The notes beneath the pieces are model-generated. The model was not told the DNA's origin. It saw nothing but the letters and a program-made list of their open reading frames with translations, and ran no database searches. Below, piece by piece: positions 1 through 64,000 of a stretch of DNA of 64,000 nucleotides (the first letter of the stretch is position 1; each line of letters opens with the position of its first letter). Source of the stretch: Aureivirga sp. CE67 (GTDB taxonomy: Bacteria > Bacteroidota > Bacteroidia > Flavobacteriales > Flavobacteriaceae); the NCBI RefSeq assembly GCF_015767245.1, contig NZ_JADOTV010000001.1, positions 186,001-250,000 of the forward strand, read 5' to 3'. Both the position numbers and the translations under genes were made by a program.

Positions 1-25
1 AGAATTTCCTTAAACAGAAACTATT

Positions 26-1270
26 TTATTCAATTCGATTTATTTTTTTATCCTCTAAACCTGAAGGCTCTGTAAGTAGTATTTCTTCGTCCGCTTTTAG
101 TCCTTTTTGAACTACAACTTCATTATCATTTGATTGTCCAAGAATTACTTGTTGTTTTACTTTAGAGAAACCATCCTTTTTGTAGACATAATTGATACTG
201 TCTTTTGTAAAAATAGCTTCTAAAGGAATGCTTAAAACCTCATCTTCTTTGAAAGTCAAAATCGCATTGGAAGTTGTCATTCCAGGACGAATATTTTCGT
301 TAGTTGTATTTAATTTGATTGTTACAGGAAACAACTTTACATCTGAATCACCTTTAGTTTCTGCAATATTTGCAACATCTGTTACAACTCCTTCAATTTC
401 TAATTCAGGGAAAGCATCAAAACCAATTTTTGCAGTCATTCCTTTCTTGATTTTTCTTACATCTACCTCATTCGCATACGTTTTAGATTCCATTTGAGAT
501 AAATCTGGAATAGTTGCAAGTGTTAAATCCCAAACACTAAAAGAAGAACCCGATTTTTTCTTTTTACCATACCAATCTTTCGCATAAATAATCATTCCGG
601 CACTTTCAGAATGTACTACCAAAGATTCTTTTAATTTTAAAAGATCGTCTCTTTTATTTTGAAACTTTGAAACTTCAGTACCTACTTCAATCATTTTAGC
701 TCTCGCTTGTTTTTGTTTGATGATGTAGTTTTCTTTCTTTTCTTTTAAATCTCTTTTAGACTTTTCAAGATTAATTTCCAGTTTTCGAATAGTTGCTGGC
801 GGTTCGTAAATAGATTGTTTTAATTCTAATTCTGTAGTTTGAATAGAGAATTCTAAATCTTTTATAGCAGTTCTTTCTTGTTTTAAATTTAATGTAGTAT
901 CTAATTGTTGTTGGGTAAACTTAGACATTGCTCCTTCCAAATTCAAATTCGCATCTGAAATTAATTCGAAAATTTCCGTTGGATCTAAAGTTGCAACATA
1001 ATCTCCTTCTTTAATTACAGTTCCTTCTGTTACAATATCTTTTAATTTTATTTCCCTAATTCTATGCTTTGTAAGTGCTACAGGTGCTTTGATTTGCTTA
1101 GAATTAATCGAACTTAATTCTCCTGAAGAAACAATAATACTCTCAAAGTCTCCTTTTTTAACCTTTGAAATAATCATTGTATTTTCTGAATCTGAAGAAG
1201 ATAAGAATGAGTAACCTGTAAAACCTAAAATAGCAATCCCTCCTATTATTAAAAGTCTCTTTTTGTTCAT
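26..1270 (-). CDS. HlyD/MacA-type efflux periplasmic adaptor subunit
   Basis: A 414-residue membrane-fusion protein that would link an inner-membrane exporter (ABC or RND) to a TolC-like outer-membrane channel. Residues about 5-24 form an uncleaved signal anchor. A beta-rich lipoyl-like half (about 35-100) leads into a long Lys/Glu-rich alpha-helical hairpin (about 105-220), followed by the second lipoyl half, a beta-barrel region (about 250-340) and a membrane-proximal domain. This order is typical of the HlyD/MacA family. Only 25 bases follow its stop before the window edge, so the exporter and permease genes are probably just outside on the same strand. The substrate cannot be told from the sequence. 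Confidence 0.85.
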   Translation of the reverse strand: MNKKRLLIIGGIAILGFTGYSFLSSSDSENTMIISKVKKGDFESIIVSSGELSSINSKQIKAPVALTKHRIREIKLKDIVTEGTVIKEGDYVATLDPTEIFELISDANLNLEGAMSKFTQQQLDTTLNLKQERTAIKDLEFSIQTTELELKQSIYEPPATIRKLEINLEKSKRDLKEKKENYIIKQKQARAKMIEVGTEVSKFQNKRDDLLKLKESLVVHSESAGMIIYAKDWYGKKKKSGSSFSVWDLTLATIPDLSQMESKTYANEVDVRKIKKGMTAKIGFDAFPELEIEGVVTDVANIAETKGDSDVKLFPVTIKLNTTNENIRPGMTTSNAILTFKEDEVLSIPLEAIFTKDSINYVYKKDGFSKVKQQVILGQSNDNEVVVQKGLKADEEILLTEPSGLEDKKINRIE

Positions 1271-1470
1271 AACGTTATACTTTGTCTATAGTAACGCTAC
1301 CAAAGCTAATAAATTTTATTTTACTTTAACATTATTTCTTTATGAAAAACGGTTTATTTAGAACAATTATTTATTTTTTAAGTTTTTTTTAACATTAAAC
1401 ATGTTATAAATTCAAAGCATTCTATAACAATCTCATATTGTATTTTTTAAGTAAAATTTTAATTATAAAA

Positions 1471-1501
1471 ACAAAAAACCTGTATCCAAAGAATACAGGT
1501 T
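1471..1501 (-). terminator. Rho-independent terminator of the carboxylase gene
   Basis: Inverted repeat AACCTGTAT (1477-1485) / ATACAGGTT (1493-1501) with a short loop. Read on the minus strand it is followed by a T-rich run. It lies 25 bases past the stop of the carboxylase gene. Confidence 0.75.
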
Positions 1502-1525
1502 TTCTACTATTTTATTTCAGATTCA

Positions 1526-3169
1526 TTACACTTGAATCACTCCTAAATTGAATGGTTTTTCAATTGGAGAATGATTTGCAGCCTCGATTCCCATACTAAT
1601 CCATTTTCTAGTATCTAAAGGATTAATTACACCATCTGTCCACAGACGAGCAGCAGCATAATATGGCGTAGTTTGGTTATCGTATTTTGCTTGAATTGTC
1701 TTTAAAATTTCTTGTTCTTTCTCTGGAGAAATTTCTTCACCACGAGCTTTCATAGAAGCAGTTTCTATTTGTAATAAAACTTTTGCAGCTTGTGCTCCTC
1801 CCATTACAGCTAATCTAGCACTTGGCCAAGCAAAAATTAATCTTGGATCGTAAGCTTTTCCACACATTGCATAATTTCCAGCTCCATAAGAGTTTCCTAC
1901 AACAACACTAAATTTAGGAACTACAGAATTCGAAACGGCATTTACCATTTTCGCTCCATCTTTGATAATTCCTCCGTGCTCACTTTTACTTCCAACCATA
2001 AAACCTGTAACATCATGTAAGAAAACTAAAGGAATTTTCTTTTGGTTACAGTTTGCAATAAAACGAGTTGCTTTATCCGCACTATCCGAATAAATTACTC
2101 CTCCAAATTGCATTTCCTTCTTAGCGTTTTTCACTACTTTTCTTTGGTTTGCTACAATTCCTACAGCCCAACCATCGATTCTTGCGTATCCACAAAGAAT
2201 TGTTTTTCCGTAGTCTTCTTTGTACTGTTCAAACTCAGAATTATCTACCAAACGCTCGATAATCTCAATCATGTTATATTGATCTGCTCTTGATTTTGGT
2301 AAAATTCCGAAAATCTCTTCTTGATCTTTTGCTGGTTCTTTTGGCTCTGCACGATTAAATCCTGCTTTGTCATAATCCCCAATTTTATCCATGATATTTT
2401 TGATGGTATCTAAAGCATCTTTATCATCTTCTGCTTTATAATCTGTAACTCCAGAAACTTCACAATGTGTTGTTGCTCCTCCTAAAGTTTCATTATCGAT
2501 ACTTTCTCCAATTGCTGCTTTTACTAAATAGCTTCCTGCTAAGAAAATACTTCCAGTTTTGTTTACAATTAAAGCTTCATCACTCATAATTGGTAAATAA
2601 GCTCCTCCTGCAACACAACTTCCCATTACAGCAGCAATCTGCGTAATTCCCATAGAACTCATGATTGCATTATTACGGAAAATTCTTCCGAAATGCTCTT
2701 TATCTGGGAAAATTTCATCTTGCATTGGTAAATAAACTCCAGCAGAATCTACTAAATAGATAATTGGTAATTTGTTTTCCATCGCAATTTCTTGCGCTCT
2801 TAAATTTTTCTTTCCTGTAATTGGAAACCAAGCTCCAGCTTTTACTGTTGCATCATTTGCCACAACGATACATTGCTTTCCTTTTACATATCCCATTTTC
2901 ACAACAACACCACCAGATGGACATCCTCCATGCTCTTCGTACATTCCGTCTCCAACAAAAGCTCCAATTTCGATACTATCTTTATCGTCATCCAATAAAT
3001 ATTCGATTCTTTCTCTCGCTGTCAACTTTCCTTTTGCATGCAGTTTCGCAATTCTTTTTTCTCCTCCTCCAAGATAAACTTTCTGCAATTTTCTTTTTAA
3101 ATCTGATAACTCTAGTTTATTAAAGTCTTCGTTTTTATTAAATTGTATATCCATGTTTTTTGGTTTCAT
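1526..3169 (-). CDS. Acyl-CoA carboxylase, carboxyltransferase beta subunit (methylcrotonyl-CoA carboxylase-like)
   Basis: A 547-residue biotin-dependent carboxyltransferase of the MccB/PccB family, which transfers carboxyl from carboxybiotin to an acyl-CoA; the closest overall pattern is the methylcrotonyl-CoA carboxylase of leucine catabolism. Family landmarks are the LTARERIEYLLD segment near residue 50, the glycine-rich acyl-CoA oxyanion regions (GSCVAGGAYLP, about 183-193, and GNSYGAGNYAMCG, about 437-449) and the FAWPSARLAVMGG motif (about 458-470). An internal ATG at 3152-3154 (MDIQFNK) is an equally good start. The biotin carboxylase/biotin carrier subunit is not in the window. The gene ends in its own terminator, so it looks monocistronic. 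Confidence 0.9.
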   Translation of the reverse strand: MKPKNMDIQFNKNEDFNKLELSDLKRKLQKVYLGGGEKRIAKLHAKGKLTARERIEYLLDDDKDSIEIGAFVGDGMYEEHGGCPSGGVVVKMGYVKGKQCIVVANDATVKAGAWFPITGKKNLRAQEIAMENKLPIIYLVDSAGVYLPMQDEIFPDKEHFGRIFRNNAIMSSMGITQIAAVMGSCVAGGAYLPIMSDEALIVNKTGSIFLAGSYLVKAAIGESIDNETLGGATTHCEVSGVTDYKAEDDKDALDTIKNIMDKIGDYDKAGFNRAEPKEPAKDQEEIFGILPKSRADQYNMIEIIERLVDNSEFEQYKEDYGKTILCGYARIDGWAVGIVANQRKVVKNAKKEMQFGGVIYSDSADKATRFIANCNQKKIPLVFLHDVTGFMVGSKSEHGGIIKDGAKMVNAVSNSVVPKFSVVVGNSYGAGNYAMCGKAYDPRLIFAWPSARLAVMGGAQAAKVLLQIETASMKARGEEISPEKEQEILKTIQAKYDNQTTPYYAAARLWTDGVINPLDTRKWISMGIEAANHSPIEKPFNLGVIQV

Positions 3170-3216
3170 TTTTTGTTGTCGCTAATGTACAAAATCATAA
3201 GAAAATAATTTTATTA

Positions 3217-3248
3217 TTTTCCTTGGATATATTTTCCTTGGAATATAT
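3217..3248. promoter_or_regulatory. Tandem TTTTCCTTGG repeats; candidate MarR operator
   Basis: TTTTCCTTGG occurs twice with a 15-bp period. The second copy is the core of a near-perfect 20-bp palindrome, 3229-3248 (ATAT-N-TTCC-NN-GGAA-N-ATAT), which overlaps the -33 element of the promoter for the downstream operon. MarR-family repressors commonly bind such palindromes over their own promoters, and a MarR gene is the third gene of this operon. Binding is inferred. Confidence 0.5.
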
Positions 3249-3268
3249 TTTTTATTTACCTACATTTG
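3238..3268 (+). promoter_or_regulatory. Bacteroidota-type promoter of the DoxX-FMN reductase-MarR operon
   Basis: TTG at 3238-3240, 20-nt spacer, TACATTTG at 3261-3268, matching the TTG-N19-TAnnTTTG consensus. It lies 23 nt upstream of the ATG at 3292, which supports that start over the longer open frame. Confidence 0.7.
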
Positions 3269-3291
3269 TTCCGAACTTAAAAACTAATAAA

Positions 3292-3663
3292 ATGAAAAAA
3301 TTAAAAATCGCTTTCTGGATTTCTACAGTACTACTTTGTATTGTTCCTTTGTTTTCAGCAAGTATGTATTTCACTAAATATGAAATGATTGCTGGATTTT
3401 TCAAAATCTTAGGTTACCCTACATATATTATCTATCCTTTAGCAGTTTTAAAAGTAATAGCAGTTGTTGTTTTATTAATAAATAAAGGAATTCGACTAAA
3501 AGAATGGGTTTATGCAGGATTATTTTTTAACTTCACACTCGCATTTTTTGCACATGTAATGATTAGTGATGGAGCGCAAGGAACTGCTTTAATAGGATTA
3601 GTCCTTTTAGCAATAACATATATTTTAAATAGAATTATAGACAAAAAGAAATACAACAAATGA
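3292..3663 (+). CDS. DoxX-like small integral membrane protein
   Basis: A 123-residue protein with about four hydrophobic helices (roughly residues 5-25, 40-65, 70-90 and 95-115), matching the DoxX-like family in size and layout. Members sit in the inner membrane and are often linked to redox stress or quinone metabolism, but their reaction is poorly defined. The frame is open upstream to 3160, but the promoter at 3238-3268 makes the ATG at 3292 (MKKLKIAFW) the likely start. Its stop overlaps the next start by four bases (ATGA), so it is translationally coupled to the FMN reductase. Confidence 0.75.
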   Translation: MKKLKIAFWISTVLLCIVPLFSASMYFTKYEMIAGFFKILGYPTYIIYPLAVLKVIAVVVLLINKGIRLKEWVYAGLFFNFTLAFFAHVMISDGAQGTALIGLVLLAITYILNRIIDKKKYNK

Positions 3664-4190
3664 AAAAAATCGCAGTATTAGGGGGAAGTAATAGTAAATC
3701 TTCCATCAATAAAAAATTAGCTGTATACGCTTCATCTTTTTTAGAAGGAATTGAAATTGATATTTTAGATTTAAATGATTATTCATTACCAATTTATCAT
3801 TTTGATCATGAAGAAGAAAATGGAATTCCACAGATTGCGAAAGATTTAAGTGCAAAACTAAAAACGTATGATGGTTTTATTGTTTCTCTTGCAGAGCATA
3901 ATGGAACTTACACAGTATTTTTCAAAAATATCATTGATTGGTTAAGTAGAACAGATTATAATATTTGGAATAAAAAACCAATGTTATTATTAAGTACTTC
4001 TCCTGGAGAAAGAGGTGCGGCAAACGTAATGAAATTAGGACAAACTTTCTTCCCGAGAGTTGGAGCTGAAATTTCTGGTTCATTTAGTTTTCCTTCTTTC
4101 CACGATCATTTTAAAGATGGAAAAATCATTCACGAAGATCTATTAAAAGCATTAGAAAAAGAAATTCGTAACTTTGAAAATTCTTTATAA
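3660..4190 (+). CDS. NADPH-dependent FMN reductase-family flavoprotein
   Basis: A 176-residue flavodoxin-fold oxidoreductase. The N-terminal phosphate-binding loop GGSNSKSSIN (residues 8-17) and the later segment EHNGTYTVFFKNIIDWLSR (about 79-97) correspond to the FMN-binding motifs of the NAD(P)H:FMN/azo/chromate reductase family. It would reduce quinones, azo or nitro compounds or free flavin using NAD(P)H in the cytoplasm. It overlaps the DoxX-like gene by four bases and is followed nine bases later by a MarR regulator, so the three form one operon that fits a repressor-controlled response to electrophiles or oxidants. The true substrate is not deducible. Confidence 0.85.
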   Translation: MKKIAVLGGSNSKSSINKKLAVYASSFLEGIEIDILDLNDYSLPIYHFDHEEENGIPQIAKDLSAKLKTYDGFIVSLAEHNGTYTVFFKNIIDWLSRTDYNIWNKKPMLLLSTSPGERGAANVMKLGQTFFPRVGAEISGSFSFPSFHDHFKDGKIIHEDLLKALEKEIRNFENSL

Positions 4191-4199
4191 AAAATCATC

Positions 4200-4637
4200 A
4201 TGGGAGATATTTCAAAAGACATACAATCTACATTTCCTTCAGAAAAAGTGAAAGCTTTAATCAATATTGTTTATACAGCAAATTGGTTAAACTCTAAATC
4301 AAATGAACACTTAAAACCATTTCAAATTACTTCTCAACAGTACAATATTTTGAGAATTTTAAAAGGTGCTGGAAAACCAATTACGGTTCAAACTGTAAAA
4401 GATAGAATGGTAGTTCGTGCACCAAATGCAACAAGGTTAATGGATAAACTTTTTACAAAAGAGCTTATTACCAGATCTAGATGTGAAAAGGATCGAAGGA
4501 TTGTATATATTGAAATAACAGAAAAAGGAATCGATTTAGTGGAGAAATGTAAAATGGATGATAATGATTCTCTTTTGGAAAATATCACAGACGAAGAAGC
4601 AGAAACTTTAAATGCTATTCTAGATAAATTAAGATAA
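4200..4637 (+). CDS. MarR-family transcriptional regulator
   Basis: A 145-residue winged-helix repressor. The recognition region lies around KPITVQTVKDRMVVRAPNAT and the wing around RCEKDRRIVYIEIT, the usual MarR D/E-R-R pattern. MarR proteins act as dimers and are released from DNA by small ligands or oxidation. Being last in an operon with a DoxX-like protein and an FMN reductase, it probably represses that operon; the palindromic repeat at 3217-3248 is the natural candidate site. A strong terminator follows directly. Confidence 0.9.
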   Translation: MGDISKDIQSTFPSEKVKALINIVYTANWLNSKSNEHLKPFQITSQQYNILRILKGAGKPITVQTVKDRMVVRAPNATRLMDKLFTKELITRSRCEKDRRIVYIEITEKGIDLVEKCKMDDNDSLLENITDEEAETLNAILDKLR

Positions 4638-4655
4638 ATTCAGAATATTATTCAT

Positions 4656-4686
4656 AAAAAAAGCTACTCAATTGAGTAGCTTTTTT
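4656..4686. terminator. Bidirectional terminator between marR-like and LOG-family genes
   Basis: Perfect 18-bp palindrome GCTACTCAATTGAGTAGC (4663-4680) flanked by A7 on the left and T6 on the right, so it works for both converging genes. Confidence 0.9.
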
Positions 4687-4691
4687 ATTTT

Positions 4692-5402
4692 TTAGAAGTT
4701 TGGCTTTAAACTATATTTCTTATAGAATTCATTAATTGCCTCTAATACTTCTTGTTCTGTATCTACAATTTTGATTAAATCTAAATCTTTTTCGCTAATA
4801 TTTCCATATTGCTCTAATAAAGTAGATTTTACCCAGTCCATCATTCCTGACCAGAAACTAGAGTCTACCAAAATAATTGGGAAAGCTCCAATTTTCTTTG
4901 TTTGAATTAAAGTAATCGCTTCAAAAACCTCATCTAAAGTTCCAAATCCACCAGGCATTACAACAAATCCTTGTGAATATTTTACGAACATTACTTTACG
5001 AACAAAGAAATAATCAAATTCTAAATTTTTATCTCTATCAATATATGGATTATCGTGTTGCTCAAAAGGAAGTTCAATATTTAATCCTACTGAAACTCCT
5101 TCTCCACGGTGCGCACCTTTGTTTCCTGCTTCCATGATTCCAGGACCTCCACCAGTGATAACTCCATATCCGTTTTTAGAAAGTTCGTATCCGATTTTTT
5201 CTGCTAATTCATAATGCTTTGTTCCTTCTTTTGTTCTAGCAGAACCGAAAATACTCACACAAGGACCGATTTTACTCAACTTTTCATATCCATCCACAAA
5301 TTCAGACATAATCTTAAATAAAGACCATGAGTCATTTGTTTTTATCTCGTTCCAAGTTTTGTGTTCGAACTTTTCTCTAATTTTTCTATCATCATTTGTC
5401 AT
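4692..5402 (-). CDS. LOG-family (TIGR00730) Rossmann-fold protein
   Basis: A 236-residue protein of the LONELY GUY/lysine-decarboxylase-like family. The diagnostic motif PGGFGTLDEVFEA sits around residue 150 and the GGGPGIMEAGN motif around residue 83. Characterised members are nucleoside 5'-monophosphate phosphoribohydrolases (cytokinin-activating type) in the cytoplasm; in non-plant bacteria the role is probably purine nucleotide turnover. It lies 24 bases downstream of uvrA on the same strand and is likely co-transcribed. The older label 'lysine decarboxylase' is not supported. Confidence 0.88.
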   Translation of the reverse strand: MTNDDRKIREKFEHKTWNEIKTNDSWSLFKIMSEFVDGYEKLSKIGPCVSIFGSARTKEGTKHYELAEKIGYELSKNGYGVITGGGPGIMEAGNKGAHRGEGVSVGLNIELPFEQHDNPYIDRDKNLEFDYFFVRKVMFVKYSQGFVVMPGGFGTLDEVFEAITLIQTKKIGAFPIILVDSSFWSGMMDWVKSTLLEQYGNISEKDLDLIKIVDTEQEVLEAINEFYKKYSLKPNF

Positions 5403-5426
5403 CTTCTCTTGTATTTTAATAGAAAA

Positions 5427-8255
5427 TTACGCTTCCAATTCTAATTTTAAGAATTTGGCTGTATAACTTTCTTGGTTATTAATTATTTCTTCAGGAGTTC
5501 CTGTTCCTAAAACAGTTCCTCCGTTTTTCCCACCTTCTTTTCCTATGTCAATAATATAATCTGCCAGTTTTATCACATCTAAATTATGCTCAATAACCAA
5601 AACAGTATTTCCTTTATTCACTAATTTATTTAGAACTTCCATCAACACACGAATGTCCTCAAAATGCAATCCAGTAGTAGGTTCATCTAAGATATAAAAA
5701 GTATTTCCTGTTGCTCTTTTAGACAATTCTGATGCCAATTTTATTCGTTGGGCTTCTCCTCCAGAAAGTGTAGTTGATTGTTGCCCCAACGTTATATAAC
5801 CCAAACCAACGTCTTTTATTGTCTTAAGCTTCCTAAAAATTTTCGGAATATGCTCAAAAAAGTCTACAGCTTGGTCAATTGTCATGTCTAAAACATCTGA
5901 AATTGACTTTCCTTTATAGCGAACTTCCAACGTTTCATGATTGAATCTTTTTCCTTGACAAGTTTCACATTCTACCTGAACATCTGGTAAAAAATTCATT
6001 TCAATCACACGAACTCCACCACCTTGACAAGTCTCACATCTTCCTCCTTTTACATTAAAAGAAAAACGTCCTGGTTTGTATCCGCGAATTAAAGCTTCTG
6101 GTGTTTTTGCAAATAAACTTCTGATTTCTGCGAAAACACCAGTATAAGTTGCAGGATTCGAACGAGGTGTTCTTCCAATTGGCGATTGATCAATTGCAAT
6201 TACTTTATCAATATTTTCTAAACCTTCAATTTTCTCATAAGGCATCGGTTTTTTGACACCATTATAAATATGTTCGTTTAAAATTGGATAAAGTGTTTCA
6301 TTAATCAAAGTAGATTTTCCACTTCCTGAAACTCCTGTAACCCCAATTAATTTTCCTAAAGGAAATTCAACAGAAACATTTTTCAGATTATTTCCTTTTG
6401 CTCCAATTAATTTTAAACTTTTTCCGTTTCCTTCTCTTCTTTCTTTTGGTATTTCAATTTGTCTTTTTCCACTTAAATAATCTGAAGTTAAAGTATCATG
6501 TTCTAAAAGTTCTTTAAATGAACCTTCGCTTACGATTTCTCCTCCGTGTGTTCCAGCTCCTGGTCCAATATCTAAAACATAATCTGCTTGTAAAATCATG
6601 TCTTTATCATGTTCTACTACAATTACCGAATTTCCAATATCACGAAGTTTAAGAAGCGAATCAATTAATCGTTGATTATCTCTTTGGTGTAAACCAATAC
6701 TTGGTTCATCTAAAATATAAAGAACTCCAATTAATTGTGAACCAATCTGCGTTGCCAAACGAATTCGTTGTGCTTCTCCTCCAGACAAAGATTTTGAAGT
6801 TCTATCTAAAGTTAAATATCCTAAACCAACATCTAATAAAAATTGAACTCTTGTTCTGATTTCTTTTAGAATTTCGTTGGCAATTTGTTTTTGTTTATCG
6901 TCTAATTTTTCATCTAAACCTTCTAACCAAAGTTTTAAATCAGAAATATCATATTTCGCGACTTCAGAAATATTTTTTTCATCAATCTTGAAATAAAGTG
7001 ATTCTTTTCTCAGACGCTGTCCTTTACAAGATTTACATGGAACTTCATCCATAAAATCTTTTGCCCAACGAGTTATTGATCTAGATTCAGAATTTTCATA
7101 TTGACTTTTAATGAAATTACTAATTCCTTCAAAATCAATTTCGAAGGTTCTTGTAATTCCCATTGCTTTAGAAACTACTTCAAATTTTTCATGACCTCCA
7201 TTAAGAATAATTTCCATTGCTTCCTCTGGAATTTTACTAATCGGATCTGAAAGTTTGAAATTATATTTTTCACCAATAACTGCCAATTGTTTGAAAATCC
7301 AAGATTTCTTTTCTTCTCCAATTGGAGCGATTCCTCCTTTTTTGATAGAAAGCGAAGTGTCTGGAATAATTTTTTTCAAACTAATTTCTCTCGTAATTCC
7401 TAAACCTTTACAATTCGGACAAGCTCCTTTTGGAGAATTGAAAGAAAATGTATTTGGTTCTGGAGTTGGATAAGAAATTCCTGTCGAAGGACACATTAAA
7501 TCACGACTAAAAAATCGAGGCTGGCTTGTATCCATTTCTAAAACCATCAAGATATTTTCACCAGCATACAAAGCAGTTTTAATTGCTTCAATCAGTCTTT
7601 TTTCAATAGTTTCAGTAATTCGGAAACGATCAATTACAATTTCGATATCATGTGTTTTATATCGATCCAATCGCATTCCTTTTTCGATTTCACGAATTTC
7701 ACCATCCACACGAACTTTTAAGAAACCTTGTTTGGCAATTTGCTCAAAAAGCTCACGATAATGTCCTTTTCTAGAACGAACAACTGGAGCTAAAACCATC
7801 ACTTTTTTATCTTGGAAAATTTCCAAAATCAGTTCTTTGATTTGCTCTTCGCTATAACTCACCATTTTTTCATTTGTATTATACGAATAAGCAATTCCAG
7901 CTCTAGCGTATAATAAACGTAGAAAATCATAAATTTCCGTAATCGTTCCAACTGTAGAACGAGGACTTTTGTTCGTTGTTTTTTGTTCGATAGAAATAAC
8001 AGGAGATAAACCTTCGATTTTATCTACATCTGGTCTTTCCAATCCTCCTAGGAACTGGCGCGCATATGCAGAAAAAGTTTCTACATATCTTCTTTGACCT
8101 TCTGCGTAAATGGTATCGAAAGCAAGTGAAGACTTTCCGCTTCCGCTTAAACCTGTAATCACTGTAAGTTTTTCTCTTGGTATCTGCACATTCACATTTT
8201 TCAGATTGTGAACTCTTGCACCTAATACCTCTATGTTATCTTGATGTTTTGACAT
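5427..8255 (-). CDS. uvrA: UvrA, excinuclease ABC subunit A
   Basis: A 942-residue DNA-damage sensor of nucleotide excision repair. Two ABC ATPase modules are visible: Walker A GLSGSGKSS near residue 36 and GVSGSGKST near 640; ABC signature LSGGEAQRI near 490 and 833; DEPSIGLH and DEPTTGLH Walker B/D-loop segments. CxxC zinc motifs (CPNCKGLG, CKSCKGQR, and CETCQGGG with CETCQGKR) are present. The length is normal for the family. uvrB and uvrC are not in the window. A -7 element TAAATTTG (minus strand, 8274-8281) lies 19 bases upstream of the start. Confidence 0.98.
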   Translation of the reverse strand: MSKHQDNIEVLGARVHNLKNVNVQIPREKLTVITGLSGSGKSSLAFDTIYAEGQRRYVETFSAYARQFLGGLERPDVDKIEGLSPVISIEQKTTNKSPRSTVGTITEIYDFLRLLYARAGIAYSYNTNEKMVSYSEEQIKELILEIFQDKKVMVLAPVVRSRKGHYRELFEQIAKQGFLKVRVDGEIREIEKGMRLDRYKTHDIEIVIDRFRITETIEKRLIEAIKTALYAGENILMVLEMDTSQPRFFSRDLMCPSTGISYPTPEPNTFSFNSPKGACPNCKGLGITREISLKKIIPDTSLSIKKGGIAPIGEEKKSWIFKQLAVIGEKYNFKLSDPISKIPEEAMEIILNGGHEKFEVVSKAMGITRTFEIDFEGISNFIKSQYENSESRSITRWAKDFMDEVPCKSCKGQRLRKESLYFKIDEKNISEVAKYDISDLKLWLEGLDEKLDDKQKQIANEILKEIRTRVQFLLDVGLGYLTLDRTSKSLSGGEAQRIRLATQIGSQLIGVLYILDEPSIGLHQRDNQRLIDSLLKLRDIGNSVIVVEHDKDMILQADYVLDIGPGAGTHGGEIVSEGSFKELLEHDTLTSDYLSGKRQIEIPKERREGNGKSLKLIGAKGNNLKNVSVEFPLGKLIGVTGVSGSGKSTLINETLYPILNEHIYNGVKKPMPYEKIEGLENIDKVIAIDQSPIGRTPRSNPATYTGVFAEIRSLFAKTPEALIRGYKPGRFSFNVKGGRCETCQGGGVRVIEMNFLPDVQVECETCQGKRFNHETLEVRYKGKSISDVLDMTIDQAVDFFEHIPKIFRKLKTIKDVGLGYITLGQQSTTLSGGEAQRIKLASELSKRATGNTFYILDEPTTGLHFEDIRVLMEVLNKLVNKGNTVLVIEHNLDVIKLADYIIDIGKEGGKNGGTVLGTGTPEEIINNQESYTAKFLKLELEA

Positions 8256-8273
8256 TGGCTTCTGTGAAAACTA

Positions 8274-8281
8274 CAAATTTA
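8274..8281 (-). promoter_or_regulatory. -7 promoter element of uvrA
   Basis: TAAATTTG on the minus strand, matching TAnnTTTG. No -33 TTG at standard spacing was found, so support is moderate. Confidence 0.45.
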
Positions 8282-8402
8282 AAAAAAAGGATTTCAAAAA
8301 AATCATAAAGTTGTAAAATTGATACAATCGGCTTTTATAATTACATCTTAACTAATCTTAATACTATTTTAACATTTTAACCTACAGTTAATTACATAAA
8401 CA

Positions 8403-8410
8403 TACCTTTG
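8403..8410 (+). promoter_or_regulatory. -7 promoter element of the T9SS repeat protein
   Basis: TACCTTTG, a full TAnnTTTG match 27 nt before the ATG at 8438. No clear -33 TTG. Confidence 0.5.
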
Positions 8411-8437
8411 ATATAAATTAAAATTATAAAAGAAATT

Positions 8438-11400
8438 ATGAAAAAAACTCTACTCTTAAAAAGTCAACTCTTTTTAATTCTTGTTTTTATCTTTCAAATG
8501 ACATTCGGACAATGTCCTGATTCAGATTTAACCTTTGAAACACAAGAAGAAATAGATCAATTTTTAGAAGATTACCCTGACTGTACAGAACTAGATGTAC
8601 ATGTTACTATTGGAACTGTAAACCCAAACACTACGAACATTACAAATTTAAATGGTCTACAAAATATCACTAAGATTCATGCTTCTCTTACAATTAGAGC
8701 AAATGGTTCTTTAGTAAATTTACAAGGATTGCAAAATTTAACTACAATTGAAGATAACTTTAGAATTGAAGGTAATGATGCGCTTCAAAATTTTAATGGA
8801 TTAGATAATTTAAACTCTATTGGAGGATATTTTACTGTTTTAAACAATGATGCTTTAGATAATTTTGAGGGAATTTCGAATTTAAGTGCAATTTCTGAAG
8901 ATTTACTAGTCAAAGGAAATACTAATCTTGAAAATTTTGCTGGAGCTACAAGTCTAATGTCTGTTGGAGGTTATTTAAAAGTTGAGGAAAACTCTTCTTT
9001 ATTGAATTTTTCTGGACTGGATAATCTAACTAATATTTTAAGCAATTTAGAAATTAACTCTAACAATAATCTTCAAAATCTTCAAGGCTTGGGCAGTTTA
9101 TTTTCTATTGGAGAAAATTTGATTATCAATGAAAATAATGCGTTACAAAACTTTGCTGGAATTAATAGTTTAGAAACCGTTGGTTTTTTTGTAAATATTC
9201 GTTTGAACGAAAATCTTTCTTCTTTAGAAGGTTTAACGAGCTTATATTCCGTTGGACATTATTTTAGAATTGAAGGAAATCATAATTTAACAAATCTATC
9301 AGGTCTGGAAACACTTACAACAATTGTAAACTATTTAAGTATTTTAAATAATAATGGACTTTTAAATCTTGAGGGTTTAAATAATTTAAATCTTGTTGAA
9401 GGAGATTTATACATTGGAGGAAATGATCTTCTTACAGATTGTTCAGCAATTTGTGAGTTCTTAAATATCGAAGACAGCGTTGGAGGAACAATTACAATTC
9501 AAGAAAATCTGACTGGTTGTAATTCTTTAGCAGAAATTGAAACAGACTGTAACTGTCAAAACGAGTTTCCTGAGGATTTTTCTTTATCGAATTTAATTTT
9601 CCAATGTAGTGCAACAGAAGAAGAAATAACAGTTCCTATAATTTCTAATTCATGTGATGAAACTATTACTGCTACAACTGAAACAGATTTGAATTTTGAA
9701 GAATTTGGTGAGTTTCAAATTTTATGGAATTTTGAAAATTCTGAAGGGGAGATAATGCAATACTCACAAACAATCATTATTCAAGATACTATTGATCCTG
9801 TAACTCCTACTCTATTGGAATTGACCGAAAACTGTGAATTAGTTGTTACAGAAGATATGTTTCCAACTACAGAAGATAATTGTGCGGGAATTATTACGGC
9901 AACTACAGAAAGTAATTTAGTTTTTGATCAAGTTGGGGAATATGAAATTGAATGGACTTTCACAGACACTGAAGGAAATTCGGTTTCTACAATTCAGATT
10001 GTAAATATTGTAGATACTATAAATCCTGAAATCCCTGAATTAGAAGAATTGACTGAAAATTGTGAATTAGTTGTTTCAGAAGAAATGTTTCCTACGACAG
10101 AAGATAATTGTGCTGGAATCATAACAGCAACATCAGAAAGTAATTTAGTTTTTGATGAAATTGGAGAATATGAAATTGAATGGATTTTCACAGATGCTGA
10201 AGGAAATTCGGTTTCAACAATTCAGATTGTAAATATTGTTGATACTGTAAATCCTGAAATTCCTGAATTAGAAGAATTAACAGAAAACTGTGAATTAGTT
10301 GTTACAGAAGAAATGTTTCCTACAACAGAAGATAATTGCGCTGGAATTATTACAGCAACAACGGAAAGTAATTTAGTTTTTGATGAAATTGGAGAATATG
10401 AAATTGATTGGATTTTCACAGATACTGAAGGAAATTCGGTTTCAACAATTCAGATTGTAAACATCGTAGATACTGTAAATCCTGAAATTCCTGAATTAGA
10501 AGAATTAACAGAAAACTGTGAATTAATTGTTACAGAAGAGATGTTCCCAACAACAGAAGATAATTGTACAGGAATTATTACAGCAACTACGGAAAGTAAT
10601 TTAATTTTTGATCAAGTTGGGGAATATGAAATTGAATGGATTTTTACGGATAATGGTGGAAATTCGGTTTCTTCTATTCAAATTATAAACATCATTGATG
10701 AAGAAAATCCTGAAATTCCAATCTTAGAAACTTTAACATTAGAATGTAACAATTCTGAAGATTTGGTTGCAACAACTTTTGACAATTGTGATGGAGAAAT
10801 TGAAGGAGTTTTAGAAAATAATAATTTAGCCGAAGGAGAAAATATTGTAACATGGATTTTTGAAGATTCAAGCGGAAACTCTGTTACAGCAAACCAAACA
10901 ATTATTTTAATTGACGATGCAGCACCAACTCCTCCAGTAATTCCTATAACGTTTGCAGAATGTGAATTTACTGTTACCACAGTTCCTACTGCTTATGATT
11001 TATGTTCGGATGTAATTATTGTTACGCATGATCAAGAAAGTTTGACTTATAATTCTCCAGGAGAATATTTTATCGTTTGGACTTTTGAGGATGATAATGG
11101 AAATATTTCTGAGACAACACAAGTAATTGTTATTGAAGATACAGAAGCACCAACTTTTGAAAACTGTCCAGAAAATAAGATTATTGATTTAAATATATCT
11201 TGTGAATATGAAATTCCAGACTTTACAGATTTTGACTTTGATTTAATGGATAATTGTTCAAATGAAATTTCAATTGTACAAACTCCAGAAGCGGGAACAA
11301 TTATTACTGAAAATACTGAAATTACAATCTCTTTCACTGATGATGCAGAAAACGAATCTCAATGTAACTTTATTATAGAAATTGTAGATACAACTGCTCC

Positions 11401-11884
11401 TGAAATTGAATGTCCAGGAACGCAAAATATTTTAGTTGAAGCGGATGAAAGTTATACTTTAGAAGATTTCACTACAGAAATTCCTGTTTTAAATGCTTGT
11501 GATAATTATACTATTACACAAAATCCTGAAGCTGAAACAGAATTAGAAATTGGTTATCATGTTGTAACACTAGAAATTGTAGATGATTTTGGAAATACAC
11601 AATCTTGTCAATTTATTGTAAACGTAACAACGGATTTAGATATTTCGGAAACAGAAATTGAAAATCAAATAAGTATTTATCCAAATCCTGCTACAGATAT
11701 TTTAAAAATTGAAAGTCTGCAAGAAATTCAAAATGTGTATGTTTTAGATTTAAATGGAAAAATCATTTTAAAACAGAAATATGAAAATCAAAATATTGAT
11801 GTTTCCAATATTTATAGAGGAATGTATTTTGTAAAAATTGAAACCAAAAATAAATCCATATTACAGAAGATACTTTTAAAATAA
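8438..11884 (+). CDS. T9SS-secreted multidomain repeat protein (L-domain-like repeats, HYR-like repeats, sorting tail)
   Basis: A 1148-residue cell-surface or secreted protein. Residues 1-24 are a signal peptide. About eleven 24-residue leucine-rich repeats (about 68-335; consensus N-L-x-G-L-x-x-L) form a solenoid like a receptor L-domain and end in a Cys-containing cap. Next come an Ig/HYR-like unit (about 380-450), four almost identical 76-residue units (453-756) and four degenerate HYR-like units (about 757-1067) with paired Cys. The last 80 residues (ISIYPNPATDILKIES onward, ending in QKILLK) are a type A T9SS sorting domain, which directs passage through the outer membrane and surface attachment. 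The likely role is adhesion or ligand binding; the ligand is unknown. Confidence 0.88.
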   Translation: MKKTLLLKSQLFLILVFIFQMTFGQCPDSDLTFETQEEIDQFLEDYPDCTELDVHVTIGTVNPNTTNITNLNGLQNITKIHASLTIRANGSLVNLQGLQNLTTIEDNFRIEGNDALQNFNGLDNLNSIGGYFTVLNNDALDNFEGISNLSAISEDLLVKGNTNLENFAGATSLMSVGGYLKVEENSSLLNFSGLDNLTNILSNLEINSNNNLQNLQGLGSLFSIGENLIINENNALQNFAGINSLETVGFFVNIRLNENLSSLEGLTSLYSVGHYFRIEGNHNLTNLSGLETLTTIVNYLSILNNNGLLNLEGLNNLNLVEGDLYIGGNDLLTDCSAICEFLNIEDSVGGTITIQENLTGCNSLAEIETDCNCQNEFPEDFSLSNLIFQCSATEEEITVPIISNSCDETITATTETDLNFEEFGEFQILWNFENSEGEIMQYSQTIIIQDTIDPVTPTLLELTENCELVVTEDMFPTTEDNCAGIITATTESNLVFDQVGEYEIEWTFTDTEGNSVSTIQIVNIVDTINPEIPELEELTENCELVVSEEMFPTTEDNCAGIITATSESNLVFDEIGEYEIEWIFTDAEGNSVSTIQIVNIVDTVNPEIPELEELTENCELVVTEEMFPTTEDNCAGIITATTESNLVFDEIGEYEIDWIFTDTEGNSVSTIQIVNIVDTVNPEIPELEELTENCELIVTEEMFPTTEDNCTGIITATTESNLIFDQVGEYEIEWIFTDNGGNSVSSIQIINIIDEENPEIPILETLTLECNNSEDLVATTFDNCDGEIEGVLENNNLAEGENIVTWIFEDSSGNSVTANQTIILIDDAAPTPPVIPITFAECEFTVTTVPTAYDLCSDVIIVTHDQESLTYNSPGEYFIVWTFEDDNGNISETTQVIVIEDTEAPTFENCPENKIIDLNISCEYEIPDFTDFDFDLMDNCSNEISIVQTPEAGTIITENTEITISFTDDAENESQCNFIIEIVDTTAPEIECPGTQNILVEADESYTLEDFTTEIPVLNACDNYTITQNPEAETELEIGYHVVTLEIVDDFGNTQSCQFIVNVTTDLDISETEIENQISIYPNPATDILKIESLQEIQNVYVLDLNGKIILKQKYENQNIDVSNIYRGMYFVKIETKNKSILQKILLK
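8717..9436 (+). repeat. Ten tandem 72-bp LRR/L-domain-like units within the T9SS protein
   Basis: Each unit codes 24 residues beginning N(L/F)xG(L/I) and containing a small, mostly non-repetitive beta strand. The sequence is diverged between units, so this is old duplication held by protein structure. Confidence 0.75.
9794..10705 (+). repeat. Four near-identical 228-bp (76-residue) tandem repeats
   Basis: Units start at 9794, 10022, 10250 and 10478, each beginning D/N-P and containing LTENCEL, TTEDNC and GEYEIEW. They differ at only a few residues each, in contrast to the degenerate units after 10706, which points to recent expansion or gene conversion. Confidence 0.92.
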
Positions 11885-11893
11885 ATTAAAGAA

Positions 11894-11918
11894 GGGGAAT
11901 CAATTGATTCTCTTTTTT
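11894..11918 (+). terminator. Terminator of the T9SS repeat protein
   Basis: Palindrome GAATCAATTGATTC (11897-11910) followed by TCTTTTTTT. Confidence 0.75.
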
Positions 11919-11952
11919 TGTATCATTGTTTTAAATAAAAAGCATTAAAACT

Positions 11953-12330
11953 ATGATTAAAAAACTTAAAAGCCTCGAATTTATCCTTACATCTATTTTA
12001 TTTATAAGTTTTATCATCTTCAATTTTGTTCTAAGAAATCAAGAAAACAACATTTTCACAATCTTTTTACCAATACTCTCTTTTGCTATAATTTCTTATT
12101 TTATTTTTATAAAAAACAATGAACAAACTTTTATTCCCCTAGGGATTTCTCTTTTACTTGCTAGTTTTAATTTGATTTATTATACAGGTGATTATTCCTT
12201 TTCTTTTTATTCAGGAAATCTTGAAGTAGAAATTTTTCCTTTTGGCTTACTTCTTTTTTTATTTATCAAAAAACACGAAAAATTCATCAACCTTTTCAAA
12301 AATCCAAAAGTTACTTCTAACAAAAAATAA
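11953..12330 (+). CDS. Small integral membrane protein of unknown function
   Basis: A 125-residue protein with four predicted membrane helices (about 10-28, 36-56, 62-80 and 85-103) and a lysine-rich C-terminal tail (residues 104-125), which by the positive-inside rule should be cytoplasmic. I recognise no family motif. It sits alone between a terminator and the trmD promoter, so it may be transcribed from a weak promoter after 11920. The open frame, ATG start and AT-rich codon use like its neighbours support a real gene. Confidence 0.6.
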
Positions 12331-12404
12331 TAATTCTAGTCAAAATTCTTCGTTCCTCTTCTCATAAAAATGCAAATTTTAAAAGTAGATTCTTTCAAAA
12401 TCAA

Positions 12405-12412
12405 TATCTTTG
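12405..12412 (+). promoter_or_regulatory. -7 promoter element abutting the trmD start codon
   Basis: TATCTTTG ends four bases before the ATG at 12417. With the usual -7 to +1 spacing the transcript would begin at or next to the start codon, so the message would be nearly leaderless. Confidence 0.55.
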
Positions 12413-12416
12413 CGCC

Positions 12417-13103
12417 ATGATGAGAATTGACATTATAACGGTTTCACCAGAATTGATCCAAAGTCCTTTTGAGCATTCTATTATCAAAAGAGCAAGAGAC
12501 AATGGTTTTGTAGAAGTTCACTTTCATAATTTAAGAGATTATGCATTGAACAATTATGGAAAGATTGATGATTATCAATTTGGTGGTGGTGCAGGAATGG
12601 TTCTGATGATTGAGCCAATTGACGCTATTATTACGAAGTTAAAAGCAGAAAGAGAATATGATGAGATTATTTATATGACTCCAGATGCGCCAACTTTGAC
12701 ACAGCAAACAGCAAATACACTTTCTTTAAAGAAAAATATCATGATTTTGACTGGACACTATAAAGGTGTAGATCAGCGAGTTCGTGATGCATATATTACA
12801 AAAGAAATCTCTATTGGAGATTATGTTTTAAGTGGTGGAGAGTTAGCTGCTGCTGTTTTAAGTGATAGTATTATTCGTTTGATTCCTGGAGTTTTAGGAG
12901 ATGAGACTTCTGCTTTAACGGATTCTTTCCAAGACGGATTACTTTCACCTCCTGTTTATACTAGGCCTTCGGAATATAAAGGTATGAAAGTTCCGGAAGT
13001 TTTGCTTTCAGGTAATTTTCCAAAAATTGATGAATGGAGAAGTGATAAAGCCGTAGAAGTTACAAGAAGAGTTCGCCCTGATTTATTAGACGAAGAAGAA
13101 TAA
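12417..13103 (+). CDS. trmD: TrmD, tRNA (guanine-N1)-methyltransferase
   Basis: A 228-residue SPOUT-class methyltransferase that makes m1G37 in tRNAs reading CNN-type codons, preventing +1 frameshifts. The trefoil-knot AdoMet site is visible as [11 protein letters not shown] (about 119-129) and [13 protein letters not shown] (about 138-150), along with the substrate segment QFGGGAGMV near residue 60. The length is normal. In many bacteria trmD sits with rpsP, rimM and rplS; here it stands alone, and rplS lies 11 kb away on the other strand. The start could equally be the second Met. Confidence 0.97.
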
Positions 13104-13128
13104 AAAAGATACTTTTTTCAAAATATTT

Positions 13129-13164
13129 AAATCCGCTTCCAGTTTTGGTTAGCGGATTTTTTCA
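13129..13164 (+). terminator. Terminator of trmD
   Basis: AAATCCGCT (13129-13137) pairs with AGCGGATTT (13151-13159), followed by a T run. Confidence 0.85.
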
Positions 13165-13295
13165 TTTTATTAACTTTTAATTTCAGCTATAAATATTATT
13201 TTAAGTTAATTTTTAATCATAATTAATATTTTTAACTTTTTATAATTCTATACTATCATTTTTTAATTAAAACTACAAATTAAACTTCATTTTGA

Positions 13296-13303
13296 TATTT
13301 TTG
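13296..13303 (+). promoter_or_regulatory. -7 promoter element of the 408-residue outer-membrane-type protein
   Basis: TATTTTTG, 32 nt before the ATG at 13336. No clear -33 TTG. Confidence 0.45.
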
Positions 13304-13335
13304 CAACAATTACAAATTGCAAAACAAAAATTAAC

Positions 13336-14562
13336 ATGAAGTTAAAATTATTTTTTTTATTGTTTATAAATTCAATAGTTACTTTCGCTCAAATTACTTT
13401 TGAAAAAGGTTATTTTATAAACAATGACAACGAAAAAGTCGAATGTCTAATTAAAAATGTAGATTGGAAAAACACTCCAACAGAATTTTTCTACAAAACT
13501 TCTGAAAATGGAGAGGTAAAAAAAGAAACAATCGACAATGTAAAAGAATTTTCAGTTCTAGATAAAACAACTTTTAAAAGATTTCAAACAGATATAGATG
13601 TTTCTTTGGATGACCTTAGAAGATTGGATAATACTAGAAATCCAAAATTCGAAAACAGAACTATCTTTTTAAAAGAAATCATTTCTGGAAAAGCAAATCT
13701 TTATATTTATGAAGAGCCTGGGTTAAAAAGATTCTTCCTAGAAAAAGAAGATTTACCGATTACACAATTGATTTATAAAAGATTTAGAATCAATAGTGAT
13801 TACAACAAAATCCGTGAAAACAATTATTTTAAACAACAACTTAAAAAACATTTAATCTGTGCAGATATAAAAGTTTCAAAATTAGAAAGAGCTGTTTATC
13901 ACTCAGAAAGCTTATCTAAAATTTTCATTGATTACAACTATTGTGGAAAAGAAAAAGAGAAGAAAAAAGAAATCAACAAAGTTGAAAACAAAGCAAAAAC
14001 TAAATTTCATTTTTCTGTAATTCCATCTTTCAAACTGACAAACCCCAGTTTTGAAGGACCATATTATACATTCAAAAATCAATATATGGATGAGGAGCTT
14101 AAAGATTTAAATCCAGTACAAATAGGAGTTGAACTTGAAATGATTTTACCTTTCAACAATGGAAAATGGGGAGCTTTTATTAATCCTAATTTCAGAACTG
14201 CAAGCCAAGATTTAGAATTTGAATTAGATAAGGCAGAAATCAAAATGAATATTTTAGAGATTAATGTTGGTTTCAGACACTACATGTATTTATCAAAAAA
14301 ATCTAAATTATTTATCAACGGAATGCTTTCTCATGATATTTATTTCAATTCTTATATCAATTTTGAAGAACGACCAAAATATAGAGAAAACCTTGATTTA
14401 GAAAGCGGAACTGGTATTGCTGCTGGTGTTGGTTTTAAATTCTTAGATAAATTTAGTGGAGAAGTTCGTTATTATTCAAATAAAGATTTCTTGAGAAACC
14501 ACATACATTGGAAAGGAACAAGTTCTAGCCTTTCAATTTTATTTGGTTACACTATTTTTTAA
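13336..14562 (+). CDS. Putative outer-membrane beta-barrel protein, paralogue A
   Basis: A 408-residue exported protein of unknown function. A signal peptide (residues 1-18, ending TFAQ) precedes an N-terminal soluble domain (about 20-215) with the pattern KGYFINND, then a Lys/Glu-rich linker (about 200-225) and a C-terminal region (about 225-408) of alternating hydrophobic strands ending in F, as in outer-membrane barrels. A paralogue of nearly equal length with the same architecture lies at 55308-56522 on the other strand. Conserved blocks are the opening ITFEKGYFINN, the GExKKETI segment and the GxRHYMxL strand. Both proteins are probably outer-membrane proteins of one flavobacterial family; the substrate is unknown. 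Confidence 0.7.
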   Translation: MKLKLFFLLFINSIVTFAQITFEKGYFINNDNEKVECLIKNVDWKNTPTEFFYKTSENGEVKKETIDNVKEFSVLDKTTFKRFQTDIDVSLDDLRRLDNTRNPKFENRTIFLKEIISGKANLYIYEEPGLKRFFLEKEDLPITQLIYKRFRINSDYNKIRENNYFKQQLKKHLICADIKVSKLERAVYHSESLSKIFIDYNYCGKEKEKKKEINKVENKAKTKFHFSVIPSFKLTNPSFEGPYYTFKNQYMDEELKDLNPVQIGVELEMILPFNNGKWGAFINPNFRTASQDLEFELDKAEIKMNILEINVGFRHYMYLSKKSKLFINGMLSHDIYFNSYINFEERPKYRENLDLESGTGIAAGVGFKFLDKFSGEVRYYSNKDFLRNHIHWKGTSSSLSILFGYTIF

Positions 14563-14574
14563 AAAACATTTCAG

Positions 14575-14606
14575 AGCTGGTTGAAAATTTAACCAGCTTT
14601 TTTTTT
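14575..14606 (+). terminator. Terminator of the outer-membrane-type gene
   Basis: AGCTGGTT (14575-14582) pairs with AACCAGCT (14591-14598), followed by a run of T. Confidence 0.88.
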
Positions 14607-14631
14607 GAAATCAACAGTTCTTTTAATTTTC

Positions 14632-14639
14632 TATATTTG
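14632..14639 (+). promoter_or_regulatory. -7 promoter element of the rhomboid gene
   Basis: TATATTTG, 15 nt before the ATG at 14655. A TTG exists at 14605-14607 but with a long 24-nt spacer. Confidence 0.5.
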
Positions 14640-14654
14640 TAAAAAATAAGCTAA

Positions 14655-15248
14655 ATGAGTTTAATCAAAGAATTTAAGGAACAAGCATCTACATCTTTCA
14701 AAGTTGTCGCAGTACTTTGGATCATTTTTATTTTGGATATTTTATTTTCCAATTTATTCAATTTTCACTTTTCAAGATTCGGAATAATCCCTAGAAAAAT
14801 TTCAAGCTTAGGTGGAATATTTTCAGCTCCATTTCTGCACGGTTCTTTGTATCATATTATTAGTAACACAGTTCCTCTTTTTATTCTTTTATCTGTCTTC
14901 TTGACTTTTTACAAGAAAAATGCTGCAAAAATTTTACTAATTGCTATCACTCTTGTTGGTTTACTTACTTGGGTTATTGGTAGAAATGCAAGTCATATTG
15001 GAGCAAGTGGAGTTATTTATTTTTTAGCAAGTTTTTTATTTTTCAGTGGTTTATTTCAAAAAAAAGCCATTTCAATTATAATTTCCATTTTAGTTTTTCT
15101 TTTCTATGGAAGTATGTTTTGGGGAATTTTTCCAAGTTTACCATACATCTCTTGGGAAGGGCATTTATCTGGATTTTTAGTTGGTCTATTTTTAGCTTTT
15201 ATGTACAAAAAACAATTAGCTGAAAATAACGAAGAACAATATATTTAG
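14655..15248 (+). CDS. Rhomboid-family intramembrane serine protease
   Basis: A 197-residue six-helix membrane protease that cleaves transmembrane helices of substrate proteins. The catalytic dyad is visible: Ser118 in GASG (116-119) and His170 in EGHLSG. The HGSLYHIISN segment (62-71) matches the rhomboid loop that carries the conserved HxxxN. The length fits the minimal bacterial form with no extra domain. It ends by overlapping the converging C-S lyase gene by four bases. The physiological substrate cannot be inferred. Confidence 0.9.
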   Translation: MSLIKEFKEQASTSFKVVAVLWIIFILDILFSNLFNFHFSRFGIIPRKISSLGGIFSAPFLHGSLYHIISNTVPLFILLSVFLTFYKKNAAKILLIAITLVGLLTWVIGRNASHIGASGVIYFLASFLFFSGLFQKKAISIIISILVFLFYGSMFWGIFPSLPYISWEGHLSGFLVGLFLAFMYKKQLAENNEEQYI

Positions 15249-16423
15249 TTCATAGACTTTTTAATTTCTTTTTTCAATTTATTAAAAGCTTTTTGAATCT
15301 TTTCAGAAGAACAAGCAATATTCATTCGCATATAATTATGATATTCTTCTCCAAACCATTTTCCTGGAGTAAGACCTATTTTTGCTTTTCTAAAAACTAA
15401 TTCTTCCAAAGATTCTAGATCTAAATTTAATTCTGAAAAGTTTAACCAAATTTGGTAAGTTCCTTCTAATTCAAAAACTTTAATTTGTGGTAATTCTTTA
15501 TGTAAAAAAGTTTGAATCCAACTAAAATTCTCTTGTACAAATTCTAATAAAAAATTTAACCATTCCTCTCCTTTTGTAAATGCAGCAATTGTTGCATACA
15601 TTGTTAAAGAATTTTCATGATGTAAAAAATATTTTTCTGTGAAATTTTTAATATTTTCTCGAATTTCTACATCTGGAATATATATAAAACCACTCGAAAT
15701 TCCTTGTAAACCAAAAGTTTTAGAAGGAGAACCAACTAAAGTAATATGTTTCGAATTTTCGAAAGAAGTGAAACTTGTAAATGGTTTTTCATTAAAAATG
15801 ATATCTGAATGAATTTCATCACTTATAACAATGACATCATATTTTTCAGCCAAAAAATAAATTTTCTCAACATCTTCTTTATCCCAAACACTTCCTATTG
15901 GATTATGAGGATTGCAAAAAAGAAAATACCGAACTTCTCTTTTCGACATTTTCTTTTCTAAATCTTCAAAATCTATTTTATATCGTTGATTTTCTATTTT
16001 TAAAGGACTTCTAAGGACTTTTCTATTGTGCGAAGTAATAATTCCTGTAAAAGGAGGATAAACTGGCGTCTGAATGATTATTTCTTCATTTTCTTCTGTG
16101 AGCTCTTTTACAAGAATTGAAATTGCAGTCAAAAGGTTATTTACACGAATAAAATTATCAGTCTTCAAATGAATATTTTGTTTTTTCAAATACCAATCCG
16201 AAATCGCTTGATTTACTTTTTTCGAAACATCTTCATATCCATAATTTTCTCTATGAACTACTTTTAATAATTCTTCTGTAATTGGTTTTGCAATTTTATA
16301 ATCCATATCTGCAATCCAAAAAGAATCTATATCAGAAATTCCGAAATGTTGTTTTAAAACTTCTGGATTTTTCTTCACAAAATTGGATTCAAAAGAATCT
16401 TCAAAAATTTCAATCTTATTCAT
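15245..16423 (-). CDS. MalY/PatB-type PLP-dependent C-S lyase (cystathionine beta-lyase-like)
   Basis: A 392-residue fold-type I aminotransferase-like enzyme. The pattern ISDEIHSDI (PLP-phenol Asp) and the Schiff-base lysine in SPSKTFGLQG identify the MalY/PatB subgroup, whose members cleave cystathionine or cysteine conjugates to thiol, pyruvate and ammonia. The frame is open to 16477, but the extension would run into the upstream reductase gene; the ATG at 16421-16423 (MNKIEIFED), eight bases after that gene's stop, is the likely start. It is probably co-transcribed with the reductase. An aminotransferase role is less likely but possible. Confidence 0.87.
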   Translation of the reverse strand: MNKIEIFEDSFESNFVKKNPEVLKQHFGISDIDSFWIADMDYKIAKPITEELLKVVHRENYGYEDVSKKVNQAISDWYLKKQNIHLKTDNFIRVNNLLTAISILVKELTEENEEIIIQTPVYPPFTGIITSHNRKVLRSPLKIENQRYKIDFEDLEKKMSKREVRYFLFCNPHNPIGSVWDKEDVEKIYFLAEKYDVIVISDEIHSDIIFNEKPFTSFTSFENSKHITLVGSPSKTFGLQGISSGFIYIPDVEIRENIKNFTEKYFLHHENSLTMYATIAAFTKGEEWLNFLLEFVQENFSWIQTFLHKELPQIKVFELEGTYQIWLNFSELNLDLESLEELVFRKAKIGLTPGKWFGEEYHNYMRMNIACSSEKIQKAFNKLKKEIKKSMN

Positions 16424-16431
16424 TTTTAGTT

Positions 16432-17310
16432 TTATTTCCCTTTCTTCGCACGAATCATTTGCTCTAACATGTCCCACATTTCTTCTGGAATTTGATCTAA
16501 GAAATTAAATTCTCCAGCTCCTTGCAACCATTCTCCGCCATCAATCGTAACCACTTCTCCATTAATATAAGCTGAAAAATCAGAAAGTAAATAAGCTACC
16601 AAATTCGTAAGTTCTTGATGTTCTCCAACTCGTTTTAAAGGAATTTTATTTTTCAAATCAAACTTATCTTTCAAATTTCCAGGAAGCAAACGATTCCAAG
16701 CTCCTTCTGTTGGAAAAGGTCCTGGAGCAATTGCATTCATTCGAATTCCATATTTTGCCCACTCCACAGCTAAAGATCTTGTCAAAGCCAAAACTCCAGC
16801 TTTTGCACAAGCAGACGGAACTACATAAGCAGAACCTGTCCAAGCATATGTTGTAACGATATTTAGAAAAACTCCTTCTTCTTGATTTTTAATCCATTTT
16901 TTTCCAAGTGCAAGTGTACAGTTTTTTGTTCCTTTTAAAACAATATCTAAAATCGTATCAAAAGCATTTGCTGAAAGTCTTTCTGTTGGTGAAATAAAAT
17001 TTCCTGCAGCATTATTGATTAAAGCATCAATTTTCCCACATTTTTCATAAGCAATACCAAGCATTTTTTCTACTTGTTCATAATCTCTAACATCACACGC
17101 AATTGGAATAATTACTCCTTTGATTTCTTCTTGAAGTTCTTCTGCAGTAATTTGAAGTTTTTCAAAATTTCTTGAAGTAATAATTATTGTTGCACCTAAT
17201 TGCGACAAATATTTGGCCATAGATTTTCCTAAACCACTTCCGCCACCAGTAATTACAATTGTTTGATTGAAAAAACTGTTCTCCTTAAACATTCCTTGTT
17301 TGTAGTTCAT
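16432..17310 (-). CDS. SDR-family 2,4-dienoyl-CoA reductase-like enzyme
   Basis: A 292-residue short-chain dehydrogenase. The nucleotide-binding motif TGGGSGLG is at 21-28 and NNAAGNF near 99. The catalytic residues are arranged as in mitochondrial 2,4-dienoyl-CoA reductase (Tyr155, Ser166, Lys170: spacing +11 and +15) rather than as the classical YxxxK, and the C-terminal stretch on both sides of GGEW also fits that family. It would reduce trans-2,4-dienoyl-CoA with NADPH during breakdown of polyunsaturated fatty acids. Ser, Tyr and Lys spacing is directly visible; substrate is inferred from family. The downstream C-S lyase gene is eight bases away. Confidence 0.85.
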   Translation of the reverse strand: MNYKQGMFKENSFFNQTIVITGGGSGLGKSMAKYLSQLGATIIITSRNFEKLQITAEELQEEIKGVIIPIACDVRDYEQVEKMLGIAYEKCGKIDALINNAAGNFISPTERLSANAFDTILDIVLKGTKNCTLALGKKWIKNQEEGVFLNIVTTYAWTGSAYVVPSACAKAGVLALTRSLAVEWAKYGIRMNAIAPGPFPTEGAWNRLLPGNLKDKFDLKNKIPLKRVGEHQELTNLVAYLLSDFSAYINGEVVTIDGGEWLQGAGEFNFLDQIPEEMWDMLEQMIRAKKGK

Positions 17311-17389
17311 TTCTCGTTTTTCCTCTAAAGTATTAATTTTTTTGCAATTAGCTTAACAAAATATTTTTTAAATTTTTCTTTAATTTGGT

Positions 17390-17419
17390 TTGTAGACTAC
17401 AAAACTAATTGTATATTTG
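17390..17419 (+). promoter_or_regulatory. rpmH promoter
   Basis: TTG (17390-17392, preceded by T), exactly 19 nt, then TATATTTG (17412-17419): a full match to the Bacteroidota housekeeping consensus. The leader to the ATG is about 75 nt. Confidence 0.85.
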
Positions 17420-17500
17420 CCCACGCTTTTATAAAAGGAATTCGCAAAAGTAATCAATAGATAAATAACAGAAAATACGATACTTTAAAAGATATTTACA

Positions 17501-17659
17501 ATGAAAAGGACTTATCAACCATCGAAAAGAAAAAGAAGAAATAAACACGGTTTTAGAGAAAGAATGGCTTCTGCTACTGGAAGAAAAGTTCTTGCAAGAA
17601 GACGTGCAAAAGGTAGAAAAAGAATCTCTGTTTCTTCAGCTCCAAGGCCAAAGAAATAA
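17501..17659 (+). CDS. rpmH: Ribosomal protein bL34
   Basis: A 52-residue very basic protein. It begins [18 protein letters not shown], continues [18 protein letters not shown], and ends with an [12 protein letters not shown] tail; the first part is the signature of bL34, a component of the large ribosomal subunit near the 23S rRNA 5' region. The longer tail is common in this phylum. In many bacteria rpmH neighbours rnpA and dnaA; here it stands alone upstream of carB, with a consensus promoter and its own terminator. Confidence 0.97.
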
Positions 17660-17680
17660 TGATTTATTTTTAAAATATAT

Positions 17681-17715
17681 AAGGTGTTACTTTTTTTTAG
17701 TAGCACCTTTTTTTT
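17681..17715 (+). terminator. Terminator of rpmH
   Basis: AAGGTGTTAC (17681-17690) pairs with GTAGCACCTT (17700-17709), one G-T wobble, followed by a long T run. Confidence 0.85.
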
Positions 17716-17776
17716 ATACTTTTTTGAGTTCCAAACTATAAAATAACAATACAACAACACAACAAAACTAAATATC

Positions 17777-20623
17777 ATGCCTAGAAACAAAAACATTAAG
17801 TCGATTTTGATTATTGGTTCTGGACCAATTATTATTGGACAAGCATGTGAATTCGATTATTCGGGGTCTCAAGCTATTCGCTCATTAAAAGAAGAAGGAA
17901 TTGAAGTTATTTTGATTAATTCAAACCCTGCTACAATTATGACTGATCCTTCTTTGGCAGATCACATTTACCTTAAACCATTGACAACTAAGTCTATTCG
18001 TGAAATCTTAGAGATTCATAATGTAGATGCTGTTTTACCAACAATGGGAGGTCAAACTGCCTTAAACTTATGTATCGAAGCTGATGAAAAAGGGATTTGG
18101 GAAGAGCATGATGTGGAACTTATCGGAGTAGACATCGATGCGATTAATATTACGGAAGATCGTGAAAAATTCCGTGAATTAATGTTAGAAATCGGAATTC
18201 CAATGGCACCTCAAGCTACAGCAACTTCTTTCTTAAAAGGAAAAGAAATTGCTCAAGAATTTGGTTTCCCATTAGTAATCAGAGCTTCTTATACTCTTGG
18301 TGGAGCTGGTGCTTCTATCGTTTATAAAGAAGAAGATTTCGACGAATTATTAAGAAGAGGTCTTGAGATTTCTCCTATCCATGAAGTGATGATCGACAAA
18401 GCTTTAATGGGATGGAAAGAATATGAGTTAGAGTTATTACGTGATAAAAATGATAACGTAGTAATTATCTGTACTATTGAAAATATGGACCCAATGGGAA
18501 TCCATACTGGAGATTCTATCACTGTTGCACCAGCAATGACTTTAAGTGACAGAACTTTCCAAAAAATGCGTGATATGGCAATCCATATGATGCGTTCTAT
18601 CGGTGATTTTGCTGGAGGATGTAATGTTCAGTTTGCAGTAAGTCCTGATGAAAAAGAAGATATTATCGCTATTGAGATTAATCCTCGTGTATCTCGTTCT
18701 TCTGCTTTAGCTTCAAAAGCAACTGGTTATCCAATTGCAAAAATCGCATCTAAATTAGCTTTAGGTTACCATTTAGATGAATTAGATAATCAAATTACAA
18801 AAACTACTTCTGCTTTATTTGAACCAACTTTAGATTATGTTATCGTAAAAATTCCTCGTTGGAACTTTGATAAATTCGAAGGATCTGATAGAACTTTAGG
18901 ATTACAAATGAAATCTGTTGGAGAAGTAATGGGAATCGGACGTTCGTTCCAAGAAGCATTACACAAAGCAACACAATCTTTAGAGATTAAACGTAATGGA
19001 TTAGGAGCTGACGGAAAAGGAGAAAAAGATTATGAGATTATCTTACATAAATTAAAATATGCAAGTTGGGATAGAGTTTTCGTAATTTATGATGCAATCC
19101 AAATGGGAATTCCATTAAGCAGAATTCATGAGATTACGAAAATTGATATGTGGTTCTTAAAACAATACGAAGAATTACATATGTTAGAGAAAGAGATCTC
19201 TACTCATAAATTAGAAACTTTACCACAAGATTTGCTTCTTTTAGCAAAACAAAAAGGATTTGCGGATAGACAAATCGCTCACATGTTAGGATGTTGGGAA
19301 AGCGAGATCTATAAAAAAAGAGATGAATTCCAAATTAATAGAGTATATAAATTAGTAGATACTTGTGCAGCTGAATTCGAAGCACAAACTCCTTACTACT
19401 ACTCTACTTTTGAAAATAAAATGATTGTTAATGGCGAAGCTTATTCTGAAAATGAAAGCGTTGTTACTGACAAAAAGAAAATCGTAGTATTAGGTTCTGG
19501 ACCAAACAGAATTGGACAAGGAATTGAGTTCGATTATTCTTGTGTACACGGAGTTTTAGCTGCAAAAGAAGCTGGATACGAAACTATCATGATTAACTGT
19601 AATCCTGAAACAGTTTCTACAGACTTTGATACTGCTGATAAACTTTATTTCGAACCAGTATTTTGGGAACATATTTATGACATCATCCGTCATGAAAAAC
19701 CAGAAGGTGTAATTGTTCAGCTTGGAGGGCAAACTGCCTTAAAACTTGCTGAAAAATTAGAAAAATACGGAGTAAAAATTATCGGTACTAGCTTCGAAGC
19801 TTTAGATTTAGCAGAGGATAGAGGTCGTTTTTCTAGTTTACTAAGTGAAATGGATATTCCTTTCCCTAAATTCGGAACTGCAACAACTGCAGATGAAGCT
19901 TTAGCAATCGCTGATTCTTTAGATTTCCCAATCTTAGTTCGTCCTTCTTATGTATTAGGAGGTCAAGGAATGAAGATTGTAATCAACAAGCAAGAATTAG
20001 AAGAGCACGTTGTAGATTTATTACGTAAGATTCCAAATAACACATTATTATTAGACCATTATTTAGATGGAGCTATCGAAGCAGAAGCAGATGCAATCTG
20101 TGATGGTGAAGATGTGTATATTATCGGAATCATGGAGCACATTGAGCCTTGTGGAGTTCACTCTGGAGATTCAAATGCTACACTTCCTCCATTTAACTTA
20201 GGAGAATTCGTAATGCAACAAATTAAAGATCACACAGTGAAAATTGCAAAAGCATTAAAAACTGTAGGATTGATTAATATTCAGTTTGCAATCAAAGATG
20301 ATAAAGTTTATATCATTGAAGCAAACCCTAGAGCATCTAGAACAGTTCCATTTATCGCAAAAGCTTACCAAGAGCCATATGTAAACTATGCTACGAAAGT
20401 AATGCTTGGAGATAAGAAAGTGAAAGACTTTAATTTCAATCCTCAATTAAGCGGATATGCGATTAAACAACCTGTTTTCTCTTTCAACAAATTCCCGAAA
20501 GTAGATAAGAGATTAGGACCTGAGATGAAGAGTACTGGAGAGAGTATCTTATTCATCGATAGCTTAAAAGATGATGAGTTCTACGAATTATATTCAAGAA
20601 GAAAAATGTATTTAAGTAAATAA
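17777..20623 (+). CDS. carB: Carbamoyl-phosphate synthase large subunit
   Basis: A 948-residue enzyme making carbamoyl phosphate from bicarbonate, ammonia (delivered by CarA) and two ATP, feeding pyrimidine and arginine synthesis. Two homologous ATP-grasp halves are visible: the first opens SILIIGSGPIIIGQACEFDY (about 8-27), the second IVVLGSGPNRIGQGIEFDY (about 571-589). Each has RxSYxLGGxG and the EINPRVSRS or EANPRASRT metal-binding motif. The protein stops after the second ATP-grasp, so the MGS-like allosteric domain found in the about 1070-residue enterobacterial enzyme is absent; I recall this shorter form as usual in Flavobacteriia. carA is not in the window. Confidence 0.97.
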   Translation: MPRNKNIKSILIIGSGPIIIGQACEFDYSGSQAIRSLKEEGIEVILINSNPATIMTDPSLADHIYLKPLTTKSIREILEIHNVDAVLPTMGGQTALNLCIEADEKGIWEEHDVELIGVDIDAINITEDREKFRELMLEIGIPMAPQATATSFLKGKEIAQEFGFPLVIRASYTLGGAGASIVYKEEDFDELLRRGLEISPIHEVMIDKALMGWKEYELELLRDKNDNVVIICTIENMDPMGIHTGDSITVAPAMTLSDRTFQKMRDMAIHMMRSIGDFAGGCNVQFAVSPDEKEDIIAIEINPRVSRSSALASKATGYPIAKIASKLALGYHLDELDNQITKTTSALFEPTLDYVIVKIPRWNFDKFEGSDRTLGLQMKSVGEVMGIGRSFQEALHKATQSLEIKRNGLGADGKGEKDYEIILHKLKYASWDRVFVIYDAIQMGIPLSRIHEITKIDMWFLKQYEELHMLEKEISTHKLETLPQDLLLLAKQKGFADRQIAHMLGCWESEIYKKRDEFQINRVYKLVDTCAAEFEAQTPYYYSTFENKMIVNGEAYSENESVVTDKKKIVVLGSGPNRIGQGIEFDYSCVHGVLAAKEAGYETIMINCNPETVSTDFDTADKLYFEPVFWEHIYDIIRHEKPEGVIVQLGGQTALKLAEKLEKYGVKIIGTSFEALDLAEDRGRFSSLLSEMDIPFPKFGTATTADEALAIADSLDFPILVRPSYVLGGQGMKIVINKQELEEHVVDLLRKIPNNTLLLDHYLDGAIEAEADAICDGEDVYIIGIMEHIEPCGVHSGDSNATLPPFNLGEFVMQQIKDHTVKIAKALKTVGLINIQFAIKDDKVYIIEANPRASRTVPFIAKAYQEPYVNYATKVMLGDKKVKDFNFNPQLSGYAIKQPVFSFNKFPKVDKRLGPEMKSTGESILFIDSLKDDEFYELYSRRKMYLSK

Positions 20624-20651
20624 TAAACGATTTACTTTCCTATAAAATTGA

Positions 20652-20687
20652 AAACCAAACTATTCTTTGAGTAGTTTGGTTTTTTTA
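20652..20687 (+). terminator. Terminator of carB
   Basis: AAACCAAACTA (20652-20662) pairs with TAGTTTGGTTT (20672-20682), followed by T. Confidence 0.9.
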
Positions 20688-20691
20688 TTTC

Positions 20692-21123
20692 TTATTTATA
20701 GTTATCAAATTCTAGAAGCTTATAATTTTCTGATTGAATTGTCTTATAATCGTGTTTAAAATATTCTTCAAAAATCTTTTCTTGTTGCGCATTCATTTCG
20801 TCAGTTGTTTCTTTCCAAACCTCATAAGAATTCCATTCTATAAACATTGCTAATCTATTTGGATACTCTACTGGTTGTGCAATTCTTTTTGAGAAAAAAG
20901 CTCTATTTTTCATGATAAAAGGCGTCCAAACAATACTATCATAATGTAAAAATTCTTCCAGATGTTCCTCGTTTTGAAATTCATAAACATTAAATTCTAT
21001 TGCTCTAAAATCTTTTTCTTTTTTGTTTAAAAAACTTCTCTCACTACTTTTTGTAACATTGATAAAAGAGAAAATCACAAAACTCAACAACACAATTCCT
21101 AACAAAATTCTTGGTATTTTCAT
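20692..21123 (-). CDS. Membrane-anchored protein of unknown function
   Basis: A 143-residue protein with an N-terminal membrane anchor (about residues 5-24) and a soluble domain outside the cytoplasm. The domain has alternating strands and helices (FRAIEFNVYEF..., LAMFIEWNSYEVWKETTDEM) that resemble the dimeric alpha/beta-barrel fold of antibiotic-biosynthesis-monooxygenase-like proteins, but no catalytic residue is recognisable, so the resemblance is an inference only. It is transcribed toward carB and divergently from the dipeptidase gene. Confidence 0.55.
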   Translation of the reverse strand: MKIPRILLGIVLLSFVIFSFINVTKSSERSFLNKKEKDFRAIEFNVYEFQNEEHLEEFLHYDSIVWTPFIMKNRAFFSKRIAQPVEYPNRLAMFIEWNSYEVWKETTDEMNAQQEKIFEEYFKHDYKTIQSENYKLLEFDNYK

Positions 21124-21281
21124 AATTCAATATTTTCATCTCTATTAAAGTTAGTCATTTAAAAACCCAAAACATAACAACGCATGAGTGGAAAACAAAA
21201 ATTATCTTTTCTTTCTGAATTTAAAAATTGTTCTTTTTTCAAAATAATTCTATCTTGAACGCTATTCTTATAAATTGAATT

Positions 21282-21956
21282 ATGAAAAAAATATATTTAT
21301 TTCTATTTGCTACTATTTTCTTTTTTAGTTTTCAAAAAAAGGATACTTTACCAAAAGGATTTTCTTATGTAGACTATAAATTACCATCGATTATTACAGA
21401 TATTCGCTATCATTCTAAAGATAATTTTGTTGGAAAAAAAATTGATGGTTATGAAAAATCTGTTTGTATTTTGACAGATGAAGCCATCGCAGCATTAGAT
21501 AAAGTTCAGAAAGAATTAATCACTAAAAATTTAGGCTTAAAAATCTATGATGGATACCGTCCACAAAGAGCTGTAAACGAATTTGTACGTTGGGCAAGAG
21601 TTTTAGATGATACTCTGATGAAACAAAAATATTATCCAAATGTGCGAAAAAGAAACCTTTTTAGAGATGGATATATCGCTTCAAAATCTGGACATTCTAG
21701 AGGGAGTACAGTAGATTTAACTTTAGTAAATTTTGAAACTGGAGAAGAATTGGATATGGGAAGTCCATGGGATTATTTTGGAAAAGAATCTTGGGTGAAA
21801 AATCCAAATTTGACACCAGAACAAAAGAAAAACAGACAAACTTTACAGAAAGTAATGAACAAACACGGATTTCGTTCTTATAGCAAAGAATGGTGGCATT
21901 TTACACTAAGAGGGGAGCCATATCCGAAAACATATTTTAATTTCCCTGTGAAATAA
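21282..21956 (+). CDS. VanX/DdpX-type D-alanyl-D-alanine dipeptidase
   Basis: A 224-residue zinc metallopeptidase of family M15D, which splits D-Ala-D-Ala. Zinc ligands and catalytic residues are all visible: His138 and Asp145 in SGHSRGSTVD, Glu203 and His206 in EWWH, and the conserved Arg93 in YDGYRP. A hydrophobic N-terminus (3-16) suggests export, so it probably recycles peptidoglycan-derived D-Ala-D-Ala in the periplasm. No vanH, vanA or two-component genes are nearby, so a vancomycin-resistance role is unlikely. It converges on hemF across a shared terminator. Confidence 0.9.
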   Translation: MKKIYLFLFATIFFFSFQKKDTLPKGFSYVDYKLPSIITDIRYHSKDNFVGKKIDGYEKSVCILTDEAIAALDKVQKELITKNLGLKIYDGYRPQRAVNEFVRWARVLDDTLMKQKYYPNVRKRNLFRDGYIASKSGHSRGSTVDLTLVNFETGEELDMGSPWDYFGKESWVKNPNLTPEQKKNRQTLQKVMNKHGFRSYSKEWWHFTLRGEPYPKTYFNFPVK

Positions 21957-21961
21957 AATTC

Positions 21962-22000
21962 AAAAAAAAAATCGTGAACTTCAACAATTCACGATTTTCT
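21962..22000. terminator. Bidirectional terminator between the dipeptidase gene and hemF
   Basis: ATCGTGAA (21971-21978) pairs with TTCACGAT (21988-21995), flanked by a long A run on the left and a T run on the right. Confidence 0.9.
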
Positions 22001-22005
22001 TTTTT

Positions 22006-22908
22006 TTATACCCAAGCTTTTGGATTTCTTAAGATTTCTTCTAACTCTTCTTCTTTAGAACCAGCCTCTGGATGATAATCATATCTCCATTGAACTTTTG
22101 GCGGTAAACTCATCAAAATACTTTCGATTCTTCCGTTTGTTTTTAGTCCGAAAAGCGTTCCTCTGTCATGTACTAAATTAAATTCTACATAACGTCCTCT
22201 ACGGATTTCCTGCCAATCTCTTTGTTCTTGCGTATATTCTAAATCTTTTCTTTTTTCAACAATTGGAGCATAACACTCTAAGAAAGAATTTCCGATTCCT
22301 GTTACAAAATCAAATCTATCTTGTAAAGAAAACTCTTCTGTTGCTTTTAAATAATCAAAGAATAATCCTCCAACTCCTCTTGCTTCATTTCTGTGTGTAT
22401 TCCAGAAATAATCATCACAAGCTTTCTTATATTTTGGATAAAAATCTTCATGATGCTTATCACAAGCTGTTTTACAAACTTGATGAAAGTGTTTCGCATC
22501 TTCTTCAAAAACATAATATGGAGTCAAATCTTGTCCTCCTCCAAACCAACAATCTTTTACATCTCCATTTTCATCATACATTTCGAAATAACGCCAATTT
22601 GCATGTACAGTCGGAACCATTGGATTTTTTGGGTGAATAACTAAAGAAAGTCCACAAGCAAAAAATTTCGCTTGAGAAACACCAAAATTCTTACGTAAAG
22701 CTTCCGGCAATTCTCCATGAACATAAGAAATATTCACTCCTCCTTTTTCGAAAACTTCTCCATTTTCGATAACACGAGTTCTTCCTCCTCCACCTTCAGG
22801 ACGATCCCAAAGATCTTGTTGAAAAGTAGCAACTCCATCTAAAGATTCAATTTTTGCACAAATTTGATCTTGTAAATTATGTATATATTCAAGAAATTTT
22901 TCTTTCAA
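22006..22908 (-). CDS. hemF: Oxygen-dependent coproporphyrinogen III oxidase
   Basis: A 300-residue cytoplasmic enzyme converting coproporphyrinogen III to protoporphyrinogen IX with O2, a late haem step. Family signatures are NPMVPTVHANWRYFE (about 95-109), WFGGGQDLTPYY (about 121-132) and GVGGLFFDY (about 178-186). Length is normal. It implies aerobic haem synthesis. A -7 element TATCTTTG (minus strand, 22935-22942) lies 26 bases upstream, inside the gap after the DUF4159 gene, so it probably has its own promoter. Confidence 0.97.
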   Translation of the reverse strand: MKEKFLEYIHNLQDQICAKIESLDGVATFQQDLWDRPEGGGGRTRVIENGEVFEKGGVNISYVHGELPEALRKNFGVSQAKFFACGLSLVIHPKNPMVPTVHANWRYFEMYDENGDVKDCWFGGGQDLTPYYVFEEDAKHFHQVCKTACDKHHEDFYPKYKKACDDYFWNTHRNEARGVGGLFFDYLKATEEFSLQDRFDFVTGIGNSFLECYAPIVEKRKDLEYTQEQRDWQEIRRGRYVEFNLVHDRGTLFGLKTNGRIESILMSLPPKVQWRYDYHPEAGSKEEELEEILRNPKAWV

Positions 22909-22934
22909 ACCTTTCGTATTTTAATTTTCGGAAA

Positions 22935-22942
22935 CAAAGATA
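22935..22942 (-). promoter_or_regulatory. -7 promoter element of hemF
   Basis: TATCTTTG on the minus strand, full TAnnTTTG match; no -33 TTG at normal spacing. Confidence 0.5.
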
Positions 22943-22950
22943 CAATTTGA

Positions 22951-23601
22951 TTAGTTAGTAAAAACATATTCTAAGATGTTTGCACCCATTTTCAACGCTT
23001 TTGTTCTTGTTTCTTCATCGTCATTATGAATTTCTTTATCCTCCCAACCATCACTTAAATCTGATTCGTAATCATAAAAACAAACCAATCTTCCATCAAT
23101 AAATAAACCGAAACCTTGTGGCTTTTTCTTATCGTGCTCATGGATTTTTGGAACTCCTTTCGAAAAATCAAATGTTTGGTGATAAATTGGATGATTGTAT
23201 GGAATTTCCTGAAATTCGGCATCTGGAAATAGTCTTTTCATTTCTCGACGAATATATTTATCCATTCCATAATTATCTGAAATATGTAAAAAACCTCCTG
23301 ATTTCAGATAATTTCGTAGATTCTCCAAAGCATTTTCAGAAAATATCACGTTTCCATGCCCTGTCATAAATACAATTGGATAATTAAAAATCTCTACATT
23401 ATCTGCTGCAACAGTCGTTGGTGTTTTTTCTATTTTGGTTGAAATATATTGATTGGAAAATTGAATCAAATTCGGCAATGCTGTCGGATTTGCATACCAA
23501 TCTCCTCCTCCTTCATATTTTAAAATTGCAACTTCCTGCGCATTTAAAACCATAGAATTAAATAATACAAAAAGAAAAAAGCTAAAGGTTTTTAAATTCA
23601 T
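22951..23601 (-). CDS. Exported DUF4159-family protein
   Basis: A 216-residue protein with a cleavable signal peptide (1-21, ending LNAQ). The mature part begins VAILKYEGGGDWYANPTALPNL and has the central FMTGHGNVIFS and GGFLHISDNYG segments (about 80-110), which I recognise as DUF4159, a flavodoxin/GATase-like fold common in Bacteroidota. Function is unknown. It lies between rplS and hemF on the same strand; the rplS terminator separates it from rplS. Confidence 0.8.
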   Translation of the reverse strand: MNLKTFSFFLFVLFNSMVLNAQEVAILKYEGGGDWYANPTALPNLIQFSNQYISTKIEKTPTTVAADNVEIFNYPIVFMTGHGNVIFSENALENLRNYLKSGGFLHISDNYGMDKYIRREMKRLFPDAEFQEIPYNHPIYHQTFDFSKGVPKIHEHDKKKPQGFGLFIDGRLVCFYDYESDLSDGWEDKEIHNDDEETRTKALKMGANILEYVFTN

Positions 23602-23663
23602 AGTTCTAGATTTTATTTTGTAAAACTAACTAATATTTTATTATTTGTTTAAAATTCTAAAAC

Positions 23664-23703
23664 AAAAAAAATCCTGTTCAACAACTGAACAGGATTTTTT
23701 TAT
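23664..23703 (-). terminator. Terminator of rplS
   Basis: ATCCTGTTCA (23671-23680) pairs with TGAACAGGAT (23686-23695), flanked by A and T runs. It would also stop plus-strand transcription. Confidence 0.9.
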
Positions 23704-23719
23704 AAAAAGAAAAATAAAA

Positions 23720-24070
23720 TTATCTTCTTCTTTCTTTAATTCTTGCTTTTTTACCAGTAAGATCTCTAAAGTAGAAGATACGAGCTCTACGTACTTTACC
23801 TCTTTTGTTAACTTCGATTTTCTCGATAGCTGGTAAGTTTACTGGGAAGATACGCTCTACTCCAACAGTTCCTGACATTTTACGGATTGTAAAAGTTTCA
23901 GTTAATCCTGTTCCTCTTCTTTGGATTACAACTCCTCTAAAGAACTGAGTACGAGTTTTAGCACCCTCTACAATTTTGTAATACACAGTTACAGTATCTC
24001 CTGCTGCAAACTCTGGTAATTCGTTTTTTGTAACAAATTCGTCTTGTACAAACTTTACTAAAGATTCCAT
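23720..24070 (-). CDS. rplS: Ribosomal protein bL19
   Basis: A 116-residue large-subunit ribosomal protein at the 30S/50S interface. Family landmarks: [16 protein letters not shown] (about 22-37), [14 protein letters not shown] (about 40-53), [11 protein letters not shown] (about 70-80) and [19 protein letters not shown] (about 88-106). A -7 element TAAATTTG (minus strand, 24143-24150) lies about 70 bases upstream. It is unlinked from trmD. Confidence 0.98.
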
Positions 24071-24142
24071 TTTATATCTTTTATATATGGTTTAATAAAA
24101 ATCAACATACACGGTTTTCGTCAGAGGTTAATTTTGAGTTGG

Positions 24143-24150
24143 CAAATTTA
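24143..24150 (-). promoter_or_regulatory. -7 promoter element of rplS
   Basis: TAAATTTG on the minus strand, implying a 5' leader of about 65 nt; no clear -33 TTG. Confidence 0.45.
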
Positions 24151-24334
24151 TAAAAAAACTATATAAATTCACACACCTACCTGTTAAATATTTTCATTTA
24201 ATAATTCTTTAATATTTATTCTCATTTTCAAAGCTTTACTATTTTATTTTTTTTGATTCAAAAAGTAGTTTTTTCTAAAATAAATTTAAGTTTTGGTTTA
24301 AAAATTCTAAGTCTTCTATAATTTAATGTAAAAA

Positions 24335-27262
24335 TTAGTCTTCTTCCTCGATAGAATCTACAATAATTTGTTGAATTTTCGTACGAATATTTTCTTTTAC
24401 TAAACCTCTATTTTTAGCATTCGGATAAATTCTATTCGACAAAAACACATAAACCAATTCTGTCTGCGGATCTGCCCAAACATAAGTTCCTGTAAAACCA
24501 CTATGTCCAAAACTTGACTCTGAAACACAACCACAAGTAACCGAAATAGACGAATCTAACTGTGGTTTATCAAATCCAACTCCTTTTCTCACACCATTTT
24601 TTTCAAAATAACGATGATTAAATTTGTGAAATGTTTCTGGCAAAATATATTGTTTTCCTCCATAATAACCTTCCTGAAGATACATCTGCATAATTTTCGC
24701 AATATCATTCGCATTTGCAAAAATTCCCGCATGTCCTCCTACTCCACCTTGCATTGCTGCTCCCATATCATGAACATAACCATGCACTAAAGTATTTCTA
24801 TAATAATCATCAATTTCTGTTGGAACAATTTCTGCTTTTTTCAAACCAGCCTGAATTGGATTATAAGTAGTTCTGTAAGCTCCCAAAGATTTGTAAAATC
24901 GTTTTTTAGTCAAATAATCCAAATCTTTTCTATAAGTATCTTCAATGTATTTTTTAAACAAAAAATAAGGCAAATCGCTGTATTTATATCCAACTTTTTT
25001 TCGCTGGTCTGCTTCAATTACTCTAGCATAAATAGAGTCTTTATAATCATTTCTCATATAAAGATTTGGAGCAACTTTTACATTATAATTTCCTTTGCTA
25101 TAAATTCGATAATATTTAGAATCTGGTTTTTTCGTTTTTTTATCTAAAGTGTTTACATAAAAAGGAATCCAAGCTTTCAATCTACCATAGTGCGAAAGAA
25201 CTTCTTTCACCGTTAAAGTATCTTTGTTAGATTCTTTAAGAAAAGGCATAAAAGTTCCCAATTCACTATCTAGTTCAAACTTCCCTTCTTCTTCCATTTG
25301 CATCACAATAGGAAGTGTTGCAAGAATTTTTGTCAAAGAAGCTACATCAAAAACATCTGTATTTTTAATTTTTTGTTTCTTATCCGCAGTCTGATATCCG
25401 AAACTTTTTTCATAAATAACACTTCCATTTTTTGCAACTAGAACTTGCATTGCCGGAGCCATTTTTTCTTCTAAAACAATTGCTGCAATCGAATCAATTT
25501 TCATCAAATGTTCTGAATTCATCCCAACAGTTTCTGGCAAAGAATACGAAAGTCTTTCTAATTTCTTTGTTTGAATTCCTGTACCAACAGGAAAATCAGA
25601 TAAAATAGAAACTGGCAATTTCCCTTTTGCTTCTAGAGCTCCAAAAATTATTTGAGCAGAAACGCTTTGTGCCATTTCACTATTTTGATAAGAAACTAAA
25701 ATACTTTCAATATTTCCAAACATTTTTAAATCCAACAAACTATAAGGACTTGTAAAAACATCTAGAATAACTTTCTTTTTTCTTGAAATTTCTTGTACCC
25801 AAACTATTTCAGAATTTTTGAATTTATAACTTTTCCAAGGATGCGCATTTGATTTATGAAAACCTAAAATCACTACATCATAAGGTTTCAATTTATCCAA
25901 CACAACATCTATTGTTTTTCCATCAATCACATCTACTTTTGCATATTTCTGAAGTGTTTTTACAAAAATTTTATTTTCTGCATCTCCAAGTTTTACATAA
26001 GCAATTTTGGTAGTATCTAAATTTTGAATCGGAATTAAATCTTCTTTATTTTGAATCACAGTCATTGCATCTTCAATCAATTCTCTGTGTAAAATTACAT
26101 TTTCTTTTGTGTGTAAATCTTCGATCAGATTTTCTTCTTTAATTGGCTCAAAATGTTCTAAACCTGCCCAATATTTTGCTTCTAAAATTTTACGAACAGA
26201 ATAATCTAAACGTTCTTCTGTCAATGTACCTTTTTCGATAGCTTCTTTAAAAGTTTTTATAGCATTTGGAATATCTTGAGGAAACAAAAGAATATCATTT
26301 CCTGCCATAAAAGCATCAAAATCCAATCTTCCTTTTTCAGAAAAATCAGCTGCTCCTTTCATATTCAAAGCATCTGTAATGATTAATCCTTGAAATCCCA
26401 TTTTTGTTTTCAGATAATCTGTAACAACTTCTGGACTTAATGAAGTTGGAATATTTGGATTTAATTGCATGCTTGGAACACTTAAATGTGCGACCATCAC
26501 ACTTGCAACATCATGATTAAATAATTGGTAATATGGATATAATTCTTCCGAATCAATTCTTTCTTTATCAAACAAAACACTTGGTAAAGTTTTGTGCGAA
26601 TCTGTAGAAGTATCTCCATGTCCTGGGAAATGTTTTGCACAGGCTAAAACGTGTTCACTCTGCATTCCTTCTGTAAAAGCAATTGCTTTTTGTGCAACAT
26701 TAAATTTATTTTCACCAAAAGAACGATTTCCAATAATTGGATTATTCGGATTAGTATTAATATCAACCACAGGAGCAAAATTCATTGTAATTCCAACACG
26801 TTTACAATGTATTCCAACTTGCTCTCCAAATTTACGAATCAGAGAAGTGTCTTGTATGGCTCCAAGAGTCATGTTCCAAGGAAATTTATACGTATTATTC
26901 AAACGCATGTTCAATCCCCATTCTCCGTCAAAACCAATTAATAAAGGAACATTTGCAATTTTTTGATATTCATTTGTAAGTTTTACTTGTCGAACTGGTT
27001 CTCCTTTCATAAAAATCAGTCCTCCAATTTTATATTTTTTAATGGTTTCTTTCAACTTTTTTTCTTCCTTCACATCTCCAGTAGAATATGCAGGAACCAT
27101 AAAAAGTTGTCCGATTTTTTCTTCCACAGTAAATTTTTGTAAAACACTATCTACCCACTTTTGTTGCTTTTCAGAATCTTTCGTAATCAAAGGATTATTT
27201 TGCTGAGAAAAAGCATTCGCAATAAAAAAGATAAACAACAATAATGACAGTATTTTTTTCAT
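24335..27262 (-). CDS. Fusion of GH3 N-acetylhexosaminidase-like and serine beta-lactamase-like domains
   Basis: A 975-residue exported protein; signal peptide 1-19. Residues about 30-560 are a glycoside hydrolase family 3 unit with the NagZ-type acid/base motif KHFPGHGDTSTDSH near 210 and the nucleophile Asp in ITDALNMKGA near 297. Residues about 590-975 are a class C beta-lactamase/PBP-like serine hydrolase with SLTK near 640, a YSD motif near 770 and a GHSGFTG segment near 935. Both active sites look complete. The combination suggests periplasmic peptidoglycan turnover, removing GlcNAc and processing peptide or ester bonds; substrate is inferred. No downstream partner is obvious. Confidence 0.87.
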   Translation of the reverse strand: MKKILSLLLFIFFIANAFSQQNNPLITKDSEKQQKWVDSVLQKFTVEEKIGQLFMVPAYSTGDVKEEKKLKETIKKYKIGGLIFMKGEPVRQVKLTNEYQKIANVPLLIGFDGEWGLNMRLNNTYKFPWNMTLGAIQDTSLIRKFGEQVGIHCKRVGITMNFAPVVDINTNPNNPIIGNRSFGENKFNVAQKAIAFTEGMQSEHVLACAKHFPGHGDTSTDSHKTLPSVLFDKERIDSEELYPYYQLFNHDVASVMVAHLSVPSMQLNPNIPTSLSPEVVTDYLKTKMGFQGLIITDALNMKGAADFSEKGRLDFDAFMAGNDILLFPQDIPNAIKTFKEAIEKGTLTEERLDYSVRKILEAKYWAGLEHFEPIKEENLIEDLHTKENVILHRELIEDAMTVIQNKEDLIPIQNLDTTKIAYVKLGDAENKIFVKTLQKYAKVDVIDGKTIDVVLDKLKPYDVVILGFHKSNAHPWKSYKFKNSEIVWVQEISRKKKVILDVFTSPYSLLDLKMFGNIESILVSYQNSEMAQSVSAQIIFGALEAKGKLPVSILSDFPVGTGIQTKKLERLSYSLPETVGMNSEHLMKIDSIAAIVLEEKMAPAMQVLVAKNGSVIYEKSFGYQTADKKQKIKNTDVFDVASLTKILATLPIVMQMEEEGKFELDSELGTFMPFLKESNKDTLTVKEVLSHYGRLKAWIPFYVNTLDKKTKKPDSKYYRIYSKGNYNVKVAPNLYMRNDYKDSIYARVIEADQRKKVGYKYSDLPYFLFKKYIEDTYRKDLDYLTKKRFYKSLGAYRTTYNPIQAGLKKAEIVPTEIDDYYRNTLVHGYVHDMGAAMQGGVGGHAGIFANANDIAKIMQMYLQEGYYGGKQYILPETFHKFNHRYFEKNGVRKGVGFDKPQLDSSISVTCGCVSESSFGHSGFTGTYVWADPQTELVYVFLSNRIYPNAKNRGLVKENIRTKIQQIIVDSIEEED

Positions 27263-27421
27263 AAGTGATTGGGTATAAATAATTAAAGCTTAATTTGATT
27301 TAGTGTGATTGTTTCGAACTAGAAATTTATTTATTTTTTGGAATAAATTATTTAAAATTTTTCATAAAACTGCATTCGACAGCTTTCGAATTTTTAGCCT
27401 AATATACTTATTAAATATAGA

Positions 27422-27451
27422 AAAGACAAGGCATATACACACCTTGTCTTT
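27422..27451. terminator. Hairpin downstream of the 165-residue conserved protein
   Basis: AAAGACAAGG (27422-27431) and CCTTGTCTTT (27442-27451) form a perfect 10-bp stem; a T run follows only on the plus side after a gap, so its strength as a terminator for the minus-strand gene is uncertain. Confidence 0.5.
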
Positions 27452-27501
27452 CACAATTTTTTCAAATAAATTTATTCTACGAAAAAAGAATAAGAACCTA
27501 A

Positions 27502-27999
27502 TTAAGATACTTTTGCAGGAATAAATCGCTGATGCCAGCTCTTAGAAGCTTCTACTTCCCATTCTGTTTCAAAAGCTTGTTTTGTCTGCACCATGTTGTT
27601 AAACACAATTGTTTCTGCAGTTATTTTTCCTTCTTTCGCATAATTTTGGAAATCTGCTAAAGAAAGAATATTAATATTTTCTCCAACTTTAAAAGTGATA
27701 TTCATTTTGTTCATCAAATCTACTTGGAAAGCTTGCTCTATTTGTTTGATGGCATTTACAGATGAATCAATCGAACATCCTGAAACATTATTGAAACTTT
27801 CATCTACAGCCAATACGATAAATTGGTTGTATTTAATCGTATAACTTCCTTTCAAATCATCTCCATGACGAACCCATTGAGATACAAATTGCTCTAATTT
27901 TGCACCAATTTCAGAAACCTCAGCTTCTGTAAACTCTCTATTTGCTTGGTAAATCCAGACTCTTGATACATCTGGCATTTCATTAAAATCTACAAACAT
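27502..27999 (-). CDS. Conserved cytoplasmic protein of unknown function
   Basis: A 165-residue protein starting MFVDFNEMPDVSRVWIYQAN, a pattern I recall as conserved in Flavobacteriia, where it often carries the label 'ABC transporter ATPase'. No Walker A, Walker B or ABC signature is present, so that label is not supported. No signal peptide or membrane helix. It lies 14 bases downstream of the DEDDh exonuclease gene and is probably co-transcribed with it. Confidence 0.75.
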   Translation of the reverse strand: MFVDFNEMPDVSRVWIYQANREFTEAEVSEIGAKLEQFVSQWVRHGDDLKGSYTIKYNQFIVLAVDESFNNVSGCSIDSSVNAIKQIEQAFQVDLMNKMNITFKVGENINILSLADFQNYAKEGKITAETIVFNNMVQTKQAFETEWEVEASKSWHQRFIPAKVS

Positions 28000-28013
28000 A
28001 TTCTTTCTTCTTT

Positions 28014-28790
28014 TTAACTTAATTTGTTATTCAAAGCTCTTAATTTGATCGCTGTCAAAATTTTCTTTGTGTAAAGTGGGAAATCTGATTTTTGAATCCA
28101 AGAATAATATCCTTGATCTTTTTGTAAAACTTCCTCTACTTTTTGTCCTTTATATTTCCCGAAAGTAAACATTTCGTCTCCATCTTTATCAAAAACGATA
28201 AATCCTGCGAAATCTGCTCTTTCACTGTGCGTTGAAAATTTATTTAAAAACTTAACGTCATTTTCTAAATCTTCGTATTTATCAAGTTGTGCTTTTAATA
28301 TTTCGTACGTTGCTAAAGTATCTGCTTCTGCTGAATGTGCATTTTCTAAAGTTTTATCACAATAGAATTGGTAAGCAGCACTTAAGGTTCTTTGTTCTTT
28401 TTTATGATAAATAACCTGAACATCTACAGCAACTCTGTTTTTCATGTCAAAATCCACATCCGAACGCAACATTTCTTCTGCCAAAAGTGGAATATCAAAA
28501 CGATTTGAATTAAAACCAGCTAAATCACAATCTTTAATCATTGCCTGCACTTGTGGAGCTAATTCTTTAAAAGTTGGCTCATTTGCTACTTTTTCATTTG
28601 TAATTCCGTGAATTTCTGTGGACTCTTTCGGAATTTTCATTTCTGGATTTACCAACCAAGTTTTACTTTCTTTATTTCCATTAGGAAAAATTTTTAAAAT
28701 AGAAATCTCAACAATTCTATCTTTTGCAATATTAATTCCTGTTGTTTCTAAATCAAAAAATATGATTGGTCTATGTAGTTTCAGTTCCAT
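28014..28790 (-). CDS. DEDDh 3'-5' exonuclease (DNA polymerase III epsilon-like)
   Basis: A 258-residue nuclease. The DEDDh motifs are in order: FFDLETTG (residues 11-18), NSNRFDIPLL (about 95-104) and HSAEAD (about 152-157). The C-terminal 60 residues (FTFGKYKGQKVEEV onward) match a small domain found C-terminal to such exonucleases. It may act in proofreading, repair or RNA trimming; a stand-alone epsilon-like protein cannot be assigned to the replicative polymerase with certainty. A -7 element TACGTTTG (minus strand, 28809-28816) lies just upstream. Confidence 0.9.
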   Translation of the reverse strand: MELKLHRPIIFFDLETTGINIAKDRIVEISILKIFPNGNKESKTWLVNPEMKIPKESTEIHGITNEKVANEPTFKELAPQVQAMIKDCDLAGFNSNRFDIPLLAEEMLRSDVDFDMKNRVAVDVQVIYHKKEQRTLSAAYQFYCDKTLENAHSAEADTLATYEILKAQLDKYEDLENDVKFLNKFSTHSERADFAGFIVFDKDGDEMFTFGKYKGQKVEEVLQKDQGYYSWIQKSDFPLYTKKILTAIKLRALNNKLS

Positions 28791-28808
28791 AAGTATTTTC
28801 TAGTTTTT

Positions 28809-28816
28809 CAAACGTA
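28809..28816 (-). promoter_or_regulatory. -7 promoter element of the exonuclease gene
   Basis: TACGTTTG on the minus strand, 18 bases before the start codon; no clear -33 TTG. Confidence 0.45.
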
Positions 28817-28937
28817 AAAGTACAATAATTAGAATAATTCTTAGTAAAAGTTTAATGGAATCTTTCGAGAGAATTCGTTAATTTTAAATAAGGTGAAATG
28901 CCATTTTTTTAACAGCTATTTTCAAAAAAGATAAATT

Positions 28938-30017
28938 ATGAATCGATTTTACCCACTTTTTATTTTGCTTTCTTGTTTATTTTTAATGCAATGTGATACA
29001 AAAGAAAAAAAATCAAGCCTTCCGAAAGTACATCATACAAAGCATAAAAAGATTATCGATGCGAAATTGATGATGACTTTTGCTGCAATCGCAGATGAAA
29101 TGAACGAACACGAGCATGATGAAAAAAACACTATTGAAGGTTATTTGAAAAGAAAAGATCTTGAAACCAAAGGTCAATGGGAAATGGTTTGGGTAGCTCG
29201 AAATTATGAAAATAGTATTTCTGCATTTATAGCGAAACTAAAAGAAGATAATTCGAAATATGTAATCGCTTTTTCTGGAACGGATTTGTACAATATTTTC
29301 GAAGATTCTAAAATTTTAGAATTGAAAGATGTGGAACCACTTTTTGAAACTATGCCAGACGAAAAAGTATCAAAAGGTTCTAAAAAACTTTATGAAATTT
29401 TGTTTAAACTTAGATATCAAAAGAAAACTATTTTTGAAGTCATAGATCATGCTCGAAAAGAAAATCCAGATGCTAATTTTTATTTCTGCGGACATAGTTT
29501 AGGTTCTACTTTGGCTGTTTATTATAGTTATTTTGTAAAACTACGTTGCATCAAAAATCACATGAAAATAAAAATGCATCTTTGGGCTTTTGCAAATCCT
29601 AGTTTTTATAATCGAGAGTTTGTAAATCAGTTTTTAAAAACCAATTTTGACAAACATTTTTATTCTATTAAAAACGATCAAGTACACATGAATTATTTCT
29701 GGAATATGGAAAATCTCTACAAAATTCCGTATCCGATGAGTGATAAACTAAAAGAAAAAATTAAAAAATTCGGAGAAGATTTTGCAAAAAAGCTACCAAC
29801 AGAAGAAGATAAATATGTTTCTTTTCCTTCTATAAAAATTGAAAATAAAATTCCAGTTCATGAGCGAATTCAAGAGAAGAAATTGAAAACAAAAATTGAC
29901 TTCATTAAATGGGAGGTTTTTAACCATAATCGAAATCATTATTTGTACAGTTTAGGAGGAAAATGTGTTCCGAAAGATTACAATGCTCCTGAAGGAAATT
30001 ATTGTCATGTAAAATAA
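28938..30017 (+). CDS. Class 3 lipase-like lipoprotein, paralogue 1
   Basis: A 359-residue alpha/beta-hydrolase-like protein. The N-terminus is hydrophobic and ends in Cys19 (FLMQC), a weak lipobox. A family-specific helix block (KLMMTFAAI, 43-51) precedes the class 3 lipase pattern: AFSGTD (111-116), nucleophile Ser187 in GHSLGS, Asp247 in NDQVH and His334 in NRNHYLY, all in the right order for a catalytic triad. Cys343 and Cys356 near the C-terminus are conserved in the neighbours and may form a disulfide. First of three tandem paralogues. An esterase or lipase role at the cell envelope is inferred; the substrate is unknown. Confidence 0.78.
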   Translation: MNRFYPLFILLSCLFLMQCDTKEKKSSLPKVHHTKHKKIIDAKLMMTFAAIADEMNEHEHDEKNTIEGYLKRKDLETKGQWEMVWVARNYENSISAFIAKLKEDNSKYVIAFSGTDLYNIFEDSKILELKDVEPLFETMPDEKVSKGSKKLYEILFKLRYQKKTIFEVIDHARKENPDANFYFCGHSLGSTLAVYYSYFVKLRCIKNHMKIKMHLWAFANPSFYNREFVNQFLKTNFDKHFYSIKNDQVHMNYFWNMENLYKIPYPMSDKLKEKIKKFGEDFAKKLPTEEDKYVSFPSIKIENKIPVHERIQEKKLKTKIDFIKWEVFNHNRNHYLYSLGGKCVPKDYNAPEGNYCHVK

Positions 30018-30089
30018 TTTTTAGGATATTCTTAAAACAAAAGGATTACAATTGTTTGTAATTTTAATAGAATCACTAACATTTTGTTT

Positions 30090-31226
30090 ATGAAATCTAT
30101 TAATTACAGCCTCATAATTGGTTTATTCTTTTCACTTCTCAGTTGTGATGATTCAACAACAGAAGATCAAACCATGGATATTTCTAGTACAGAATCGTTG
30201 ACAAAACCACAAGAAGAAGAACGAGATGAAGATTTAGCAGATTTAGAATCTTTACAAGTACAAACCATTGATACGAAACTGATGATGACATTTGCTGCTA
30301 TTGGAGATTTTATAAACCAGCATCCTTTTAGCGAAGAAAAAGCTGTAAAAACTTATTTGGAAAGAACCGATATCGAAACTAAAAACCAATGGAGTTTTAA
30401 ATGGTTTGCAACAAATCGACTTCATGGAATTTCGGCATATTTCACCCAAAATAAAACAGACAAAAAAATCTATACACTTACTTTTGCAGGAACCGATTTG
30501 ACCAATATTTTTGAAGTTGCTGATATTTTCAAATTAGATGAAACTTTAGCTTTTTCTGAAGATCATCCAGATTTACATATTTCAAAGGGAGCAAAAGAAC
30601 TTTTTGAAATTGCGATGACTCTTTCAGATCAAGGTTATTCGGTTGAAGATTATATTCAAAATATTTACTTAAATAATCCTGATGCAAAAATTTACATTGC
30701 AAGTCATAGTCTTGGAACTACATTTTCTGTTTTGTTTTCTGCAACAGTTTACGAGCAATTTCAAGCAAATAATCAAAATATTGATATGGAAGTTTGGCTT
30801 TTTGGACATCCAACTTTTTACTCGCAGAGTTTTGTCAATTATTATTTAAACCTGCCTTTTAAAAAGAATTTCTACTCTCTCGAAAACGATCAAGTTCACA
30901 CACGATTTTTCTGGAATTTTGAAGAACTTTACAATATTCCTTATCCTATAACGGAGCATTTAAAATCAGAGTTGATTCACCTGGGAGAAGAATTACATTC
31001 TGAATCTGTAATTGGTTTAAATCAATATAGTCCGCTTCCAGCAACACTTGTTACAAATGAAGCTCCACTAAATAGTTTTATCAAAGAGTCTACTTTAAAG
31101 AACATTCTTGAATATTTAGAATTCGTAGAATATAATCATAATCGAAATCATTATTTACACACTTTCGGAGGAAACTGCGTTCCTGAAAATTATAATGCTC
31201 CAAATGGAAATCATTGTAAAAATTAA
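30090..31226 (+). CDS. Class 3 lipase-like lipoprotein, paralogue 2
   Basis: A 378-residue lipoprotein, start chosen at the ATG at 30090 rather than an in-frame TTG at 30084. The lipobox FSLLSC and an acidic stretch right after it (CDDSTTED) fit a Bacteroidota surface-lipoprotein signal. An acidic spacer follows, then the same family block KLMMTFAAI. The nucleophile motif reads SHSLGT instead of GHSLGS, while the NDQVH Asp and NRNHYL His remain. The C-terminal Cys pair is kept. It lies between two paralogues in the same direction with gaps of 72 and 30 bases, suggesting one operon. Activity is uncertain because of the changed nucleophile elbow. Confidence 0.77.
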   Translation: MKSINYSLIIGLFFSLLSCDDSTTEDQTMDISSTESLTKPQEEERDEDLADLESLQVQTIDTKLMMTFAAIGDFINQHPFSEEKAVKTYLERTDIETKNQWSFKWFATNRLHGISAYFTQNKTDKKIYTLTFAGTDLTNIFEVADIFKLDETLAFSEDHPDLHISKGAKELFEIAMTLSDQGYSVEDYIQNIYLNNPDAKIYIASHSLGTTFSVLFSATVYEQFQANNQNIDMEVWLFGHPTFYSQSFVNYYLNLPFKKNFYSLENDQVHTRFFWNFEELYNIPYPITEHLKSELIHLGEELHSESVIGLNQYSPLPATLVTNEAPLNSFIKESTLKNILEYLEFVEYNHNRNHYLHTFGGNCVPENYNAPNGNHCKN

Positions 31227-31256
31227 TCAAAACTAGAACATCAAAAACTTAAAATT

Positions 31257-32351
31257 ATGAAAGCAAAATACTACTATCTTTTTATTTTATTTTTTGTCAT
31301 TTTTCAAAGTTGTAATAATGATGACACAACAGATTTGAACGGACTATACACAGATGATACTAAAGGAAATTTAGGTTCTGGAAATATTGATCAAGATATT
31401 CGCCTTATGATGACTTTTGCAGCAGTTGGAGATGTTTTAAATGATCATAAATTTAATGAAAGAAAAGCGCTAGAAGCATATTTGAAAAGAACAGATTTGG
31501 AAATAAATAATAATTGGGAATTAAAATGGTTTGGAACCAATTTCATTTATAGTATTTCTGCTTATGTGGTGCAAAGTAAAAATAATCCTGACCAATATGT
31601 TGTAGGATTTACGGGTACAAAACTTCTAAACCTTTTTGAAGTAACAACAATTCTCGACTTAGATGAAGTTGTTCCTTTTTTTGAGGATAATCCGAATGCG
31701 AAAGTATCAAAAGGTTCTAAGAAAATATTCAAAATTGCAATGAAGCTTAAAGATGGAGATAAGACAATGTATGATTTTATCGAAAATATTGTAGATCAAA
31801 ATCCAGATGCAAATTTCACTTTTACTGGACATAGTTTAGGTTCTGCTTTTTCGGTTTACACTACAGCTTTTGTTTTTGATCAATTGAAAAAAGAAGGAAA
31901 AACAGTAGATATTGATATTTGGGGGTTTGGTCAACCAACTTTTTATAATCAAGCTTTTGTAGATGAATATTTAGATCTTCCTTTTGAAAAAAACTTTTAT
32001 TCTCTTGAAAATGATATCGCACACACAAAATTATTCTGGAATTTAGATAAACTCTATGACATTCCTTATCCTATTTCTGAAAATTTAAAAGCTTCTTTGA
32101 TTGATTTGGGAGAAGGATTTTCTAAAAACTTCCCTACAGGTGAAGATGCTTATGTTGCTTTTCCTACAATTTATGTAAAAAATACTTTTCCAATTCATAA
32201 AAGTGTAAGTCATACTATTTTGAAAAACTATATTGATTATTTTCAATATGCAGCTTATAATCACGATAGAAATCATTATTTGTATAGTTTTGGGGCGAAT
32301 TGTGTTCCGAAAGATTATAATGCTTCAAGTGGAAATCATTGTGATGATTAG
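31257..32351 (+). CDS. Class 3 lipase-like lipoprotein, paralogue 3
   Basis: A 364-residue lipoprotein with lipobox IFQSC at about 15-19. It keeps the full set: RLMMTFAAV block (49-57), GFTGT (117-121), Ser193 in GHSLGS, the NDIAH Asp, the DRNHYLY His and the C-terminal Cys pair. Overall it is closest to paralogue 1 in catalytic residues and to paralogue 2 in the W-rich early region (LKWFGTN). It is 39 bases upstream of an AraC-family regulator in the same direction, which may control the cluster. Function is inferred as an envelope esterase or lipase; substrate unknown. Confidence 0.78.
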   Translation: MKAKYYYLFILFFVIFQSCNNDDTTDLNGLYTDDTKGNLGSGNIDQDIRLMMTFAAVGDVLNDHKFNERKALEAYLKRTDLEINNNWELKWFGTNFIYSISAYVVQSKNNPDQYVVGFTGTKLLNLFEVTTILDLDEVVPFFEDNPNAKVSKGSKKIFKIAMKLKDGDKTMYDFIENIVDQNPDANFTFTGHSLGSAFSVYTTAFVFDQLKKEGKTVDIDIWGFGQPTFYNQAFVDEYLDLPFEKNFYSLENDIAHTKLFWNLDKLYDIPYPISENLKASLIDLGEGFSKNFPTGEDAYVAFPTIYVKNTFPIHKSVSHTILKNYIDYFQYAAYNHDRNHYLYSFGANCVPKDYNASSGNHCDD

Positions 32352-32390
32352 ATTTTTGACTGGATTTTTTTTCTATTTTTAAACAAAAAA

Positions 32391-33311
32391 ATGAACCAAC
32401 ATAAAAACGAAACAGAAGAATTATATCTTAAGAAAATAAATCAAGTTTTTGAATTTATAGATTCCAATTTAGAAGAAAATCTAACGTTAGAAGAAATAGC
32501 AAAAGTTTCTAATTTTTCGCCTTATCATTTTCATCGTATTTTTAAATTTATCACTAAAGAAACTTTAAATCAATATATAACTAGAAAAAGAATTGAAAAA
32601 TCGGCTTCGCTTCTACTTCATCAAAAAGATAAATCAATCACTGCTATTTTTCTTGAATTAGGTTTTGAAAACAACACAACTTTTACCCGAACTTTTAAAA
32701 AGTTTTATCAAATAAATCCAACAGAGTTTCGAAAGGGAAATCAACATAAATTTCATAAAATAAAACAACAAATTAGCAAGAATGGTAAAGTTTATCCTTC
32801 AACAGAAGAATACATTTGTATCCTAAATAACTTAAAAAAATGGTTCGATATGAATGCAAAAATTGAAGTAAAAAACATCCAAAAAATGCATCTTGCTTAT
32901 GTTACAATTATTGGTGAAGAAAATATTTCAGTAGCTTATCAAAAATTAATTCATTGGGCAAAAGAAGAAAATCTTTTTTCTGATAAAAGTAAAATGTTGA
33001 CAATCTATCATGATAGTTTTAAAATTACAAAACCCAAACAAGTTCGAATGAGTGCTTGTATGATTTTGGAAAAAGAAATTGCAGAACAAAAAATGGTAGA
33101 TCAAACAATTTTAGAAGAACAAAAATGCATTGTTGGAAGTTTTGAAATTCATCCTCAAGAATTTGAAAAAGCTTGGACAAGTCTGTTTATTTGGATGAAT
33201 GAAAATAATTATAAAAAAGCAGATAAAAATCCTTTTGAAATTTATCATAACAATTTTGAAGAACACCTAGAAAAGAAATGTATTGTAGATTTTCATATTC
33301 CGATTCAATAA
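32391..33311 (+). CDS. AraC-family regulator with GyrI-like effector domain
   Basis: A 306-residue activator-type protein. Residues about 10-115 hold the two AraC helix-turn-helix motifs (LTLEEIAKVSNFSPYHFHRIF and the ITAIFLELGFENNTTFTRTF half). Residues about 155-306 look like a GyrI-like small-molecule-binding domain (LAYVTIIGEENISVAY..., CIVGSFEIHPQEFEKAW...). This layout is that of SbmC/Rob-like and BmrR-like drug or lipid sensors. It follows the three lipase-like genes and may sense a lipid or hydrophobic ligand related to them; that is inference from context. Confidence 0.88.
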   Translation: MNQHKNETEELYLKKINQVFEFIDSNLEENLTLEEIAKVSNFSPYHFHRIFKFITKETLNQYITRKRIEKSASLLLHQKDKSITAIFLELGFENNTTFTRTFKKFYQINPTEFRKGNQHKFHKIKQQISKNGKVYPSTEEYICILNNLKKWFDMNAKIEVKNIQKMHLAYVTIIGEENISVAYQKLIHWAKEENLFSDKSKMLTIYHDSFKITKPKQVRMSACMILEKEIAEQKMVDQTILEEQKCIVGSFEIHPQEFEKAWTSLFIWMNENNYKKADKNPFEIYHNNFEEHLEKKCIVDFHIPIQ

Positions 33312-33317
33312 TCTAAT

Positions 33318-33356
33318 TAATCTTTATCACGACTTAATTGTGATAAAGATTTTTTA
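33318..33356 (+). terminator. Terminator between the AraC-family gene and the K+ transporter gene
   Basis: TCTTTATCAC (33321-33330) pairs with GTGATAAAGA (33340-33349), then TTTTTT. It overlaps the end of the converging gene. Confidence 0.85.
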
Positions 33357-34706
33357 AACAGCTAAATCTTCTTTTTTGTGTCTTTGCTCTTCATCTTCTC
33401 TCCTTTTCAAAAATGCGAAACCAAAAGTCAAAACTCCCACACGACCAATAAACATTAATAAAATCATCATCAATTTTCCAGCTGTTGAAAGTCCACTAGT
33501 AATTCCTGTAGAAAGTCCAACCGTTCCAAGAGCAGAAGCCGTTTCAAAAAGTAAATCTTGAAGATTAAATTTTTCTGTATAAGTCAATAAAAATGTAAAG
33601 AGGAAAATTAAACTAGTATAAAGTATAAAAATCGAAGTTGCAACATAAAGCCTTTCAAAAGGAATTTTTCGCCAAAAAAGAGTAATTGTTTCTTGACCAA
33701 AAAGTCGACTTTTTAAAATAGCAACCATCGCAAAAAGAGTTGTGATTTTTAACCCTCCTGCGGTTCCAGAAGGCGAAGCACCAATGTACATTAACATTGT
33801 AATTAAAAGTAATATTGGCATAGAAAGTTGTCCAATCGGAACAGTATTAAATCCTACTGTTGTCATCGCAGACATCGCTTGAAAAAAAGCAATTAACAAT
33901 CCATCTTTATTTTTAATTTCCATTCCTGATTCACTAAAATATATCATTATCGTTCCAAAAAATAATAATCCTAAAAAACCTAGAAGTATTAATTTAGAAG
34001 TATATGTTATTTTTTTTGTTCTTCTTGAAATCAAAAACCAAAGATCTGTAACTACTATAAAACCTAATGAACCTGCAATAGAAAGAAAAGCAATAATTCC
34101 ATTAAAAATATAATTTCCTTGAAAACCAATAAAACTATCTTTTGTTAAGCTAAAACCTGCTGTACAAAAAGCAGAAATACTATGAAAAATACTATACCAA
34201 ATCGCTTTTAAAACATCCATCCCTTCTGCTTTGAAACAAAAATAAAGAACTATAGAGCCGATGACTTCCATAGAAACCGTAAAATAAAAAGCACTAATCA
34301 GAAAATCTTTAATTTTCATTGATTTAGGAGTTGTAAACTCTGCATTCATGATTTTTGCGTGCCAATTTGTAATTTTCCTAGAAGTCAGAAGTAAAACATA
34401 TGTTGTCAGAGTCATGTAACCAATTCCTCCAATTTGAATCATAATTAAAATCCAAATCTGCCCAATTAAAGTATAAGATTCTAAAATATTTACTGTTGCT
34501 AGACCAGTAGTAGAAACAGCAGAGGAAGCCGTAAAAAGATTGTCAATTACTGAAATATCTGTTTTTTGAAGAAAAGGAATTGAGATTATTAAAAAACCGA
34601 TAAGTGTATACACAAAAAAACCCCAAACTAAATTGACTTGAGGAGATTTTTTGACACGAATTTTTTTATAGTTTTTTACTAATCTTGAAAATAATGAAGA
34701 CTTCAT
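33354..34706 (-). CDS. TrkH/KtrB-family potassium transporter subunit
   Basis: A 450-residue polytopic membrane protein. Four selectivity-filter loops with the conserved glycine are visible in order: STTGLAT, CTAGFSL, TTVGFNT and GTVGLST, together with GTAGGLKITT. The pattern fits Ktr/Trk K+ uptake channels. The cytoplasmic gating subunit (KtrA/TrkA) is not next to it, so it lies elsewhere or the unit works alone. It follows the SnoaL-like gene by 12 bases on the same strand. Confidence 0.92.
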   Translation of the reverse strand: MKSSLFSRLVKNYKKIRVKKSPQVNLVWGFFVYTLIGFLIISIPFLQKTDISVIDNLFTASSAVSTTGLATVNILESYTLIGQIWILIMIQIGGIGYMTLTTYVLLLTSRKITNWHAKIMNAEFTTPKSMKIKDFLISAFYFTVSMEVIGSIVLYFCFKAEGMDVLKAIWYSIFHSISAFCTAGFSLTKDSFIGFQGNYIFNGIIAFLSIAGSLGFIVVTDLWFLISRRTKKITYTSKLILLGFLGLLFFGTIMIYFSESGMEIKNKDGLLIAFFQAMSAMTTVGFNTVPIGQLSMPILLLITMLMYIGASPSGTAGGLKITTLFAMVAILKSRLFGQETITLFWRKIPFERLYVATSIFILYTSLIFLFTFLLTYTEKFNLQDLLFETASALGTVGLSTGITSGLSTAGKLMMILLMFIGRVGVLTFGFAFLKRREDEEQRHKKEDLAV

Positions 34707-34718
34707 ATCCTTTTTGTT

Positions 34719-35126
34719 TTAACTAGTCATCTTTTGATAGAGGTTTGAAGTTCCCCAGTGTTCTTTTATCTTACCATCTTCTACTTTAAAAATATTAAAT
34801 GAATCATAAGTTATTTCTTCGTTGAAAGCTGGAACACCAAACAAAGCATTTCCATCATGAATTCCTTGTCCTTCAAAACGCAAACAAATTCGCTCATCAT
34901 CTCCAAAAAGATCTTTTATTTTAATCTGAAAATCTGAAAAAGCATGATGAATTTTTTCAATATAAGATTGCATTTCCACAACGGTGTTTACATCCTCCAC
35001 TCCAAGACAAGTTCCATGACTTACACAATCGGTAGAAATTATTTGCGTAAGTTTATGACGCCCTTCCGAATTTTCTATACATTCGATAAAGTCTTCTACT
35101 AATTTTATACTTTTCTTATTTAACAT
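34719..35126 (-). CDS. SnoaL-like/ester cyclase-type protein
   Basis: A 135-residue cytoplasmic protein with the NTF2-like cone fold of the SnoaL/ester cyclase family. Recognisable segments are the SHGTCLGVEDV loop (about 36-46), the HHAFSDFQIKIKDLFGDDERI block (about 55-75) and GKIKEHWGTSN (about 120-130). No catalytic role can be assigned from sequence. It lies just upstream of the K+ transporter gene and may share its message. Confidence 0.75.
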   Translation of the reverse strand: MLNKKSIKLVEDFIECIENSEGRHKLTQIISTDCVSHGTCLGVEDVNTVVEMQSYIEKIHHAFSDFQIKIKDLFGDDERICLRFEGQGIHDGNALFGVPAFNEEITYDSFNIFKVEDGKIKEHWGTSNLYQKMTS

Positions 35127-35294
35127 AACAGAATATTTTTGGCAACTCTTCTAAAGTTAATGAGTTTTTCATATTAAAAGAAGAAAATTAACCTTTCTGA
35201 AAGTTTTTTTAATAAAATTTAAAACTTAACAAACTCATATTTAAGTAATAAAAAAAACGAATTAAAAAAAACACCATTTTTCCACAAAAAAGAC

Positions 35295-35324
35295 TTGCAG
35301 AATGGAAAAATGTTTCTATATTTG
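35295..35324 (+). promoter_or_regulatory. Promoter of the tRNA-Ser pair
   Basis: TTG (35295-35297), exactly 19 nt, TATATTTG (35317-35324), the same arrangement as the rpmH promoter. The first tRNA begins 29 nt downstream. Confidence 0.88.
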
Positions 35325-35352
35325 CAACCGCAATCAGGAAATGATTGCACTC

Positions 35353-35437
35353 GGAGAAATGGCAGAGTGGTCGAATGCGGTGGTCTTGAAAACCATTGAC
35401 TGTAACAGGTCCGGGGGTTCGAATCCCTCTTTCTCCG
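35353..35437 (+). tRNA. tRNA-Ser(UGA), copy 1
   Basis: An 85-nt class II tRNA: acceptor GGAGAAA/TTTCTCC, D-arm GCA/TGC, anticodon stem GTGGT/ACCAT with loop CTTGAAA (anticodon TGA), a long variable arm and T-arm with GGTTCGAATCC. CCA is not encoded. It reads UCN serine codons. Confidence 0.97.
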
Positions 35438-35443
35438 CGACCA

Positions 35444-35528
35444 GGAAGAATGGCAGAGTGGTCGAATGCGGTGGTCTTGAAAACCATTGACTGTAACAGG
35501 TCCGGGGGTTCGAATCCCTCTTCTTCCG
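35444..35528 (+). tRNA. tRNA-Ser(UGA), copy 2
   Basis: An 85-nt copy of the first, six bases downstream and identical outside the acceptor stem, which reads GGAAGAA/TTCTTCC. The changes keep all seven pairs intact. Same anticodon TGA. Both copies are probably cut from one transcript. Confidence 0.97.
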
Positions 35529-35531
35529 CTG

Positions 35532-35558
35532 AAAGCTCGTAATTTTACGAGCTTTTTT
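35532..35558 (+). terminator. Terminator of the tRNA pair
   Basis: AAAGCTCGTAA (from 35532) pairs with TTACGAGCTTT and is followed by T. Confidence 0.88.
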
Positions 35559-35611
35559 TATGTGATATTGTTTACAATATTTCCACATTTTATTAGTTTT
35601 CATAATTCAAT

Positions 35612-35640
35612 AAAGGCTTTCTTTCCAGAAAGCCTTTTTC
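35612..35640. terminator. Second hairpin downstream of the tRNA pair
   Basis: AAAGGCTTTC / GAAAGCCTTT with a six-base loop and a T run. It has no gene directly upstream, so it is a back-up terminator or a remnant. Confidence 0.7.
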
Positions 35641-35650
35641 TTTTTAAAAA

Positions 35651-35690
35651 GAAAAGGGATTGTATAAAAAATTATACAATCCCTTTTTTA
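35651..35690. terminator. Terminator of pyrG
   Basis: AAAGGGATTGTATAA (from about 35653) pairs with TTATACAATCCCTTT. An A run on the left and a T run on the right make it bidirectional; it lies 26 bases past the pyrG stop. Confidence 0.88.
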
Positions 35691-35715
35691 ATATATTTTA
35701 AAATCTATTTCCTTT

Positions 35716-37329
35716 TTAGCTTAAAGATTTCTCTAAAGAAGCTTTTACGAAAGCTACAAATAAAGGATGTGGATTTAATACTGTACTTTTATATTCTGGG
35801 TGATATTGCACTCCAACAAACCATGGATGATCTTCTATTTCTACAATTTCTACTAAATCTGTATCTGGATTTTTTCCTGTAGCAATCATTCCTGCATTTT
35901 CGATTTGCTCTAAGTATTCATTGTTGAATTCATAACGATGTCTATGACGTTCATCGATTATTTCTTCTTTATAAACCTCTCTAACCTTAGAACCATCTTT
36001 TAAAGCACATTTCCATGCTCCTAAACGCATTGTTCCTCCTTTGTGAGTAATAGTTTTTTGCTCCTCCATAATATTAATTACTGGATGTGGAGTTTTTCTA
36101 TTCATCTCTGTAGAGTTTGCTTTTTCTAAACCTAAAACATTTCTTGAATATTCAATTACTGCCATCTGCATTCCTAAACAAATTCCTAAAAATGGAATCT
36201 TTTGCTCTCTAGCATACTGCACAGCTGCAATCTTACCTTCAATACCTCTTTCACCAAAACCTGGCGCAACTAAAATACCGTCTAATCCTTTAAGTTTTTC
36301 AGCAGCATTTTCTTCTGTAAACTCTTCAGAGTGTAACCAATTTACATTTACCTTAGTTTCATTTGTTGCTCCTGCATGAATTAAAGCTTCTGTGATTGAT
36401 TTATAAGAATCGTGTAACTCAACATATTTCCCAATTAATCCAATTTCAATTTTAGATTTTGGGTTTTTATGTTTTGTTAAGAACTGATTCCATTCTGTAA
36501 GTAATGGATTATCTTTTGAAGTTAAATTTAAATTCTTAAGCACTACATTATCCAAACCTTCTTGTAACATTAAATTTGGAACATCATAAATCGTTTCTGC
36601 ATCTAAAGAAGAGATAATTGCTTCTTCTTCTACATTACAGAATAATGCTAATTTTCCTTTAATGCTTTCAGATAATTTGTGTTCAGAACGACAAACTAAA
36701 ACATCAGGGCTTACACCACTTTGCATCAACATCTTTACAGAATGCTGTGTAGGTTTTGTTTTTAATTCTCCCGCAGCTGCTAAATAAGGAACTAAAGTAA
36801 GGTGGATCACAACAGAGTTGTTTTTCCCTAAATCCCAACGTAATTGACGTACAGCCTCCACGTATGGTAAAGATTCAATATCTCCAATTGTTCCTCCAAT
36901 TTCAGTAATCACAATATCATACTCCCCAGTATTACCAAGAATTTGTATTCTATTCTTGATCTCATCTGTAATATGAGGAATAACCTGAACTGTTTTTCCA
37001 AGGAATTCTCCTTTTCTTTCTTTTTCGATTACTGATTGGTAAATTCTTCCCGTAGTAACATTATTTGCTTGTGAAGTTGGGATGTTTAAATATCTCTCGT
37101 AATGTCCCAAATCCAAGTCTGTTTCAGCTCCATCATCCGTTACGAAACACTCTCCGTGCTCATAAGGATTTAAAGTTCCTGGATCAATATTAATGTATGG
37201 GTCTAGTTTTTGAATTGTTACAGAATATCCTCTTTCTTGCAACAATTTGGCCAATGATGCGGCAATAATACCTTTTCCAAGAGATGAAGTTACACCTCCT
37301 GTAACAAAAACGTATTTAGTATTTTTCAT
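35716..37329 (-). CDS. pyrG: CTP synthase
   Basis: A 537-residue enzyme converting UTP to CTP with ATP and glutamine. The amidoligase domain begins KYVFVTGGVTSSLGKG and has LDPYINIDPGTLNP. The glutamine amidotransferase domain has the nucleophile in FLGICLGMQ and the terminal HPEY. The frame is open to 37350, but that upstream ATG lies inside the -7 promoter element at 37348-37355 and cannot be in the message, so the ATG at 37329 is the start. Confidence 0.97.
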   Translation of the reverse strand: MKNTKYVFVTGGVTSSLGKGIIAASLAKLLQERGYSVTIQKLDPYINIDPGTLNPYEHGECFVTDDGAETDLDLGHYERYLNIPTSQANNVTTGRIYQSVIEKERKGEFLGKTVQVIPHITDEIKNRIQILGNTGEYDIVITEIGGTIGDIESLPYVEAVRQLRWDLGKNNSVVIHLTLVPYLAAAGELKTKPTQHSVKMLMQSGVSPDVLVCRSEHKLSESIKGKLALFCNVEEEAIISSLDAETIYDVPNLMLQEGLDNVVLKNLNLTSKDNPLLTEWNQFLTKHKNPKSKIEIGLIGKYVELHDSYKSITEALIHAGATNETKVNVNWLHSEEFTEENAAEKLKGLDGILVAPGFGERGIEGKIAAVQYAREQKIPFLGICLGMQMAVIEYSRNVLGLEKANSTEMNRKTPHPVINIMEEQKTITHKGGTMRLGAWKCALKDGSKVREVYKEEIIDERHRHRYEFNNEYLEQIENAGMIATGKNPDTDLVEIVEIEDHPWFVGVQYHPEYKSTVLNPHPLFVAFVKASLEKSLS

Positions 37330-37347
37330 GGTTGTGTTAGGTTTTGC

Positions 37348-37377
37348 CAAAAGTACAAACTCTATTTAAGTTGACAA
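37348..37377 (-). promoter_or_regulatory. pyrG promoter
   Basis: On the minus strand: TTG (37377-37375), exactly 19 nt, TACTTTTG (37355-37348). It implies a leader of about 12 nt before the ATG at 37329. Confidence 0.85.
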
Positions 37378-37545
37378 ACTATTATTCTCAACTATTAAAT
37401 ATTTCTTTCTATAAAAATACATATTTATTTCATAAATATCTGTAAATCAGTTGCTTAAAAAAATATTTTATCGTAATATGCGAAAAATTTAAAAAGCTTA
37501 TAATCAAGCTGTAAAATAATTGTCAAATATTAAAATTTATGTAAA

Positions 37546-38769
37546 ATGGAAAAAAAAGTCGTATTAAAAGTATTAATTTTTTATGTTTTATTTTTTTCGT
37601 CCTGTACAAACGATAAAATAGATGAAAGTCTCATTGACCCTATAAGATTAACAGAGGAAATTGAAATTACAGAAATAAATGAAAAATTAGAACTACACAC
37701 CTTATCCGTTATCTCCAATTGGATGACAAGACCACAAGACAGAGCCGATACACAAATGTATTTTGATAACATACATCTAGATACAAAAGGGAACTGGCAA
37801 ATTGTTTGGTATGCAAATCAGACTAAAACAGAAAATAAAGTTGGAGGAATTTTATCTAAACATCGTATAAATAAAAACACATTTAATTTTTCTCCAAGTA
37901 CTAAAACTTTATCTGAATTTAAGAGTTATGGTAATTTCTTGGGAGTTAATGTTGCTAGTGGTGCTGAAAAATGTGCTTCAGAAATATTAAACCTTAAAGC
38001 TAGAAATTATACCACAAATGAATTGGTTGATTTTGTTTCATATTTAGAAAGTTATGTTGAAAAAGATCCTGTTAAAAATCTTCCTATTAAAATTTATGTT
38101 TCTGGAGAAAGTGAATCAGGAGGAATTTCGCTTTTAATTTCTACCTATATCTATGAAGCTTTACAAGAAAAGCTTTCTGACGTAAAATTATTACCAAATG
38201 ACATTCGAGTAAAGTGTTTTACATTCAATGCTCCAAGTTATATTAGTAGTGATTTCGCTTCATATTTTAATTCATTACCAAAAAAAGCAGACAACCAAGA
38301 TGCTTTTGCAACGATAGATTATCAAGGAATTCATAGTAAAAAAGATCCTATATCATTTCTATTTCCTCAAAATGTTTTTGAAGGAATAAATGCTATTGAT
38401 TATCCGATGAGTGAAGAATTAAAAGAAGAGTTAAATAGTATTTATTATGAAATTTTTCAAAAATGTGAAGAAAATGGCGTTTCCTATGTTTCCATTTCTG
38501 AAAACATTGAAGGAAAACATGATTTCATCGAACTGAATCTTCAAAATAAATTAAGTTTTGATGTTCCTGAAGTCTTAAATTCTTTAAAAGATTTTAAAGC
38601 TTATGCTTATTGGCAACATAATTTCAGAAACACAACTCTTAACAACCAAGGAACTTGTATCCCAATAAATCCACAAGTTTTTGAAAATTGTCCAGAAGAA
38701 GAAGATATAATTATTCCAATTAAAAACTTATTTGTAGAATCCTACTATAATGTTCTAATCTCAGAATAA
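37546..38769 (+). CDS. Lipase-like lipoprotein, degenerate paralogue 4 (probable pseudo-enzyme)
   Basis: A 407-residue lipoprotein (lipobox LFFSSC, Cys20). It is a diverged relative of the three tandem lipase-like proteins at 28938-32351. Shared features are the W-rich block (GNWQIVWYANQ, about 82-92), the YPMSEELK block (about 286-293), and the paired Cys near the end (371, 382). The nucleophile elbow reads GESES (187-191) instead of GHSLG; Asp267 is kept; the catalytic His motif NRNHYL is replaced by HNFRNTTL (358-365), with no His at the aligned site. It is therefore probably inactive and may bind substrate or a partner. It has a longer C-terminal tail rich in Glu and Ile. Confidence 0.7.
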   Translation: MEKKVVLKVLIFYVLFFSSCTNDKIDESLIDPIRLTEEIEITEINEKLELHTLSVISNWMTRPQDRADTQMYFDNIHLDTKGNWQIVWYANQTKTENKVGGILSKHRINKNTFNFSPSTKTLSEFKSYGNFLGVNVASGAEKCASEILNLKARNYTTNELVDFVSYLESYVEKDPVKNLPIKIYVSGESESGGISLLISTYIYEALQEKLSDVKLLPNDIRVKCFTFNAPSYISSDFASYFNSLPKKADNQDAFATIDYQGIHSKKDPISFLFPQNVFEGINAIDYPMSEELKEELNSIYYEIFQKCEENGVSYVSISENIEGKHDFIELNLQNKLSFDVPEVLNSLKDFKAYAYWQHNFRNTTLNNQGTCIPINPQVFENCPEEEDIIIPIKNLFVESYYNVLISE

Positions 38770-38804
38770 AATCAGAATTAGAATTCGCCCCCGCAACTTC
38801 TCTT

Positions 38805-39707
38805 CTACAAAATCATTCCCAATCCGAAAAGAATCGAAAATAAAAAAGTACTCAATGCTAACTTTTTCAATTCAGGATCAAAATCTTCAGGTTTCTCTGT
38901 TCGAATAGCTTTTATCAAATGCATCAAAATAGGAACGAAAGCAACAATATAGATAAATTGCTTATAAGACCTAAAATCTATAAAAGAATAAGCTAAAGCA
39001 CATATTACAGCTCCTAAAATAAGAAAAGTGTGATATTTTACTGCTTTCTTAGAACCTATTTTTACAACAAGCGTATTTTTATTAGATTTTCTATCCGAAT
39101 TAATATCTCGCATATTGTTCAAATTCAATACTCCTGAACTTAATAATCCCACTGAAATTGCTGGTAAAAATATTTTCCAATCTAAAATTTGAGTAAAAAG
39201 AAAATAAGTACCACAAACACTAAGAAGACCAAAGAAAATAAAAACAAAAACATCTCCTAAACCGCTGTAACCGTATGCATTTTTTCCCATTGTATATTTC
39301 ATTGCAGCAACAATACTTGCAATAATCAATACAATAAAAATTAAAGTAAATAGAAAGTTTTCTCTTCCAAATGCGGTATAAATCAATGCTAAACCTAAAA
39401 TTGCTGAAATAACAGAAGTTACAATAATTGCATTCAGCATTTGCTTTGGACTAATTGCACCTGATTGTAGAGCTCTCTCAGGCCCGATTCTTTCATCATT
39501 ATCTGTTCCTTTTACACCATCACCATAGTCATTTGCAAAATTAGAAAGTACTTGGAAACCTATAGTAGTAAATAATGCAAGAATAACTATTCTTGCATTA
39601 GTATAACCGTTTGCTGCAGCTATAAAGCTACCCAATATAATTCCTGACACAGACAATGGCAAAGTGCGCAATCTTGCTGCACTTACCCAGTCTTTAAATG
39701 TAGCCAT
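38805..39707 (-). CDS. menA: MenA, 1,4-dihydroxy-2-naphthoate polyprenyltransferase
   Basis: A 300-residue UbiA-family membrane enzyme attaching the prenyl chain to 1,4-dihydroxy-2-naphthoate, giving demethylmenaquinone. The first Asp-rich site NDYGDGVKGTD (about 59-69) and the second NMRDINSDRKSNKNT (about 197-211) are visible, with seven or more hydrophobic helices. It indicates that the organism uses menaquinone. It ends an envelope/respiration gene run and abuts the SPOR-protein gene with one base between them. Confidence 0.93.
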   Translation of the reverse strand: MATFKDWVSAARLRTLPLSVSGIILGSFIAAANGYTNARIVILALFTTIGFQVLSNFANDYGDGVKGTDNDERIGPERALQSGAISPKQMLNAIIVTSVISAILGLALIYTAFGRENFLFTLIFIVLIIASIVAAMKYTMGKNAYGYSGLGDVFVFIFFGLLSVCGTYFLFTQILDWKIFLPAISVGLLSSGVLNLNNMRDINSDRKSNKNTLVVKIGSKKAVKYHTFLILGAVICALAYSFIDFRSYKQFIYIVAFVPILMHLIKAIRTEKPEDFDPELKKLALSTFLFSILFGLGMIL

Positions 39708-39708
39708 T

Positions 39709-40338
39709 TTAATATTTTTCTTCTTCTCCGCTTAGTGCTAACGCTTCTCTTACATCAATTTCTTTTCCGTAAGATTGCGTAATCACAAAACAGTCTTTAA
39801 ATCCTAATTTAATTAAATCTTGTTTAAGCATATAAACCTCTTCATAAGTTGGAAAGTTTCCAATAGAATACTTATTAATTCCACTAATATTCTTCTCAGC
39901 TAAATTCGTAAAGTTTTCTGAAATTAACTCAATATTAAAATCTTCATATGCTCCTAATTGTACACTATAAACAACTTCTTGATCTTCAAAAGAAGTTCCA
40001 GAATCATCAGTAGACTCAGGTTGTTCCATCTGATTTGCTAAAAGATTGTTGTACTTATGACGTAAACCTTGATATGTTTTAAGTGTATCTGCGTTAATTG
40101 TATCTAAATTTCTTTCATTAAGGTAATTTTCTAAAGCCTCATTATTATTTGGAGAGAAAGAAAAGAAAACAACAACAGTGGCTAATAAACCTACAATTGC
40201 AACTCCTAAAAGGAATGTTCGTTGCTTTTTATACTTTTCAAGATCTGAATCTTTACTTTCAATAGTTTCATTTAGTATTCTAACCTTAGCAGCCTCATCT
40301 TTAAGTCTAACTAATTCGTTTTGTTCTAAATATGGCAT
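39709..40338 (-). CDS. SPOR-domain membrane protein
   Basis: A 209-residue protein. Residues 1-42 form a charged cytoplasmic helix, 43-62 a transmembrane helix, then a periplasmic linker and a C-terminal SPOR-like domain (about 124-198: VYSVQLGAYEDF, YEEVYMLKQDLIKLGF and CFVITQSYGKEI). SPOR domains bind denuded glycan strands at the division site, so it may be a divisome accessory protein. It lies between the Fe-S protein genes and menA on the same strand. Confidence 0.75.
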   Translation of the reverse strand: MPYLEQNELVRLKDEAAKVRILNETIESKDSDLEKYKKQRTFLLGVAIVGLLATVVVFFSFSPNNNEALENYLNERNLDTINADTLKTYQGLRHKYNNLLANQMEQPESTDDSGTSFEDQEVVYSVQLGAYEDFNIELISENFTNLAEKNISGINKYSIGNFPTYEEVYMLKQDLIKLGFKDCFVITQSYGKEIDVREALALSGEEEKY

Positions 40339-40447
40339 AATTATAAATTAAGGGTTAAATAAGCTTTCACGGCTAAATCTAACTTTTTTACAAATAGTAT
40401 GCAAAAAAATCTTAATATTTTATATACTTTTTAATGTCGTTATAAAA

Positions 40448-41227
40448 TTATAATTCTTCGGCGTTTGCGATTAACTCTGCAATATCTAACACCTCAATTT
40501 CATTTTCTTGTTCTTTTACCTTCACTCCGTCTGTCATCATTGTATTACAGAACGGACAACCTGTAGCAATAATTTCTGGTTTTACTTCTAAAGCATCTTC
40601 TGTTCTTTCAATATTGATGTCTTTATTTCCTTTTTCTGGCTCTTTAAACATTTGAGCTCCACCAGCACCACAACATAATCCATTTATTCTACAACGCTTC
40701 ATTTCTACTAATTCAACTTCTAATTTTTGAATTAAATCTCTTGGCGCTTCATAAACTTCGTTTGCTCTTCCTAAATAACAAGGGTCATGGAAAGTAATAC
40801 GTTTTCCTTTGTAACTTCCACCTTCAATTGTCATCTTCCCTTCATCTAAAAGAGTTTTTAAGAATTGTGTATGGTGCATTACTTCGTAATTTCCTCCTAA
40901 TCCTGGGTATTCATTTTTAATTGTGTTAAAACAGTGAGGACAAGCTGTTACGATTTTCTTCACTTCATATGCATTCATGATTTCGATATTCGTCATGGCT
41001 TGCATTTGAAATACAAATTCATTTCCAGCTCTTTTTGCTGGATCTCCAGTACAACTTTCTTCCGTTCCTAAAACCGCAAATTCTACATTTGCTTTATTTA
41101 ATATTTTTACAAAAGCTTTTGTTATCTTTTTTGCTCTATCATCAAAACTTCCTGCACATCCAACCCAAAATAAAACTTCCGGTTGTTTTCCTTGGGCCAT
41201 CATTTCGGCCATTGTTGGTACATTCAT
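40448..41227 (-). CDS. Cysteine-rich (CCG-domain) Fe-S oxidoreductase subunit
   Basis: A 259-residue cytoplasmic protein with two CCG-type cysteine-rich domains, as in HdrB, GlpC and LutA. Cysteines lie in VGCAGSF, EESCTGDP, TACPHCFN (domain 1) and DPCYLGR, GLCCGAGG, TGCPFCN (domain 2). Domain 2 has the canonical CCG; domain 1 has Cys-Thr-Gly there. It directly follows the membrane Fe-S protein gene, and the pair together matches the domain order of EtfD-type ETF:menaquinone oxidoreductase. Role in electron transfer from fatty acid oxidation to menaquinone is inferred. Confidence 0.85.
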   Translation of the reverse strand: MNVPTMAEMMAQGKQPEVLFWVGCAGSFDDRAKKITKAFVKILNKANVEFAVLGTEESCTGDPAKRAGNEFVFQMQAMTNIEIMNAYEVKKIVTACPHCFNTIKNEYPGLGGNYEVMHHTQFLKTLLDEGKMTIEGGSYKGKRITFHDPCYLGRANEVYEAPRDLIQKLEVELVEMKRCRINGLCCGAGGAQMFKEPEKGNKDINIERTEDALEVKPEIIATGCPFCNTMMTDGVKVKEQENEIEVLDIAELIANAEEL

Positions 41228-41334
41228 TGTCTGTGTATTTTTTGGTGTATTTTGTAAAAGGGAAGAATTTTAGAAATTCATTCCCTTTGTAAATTCGAAT
41301 ATTATTTTTAATTAAATCTTGACTTTAAGGAGTA

Positions 41335-42642
41335 TTAATCCTCATCTTTCCAATTCAAACGATCCATTTGATTGTACTGCCAAGGTGCTCCATTATTTTC
41401 TACATTTGTCATCATCAAGTTCAACTCTTGCGGTGCAGCAGATTGTTCCATTACTAAATACTGACGCATTTCCATAATAATAGAAAGAGGATCAATATTT
41501 ACAGGACATTCTTCCACACAAGCATTACAACTTGTACAAGCCCAAAGTTCTTCTGGAGTAATATAATCGTTTAGAAGTTGTTTTCCATCATCTTGGAAAC
41601 TTCCATTTTTATCAATGTTTTTTCCAATCTCTTCCATTCTATCACGAGTTTTCATCATGATAGCTCTTGGAGATAATTCTTTACCTGTTTGGTTTGCTGG
41701 ACAAACTGAAGTACAACGTCCACATTCTGTACAAGTATAAGCATTCATTAAAGAAACCCAACTTAAATCTGTAGCATCACTTGCTCCAAATTTCTCTGGT
41801 TCACCTTCTTCTTCTGTTGGTTCAGCAGGAGCTGCAAACGGATCTGCACTTGGATCCATCATCATTTCCACCTCTTTCTTTACAGTTTCATTGTTTTTAA
41901 ATTTCCCTTTTGGCTCTAAATTCGCATAATACGTATTTGGGAAAGCTAATAAAATGTGTAAGTGTTTTGAGAAATATAAATAATTTAAGAAGAATAAAAT
42001 ACCAGCAATGTGTAACCACCAAGTAACTCTCTCAATAATGTGAAGTGTATCAGGATTTGAAGGTAAAATATCTGCAATAAATCTACTGATTGGATTTCCT
42101 GCATGCATTTCCTGGAAATGAACATCTGATGCGTTCATTGTAAGAAATAAAACCATTAAAACTGTTTCGATATAAAGAATTAAGTTTCCATCTTCTTTTG
42201 GCCAACCTTTCATTTCTTTATTCCAGAAACGTTTTAGTTTTACAACATTTCTTCTAATCCAAAAAATAGTAACCGAAACAATTACTAAAAGTGCTAAAAT
42301 CTCGAAACTTCCAATTAAAAATGAATAAAATCCTCCTAAAAATGAAAGTATTCTGTGCGTACCAAATAATCCATCAACTACTATTTCTAGTACCTCAATA
42401 TTGATAATAATAAAACCAACATATACAATGATATGTAAAATTCCTGCTATTGGTCTTCTCACCATTTTTGATTGCCCTAAAGCAATATTAATCATGTTCT
42501 TCCAACGAAGATTTGAATTATCAGACCTATCTAGTGGTTTTCCTAATTTTATATTTCGTATTAACTTCTTTACATTTCGTGTAAAGTATCCTATTCCTAC
42601 CACTAAAAGAATAGCAAAAAGAATATTTGGTATGTATTGCAT
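41335..42642 (-). CDS. Membrane-bound dicluster Fe-S protein
   Basis: A 435-residue protein: about five membrane helices (about residues 1-235) of the NarI/DsrM-like cytochrome-b type with scattered His, then a cytoplasmic 2[4Fe-4S] ferredoxin domain with CTECGRCTSVCPA (about 306-318) and CTSCNACVEECPV (about 368-380). It would pass electrons between a soluble donor and the quinone pool. It is the upstream partner of the CCG-domain protein. An Acidic/Pro linker (265-285) separates the parts. Alternative: a lactate- or sulfur-linked oxidoreductase. Confidence 0.87.
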   Translation of the reverse strand: MQYIPNILFAILLVVGIGYFTRNVKKLIRNIKLGKPLDRSDNSNLRWKNMINIALGQSKMVRRPIAGILHIIVYVGFIIINIEVLEIVVDGLFGTHRILSFLGGFYSFLIGSFEILALLVIVSVTIFWIRRNVVKLKRFWNKEMKGWPKEDGNLILYIETVLMVLFLTMNASDVHFQEMHAGNPISRFIADILPSNPDTLHIIERVTWWLHIAGILFFLNYLYFSKHLHILLAFPNTYYANLEPKGKFKNNETVKKEVEMMMDPSADPFAAPAEPTEEEGEPEKFGASDATDLSWVSLMNAYTCTECGRCTSVCPANQTGKELSPRAIMMKTRDRMEEIGKNIDKNGSFQDDGKQLLNDYITPEELWACTSCNACVEECPVNIDPLSIIMEMRQYLVMEQSAAPQELNLMMTNVENNGAPWQYNQMDRLNWKDED

Positions 42643-42721
42643 TTGTTTTTGGTTTGTTAATTGTTTGAGGTAACTATTTTATCTCGTGTTTTGTTGTTTT
42701 TGTTTAGTTAAAATTTTAAAA

Positions 42722-43678
42722 TTACTCATTCGGATTTGCTGGTGGCGAATATGGTTTTTCTTTTCTTCCGAAAACCGAAATATTCACATAACGCTTAGGA
42801 TGTAATTTGATATCCTGAATTAATTGTTCTAATTGTCTTGAAGCATTCTTTAGATTCACATATAAAGTGTCGTTCTTCATTAATTTACCTAAAGTTCCTT
42901 CACCATTTTGAACTCCTACCATTAAATCATCTAAATTGGTCATCGCACTGTTAAGTTTATTAAGTGTATTCCCAAGATTTGCATTAGAAATTGTATCCGA
43001 AATCTTTTCAAAATTTGCAGTAATTTCTGTGATATTATTTAAGGTTTTATCAATATCTCCTCCTTTTTTAGTAAATCCTTCTAAGTTGTGAGAAATTTTC
43101 TTGAAATTATAAACTGTTCCATTTAAATCTTTGATTGCTTCTTTTAGTAAAACTCTTGATTGTGTATTCAGCACATCATTTAATCCTACCATAAGCGAAT
43201 CTGTACTTGTAAGTACTACAGAAAGTTTTTCTTGAAGTGGCTCTAATTTTTCTGCAACTGTCGTCAAAATATCTGGCTCCACTATTCCTGGAAGATAATC
43301 TCCAGACTCTGCAGTTGTTCCGTCAAATTTTGGCATAATTTTAATAATTTGACCACCTGCTAATCCAGCACTTGCAATAACTGCTTCACTCTCTTTTGAG
43401 AAAGTAATGTCATTTTCTAATGAAAAAGCAACGATAATCTGTCCTTTTTCTGCAGTATCTGGATCAAAATATATTTTACTTACTTTACCAACCTGTAATC
43501 CGTTCATTCTTACAACACTTGCTGTATTCAACCCATGAACATTATCATATTTGGCATAAAAAGTTCTTAAACTTCCATCGAATAAATTATGTCCTTTCAA
43601 ATAGTTATATCCCCATATAAAAAGGGCTATAACTACTAGAAATGTAATTCCTGTTTTTAATTCTCTAGTTAGTTTCAA
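42722..43678 (-). CDS. MCE/MlaD-family lipid-transport protein
   Basis: A 318-residue protein anchored by an N-terminal helix (about 8-27), followed by an MCE domain (about 38-115, with YDNVHGLNTASVVRMNGLQV and ASAGLAGGQIIKI). The rest is helical and rich in Leu and Asn (about 140-300), as in MlaD-like tubes that shuttle phospholipids across the periplasm. The usual ABC partners (MlaE, MlaF) are not adjacent. It lies downstream of the amidase and upstream of the Fe-S pair. Confidence 0.88.
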   Translation of the reverse strand: MKLTRELKTGITFLVVIALFIWGYNYLKGHNLFDGSLRTFYAKYDNVHGLNTASVVRMNGLQVGKVSKIYFDPDTAEKGQIIVAFSLENDITFSKESEAVIASAGLAGGQIIKIMPKFDGTTAESGDYLPGIVEPDILTTVAEKLEPLQEKLSVVLTSTDSLMVGLNDVLNTQSRVLLKEAIKDLNGTVYNFKKISHNLEGFTKKGGDIDKTLNNITEITANFEKISDTISNANLGNTLNKLNSAMTNLDDLMVGVQNGEGTLGKLMKNDTLYVNLKNASRQLEQLIQDIKLHPKRYVNISVFGRKEKPYSPPANPNE

Positions 43679-43740
43679 AATAGCATTATTTTAGTTAAAG
43701 CAATATTACTAATATTTTTCGGATTTCCTTATTTATTTTT

Positions 43741-44895
43741 TTATTCAAATAATTCATCCAAACTTATCTTATCTCCATTCTTGAAAGCTACAATATAGGC
43801 AGTCTTAAAACCTTTATTCTTAGCTAATTTCAATTTCTCATTCACTTGTTTATAGCTATTCGTTTCTCCGTAATAATATCTAAATATTTTTCCAATTTGT
43901 ACTCTTTGAACTCCTTTTAGTCCTTTAAAATTCCTAGAATAAGTCTTAATTTTATTTCTACTAGAAGCAATTTGAACTTTATAAATCACTCCTTCTATAA
44001 TATCTGGTCTTTCTTTTTTCGTTTGTTTTACTTCTTTTTTCTCTTCTTTTTTAGGCTTTTTCTCCTCAACTTTCTCTTGCTCTGCAACAGTGTTTAATTC
44101 TAAAATTTTCACATAATCTAAAATCGCATTTGCAATAGAGTTCGAAATTTCATTTTGACCTTTTTCTGAAATTAAATAATCACATTCTTTTTTATTGGTC
44201 AAAAAACCTGCTTCAATCAAAATACTCGGCATATATGTTTGGTGTAAAACAATCAACCCTAATTGTTTTACTCCTCTATTCTTTCTTTTTAATTTATCGG
44301 TAAAATTATTTTGTACCAAACTTGCAATCGTTAAACTTTTATCCAGATTTTCTTCTTGAATTAAAGTTAAACCTAAAAAAGACTCAGGAGAATCTAAATC
44401 AAAACCTTCATAGTTTTCTTTATAATTTTCCTCTAATAAAATTACGGAATTTTCTTTTTTCGCAACTTCTAAATTTTTCTGATTCGCATTTACCCCTAAA
44501 ACATAAGTCTCCGTTCCATGTGCTGCTGAAGTGTGCGCATTCAAATGTATGGAAACAAAAAGATCTGCTTCTGCCTTATTTGCAATGCTTCCTCGCTCCC
44601 ACAAATCCACAAAAACATCTTTTTGTCTCGTATAAATAACTTTGATATTTTTTTTCTTTGTTAAAATTTCACCAACTTTTTTTGTTATTTTTAACGCTAC
44701 ATCTTTTTCCTTATACTTTTTAAAAGCTACTTTTCCAGGATCTTTTCCTCCATGACCAGCATCTAAAACAATTTTATATTGTTTTTGCTGAGCGTTCATT
44801 TTGGTGTTTAATAGTAGTATATTACAGATAATCAAAACATAAAGCACTGGTTTTAATAGTCTATAATTTTTAATAATTAGTTGTGATTTCATCAA
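43741..44895 (-). CDS. N-acetylmuramoyl-L-alanine amidase (Amidase_3) with SPOR-like C-terminus
   Basis: A 384-residue zinc amidase cutting peptide stems from peptidoglycan, mainly at division. A hydrophobic export segment (14-35, ending MNAQ) precedes the catalytic domain (about 40-260) with zinc or catalytic residues in LDAGHGG, KEKD, SIHLNA and LIEAGF. A Lys/Glu-rich linker (about 275-300) leads to a SPOR-like domain (about 303-375: YKVQIASSRNKI, GIFRYYYG-type block). The second Met may be the start. Divergent from lptD with 81 bases between them. Confidence 0.9.
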   Translation of the reverse strand: MMKSQLIIKNYRLLKPVLYVLIICNILLLNTKMNAQQKQYKIVLDAGHGGKDPGKVAFKKYKEKDVALKITKKVGEILTKKKNIKVIYTRQKDVFVDLWERGSIANKAEADLFVSIHLNAHTSAAHGTETYVLGVNANQKNLEVAKKENSVILLEENYKENYEGFDLDSPESFLGLTLIQEENLDKSLTIASLVQNNFTDKLKRKNRGVKQLGLIVLHQTYMPSILIEAGFLTNKKECDYLISEKGQNEISNSIANAILDYVKILELNTVAEQEKVEEKKPKKEEKKEVKQTKKERPDIIEGVIYKVQIASSRNKIKTYSRNFKGLKGVQRVQIGKIFRYYYGETNSYKQVNEKLKLAKNKGFKTAYIVAFKNGDKISLDELFE

Positions 44896-44976
44896 TATAT
44901 TTTAATTATTTTTGGGCTGTTAAAATTTACAGATAGTTTTCATAAATTTATCATTACAAAAATAGTACATAAACCA

Positions 44977-47658
44977 TTGCAAACAAACTTATATAAATCA
45001 CTTTTGATATTGATATTCATCGGGTTTAGTCCTTTAATGTCAAATGCAACTACATTAGATTCTAATAATTCTTTTGTAAATAATAAGCTTTTTTCAAAAA
45101 ATACTGTTTTTGCTTTATTTCAACAAGAAGAAGGCCAAGAGCAAAAAAAAGAAGAAAATAATGAAAATTCAGAGCAAGAAACTGTAGAAATCCCTAAAGA
45201 TTCTACTACTATTTTAACTGATATTGTTGATAGATACGCTGAAGAAAGTATTATTACAAATCGAAGAACAAATATAACAACTTTATATAATAAGGCTAAA
45301 ATTCAATACCAAGATATCACCATTGAAGCTGGAAAAATTATTATTAATAATAATACAAATGAAATAACAGCAACTGGTATTTTTATTGATAGTTTAGGTT
45401 ATACACAAGCTCCAATTTTCAAGCAAGGATCAGAGGAATCAGTTCAAGATTCCATTATTTTTAATTTTGACACAAAAGCTGCTCTGATTTTTAACACATC
45501 TTCTGATCGTGATGGAATTTTAACTTATAGTGAAAGAACTAAAAAAGTAAATGATTCCACTTATTATGCTAAAAACTTAAGAGCAACCACTTCTAAAAAG
45601 AAAAATCCTGATTATTATATTAAAGTGTATAATGCAAAAGTAATTCCTGGAAAAAAAATCATTGCAGGTTTAACTAACCTTGTAATTGCAGATGTTCCTA
45701 CACCTGTTTTTATACCTTTTGCATATATTCCTTTAACACAAGAAAGAAGTTCCGGAATTATCATTCCTACTTGGGGAGATTCTAACCAACAGGGATATTT
45801 TTTCCAAAACGGGGGTTACTATTTTGCAATTAATGATTATTTAGATCTGACATTATTAGGAGATATTTACACCAATGGAAGTTGGGGATTCAGGGCGCAA
45901 TCCAATTATGTGGTTCGATATAAATTTAGAGGAAACTTCAGTTTTGATTATGAAAACTTAAAAACAAGCTTAAAAGGGTTATCTGATTACACGGAAGCTA
46001 CTAACTACAACATTCGTTGGAGTCATTCACAAGATCAGAAGTCTAGTCCAAATAGTAGATTTTCTGCATCGGTAAACTTAGGAAGTAGTCAATATTATCG
46101 TCAATCCTTAAACGAGTTGAACAATAATAATTTCTTGATGAATACTTTAAGTTCTTCTATTTCTTATTATAGAAAATTCGTAGGTACTCCGTTTAATATG
46201 ACAGCTTCGCTTACACAAAATCAAAATACAAATACAGAAGCTATTTCTCTTACTCTTCCAGCATTACAGATAAATATGGATCAGATTTTCCCTTTTGAAC
46301 CAAAATCTGGATCTAAGACAAATGCTTTACACAAACTAGGTGTTACTTATTCTTTTAGAGGTGAAAATAGAATTAATACTACAGATGAATTCTTTTTCAA
46401 AAAAGAAATGTGGGATGATGCTAAATTTGGTATTCAACAAGATGTGAATATTAAAACAAACATGAAAGTTTTAAATTATTTCACATTTTCTCCAAGAGCA
46501 TCTTATAAAGAAGTTTGGTATTTTGATGAAATACAAAAAACATATGATCCTACTTTAAATGAAGTTACTACAGATACAATCAAAGGTTTTACGTCTTTTA
46601 GAGAATATTCTGCTGGAGCATCATTATCTACAAAAGTATATGGAACTTTTAGATTTAAAAAAGGAAAAATAAAAGCAATTAGACATACAATTACTCCAAC
46701 AATTTCGTATACCTATCGTCCTGATTTTTCTTTTTATAATGAAACTGTACAGACAAATAACAATCCTGTGATTTATGATGAATATTCTCCATTTCAAAAT
46801 GGTATTTTCGGATCACCATCAACAAGTCTATCTAACTCGATTGGTATATCAGTAAATAATAATGTGGAAGCAAAAGTCGCCTCCAAGAATCCTGATGAAG
46901 AAGACAAAAAAATTACTTTATTAAACAATTTAAGCATGAGTACTAGTTATAATATTGCAGCAGATTCTCTAAGATGGAGCCCTTTGAGTATGAATGCAGG
47001 TACGAACTTTTTTGACAATAAAGTAACTTTAAACATGAATGCAACTTTTGATCCATATGCAATTAATGTTGATGGACGTAGAATTGACAAATTCAATATT
47101 GATAATGGAGGAAGCTTATTCAGATTGACAGGTGCAGGTTTAAACACTAGCTTTTCTTTATCTAGCGACATGTTTAATCCAGAAAATAAATCTCCTAAAA
47201 ATTCTCAAGAAAACTTTAACGATCCAGATGGTCTTTTCGGAGGAAATTTAAATACTTCTAATCAAATTTTTGATGAAGAAGAGGAGGAAGAAGAAGATAA
47301 TGAGAAAAAGGTAGACCTCTACAATTCTAAAATTCCTTGGAGGTTAAGTATTAATTATTCTTTTAATTATTCAAAACCAGGTCGAGAAGCAAATACAAAT
47401 AACACTTTACAGTTTAATGGAGATATTGAATTAACACCAAAATGGGGAGTTGGTTTTTCTTCTGGTTATGATTTTGAAAACAAAGGATTTTCATACACAC
47501 AACTTCGATTCTCTAGAGATTTAGATAGTTGGAAGTTCAACTTTAACTGGGTCCCTTTCGGAACTAATAGAACTTACTACTTCTTCATTGGAGTGAAATC
47601 TTCTGTTCTTAGTGATCTTAAATATGATAAGAACCAACCACCAGAAAGAATATTCTAA
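44977..47658 (+). CDS. lptD: LptD/OstA-type LPS-assembly outer-membrane protein
   Basis: An 893-residue outer-membrane protein that inserts lipopolysaccharide. A signal peptide (1-25, ending SNA) requires a start at the TTG at 44977; no ATG lies upstream before it. An N-terminal OstA-like beta-jelly-roll (about 75-230; repeats such as IQYQDITIEAGKIIIN) precedes a beta-barrel (about 240-893) starting at the VPTPVFIPFAYIPL motif, as in Bacteroidota LptD. An acidic loop EEEEEEDNE lies near residue 770. The last residues end in F. It is followed 12 bases later by the RidA gene. Confidence 0.9.
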   Translation: MQTNLYKSLLILIFIGFSPLMSNATTLDSNNSFVNNKLFSKNTVFALFQQEEGQEQKKEENNENSEQETVEIPKDSTTILTDIVDRYAEESIITNRRTNITTLYNKAKIQYQDITIEAGKIIINNNTNEITATGIFIDSLGYTQAPIFKQGSEESVQDSIIFNFDTKAALIFNTSSDRDGILTYSERTKKVNDSTYYAKNLRATTSKKKNPDYYIKVYNAKVIPGKKIIAGLTNLVIADVPTPVFIPFAYIPLTQERSSGIIIPTWGDSNQQGYFFQNGGYYFAINDYLDLTLLGDIYTNGSWGFRAQSNYVVRYKFRGNFSFDYENLKTSLKGLSDYTEATNYNIRWSHSQDQKSSPNSRFSASVNLGSSQYYRQSLNELNNNNFLMNTLSSSISYYRKFVGTPFNMTASLTQNQNTNTEAISLTLPALQINMDQIFPFEPKSGSKTNALHKLGVTYSFRGENRINTTDEFFFKKEMWDDAKFGIQQDVNIKTNMKVLNYFTFSPRASYKEVWYFDEIQKTYDPTLNEVTTDTIKGFTSFREYSAGASLSTKVYGTFRFKKGKIKAIRHTITPTISYTYRPDFSFYNETVQTNNNPVIYDEYSPFQNGIFGSPSTSLSNSIGISVNNNVEAKVASKNPDEEDKKITLLNNLSMSTSYNIAADSLRWSPLSMNAGTNFFDNKVTLNMNATFDPYAINVDGRRIDKFNIDNGGSLFRLTGAGLNTSFSLSSDMFNPENKSPKNSQENFNDPDGLFGGNLNTSNQIFDEEEEEEEDNEKKVDLYNSKIPWRLSINYSFNYSKPGREANTNNTLQFNGDIELTPKWGVGFSSGYDFENKGFSYTQLRFSRDLDSWKFNFNWVPFGTNRTYYFFIGVKSSVLSDLKYDKNQPPERIF

Positions 47659-47670
47659 AAATATATCAAT

Positions 47671-48057
47671 ATGTTAAAAAAAATTATCCAAACAGAAAAA
47701 GCTCCTGCTCCTATTGGACCATATAGCCAAGCAGTTTTAGCAGGAAATACTTTATATACTTCTGGTCAAATTGCAATCAATCCTAAAACTGGAGAATTGG
47801 TAATGGATTCTATCCAAGTGGAGACAAAACAAGTAATGGAAAACATGAAAGCTGTTTTGGAAGAAGCTGGTGTTTCATTTAATCATGTAGTAAAAACAAC
47901 AATTTTCATCTCTGACATGAATAATTTTCAACAAATAAACGAAGTATATGCTACGTATTTTGATGAAAATAATGCTCCTGCTAGAGAAACTGTAGAAGTA
48001 GCTTGTTTACCAAAAAGTGTAAACGTTGAAATTTCAATGATTGCAATCAAAAGCTAA
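47671..48057 (+). CDS. RidA-family reactive intermediate deaminase
   Basis: A 128-residue Rid protein that hydrolyses reactive enamine/imine intermediates from PLP enzymes to keto acids. Family landmarks: APAPIGPYSQAV (about 10-21), LYTSGQIAINPKTGEL (about 29-44) and the catalytic Arg in PARETVEVACLPK (about 104-116). It works as a trimer in the cytoplasm. It lies 12 bases after lptD, so is probably on the same message, and ends in a terminator. Confidence 0.95.
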   Translation: MLKKIIQTEKAPAPIGPYSQAVLAGNTLYTSGQIAINPKTGELVMDSIQVETKQVMENMKAVLEEAGVSFNHVVKTTIFISDMNNFQQINEVYATYFDENNAPARETVEVACLPKSVNVEISMIAIKS

Positions 48058-48082
48058 TCAGAAAACAAAATATAATTTATCT

Positions 48083-48118
48083 AAAGCATTTAAGAGTTTT
48101 CCTTTTAAATGCTTTTTT
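48083..48118 (+). terminator. Terminator of the lptD-ridA unit
   Basis: AAAGCATTTAA (48083-48093) pairs with TTAAATGCTTT, followed by T. Confidence 0.85.
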
Positions 48119-48215
48119 ATTTTCAAAATCTTCAGATTTTAGCAAACAACATCTTACACAATTAACAGATATTCAGTATATTTAATAGAGAAAGAATGAA
48201 TTCAAAATTAGATAT

Positions 48216-50009
48216 ATGGATCAAATTGACTGGATACTACTTATTATTATCAGTTTATTTATTGTTGGGCAAGGAATCTATCTTACTTGGAAAGAAAGGC
48301 AAAAAGATGGTGATGATCCTTATACATTTAGACAGATAAACTTATCCGTGGTAACTTCTCAATTTTCTATCACTTCACTTATATTCATCCCTAGTCACGC
48401 ATATCATGTTGGAATGGGATTTATACAGTATTATTTTGGCGTTCCAATAGCAATCATTCTGATTACGATTATTTTTATGCCTTTCTACAATCGCTATGCA
48501 AGAGAGCATAAAATAAAAACTGCATATGGTTTTTTAGAAAAACGATTTGATAAAAAAACACGGATTATGCTTTCTATGTTTGTTCTGTTACAAAATGGAT
48601 TAGCAACAGGAATGATCATCATTGCTCCTTCTATTATTATTTCTTCAATTTTACATTTAAATATTTATTGGACAAACTTAATCATTGCTTCCATTGTAAT
48701 TCTCTTTATCTTATATATTGAAATCAGCGTTCTTTCTACTATAAGGAAATATCAAATGTATTTAATCGTTACTTTGATGATTATTACTTTTATTGTTTTA
48801 ATTTACAAACTTCCTGAAGGTGTTACTTTTGGTAATGCCATAAACCTTGCTGGTTATTCCGATAAATTAAACCTCATAAATTACGAACTGGAACTCGAAC
48901 AGAAATATAATATTTGGACCGCTATTTTTGGTAGTTCTATTCTATTTCTTTCTATTTATTCTGTAAATCAAAGAAGTGTTAGAAGTTATCTTTCAGACAA
49001 ACCAATTCATTTCATTCGTTGGAAATTAGTATTAAAAGCTTTAACGAAAATCCCTGTAATGTTCTTAATACTTTTTTTAGCTGTAATGATTTATGTGTTT
49101 CATATTTTTTATAAAACACCACTTCATTTTAATCAAAGTAATGTTAATCAAATTGAAAATTCAGCTTATGCTGAACCCTACAATGATGTTGAAGACAGAT
49201 TGGAAACAGCTTTTGATCAGAAAAAAGCTATTGCATATTTAATTTTAGATAAAGAAGCAAAAGGAGAAGAAATCTCAGAAAATTTAAAAGCAGATCTAGT
49301 AGAGTTAGAAGAAACCGAAGATAAAATCCGAGCAGAAGGAAGAGATTTAATAGCAAAATTTGAAAAATCAAAAGGAATTCATATCAACGAATATGATAAA
49401 GATTATGTGTTTATTTCTTTTATCAGAGATTATCTTCCAAAAGGACTTGTAGGTATTGTTCTTGGTTTACTCTTTTTCACCTCTATTTTTATTGTCATTT
49501 ATAGCCTTGGAAATCTTTCCAAAAACACCCTCTATGATGTATTCTATAAATTTTACACCAAAAAAGTTAGTGGTGAATTACATGAGAAACTAAAAGATTA
49601 TTTTAAATATTTGTGGTTGATTTTCGGAATTCTGTTTGCAACTTTCATCAATCCAAAAACAAATCTAATCGAAGCTCTAATCATTGTAGCTTCTCTATTT
49701 TACGGAGCTGCATTTGGGCTTTTTGCAATCGGTTTCTTAGTGAAATTTATAAAAAAGAAAGCAGCTTTTTGGGCTTTCATTGTTTCTGAAATATGCATCA
49801 TAGGTTTATTTATTTATGAAAGAATTATTGATGCTATGTTTTCTTATTTATGGTTAAATCTTCTTGGTTTGGTTTTCATGTTTTTCTTTAGCTTTTTATT
49901 TCAAATCTTCTTCAATATTTTCAATTTAAACGATCCTGAAATTCATGAAGAAAACGAAGAAACAGAGAAAACTGACGAAAATATTGAAGAAAATCCAGTT
50001 GAAAATTAA
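48216..50009 (+). CDS. Divergent sodium:solute symporter-family protein
   Basis: A 597-residue polytopic membrane protein. Its opening (DWILLIIISLFIVGQGIYL, then SVVTSQFSITSLIFIPSHAY) is homologous to the SSS-family symporter at the window end (LSVMATQASAITFLSTPGQAY), but the discontinuous-helix glycines and small residues there are changed. A soluble charged segment (about 308-395) is inserted between helices. The C-terminal tail is strongly acidic (about 572-597). It is probably a transporter of the SLC5 type, or a family member with altered ion coupling. It tail-overlaps the converging oxygenase gene by four bases. Confidence 0.8.
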   Translation: MDQIDWILLIIISLFIVGQGIYLTWKERQKDGDDPYTFRQINLSVVTSQFSITSLIFIPSHAYHVGMGFIQYYFGVPIAIILITIIFMPFYNRYAREHKIKTAYGFLEKRFDKKTRIMLSMFVLLQNGLATGMIIIAPSIIISSILHLNIYWTNLIIASIVILFILYIEISVLSTIRKYQMYLIVTLMIITFIVLIYKLPEGVTFGNAINLAGYSDKLNLINYELELEQKYNIWTAIFGSSILFLSIYSVNQRSVRSYLSDKPIHFIRWKLVLKALTKIPVMFLILFLAVMIYVFHIFYKTPLHFNQSNVNQIENSAYAEPYNDVEDRLETAFDQKKAIAYLILDKEAKGEEISENLKADLVELEETEDKIRAEGRDLIAKFEKSKGIHINEYDKDYVFISFIRDYLPKGLVGIVLGLLFFTSIFIVIYSLGNLSKNTLYDVFYKFYTKKVSGELHEKLKDYFKYLWLIFGILFATFINPKTNLIEALIIVASLFYGAAFGLFAIGFLVKFIKKKAAFWAFIVSEICIIGLFIYERIIDAMFSYLWLNLLGLVFMFFFSFLFQIFFNIFNLNDPEIHEENEETEKTDENIEENPVEN

Positions 50010-50554
50010 TTTTCATTTTTATACATGACATCTGTTCGAAGGACATATTTTTCACCAGATTCAACAGAAATACCTTCATGCTTTTGTTCGTGAATAAAAC
50101 ACAAAGCCATACCTGTTTTTGGATTAATTATTAAATCATCAAACTTTGTTTCTCCACCTTCAAAATCATCATTTAAATAAATCAAAAAAGTAATTCTACT
50201 TTCTTCAAATTCATTTCTTTTAAACCTTCCATCAATATGTCTTTTAAATTTTTGACTTGACTCATATCTATAAAAACGAAACAATTCATTTAAACCAGAA
50301 GCTTTAGTGTTTTCCATTTCTTTTGGGCAAAAATTCTCTAATCTTGACCACAGTTTTTCTGCTAATTTTTTATCCTCATGAATCAATCGATAATTATTTC
50401 GAATATTTTTCATCATTTTAGCTCCACTTAACAAACTGACTGTAGCTTCTTCATAGCCTTTTTGTTCGCTAAATAGAATTAAATTTTCACATTCTTCTTT
50501 ATTCAAAAAATCATCTATTTTCCAAATAGTACTTGTAAGATACTCAACTTTCAT
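50006..50554 (-). CDS. 2-oxoglutarate/Fe(II)-dependent oxygenase (prolyl 4-hydroxylase type)
   Basis: A 182-residue double-stranded beta-helix oxygenase. The iron triad is visible as His106 and Asp108 (RHIDGR) and His159 (KHEG), and Arg173 (LRTDV) would bind 2-oxoglutarate. The EGGETKF segment (132-138) is typical for P4H-like enzymes. It would hydroxylate a residue or small molecule; the substrate is unknown. No signal peptide, so cytoplasmic. Confidence 0.88.
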   Translation of the reverse strand: MKVEYLTSTIWKIDDFLNKEECENLILFSEQKGYEEATVSLLSGAKMMKNIRNNYRLIHEDKKLAEKLWSRLENFCPKEMENTKASGLNELFRFYRYESSQKFKRHIDGRFKRNEFEESRITFLIYLNDDFEGGETKFDDLIINPKTGMALCFIHEQKHEGISVESGEKYVLRTDVMYKNEN

Positions 50555-50642
50555 AAACTATATTTTATTGAAATATTTAACCAAATATAATTCAATTAAA
50601 CTTCTACACTTCACTCTAAATGAAAAAGAAAAATTCAAAAAA

Positions 50643-52157
50643 TTACTCTTCTAGATTTCTTCGAACAATTTCTTTACCCAATTTTCCAAAATATTCTGTT
50701 ATAATTTTTTGCCAAAGTACCATCCCATTTTCTGAATTTGAAAAAATAACAATTCCACTTTTAGAGTTATTAAAAATCAAAGCAATCATTTTAATTCCAG
50801 GATCTCCTCCTGTGTGCATAAAAGCAATTTCATCATTTGGAAGATCTGTAAACATTTGCATTCCTAAATTCCAATAACCTCCCTTTTTTACTTGAGATTG
50901 CGGTTTTAAAAACTCCAAATATAAATCATCTGACAAACCAGCTTTATTCAAAACATGAATCATAAATTTAGAATAATCTTCTACTGTTGTTAATAAATTT
51001 GCTGCTGCGCTAGCTTCTTTATGTTTATAAAAATCTATTGGATTTCCGTTTTCATCATGTTCAACAGCGTATAAATTTTCATCTACAAATTCATTCCAAT
51101 AAAAATGTGTATTCGTCATTTTCAATGGAGCAAATAAAATTTCATTTGTAATTTCTTCAAAAGGTCGGTTAAACTTTTTCTCTACAACTTTTCTTAAATA
51201 TTCAAATCCTTCTCCAGAATATTGAACTTTTGTTCCTGGTTCAAATTGAAAAACTAACTTATTATTTTCTGTTAAATATCTCCAATTTGGAAAACCTGAT
51301 TGATGCGATAAAATATGTCTTGTAGTAAGTTTGTCTAAATATTTACTTTCTTTAATATCAGAATCGATGTGGTAATTTGAAACTGGCTCATCCAAATTCC
51401 ATTTTCCTTCTTCAACTAATTTTAAAACTGTAATTGCCGCAATTGGTTTCGTCAAAGAAGCTACTTTATAAATACTATTCGTAGAAATCGGATTTCCTTT
51501 TTTTTTCTTACCATAAGCGCGAATTTGTTGTAATTCTCCATTTTGAATAAATCCGATAGAAACAGAAGGAATTTTATGTTTGTAAAGTAATTTTTCGATT
51601 TCTTCTGTATTACTGAAAAGCTCATGAACATAATCTGCATTAAATTTTGATCCATAATCTTTCGCTGGAGGACGATGATCATAACTTAAAATTCGTTTTA
51701 ATTTCCAATTGTCATTTTCCAAAATCCAAGTATGAATAAAGCTTCCTCTTTCCGTTGCATATAATTCTTTATTTGGCTCTTTAATATAAAAAACATGTTC
51801 TCCTTTTTGAATTGCTCCATAGATTTCTCCATTATTTTTAAGTGGAAAAACTTCTAAAGTTTCAGGAACCAGCTTTCGGATTGGTTTAAAATTTGGATTG
51901 GAACAAATACTTTCCGAAAAATTATAATAAAAAGTTTCTAAATCTTGAGTTCCGTTTTGATCATGATAAAATTCTAAATCTTTATGTAAAACTTTTTTCA
52001 AAGCATCGAAATTACATTTATTAAATCCTTCTTTAAAAACGATGCTATCCCCTTTTTTCAACTCTAAAAACAGCCCAGAATTTTCAGCAATTTGTGAAAA
52101 GCTATTTTGAAAAAAAATAAAAGAGATTGCTAGAATAAATAGTTGTTTTAATTTCAT
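50643..52157 (-). CDS. Exported serine hydrolase (beta-lactamase fold) with N-terminal NTF2-like domain
   Basis: A 504-residue protein with a signal peptide (1-21, ending SFS). Residues about 25-160 form a DUF4440/SnoaL-like domain. Residues about 180-504 are a class C beta-lactamase-like hydrolase: Ser234 in SLTK (234-237), Tyr314 in the YSGEG motif, and the HTGGDPG segment near residue 470 replacing KTG. Such proteins act on esters, amides or D-amino-acid peptides outside the cell. It has a strong promoter (52184-52212) with three phased upstream repeats. Confidence 0.85.
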   Translation of the reverse strand: MKLKQLFILAISFIFFQNSFSQIAENSGLFLELKKGDSIVFKEGFNKCNFDALKKVLHKDLEFYHDQNGTQDLETFYYNFSESICSNPNFKPIRKLVPETLEVFPLKNNGEIYGAIQKGEHVFYIKEPNKELYATERGSFIHTWILENDNWKLKRILSYDHRPPAKDYGSKFNADYVHELFSNTEEIEKLLYKHKIPSVSIGFIQNGELQQIRAYGKKKKGNPISTNSIYKVASLTKPIAAITVLKLVEEGKWNLDEPVSNYHIDSDIKESKYLDKLTTRHILSHQSGFPNWRYLTENNKLVFQFEPGTKVQYSGEGFEYLRKVVEKKFNRPFEEITNEILFAPLKMTNTHFYWNEFVDENLYAVEHDENGNPIDFYKHKEASAAANLLTTVEDYSKFMIHVLNKAGLSDDLYLEFLKPQSQVKKGGYWNLGMQMFTDLPNDEIAFMHTGGDPGIKMIALIFNNSKSGIVIFSNSENGMVLWQKIITEYFGKLGKEIVRRNLEE

Positions 52158-52183
52158 CTTAATTTGATTTTTGATTCTGATTA

Positions 52184-52212
52184 CAAAATTATTTAAGATG
52201 CTTTTAAAACAA
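52184..52212 (-). promoter_or_regulatory. Promoter of the serine hydrolase gene
   Basis: On the minus strand TTG (52212-52210), 18 nt, TAATTTTG (52191-52184). Leader about 25 nt. Confidence 0.7.
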
Positions 52213-52219
52213 GGTAAAA

Positions 52220-52253
52220 GTCACGTGACAATGAGATGACAATTACCTGACAA
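52220..52253 (-). promoter_or_regulatory. Three TTGTCA repeats at 11-bp phasing plus a GTCACGTGAC palindrome
   Basis: TTGTCA on the minus strand at 52253-52248, 52242-52237 and 52231-52226, each spaced 11 bp from the next, thus on the same DNA face. The last overlaps the perfect palindrome GTCACGTGAC (52220-52229). The block ends about eight bases before the -33 element, a typical activator position. It begins three bases after the upstream XRE gene's stop codon. Confidence 0.6.
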
Positions 52254-52255
52254 GT

Positions 52256-52837
52256 CTAGAAAAAGCTGAAGTTTAACTTAAAATATAGTTTTTTATTTTT
52301 GTCTAATCCTATGGTGTTTCTGAGTATAATAAATAGATTAAAAAGCACAGCAAAAATTACAATAATCAAAGTAAATTGACGATTTAAATCAAACCATTTT
52401 CGTATAAACGGACTTAACAAAACAGCTACAACTGCGATAATTGTATAAAATATCTGTAGTGAAATTATTTGTTTTGTAAGTTTATTTTCCTGCTTTTTTA
52501 CTTTCATCAAAATAAATGGAAAAAGAATATTTACAGGAGGAAAAGCAACACCTAGTACAGAAGATAAATTAATCCATTTTGCTATTTTTATAGAATGATT
52601 ATCGTCTTCCAATTCTTTTGTAATAATTACATTTCCTTTTAGCTCTTCTTCCGAAATTTCTAAAGCTTTAGACAAAACTTTTAAAGTATAACCTTTTGGC
52701 TCTGCTCCTTTTTCAATTCGTTGAATAGTTCTAACAGAAACACCTGCTTTTTCTGCCAACTCATTTTGAGTTAGATTTAATTTCTCTCGATATTTTAAAA
52801 GATTATTCAATTTTATATTTTTTATTAAAGAAGTCAT
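52256..52837 (-). CDS. XRE-family regulator with C-terminal membrane helices
   Basis: A 193-residue protein. Residues about 10-70 are a lambda-repressor-type helix-turn-helix (LNLTQNELAEKAGVSVRTIQ, then RIEKGAEPKGYTLKVLSKAL). Residues about 90-190 hold three hydrophobic helices (about 92-111, 123-143 and 152-172). It would be a membrane-tethered transcription factor. It sits 98 bases upstream of the serine hydrolase gene on the same strand and may control it or itself. The -7 element TATTTTTG (minus strand, 52845-52852) lies eight bases before the start, so the message is nearly leaderless. Confidence 0.83.
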   Translation of the reverse strand: MTSLIKNIKLNNLLKYREKLNLTQNELAEKAGVSVRTIQRIEKGAEPKGYTLKVLSKALEISEEELKGNVIITKELEDDNHSIKIAKWINLSSVLGVAFPPVNILFPFILMKVKKQENKLTKQIISLQIFYTIIAVVAVLLSPFIRKWFDLNRQFTLIIVIFAVLFNLFIILRNTIGLDKNKKLYFKLNFSFF

Positions 52838-52844
52838 TTAAAAT

Positions 52845-52876
52845 CAAAAATAGAGATAAACAATAAATAATTCCAA
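52845..52876 (-). promoter_or_regulatory. Promoter of the XRE-family gene
   Basis: On the minus strand TTG (52876-52874), 21 nt, TATTTTTG (52852-52845). Predicted start of transcription falls at or next to the start codon. Confidence 0.5.
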
Positions 52877-52891
52877 TAAACTAGGATATTA

Positions 52892-54004
52892 TCATTTTGT
52901 CAAATTCTCCATATATTTTATCGCTGCTGACTTTAAATCATCAAAATCAAATCCATCATTAAACCCAATACCTGAATTACCATGGATACTTCCTTTTTGA
53001 GAACATAATAAATATTTAATATTTTCTAATTCCATAGCAACAGGCGAAAATTCTGTTTGAACAGTAAATTCTATATCTCCACTTTTATTTACAACATAAA
53101 AAATATGTTTATAATAAATACCTCCAGAACTTCTGTTTTCATATCTTTCAAAAACTTGTACTAAATATTCCTTCCAATCAAATTGATAAAAACAAAACTT
53201 ATCACTCATAAATTCTGGTAATAAATTTTTCTTTTTCGCATCATATAATATCTCTCTAAACGGCTCAGCTTTTTCATATTGCTTTTTAGCATAGTAAACC
53301 TGAATCATTTTGGCAACCGCATGATAATCATTTGGAACTAATTCTAAAACTTCTGCAAATGCCTTTTCAGCTTTATCATAATTTTTTGAAAGCAATTCTA
53401 GAAGACCAATATTGAACACTGTATTTGCATATTCTTCTGCTTTCGTTTGATCTTTTTCTTTTGCTAAATAGTAATACTTCAGCGCTTCTTCATTCTTGTT
53501 TTTCTCAGAATATATTTGTCCTAACATCGAAAAAGGACGCTTATCTACTTTTTCATGTTTCGTTGCCTTTTTATAATATTCTATTGCTTCGTCATATTTT
53601 TTCAAATTATAATAGGAATCACCAATAGAAGATTGATAAACAGAAATTGTATTATTTAACTCTTCTGCTTTCTTTAAAAATTCAAGCGATTTTTCATATT
53701 GATCTAAATACTGAAACGATTTACCTTTAAAATAAAAAGCATCGGCAGCCATTGGATTCTTCTCAATGGATAAATCCATATATTTAATACAGTTTGTATC
53801 ATCAGATTTCATATAATAAGCCTTCCCAATATAATAATAAGCCTCTCCAGAATAATCTTCATCTTTCGAAGCATAATTTTTAATTAACTCATCATATTTT
53901 TCTTCTAAATAAAGTTCTTCCAACTTTTTATCCATAGAATTTTGTGCAAAAATGGAAACACTGAACATTAATACACATATAGTTATAATTATCTTTTTCA
54001 TCAT
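52892..54004 (-). CDS. Exported TPR-repeat protein
   Basis: A 370-residue protein with a signal peptide (1-21, ending IFAQ). Residues about 25-260 hold six or seven tetratricopeptide repeats (for example AYYYIGKAYYMKSDD, AADAFYFKGKSFQYLDQYEKS, YYNLKKYDEAIEYYKKA). The C-terminal 110 residues (about 261-370) are a different, unrecognised domain. TPR proteins scaffold complexes; partner unknown. It lies 48 bases downstream of another exported protein gene on the same strand and they probably share a message. Confidence 0.8.
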   Translation of the reverse strand: MMKKIIITICVLMFSVSIFAQNSMDKKLEELYLEEKYDELIKNYASKDEDYSGEAYYYIGKAYYMKSDDTNCIKYMDLSIEKNPMAADAFYFKGKSFQYLDQYEKSLEFLKKAEELNNTISVYQSSIGDSYYNLKKYDEAIEYYKKATKHEKVDKRPFSMLGQIYSEKNKNEEALKYYYLAKEKDQTKAEEYANTVFNIGLLELLSKNYDKAEKAFAEVLELVPNDYHAVAKMIQVYYAKKQYEKAEPFREILYDAKKKNLLPEFMSDKFCFYQFDWKEYLVQVFERYENRSSGGIYYKHIFYVVNKSGDIEFTVQTEFSPVAMELENIKYLLCSQKGSIHGNSGIGFNDGFDFDDLKSAAIKYMENLTK

Positions 54005-54052
54005 TTTTATATTTATATTTCTAAAAATTATTATTAAAGTTTATAAAAGCAA

Positions 54053-55156
54053 TTAATTCTGAATTTCGAATTTTTCTAAAAACTCATTAAACTTGACTAA
54101 ATTTCGATTATAAGTATTTTCTGTTGCAATAAATCCGATCATAAAGTAAGCAGAATCTGAATAATAAGTTACATATTGACAATGATAAATCATACTTCCA
54201 AATAGCAATTGCATTTCATATGCTACACCATTACATTTTTCTGGTTTCTCTATTTTTTTCTTCAACATCATAGTAGCTCCAGAACTCATTTTATCACCAA
54301 TTTTATAACCTTCAATTTGCGCTTTATTAAATTCTTCAAGAGATTTAAATTCTGATTGATCGAACCATTTCAAAGAGATTATATTCTTTATATTATCAAT
54401 ATCTGGCATTGAAGCCATCCATAAAGATTTATTTTGTGTCTTTGTTATATTTGCCCATTTTGGAATTTCTAATTCAAACTTGTTAATCGTATCCGTAAAT
54501 GACAAGTTTTTATCATCATTTAGAGCATCTATTTTATACCATAAAGCATTTTCATCAATTGGTCCTCCAAAAATATTAACAGTATTTGCGATTGATTTTA
54601 ATTTTTCAATTTTAGCTTTTTTATCCTCTGATTTAAAAACAGAAAAGTTAACTCCTATTAAATAATCATTTGAAATAAAATTTAAAAATAAATTAGCTGT
54701 CACAGGATCAATAATCTCTACTCCTTCTGGTGATGCAATCTCTGGCATTTCATAGTACCAAAGCAAAAATCTTTTCCCAGAATTGTTTAAAAAAACTTCT
54801 TTTTCATTTACAATATCTTTTTCAAAAACTTCTTTTTCTAAATAATCTAGCTCATAATTCATATAATATTCTAAAAGTTCTATTTCTTTCTTAACTCCAG
54901 ACTGATTTGTGTATTGATCTGAAGTATATCTTTTTTTTAAAAACTGAATATTATCTTCTCCAATTACAACAGAATTAGGAATATTAGAAGGTTTAAGAGA
55001 ATCTCCTGGAAAATTTATCGTAAAATGTGTACCTGGAGAATTATCAATATAAATAATGTCATTTTTCCCTTTCATATAAGAAATTAAACCTTCGTCTTGA
55101 GCAAAAATCGTAGTTATAGAACAAACAACTAAGAATAAAAATAATTTGATTTTCAT
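54053..55156 (-). CDS. Exported protein of unknown function
   Basis: A 367-residue protein with a signal peptide (1-19, ending IFAQ). No family recognised. The C-terminal third (about 225-367: FELEIPKWANITKTQNKSLW..., YFMIGFIATENTYNRNLVKF) has the strand/helix rhythm of DcrB/PsbP-like domains; this is a weak inference. Two similar-looking halves (residues about 30-200 and 220-367) could be a duplication. Upstream of the TPR-protein gene in the same direction. Confidence 0.6.
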   Translation of the reverse strand: MKIKLFLFLVVCSITTIFAQDEGLISYMKGKNDIIYIDNSPGTHFTINFPGDSLKPSNIPNSVVIGEDNIQFLKKRYTSDQYTNQSGVKKEIELLEYYMNYELDYLEKEVFEKDIVNEKEVFLNNSGKRFLLWYYEMPEIASPEGVEIIDPVTANLFLNFISNDYLIGVNFSVFKSEDKKAKIEKLKSIANTVNIFGGPIDENALWYKIDALNDDKNLSFTDTINKFELEIPKWANITKTQNKSLWMASMPDIDNIKNIISLKWFDQSEFKSLEEFNKAQIEGYKIGDKMSSGATMMLKKKIEKPEKCNGVAYEMQLLFGSMIYHCQYVTYYSDSAYFMIGFIATENTYNRNLVKFNEFLEKFEIQN

Positions 55157-55246
55157 ATTTATTTTTTTGGATTCATATTTTTTTAAGATTCTAAAAATAA
55201 TATTTAAAATGAAATTAATACACGAAACTTAAAAAATATCAAAAAA

Positions 55247-55273
55247 AAGACCTCCTATTTCTAGGAAGTCTTG
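55247..55273 (-). terminator. Terminator of the 404-residue outer-membrane-type gene
   Basis: AAGACCTCCTA pairs with TAGGAAGTCTT (one mismatch); on the minus strand an eight-base T run follows. Confidence 0.8.
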
Positions 55274-55307
55274 TTATATTTTGGAAAGAATTATATTCTT
55301 CTTTTTT

Positions 55308-56522
55308 TTAAAACAAAGTGTATCCAAGGATAAATGAGAAAGTTCTCAATTCAGAATTCCAAGTATCATCTCCAAGAGCATTTCTGTTTACATGATATCT
55401 AAACTCTGCACTATATTTATCTTTAAATTTATATCCTCCTCCAATTGCTAAATTACCAATTGCTTCTATTTCAAAAGTTCTTAAAGTAAAATTTAATGGA
55501 AACTCAATATTCGATTTTGAGTAAATATCAAATCCATAAGAACCATTCACGAAAAATTTAGAATTTTCGTTTAAAAACATATAATGTCTTATTCCTAAAG
55601 TAGCTTCTACAGAAGTATATTCAACCTTCGCAGTAATATTTTTCTCATAAGAATTTTCTACGTAAAAATTAGTTTCTGCATTAAAAGTTTGGTATGTTGG
55701 TTCTATAATAAAAGCCCATTTATTTCTATTAAAAGGAAAAATAAACTCTGCTTCTAATCCTATTGAAAAACCTGATTGATAATCAAAATTAATATCAATT
55801 GTTTCATTTCCAGTAGCATTTTTAATCATTAAAGATGAATAATTATAACGTGGTCTTACGTTCAAATTAAAAAAATCTCTTTTCCCTTCTTTACTAAAAT
55901 CCACAAAATCTATATTCTTACATTCATTATACGTCACAAAAAAGTTAGACAAATCATCTTTTATATACCTCACTTTTGTAATTGTACTTCTACCAATACT
56001 TGGACATTTCAAATGATCCCAAAGCTGGTGATGAAATTCTTTATTTTCTTTGATTTTTCCATCTTCTCTATACATTTTAAAAACCAACTGTTTGATGTCA
56101 GAATCATTTTTACCAAAGAAATATCTTTTAAATCCACCTTTAGAATATTGATATAAAGTATACTCACCTCTCACCAAAACTCTTAAAAAAAGTTCTTCTT
56201 CTTCATATCTTGGTTCTTCAAAATACGTTAAATTATTTATGACACTAGTAGATTTATCCATATCCACAGTACGTCTTACAAATTGATACATACCATCAAT
56301 TCCAAATTCTTTTACTGATTTTATAGTTTCTTTTTTAATTTCTCCACCTTCTGTCAATTTATATTCGAACTTTTCTGGATTACTTCTCCATTGATGATTC
56401 TTGATAAAACAATCGACTTTTTGATTTTCGTTGTTGATAAAATATCCTTTATCATAAGTAATTTGAGAAAAACAGCTAAGACTTATAACTGTCATTAAAA
56501 GAAATAAAATTTGCTTTTTCAT
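55308..56522 (-). CDS. Putative outer-membrane beta-barrel protein, paralogue B
   Basis: A 404-residue exported protein (signal peptide 1-19, ending CFSQ), paralogous to the 408-residue protein at 13336-14562. Both open ITxxKGYFINN and share GGEIKKETIKSVKEF (about 58-72) versus GEVKKETIDNVKEF, the GxRHYMFL strand and a terminal LGYTLF or FGYTIF, the expected outer-membrane C-terminal Phe. The C-terminal half (about 220-404) is a predicted barrel. The gene is followed by a terminator. Function unknown. Confidence 0.7.
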   Translation of the reverse strand: MKKQILFLLMTVISLSCFSQITYDKGYFINNENQKVDCFIKNHQWRSNPEKFEYKLTEGGEIKKETIKSVKEFGIDGMYQFVRRTVDMDKSTSVINNLTYFEEPRYEEEELFLRVLVRGEYTLYQYSKGGFKRYFFGKNDSDIKQLVFKMYREDGKIKENKEFHHQLWDHLKCPSIGRSTITKVRYIKDDLSNFFVTYNECKNIDFVDFSKEGKRDFFNLNVRPRYNYSSLMIKNATGNETIDINFDYQSGFSIGLEAEFIFPFNRNKWAFIIEPTYQTFNAETNFYVENSYEKNITAKVEYTSVEATLGIRHYMFLNENSKFFVNGSYGFDIYSKSNIEFPLNFTLRTFEIEAIGNLAIGGGYKFKDKYSAEFRYHVNRNALGDDTWNSELRTFSFILGYTLF

Positions 56523-56754
56523 TGTTATTTTTAATTGTTAATACATTTAAGTAGTCTGTGTACAAAACGTCATAAAACATCTGTACATTGACATAAAAAT
56601 TAATTTTACACATTAAAATCGTTCTTCTTTTTCAAGATTTACAATTTTAAGGCAAATCTAATTTTTTAACATATACAAAACAACAAAAATATTTTTTTAG
56701 TATTTTTTAATTATAAACATAAATTTACATCTTCAATTTCAGCTCTTCACTTTC

Positions 56755-57060
56755 TTATTCCAAAATTGCCGTCCATTTGATATACCATCCATTTTTTTCA
56801 GCAAAAGATGCTGTTAGTGGTTTGTCAAATTTATAAACCCATTTCAAATAAATCCTAAAACCTTTTGGAGTTGCATTATAAATCGCATTAATTCCTCCTG
56901 CATCCCAATGATGTTTCTCCCCTTCTAGAGTTGTAAGATAATGTGGTGTATTTTCAAAATTTGCTTCTGAAGTATCAATATCTACAAATATTCCTCCACC
57001 TCCAAGTGTATTATTTTTCCAATCAGAAGCTTTAGAAACTCCTTGTTTTATTTTTGTCAT
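56755..57060 (-). CDS. Small protein of unknown function (FVDIDTS...HHW...GFRIYL type)
   Basis: A 101-residue protein without signal peptide, membrane helix or recognisable enzyme motif. It is rich in aromatic residues and probably all-beta: FVDIDTS (25-31), TPHYLTTLEGEKHHW (38-52), GINAIYNATPKGFRIYL (56-72). I recall similar strings in C-terminal domains of bacterial secreted proteins, but cannot name the family. It stands alone between two minus-strand genes; the terminator position is unclear. Confidence 0.55.
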   Translation of the reverse strand: MTKIKQGVSKASDWKNNTLGGGGIFVDIDTSEANFENTPHYLTTLEGEKHHWDAGGINAIYNATPKGFRIYLKWVYKFDKPLTASFAEKNGWYIKWTAILE

Positions 57061-57173
57061 AATTTTCTTTTTAGATGTTGTTTACAAATTAAACTTATTT
57101 TTAAAACAAAGTATTATTTTTTATTAACACTACAACCTGTAAATCAAAATATTAGAAATAATTACACCCTCAA

Positions 57174-57887
57174 CTAAAGTTTCTTACCTTCAATCAAATT
57201 TTGAAAATCTTCCATATAAGCAGAAAGTAATAATGGATCCAAATTTGAATGATCAAAAGCAATCAATAATGGAATCATTTCTTTAGAATCTTGCTTATAT
57301 CGTTTTCCAAAATAAAAAAATGGTTTTCCATTCTTAATAGAGGAACTATGAATTTGAAAACCTGTAAACTGTAAATGTGGTAAATTTCCAATAAACCAAG
57401 CATTTTCCCAATAAACATCCGAAACTGTCGAAAATTTTGCTTGAGAGAATAATTTATCTTGTGTACTACGATAAGTCAAAAAGAAATCTTCAACTTTAGT
57501 ATGTACAAAAGGTTCCAAACTTAAATCTGAAAAACGAGCATCTCCTCCAACTGCTATTGGCGCATACAAAGGTAATTCCTCAAAAATGTACCATTTTCCT
57601 TGTATTTTTCTATATCTAAAAAAAGGATGTTTTTTTCCAGCTTGCACAATATTCCACATCAAATAAGCTGTAAAAGATGCTTCAGAAATTGATTTATAAT
57701 TTTCTTTATAATTCTTCAAAGCTTCTGTTATATCAATCTGCAAGGTCATTTGAAGATAAGGTTCTTGCACCGATTCTTTATCATGAAAAAAATGTAAAGC
57801 CCATTTCTCATAACTCGAAATTTCATTTTCTTCTAAAATTCGACCATTGTATTTTTCAATAAATTCTAATTCCCTATTTGATTTCAT
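57174..57887 (-). CDS. CatA-like O-acetyltransferase (chloramphenicol acetyltransferase family)
   Basis: A 237-residue trimer-type acyltransferase of the type A CAT family. The fold landmarks are visible: RxxxEWALHFFHDKE-type start, LPLYAPIAVGGD near 113-124, and the C-terminal active-site loop DHSNLDP (about 207-213) where true CATs have HHAVCDG. The catalytic His and the Asp of HxxxD are kept, but the following Gly is Pro. It would acetylate a hydroxyl group using acetyl-CoA; chloramphenicol resistance is not established. It is divergent from a Crp/Fnr regulator gene. Confidence 0.8.
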   Translation of the reverse strand: MKSNRELEFIEKYNGRILEENEISSYEKWALHFFHDKESVQEPYLQMTLQIDITEALKNYKENYKSISEASFTAYLMWNIVQAGKKHPFFRYRKIQGKWYIFEELPLYAPIAVGGDARFSDLSLEPFVHTKVEDFFLTYRSTQDKLFSQAKFSTVSDVYWENAWFIGNLPHLQFTGFQIHSSSIKNGKPFFYFGKRYKQDSKEMIPLLIAFDHSNLDPLLLSAYMEDFQNLIEGKKL

Positions 57888-57915
57888 TTTATATCTTCTT
57901 AATCTTTAATGCGGG

Positions 57916-57955
57916 CAAATATATTTCACATTTTTATGGTTTTTATTTACATTTG
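57916..57955. promoter_or_regulatory. Divergent promoter region between the CatA-like and Crp/Fnr genes
   Basis: TATATTTG on the minus strand (57923-57916) for the acetyltransferase gene and TACATTTG on the plus strand (57948-57955) for the regulator gene. Their proximity suggests coupled control by the regulator. Confidence 0.55.
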
Positions 57956-57972
57956 TTAATCCCAATTTCAAA

Positions 57973-58560
57973 ATGTTTTGTATGAAAAATGTTTTTTCAG
58001 CTATTGATAAATACTATAAATTATCCGATTCTAGCAAAAAACTTATAATTGACAAACTAGAACCTTTTACATTGAAAAAAGGCGAAATTTTGATTCATGA
58101 TCTTGAAAAAAATCCATATTTATATTTTATTGAAAAAGGCGCTGTAAAAACGCATTATTTCAATGAAGAAGGAAGCAAAAAAGTTGTTTGGTTTGGATTT
58201 GAAGGTAGCATCTGTTTTTCTTTAAGTTCTTATATGAATATTGATACCGATTTCATTAATGACAGTATCGAACTAATAGAAGATTGTGAGTTTTATAGAG
58301 TCAAAATTTCTTACATAAAATCTTTATTTAAAAACCATTGTGATTGGGCAAATTGGGGACGTTCTTTTATTGAAAATACATTTGTAATCACCATCAAAGA
58401 AATGAATGAAAATAAAGCCCGAAGTACAAAAGAAAACTATCTAAATCTAATTAAGAACACACCTTACATCAATGAAAGAGTGGCTCTAAAAGATATTGCT
58501 TCTTATCTAGGAGTTTCTCCTGTTACTTTGAGTCGATTAAGAAGTGAAATTGAAAAGTAA
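57973..58560 (+). CDS. Crp/Fnr-family transcriptional regulator
   Basis: A 195-residue regulator. Residues about 15-130 form a cyclic-nucleotide-binding-like beta-roll (GEILIHDLEKNPYLYFIEKG, FEGSICFSLSSYM). The C-terminal 60 residues hold the winged helix-turn-helix (ALKDIASYLGVSPVTLSRLRSEI). Fnr-type cysteines are absent, so it is not a classical oxygen sensor. The first ATG (57973) or the ATG at 57982 may start it. It is divergent from the CatA-like gene. Confidence 0.87.
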   Translation: MFCMKNVFSAIDKYYKLSDSSKKLIIDKLEPFTLKKGEILIHDLEKNPYLYFIEKGAVKTHYFNEEGSKKVVWFGFEGSICFSLSSYMNIDTDFINDSIELIEDCEFYRVKISYIKSLFKNHCDWANWGRSFIENTFVITIKEMNENKARSTKENYLNLIKNTPYINERVALKDIASYLGVSPVTLSRLRSEIEK

Positions 58561-58621
58561 TTTCACTTCAATAACCTTTTCACTTTAAAATCTTGAAATT
58601 AAAAAAAATAGTCTAATATTT

Positions 58622-59821
58622 TTATTCCTTAAAATTCATCTTCACTTGTGTTCGAATTGGAGAAAACAAAACAAAATCAAAACCATTTAGCAATATTTCT
58701 AAATCTTCTTCGAGCTTTATTTTTTTCTTAGCAACAAGCTCCAAAATTGGTTTCGTTTCAATTAAAATCCATTTATCTTTCTTTGCTAATTCTAAAAGTG
58801 GTTTTACATATTTTGCTTCTTTTTCATCTAGATAATCATAAATTTCTCCATTTTCAGTTTCTTCAAATCTCGCAAAACAATTAATAGAAGTTGATTTTGT
58901 TCCATTCATAGAAGCTATTTCGTTAAAAGTATTTCCTAAATCATAATTTCCTAACCAATTTTTTCCTTTCATCAAATGCATAGAACCCATTTTTATAACA
59001 ACTTTTGGATTTTCCTCTTTTTTTGCTGCTTTTTTATAATTTTCACCAAATTTTAGCTTCATATATTGCATTCTAGTTCTATTATTCTCAACATATTTTC
59101 GTTGATCATTAAACCTATAAATATTCCAGGAAATCTTTAAATCTTCTATAATTTCTTTTTGTTTTTCAGAATTACATTTAGCAAAAAAAGCTTCTAATTC
59201 TTTAGAATTCAATAAGCTTTCATGCATTCCATTTCCCTCATCTTTAAGAATTTCATCCACAAATTGTTTTGCTTTTTTATACTTTTTTCGAACAGCCTTT
59301 TTATCATCTGATAATTCATACAATTCGTCAATCAAGAAAAGATGTGCAGTAATAAATTCTTGATCAATTCCCCATATTTCAAAACTTTCATTCAAAGCAG
59401 TTTTCAAGAACATTTCATCTTTTTTTCCATCAAAAAAAGGAAAAGGAATATCCTTATATTTGGCATAAAATTCAGAATTAAAATTATAAAGTGAATTTTC
59501 TTTTTCTATCAAAGAACACATCTTCTGTGTACTATTTGGTCCAACTTCTAAAGCAAAATAATTAAATCCATTTTTTTTCAATTTAGGAAGTAAAGCATTT
59601 GTAAACTCTGATATTTCTGGAGAAAAATGTTGTTCTCCCAACAAGAAAAATTGACTTTCAGAAATTCTATTTTCTAAAATAGAAACATCTTTTCCAACAA
59701 AATCATTATTTACAATTTCAAATTCATAAGCAAATTTCGCAACATCCGAAGATTTTAATTCATTTTGAGCAAAAACACCACAAGTAAGTATGAACAATAA
59801 AAAGTTTATACAGTTTTTCAT
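58622..59821 (-). CDS. Exported erythromycin-esterase/ChaN-like protein
   Basis: A 399-residue protein with a signal peptide (1-18, ending VFAQ). The pattern FFLLGEQHFSPEISEF (about 57-72), FNYFALEVG (about 85-93), WGIDQEF (about 148-154) and MGSMHLMKG (about 277-285) matches the metal- or haem-binding EreA/ChaN/Tiki superfamily: Glu and His residues are preserved. Function outside this family is unknown; macrolide-esterase activity is not shown. It may be a haem-binding lipoprotein-like periplasmic protein. It is upstream of nothing obvious; the next gene, at 59851, is 29 bases before its start. Confidence 0.7.
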   Translation of the reverse strand: MKNCINFLLFILTCGVFAQNELKSSDVAKFAYEFEIVNNDFVGKDVSILENRISESQFFLLGEQHFSPEISEFTNALLPKLKKNGFNYFALEVGPNSTQKMCSLIEKENSLYNFNSEFYAKYKDIPFPFFDGKKDEMFLKTALNESFEIWGIDQEFITAHLFLIDELYELSDDKKAVRKKYKKAKQFVDEILKDEGNGMHESLLNSKELEAFFAKCNSEKQKEIIEDLKISWNIYRFNDQRKYVENNRTRMQYMKLKFGENYKKAAKKEENPKVVIKMGSMHLMKGKNWLGNYDLGNTFNEIASMNGTKSTSINCFARFEETENGEIYDYLDEKEAKYVKPLLELAKKDKWILIETKPILELVAKKKIKLEEDLEILLNGFDFVLFSPIRTQVKMNFKE

Positions 59822-59850
59822 AGTTTATATTTTTTAAATTTTCAAAACAT

Positions 59851-60408
59851 TTAATCACGAATAATGCCAAGATGACAAAGCGAAGACGTTTTATATGAAT
59901 TTCTTTTCATCAATTTTCCTTTTTCATCATAATACTTTTCACAACCAAACCAACCATTAGAAGCTTTATACTCTAAAGTCCCATCTTTTCTATATTGTTT
60001 TAGTTTTACAGGTTTTCCTCTTCTATATTTTAGTTCTCCGGATATTTCACCATTATCATGAAAAATAACTTCTTTCCCTGTAAATAATTTTCCTTCAGAA
60101 TCAACAGATCGTTTCTTCTTTTGATTATAGATATTAGTAGCATGCAAAACTTCAGGAACAACAATCGTATCTAAATCTTTTGAATAAGCAGTTACCTTTA
60201 TAAAAGTCCAATCATTTCTTTTACCTTTATAAGAAACATAACGCTGCGTAGTATCTATACTTGTTTTTAGGGGAAAATTTTTAATTTCATATTCGAGTTT
60301 AAGTTTTTTCCCAGACTTCTCTGCAATAAACACAATATCTTTTTTTATTTGTGAAAAAGTTGAAACTGAAATAATCAGAAAAAGAAAAATAAAATAATTT
60401 TTTATCAT
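59851..60408 (-). CDS. Exported MORN-variant/YwqK-like protein
   Basis: A 185-residue protein with a signal peptide (1-19, ending TFSQ). The C-terminal half has short repeats of the MORN-variant type (VIFHDNGEISGELKYRRGKP, LKQYRKDGTLEYKASN, EKYYDEKGKLMKRN) seen in YwqK-like proteins. Toxin-antitoxin annotation for such proteins is not supported here: no toxin gene is nearby. It lies upstream of the EreA-like gene on the same strand. Confidence 0.7.
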   Translation of the reverse strand: MIKNYFIFLFLIISVSTFSQIKKDIVFIAEKSGKKLKLEYEIKNFPLKTSIDTTQRYVSYKGKRNDWTFIKVTAYSKDLDTIVVPEVLHATNIYNQKKKRSVDSEGKLFTGKEVIFHDNGEISGELKYRRGKPVKLKQYRKDGTLEYKASNGWFGCEKYYDEKGKLMKRNSYKTSSLCHLGIIRD

Positions 60409-60644
60409 AGTATTTTTTTGAATATTACTTAATTACGAATTAATCTAATATCAAATATCATACAAAAATCAATAGATCTTATCTTAATTCTTTTTCACTT
60501 AAAGGTATACATTTTTCAAGTTCCCTCCCTGAGAGGAATTATAGCTAAATTTCAAATGAAACCAAATTCTATCAAAAGATTTCAAACGTGATAATATTCT
60601 TTAAAAACCCTATTTTCCCTCAATATAACTCTCAACTATTTTTT

Positions 60645-60755
60645 TAGGAGCTTCCCTTTCAGGTCGGGCTTTCCGCTATATCTTTTTTGCTAAAGCAATT
60701 TTATGAAGAAAAGCAAAAAAGGATGCCGCTACTATCCCTAAGCCAAAATTTCCCT
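60645..60755. repeat. Hairpin-forming repeat-like element
   Basis: The stem ATCTTTTTTGCT (60680-60691) pairs with AGCAAAAAAGGAT (60712-60724, one bulge). Outside it CCGCTA occurs twice in direct orientation (60673-60678 and 60726-60731), and the flanks carry GGTCGGGCTTTCCGC and ACTATCCCTAAGCC. The core looks like a dispersed repeat that I recall from other Flavobacteriia genomes; this is from memory and unchecked. Only one copy is in this window. Confidence 0.45.
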
Positions 60756-60930
60756 TCAGCCGAAAATTATGATACAACCTCATCCAACTAAAACACAATC
60801 ACAACGCATATAAACAAGAATAATTCAAAAAACCACACAATTCCCCCACTCCAGTTAATGATTCCATAACACAGTTTGTTAAAAAATGTTAATATAAACA
60901 ATCAACTTTAACATATGTCAAATTAAACTA

Positions 60931-60938
60931 TACATTTG
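60931..60938 (+). promoter_or_regulatory. -7 promoter element of the PIG-L deacetylase gene
   Basis: TACATTTG, 28 nt before the ATG at 60967; no TTG at normal spacing. Confidence 0.5.
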
Positions 60939-60966
60939 CTTGCAAAGCAATTAATTGAAATACTAA

Positions 60967-63462
60967 ATGAGGAACAAACTATTATTTATATGCGTAGCTT
61001 TCTTTAGCTTGCATCTCGTAGCACAGGCTCCCAAAAAGGAAACTTCGGGAACCATCCATGCTGCCATAAAAAAACTTAACTTTTTAGGCTCTGCTCTTTA
61101 TATTGCCGCTCACCCCGATGATGAAAACACACGTTTGATTACCTATTTATCCAACGACATAAAAGCAAACACAGCCTACCTTTCTCTTACAAGAGGAGAC
61201 GGAGGGCAAAACTTAATAGGGACAGAAATTCGAGAAGAACTTGGAGTAATTCGTACACAAGAATTACTTGCTGCTCGTAGAACTGACGGAGGAAAACAAT
61301 TTTTCTCTCGTGCCAACGATTTCGGATATTCAAAACACCCAAAAGAAACTTTCAAAATCTGGGACAAAGACGATGTACTTTCTGATGTAGTTTGGGTTAT
61401 TCGTAAATTTCAACCGGATGTAATCATTAACCGATTTGATTATAGAACTCCTGGTACTACACACGGACATCATACTGGTTCGGCTATTCTTTCTTTCGAA
61501 GCTTTTGATTTAGCTGGAGATAAAGATGAATATCCAGAGCAACTTTCTTTTGTGGATACTTGGCAACCAAATCGTTTATTTTTCAATACTTCTTGGTGGT
61601 TCTACGGAAGTCAAGAAAAATTTGAAAAAGCAGATAAAACTAATCTTTACGGTTTAGATATCGGAACTTATTATCCTTTGGTAGGGAAATCTAATAACGA
61701 AATTGCTTCTGAATCTAGAAGTATGCACAAATCACAAGGATTTGGAAGTATCGGAACTCGTGGTTCTTCTACAGAATATTTAGAATGGTTAAAAGGTGGA
61801 AAACCTGTTTCGAAAGACGATATTTTCTCTGGAATCAACACTACTTGGTCTAGATTAGAAAATGGAGCTCCTATTGGAAAATTAATCTCTGAAATCGATG
61901 AAGAATTCGACCCTACTGCACCTCAGCAAAGTTTAGCAAAACTTCTGAAAGCAAGAAAAATGATTCAAAACTTAGAAGATTCGCACTGGAAAAATGTAAA
62001 ACTTTCAGAAATTGAAAATGTAATTTACCATTGTGCTGGTCTTTATTTAGAAGTAATTGCAGACGAGCATTATGCTGCACCTTCTTCTGAAATCAAATTA
62101 GATATTGAAGCTATTAACAGGCTTGGAGATCATGTTGTTTTAAACCAAATTCACTTAGAAGGTATAGATCAAAATTTAGTTTTAAACAAAAAACTAGATA
62201 TGAACCAACGTTTTAGCCAAATAGAAAAAATTGTGCTTCCTAAAAACATAAGCACTACAAATGCTTATTGGTTAAACAATCCTGGAACGATGGGAATGTA
62301 TCATGTAGATGAGCAACATTTAATCAGTTTGCCAGAAACTCCAAGAGTTTTAAGAGCTCGTTTTGAATTAGAAATCGAAAATCAAAAGTTTACTTTCTTT
62401 AAAGATATTGTATATAAAGAAAGAGATCCTGTAAAAGGAGAAGTTTATAAGCCTTTTGATATTACAACTCCTGTATTCGTAGATGTTTTAGAAAATGTTT
62501 ACATTTTTGCAAACGACGAGCCAAAGAAAGTTGCTGTAAAAGTAAGAGCAGGAAAAGAAAACTTGGAAGGAAAAGTAGAAATTGATTTACCAAAAGGTTG
62601 GAAAGTTTCTCCAAAAGATTTTGATTTCAATTTTAAAAATAAAGACGAAGAAAGAGTTTTTACTTTTGAAGTAACTCCTCCAAAAAAACAAAGCGAAGTT
62701 ACCTTCTCTCCTATTGTTACACTTGGTAAAAAAGAATATTCGGATGTTTTAGCAGAAATCACTTATGACCATATTCCTAACCAAATGGTTGTAATGAAAG
62801 AAAAAGCAAAAGTTGTTCGTTTAGACATCAAGAAAAAAGGAGATAATATCGGATATATCATGGGAGCTGGAGATTTAGTTCCAGAAAGTTTAGAACAAAT
62901 TGGATACAAAATTCACCCAATTGATATTCGTAATGCTACAGAAAAAGAATTAGCAAAATTGGATGCTATTATTATCGGTATCAGAGCTTTTAACACGAAA
63001 GAAGATTTAAATATTTATCAATACAAACTTTTTGATTATATTGAGAACGGCGGAACAGTTATCGCCCAGTACAATACAAACAGAGGTTTGAAAGTGGATA
63101 ATATTGCACCTTATGCCCTTAATATTTCTAGGGATCGTGTAACAGAAGAGAATGCAAAAGTTAAATTTATCAACCCAAAACATGATATCTTAAACTATCC
63201 AAACAAGATTACTAAAAAAGACTTTGAAGGATGGGTACAAGAAAGAGGTTTATATTTTGCAAATAAATGGGACAAAGAGTTTGAACCAATTTTAAGTTCT
63301 CGTGATGAAGGAGAATCTGCAAAAAAAGGAGGTTTACTGGTTGCTAAATACGGCAAAGGATATTTCATCTACACTGGTTATTCTTGGTTTAGAGAGTTGC
63401 CAGCTGGAGTTCCTGGAGCCTACAGAATTTTCGCTAATTTAATTTCGATTGGAAAAAAATAA
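60967..63462 (+). CDS. Exported PIG-L (LmbE)-family deacetylase, multidomain
   Basis: An 831-residue exported protein (signal peptide 1-20, ending LVAQ). Residues about 38-290 are a PIG-L/LmbE zinc deacetylase: AHPDDE (48-53) and GHH near residue 166. A middle beta-sandwich region (about 360-620, NEW3-like) and a C-terminal Rossmann/ThuA-like region (about 625-831) follow. Such enzymes remove N-acetyl groups from GlcNAc-type sugars. It is followed six bases later by a micropeptide and then a symporter, so it may release a product to be imported. The first about 150 bases use more C- and G-ending codons than the rest. Confidence 0.83.
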   Translation: MRNKLLFICVAFFSLHLVAQAPKKETSGTIHAAIKKLNFLGSALYIAAHPDDENTRLITYLSNDIKANTAYLSLTRGDGGQNLIGTEIREELGVIRTQELLAARRTDGGKQFFSRANDFGYSKHPKETFKIWDKDDVLSDVVWVIRKFQPDVIINRFDYRTPGTTHGHHTGSAILSFEAFDLAGDKDEYPEQLSFVDTWQPNRLFFNTSWWFYGSQEKFEKADKTNLYGLDIGTYYPLVGKSNNEIASESRSMHKSQGFGSIGTRGSSTEYLEWLKGGKPVSKDDIFSGINTTWSRLENGAPIGKLISEIDEEFDPTAPQQSLAKLLKARKMIQNLEDSHWKNVKLSEIENVIYHCAGLYLEVIADEHYAAPSSEIKLDIEAINRLGDHVVLNQIHLEGIDQNLVLNKKLDMNQRFSQIEKIVLPKNISTTNAYWLNNPGTMGMYHVDEQHLISLPETPRVLRARFELEIENQKFTFFKDIVYKERDPVKGEVYKPFDITTPVFVDVLENVYIFANDEPKKVAVKVRAGKENLEGKVEIDLPKGWKVSPKDFDFNFKNKDEERVFTFEVTPPKKQSEVTFSPIVTLGKKEYSDVLAEITYDHIPNQMVVMKEKAKVVRLDIKKKGDNIGYIMGAGDLVPESLEQIGYKIHPIDIRNATEKELAKLDAIIIGIRAFNTKEDLNIYQYKLFDYIENGGTVIAQYNTNRGLKVDNIAPYALNISRDRVTEENAKVKFINPKHDILNYPNKITKKDFEGWVQERGLYFANKWDKEFEPILSSRDEGESAKKGGLLVAKYGKGYFIYTGYSWFRELPAGVPGAYRIFANLISIGKK

Positions 63463-63468
63463 TCAACT

Positions 63469-63591
63469 ATGGGAGAATCTGAGGACAAACCACCATTTTT
63501 TAAATCTTGGAAACACGTCTATCTTTTCGTGCTTTTGTTCCAAGTATTTTTAATCATATTATTCACTATCATTACTGAAGCTTACAAATAA
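63469..63591 (+). CDS. 40-residue membrane micropeptide
   Basis: A small protein too short for usual gene calls: MGESEDKPPFFKSWK, then one hydrophobic helix (about 17-36) and the end TEAYK. It starts six bases after the deacetylase stop and ends exactly against the symporter start (stop 63589-63591, ATG 63592), so the three are translationally packed. Acidic N-terminus and a single helix suggest an inner-membrane accessory subunit for the symporter. Not found alone elsewhere in the window. Confidence 0.7.
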   Translation: MGESEDKPPFFKSWKHVYLFVLLFQVFLIILFTIITEAYK

Positions 63592-64000
63592 ATGCATTTA
63601 TTAGATTGGATTGTACTGGGCGCTATACTGCTGCTCATTGTCGGGTATGGAATCTATAAAACCCGAAATATAAACACGACTGAATCCTACTTAAAAGGGA
63701 CACAAACCATGCCTTGGTGGGCAATCGGACTTTCTGTAATGGCAACACAAGCCAGCGCAATTACGTTTCTTTCAACACCAGGACAAGCATACGATGACGG
63801 AATGCGTTTTGCGCAATTCTATTTCGGATTGCCAATTGCAATGATTCTTCTTTGTGTCTTTGTGATTCCTTTTTATTATAAACTAAACGTTTACACAGCC
63901 TATGAATTCTTAGAAAAACGTTTTGATTTAAAAACTAGAACTTTAACAGCAGTTTTCTTTTTGGTTCAAAGAGGGCTTTCTGCTGGATTAACCATTTTTG
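63592..64000 (+). CDS. Sodium:solute symporter (SSS/SLC5 family), 3'-truncated by the window
   Basis: Residues 1-136 of a polytopic transporter. The start DWIVLGAILLLIVGYGIYK and the conserved core LSVMATQASAITFLSTPGQAYDDG with GMRFAQFYFGLPIAM are typical of the SSS family, including the small-residue-rich first discontinuous helix. It imports a solute with Na+. Given the deacetylase upstream, a sugar or amino-sugar is plausible but not shown. The remaining about 400 residues lie outside. Confidence 0.88.
   Translation, partial: MHLLDWIVLGAILLLIVGYGIYKTRNINTTESYLKGTQTMPWWAIGLSVMATQASAITFLSTPGQAYDDGMRFAQFYFGLPIAMILLCVFVIPFYYKLNVYTAYEFLEKRFDLKTRTLTAVFFLVQRGLSAGLTIF

Follow-up and report, generated by a model that had tools for sequence, protein, structure and literature searches.

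A conserved 11-bp triple repeat as the probable operator of the adjoining XRE-DUF4870 protein in Aureivirga sp. CE67 and its relatives

Cro/C1-type regulators usually bind palindromes as dimers, as passages of PMC12565409 describe. Repeated sites are described for other regulators: passages of PMC4829181 give TGTAA-N6-TGTAA as the site of TcpP and TNAAA-N5-TNAAA as that of ToxR, and in a part of PMC4415409 the Pho box is made up of direct repeats, 11 nt per unit, that share a TGTCA core. A passage of PMC11628618 describes the DUF4870/HOTT family as uncharacterized, and neither helix-turn-helix nor XRE appears as a term in the main text of that paper. The -7 consensus of F. psychrophilum promoters is TAnnTTTG, at -12 to -5, according to a section of PMC9723704. 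In the open-access literature searched we recognised no description of an XRE-DUF4870 regulator or of its pairing with an array operator.

The window, the whole stretch of 64,000 nucleotides of Aureivirga sp. CE67 DNA analysed here, contains TTGTCA-N5-TTGTCA-N5-TTGTCA on the minus strand at 52253-52226, with exactly the 11-bp period that a sequence-only reading had reported (Table 1). The gene order on this strand is XRE-DUF4870, array, TTG, TAATTTTG and serine hydrolase, the last with its ATG at 52157. From the XRE-DUF4870 stop codon to the array there are 2 nt (three bases had been given), and from the array to the TTG at 52212-52210, which we take to be the -33 element, there are 13 nt (the promoter had been placed about eight bases away). 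The promoter before the serine-hydrolase gene appears to be of the Bacteroidota type; counted from the F. psychrophilum consensus position, the array would cover about -74 to -47 from the putative start, and the TTG would begin at -33.

Table 1. Features of the XRE-DUF4870 and serine-hydrolase locus in the window
Feature	Position	Strand	Basis
Three-unit TTGTCA array, proposed XRE operator	52226..52253	-	sequence; conserved in relatives
TTGTCA units	52253-52248, 52242-52237, 52231-52226	-	sequence
GTCACGTGAC palindrome, not considered functional	52220..52229	.	in 1/74 arrays
TTG, -33 element of putative promoter	52210..52212	-	sequence
TAATTTTG, -7 element	52184..52191	-	sequence
XRE-DUF4870 gene, 193 aa, Cro/C1-type HTH and membrane domain, proposed array owner	52256..52837	-	PF01381, PF09685, AlphaFold2, hydrophobic stretches
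Serine hydrolase, 504 aa, proposed target	50643..52157	-	PF00144, DUF4440-like

With up to three mismatches, the triple matched in the window only the array site and two shifted registers; shuffles gave an expectation of 0.21, and three matches were reached in 0 of 100. A search of the 4.81-Mb genome for the exact TTGTCA pair returned two matches, both of them the window array. The palindrome GTCACGTGAC pointed out at the promoter-proximal end is present, but it was found in no array other than that of the window among the 74 compared; on this comparison it is incidental, and it was rejected as the main site.

The XRE-DUF4870 protein matched PF01381, a Cro/C1-type HTH, at 57.8 bits (cut-off 23) and PF09685, the DUF4870/HOTT family, at 26.4 bits (cut-off 25); its relatives L078, L141 and L082 matched PF09685 higher, at 63-81 bits. 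An AlphaFold2 model built on a 30-row alignment (pLDDT 90, pTM 0.64) placed short HTH helices at 12-67, followed by four longer helices, and a membrane anchor is predicted from the latter together with hydrophobic stretches. In Foldseek the HTH part was nearest to P22 c2, CapH, SinR and 434 Cro with probability near 1, and the whole model gave E-values of 0.02 or worse. Residues S34, R36, T37, Q39, R40 and E42 were invariant in the 30 rows. By analogy with the contacts of 434 repressor, the two invariant arginines could read the G and C of the array unit, WTGNCR. A toxin-antitoxin or defence role was considered and rejected: the XRE protein had only generic below-cut-off HTH matches in NCBIfam and weak HTH matches in PADLOC, and the serine hydrolase was without any PADLOC match.

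Of 397 family genomes, 46 contained relatives of the XRE protein, and a profile search detected them in 40 of 395 phylum genomes. From a total of 107 HMM hits, 9 were removed as belonging to 8 duplicate loci and 4 as partial proteins, which left 94 loci. An array was defined as three WTGNCR units at period 11 with a score of at least 13 of 15, and was sought up to 90 bp after the XRE stop and 30-120 bp before the XRE gene's own start. Such arrays followed the stop in 48 of the 94 loci, preceded the start in 26 and did both in none, the motif having been drawn up by eye on a subset of them and related loci not being independent. Periods of 8, 9, 10, 12, 13 and 14 gave 0, 2, 0, 0, 0 and 1 of the 94 loci, and 100 shuffles of these loci averaged 0.38 arrays and never exceeded 3. 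Among the 40 loci first scored after the motif had been fixed, 34 had an array at period 11, and the same alternative periods gave 0, 1, 0, 0, 0 and 1. The consensus unit was W, T (0.92), G (0.95), T or A, C (0.98) and R; by a laxer count there were three units in 64 arrays, four in 9 and six in 1. Most downstream arrays (35/48) began 0-5 nt past the XRE stop. On the tree of the 94 proteins, the three array-position labels required 9 changes against a shuffled mean of 39.5; the position of the array therefore follows the clades.

L057, L060 and L064 keep the 11-bp grid after the XRE stop but have their distal unit in inverted orientation (CGACAA then TTGTCG), so that unit orientation may be flexible.

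In 11 of the twenty loci below threshold the array headed the XRE operon, namely in L153, L154 and a nine-member clade of 191-aa XRE proteins that includes L089, L098 and L101. L073 and L081 reached 13 in a wider scan, L077 and L079 had a variant array only, seen by eye, and L076, L119, L134, L148 and L149 scored just 12 of 15. In L207, L225, L235, L236 and L237, the XRE gene of the 191-aa clade is preceded in its operon by a small gene for a membrane-protein-like product (~154-183 aa), and the array stands at the head of that operon.

The serine hydrolase matched PF00144 at 155 bits (cut-off 27) and DUF4440 at 24.6 bits, just under the cut-off of 25.2; by eye, its N-terminus is signal-peptide-like. 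Its relatives occurred in 25 of 397 family genomes and 5 named contigs, 32 loci in all, and in 16 of these an XRE gene lay directly upstream. In the 260-bp upstream regions (counted for L025-L029 from the inner match start, not the gene start), all 16 hydrolase genes with an adjoining XRE had an 11-bp triple repeat scoring at least 13 of 15; the repeats are conserved in relatives. Without an adjoining XRE, 2 of 16 had the array and 14 scored 9-11. Of the two, L015 retains only a C-terminal XRE remnant, recognised by eye in a partial stretch. L004, a hydrolase copy of G350, has kept the array without an XRE upstream, that genome's XRE match lying elsewhere, at L072, where it is split over two frames and stands beside a hydrolase-like stretch with an in-frame stop.

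The array was kept whichever gene lay downstream of the XRE gene. The next gene encoded another PF00144 protein at L055, L066 and L073, an aspartyl-protease-like product at L059 (likewise, below cut-off, at L068 and L076), an M50-like product at L063 (below cut-off), an esterase at L080 and an alpha/beta hydrolase at L097; the products at L069 and L075 had no match, and that at L071 had below-cut-off matches only. Since the array travels with the XRE gene whatever gene follows, its owner is most likely the XRE protein, which very probably binds it. The sequence-only reading had set this protein aside in favour of a LytTR or response-regulator owner, and the linkage goes against that choice. 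Counting against the XRE protein are the seven loci that score 12 or have a variant seen by eye, the array kept at L004 with no XRE upstream, and the palindrome preference usual, though not universal, among XRE/HTH_3 regulators (passages of PMC12565409), to which the array does not conform.

Binding of the array by a PhoB/OmpR-type response regulator, as a Pho-box-like site, would agree with the 11-nt direct repeats and with the E. coli Pho box core CTGTCAT (PMC4415409, in part). The likeness in sequence is real, but the array is linked to the XRE gene: across Bacteroidota it accompanies one XRE family, whose clades differ in the side on which it lies, and the 10 next or fused products scanned were mostly hydrolases, with no phosphate gene among them. 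We rejected this reading as very improbable. LytTR proteins bind direct repeats, and one encoded elsewhere in the genome might in principle occupy the site; however, LytTR repeats are spaced about two turns apart whereas the array units are one turn apart, no LytTR domain was found in the six neighbouring proteins scanned, and the linkage is again to the XRE gene, which leaves this proposal a very slender chance.

L082 encodes HTH_3, DUF4870 and PF00144 in one chain; L085, L095 and L100 resemble this fusion by sequence, and L150 and L151 by length only. In all six of these loci the array lies before the gene's own start. The fusions could possibly combine sensor and effector in one piece.

Array position was further compared with the promoter, the array end being extended wherever a further unit scored 4 of 5. 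In 38 of the 48 downstream arrays, 38 or 39 nt separated the array end from the TTG of the -7 box (mean per position pair 2.6); among the 26 upstream arrays, 16 had 28 or 29 nt there (mean per position pair 1.3), related loci not being independent of each other in these counts. The two modes differ by one helical turn. An activator that contacts RNA polymerase would require just such a step, which suggests that the XRE protein is an activator. The exact period and the fixed -7 distance in two modes lend good support to the activator-type, promoter-linked array that the sequence-only reading had proposed.

Repression is the less probable mode: the XRE protein would repress the hydrolase gene, and its own gene where the array precedes it, until a signal lifts the repression. 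It would suit the upstream-class arrays, which by arithmetic end at about -37, beside or over the -33 region, and autoregulation is common among XRE regulators (passages of PMC12565409). However, the window array, of the downstream class, stops about 13 nt short of the -33 TTG, and phased, fixed spacing is unnecessary for plain repression. Activation by the XRE protein seems the likelier of the two. A role of the repeats in RNA, within a terminator or an mRNA structure behind the XRE gene, is most unlikely. Against shuffles, the array stretch of the window (z -2.3) and L059 (z -2.2) fold better, but L050 does not (z -0.3), so that folding is inconsistent among the three stretches. No terminator-like site was found in 52000-53000, and in other clades the array precedes the gene, its distance from the -7 box being fixed.

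We also searched 199 family genomes for WTGNCR x3 alone. The pattern matched in 59 genomes and its reversed control in 44; among the matches listed, 74 places were examined, with further tandem copies in G024, G028:C12 and G105:C91 left out, and 46 of these 74 had no XRE of the XRE-DUF4870 family nearby. Given the reversed control and these 46 places, the triple pattern has a real chance background. The other 28 of the 74 places examined among the matches listed adjoined such an XRE and without exception shared its strand: in 9 the array came directly behind the XRE stop, in 11 it preceded the HTH match by about 95-105 bp (by 196 in one), and in 8 it stood at the operon head, 579-1952 bp before the XRE. 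The 46 comprised 20 inside ORFs of at least 140 aa, 8 copies of a single element located between other genes, 7 that were minisatellite-like and 11 of various other kinds.

An intergenic ATGACA-like 11-bp triple repeat is conserved in L184, L188, L189, L200, L205, L222, L223 and L231, from seven genomes, without such an XRE in the vicinity; each of the six stretches read has it flanked by the same two kinds of gene, and it is perhaps a mobile element. L183 (G024) contains long, minisatellite-like tandem arrays of the 11-bp unit ATGACGAACAA, with no XRE link in the stretch examined.

In the genome of strain CE67, a search found two full arrays, both beside an XRE gene, against 0 in the control. 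The second of these XRE genes (L159:1501-2242) has its array 82 bp before the start and encodes a protein of 219 aa without a DUF4870 match, membrane-anchored by eye. In this 219-aa kind the array preceded the start in 5 of 5 full-length cases, that of strain CE67 included, with scores of 13-15 at -80 to -84 (L163 from an inner ATG). RTIQRIE, with S-x or G-x before it, is common to the recognition-helix region of both XRE kinds, which ties the array to the HTH and not to DUF4870. A third XRE of this genome, L141, has DUF4870; its array, found through the XRE, is weaker (13), at -86. Beyond these, exact TTGKCR pairs occurred at four places besides the window array, and the two inspected for a wider regulon (L109 and L110) were inside ORFs; the full triple with one mismatch added two places (control 1), both likewise inside ORFs.

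Conservation, XRE linkage, exact period and fixed -7 distance are thus established by comparison of sequences. With a probability of roughly 0.8, the array is the cognate operator of the XRE-DUF4870 protein and probably serves to activate the serine-hydrolase gene. In the most likely mechanism, DUF4870 would hold the Cro/C1-type HTH at the inner face of the membrane, and one HTH would occupy each WTGNCR unit, one helical turn from the next; bound upstream of the -33 TTG, between about -74 and -47, the XRE protein would activate the hydrolase gene, presumably in response to an envelope signal. In one large clade the triple repeats would lie directly after the activator's own gene. More speculatively, and with rather less confidence than an even chance, there may be a phylum-wide class of membrane-anchored Cro/C1-type activators that line up head to tail on three one-turn repeats, dock promoters at the membrane and set periplasmic hydrolases by an envelope state sensed through a Tic20-like domain, the fusions sensing and acting in one chain.

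An operator readable beside the regulator gene in dozens of genomes would amount to a testable DNA code and would give each XRE-DUF4870 member a predicted target. The family would also be a starting point for finding out what is sensed by a Tic20-like membrane domain. If the reading is true, a Cro/C1-type regulator works on direct repeats rather than on a palindrome.

Compared with described systems, the array shares with the Pho box of PhoB the 11-nt direct repeats and the TGTCA core, but it is linked to an XRE gene, and no phosphate gene was seen among the next products scanned. ToxR and TcpP carry a cytoplasmic DNA-binding part on a membrane anchor, as is predicted for XRE-DUF4870, and the spacing of the TcpP site is likewise 11 bp; their DNA-binding domain is an OmpR-type winged helix, whereas XRE-DUF4870 has HTH_3, a different anchor and three units. 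The membrane half matches PF09685 of the DUF4870/HOTT family, in the Tic20 superfamily. P22 c2, SinR and 434 Cro (XRE/HTH_3) have the same HTH by Pfam and by fold, and their operators also lie near their own genes. Unlike these regulators, XRE-DUF4870 adds a predicted membrane anchor, in its candidate operator three direct repeats at one-turn steps take the place of a palindrome, and in one large clade that operator lies after the regulator's own gene.
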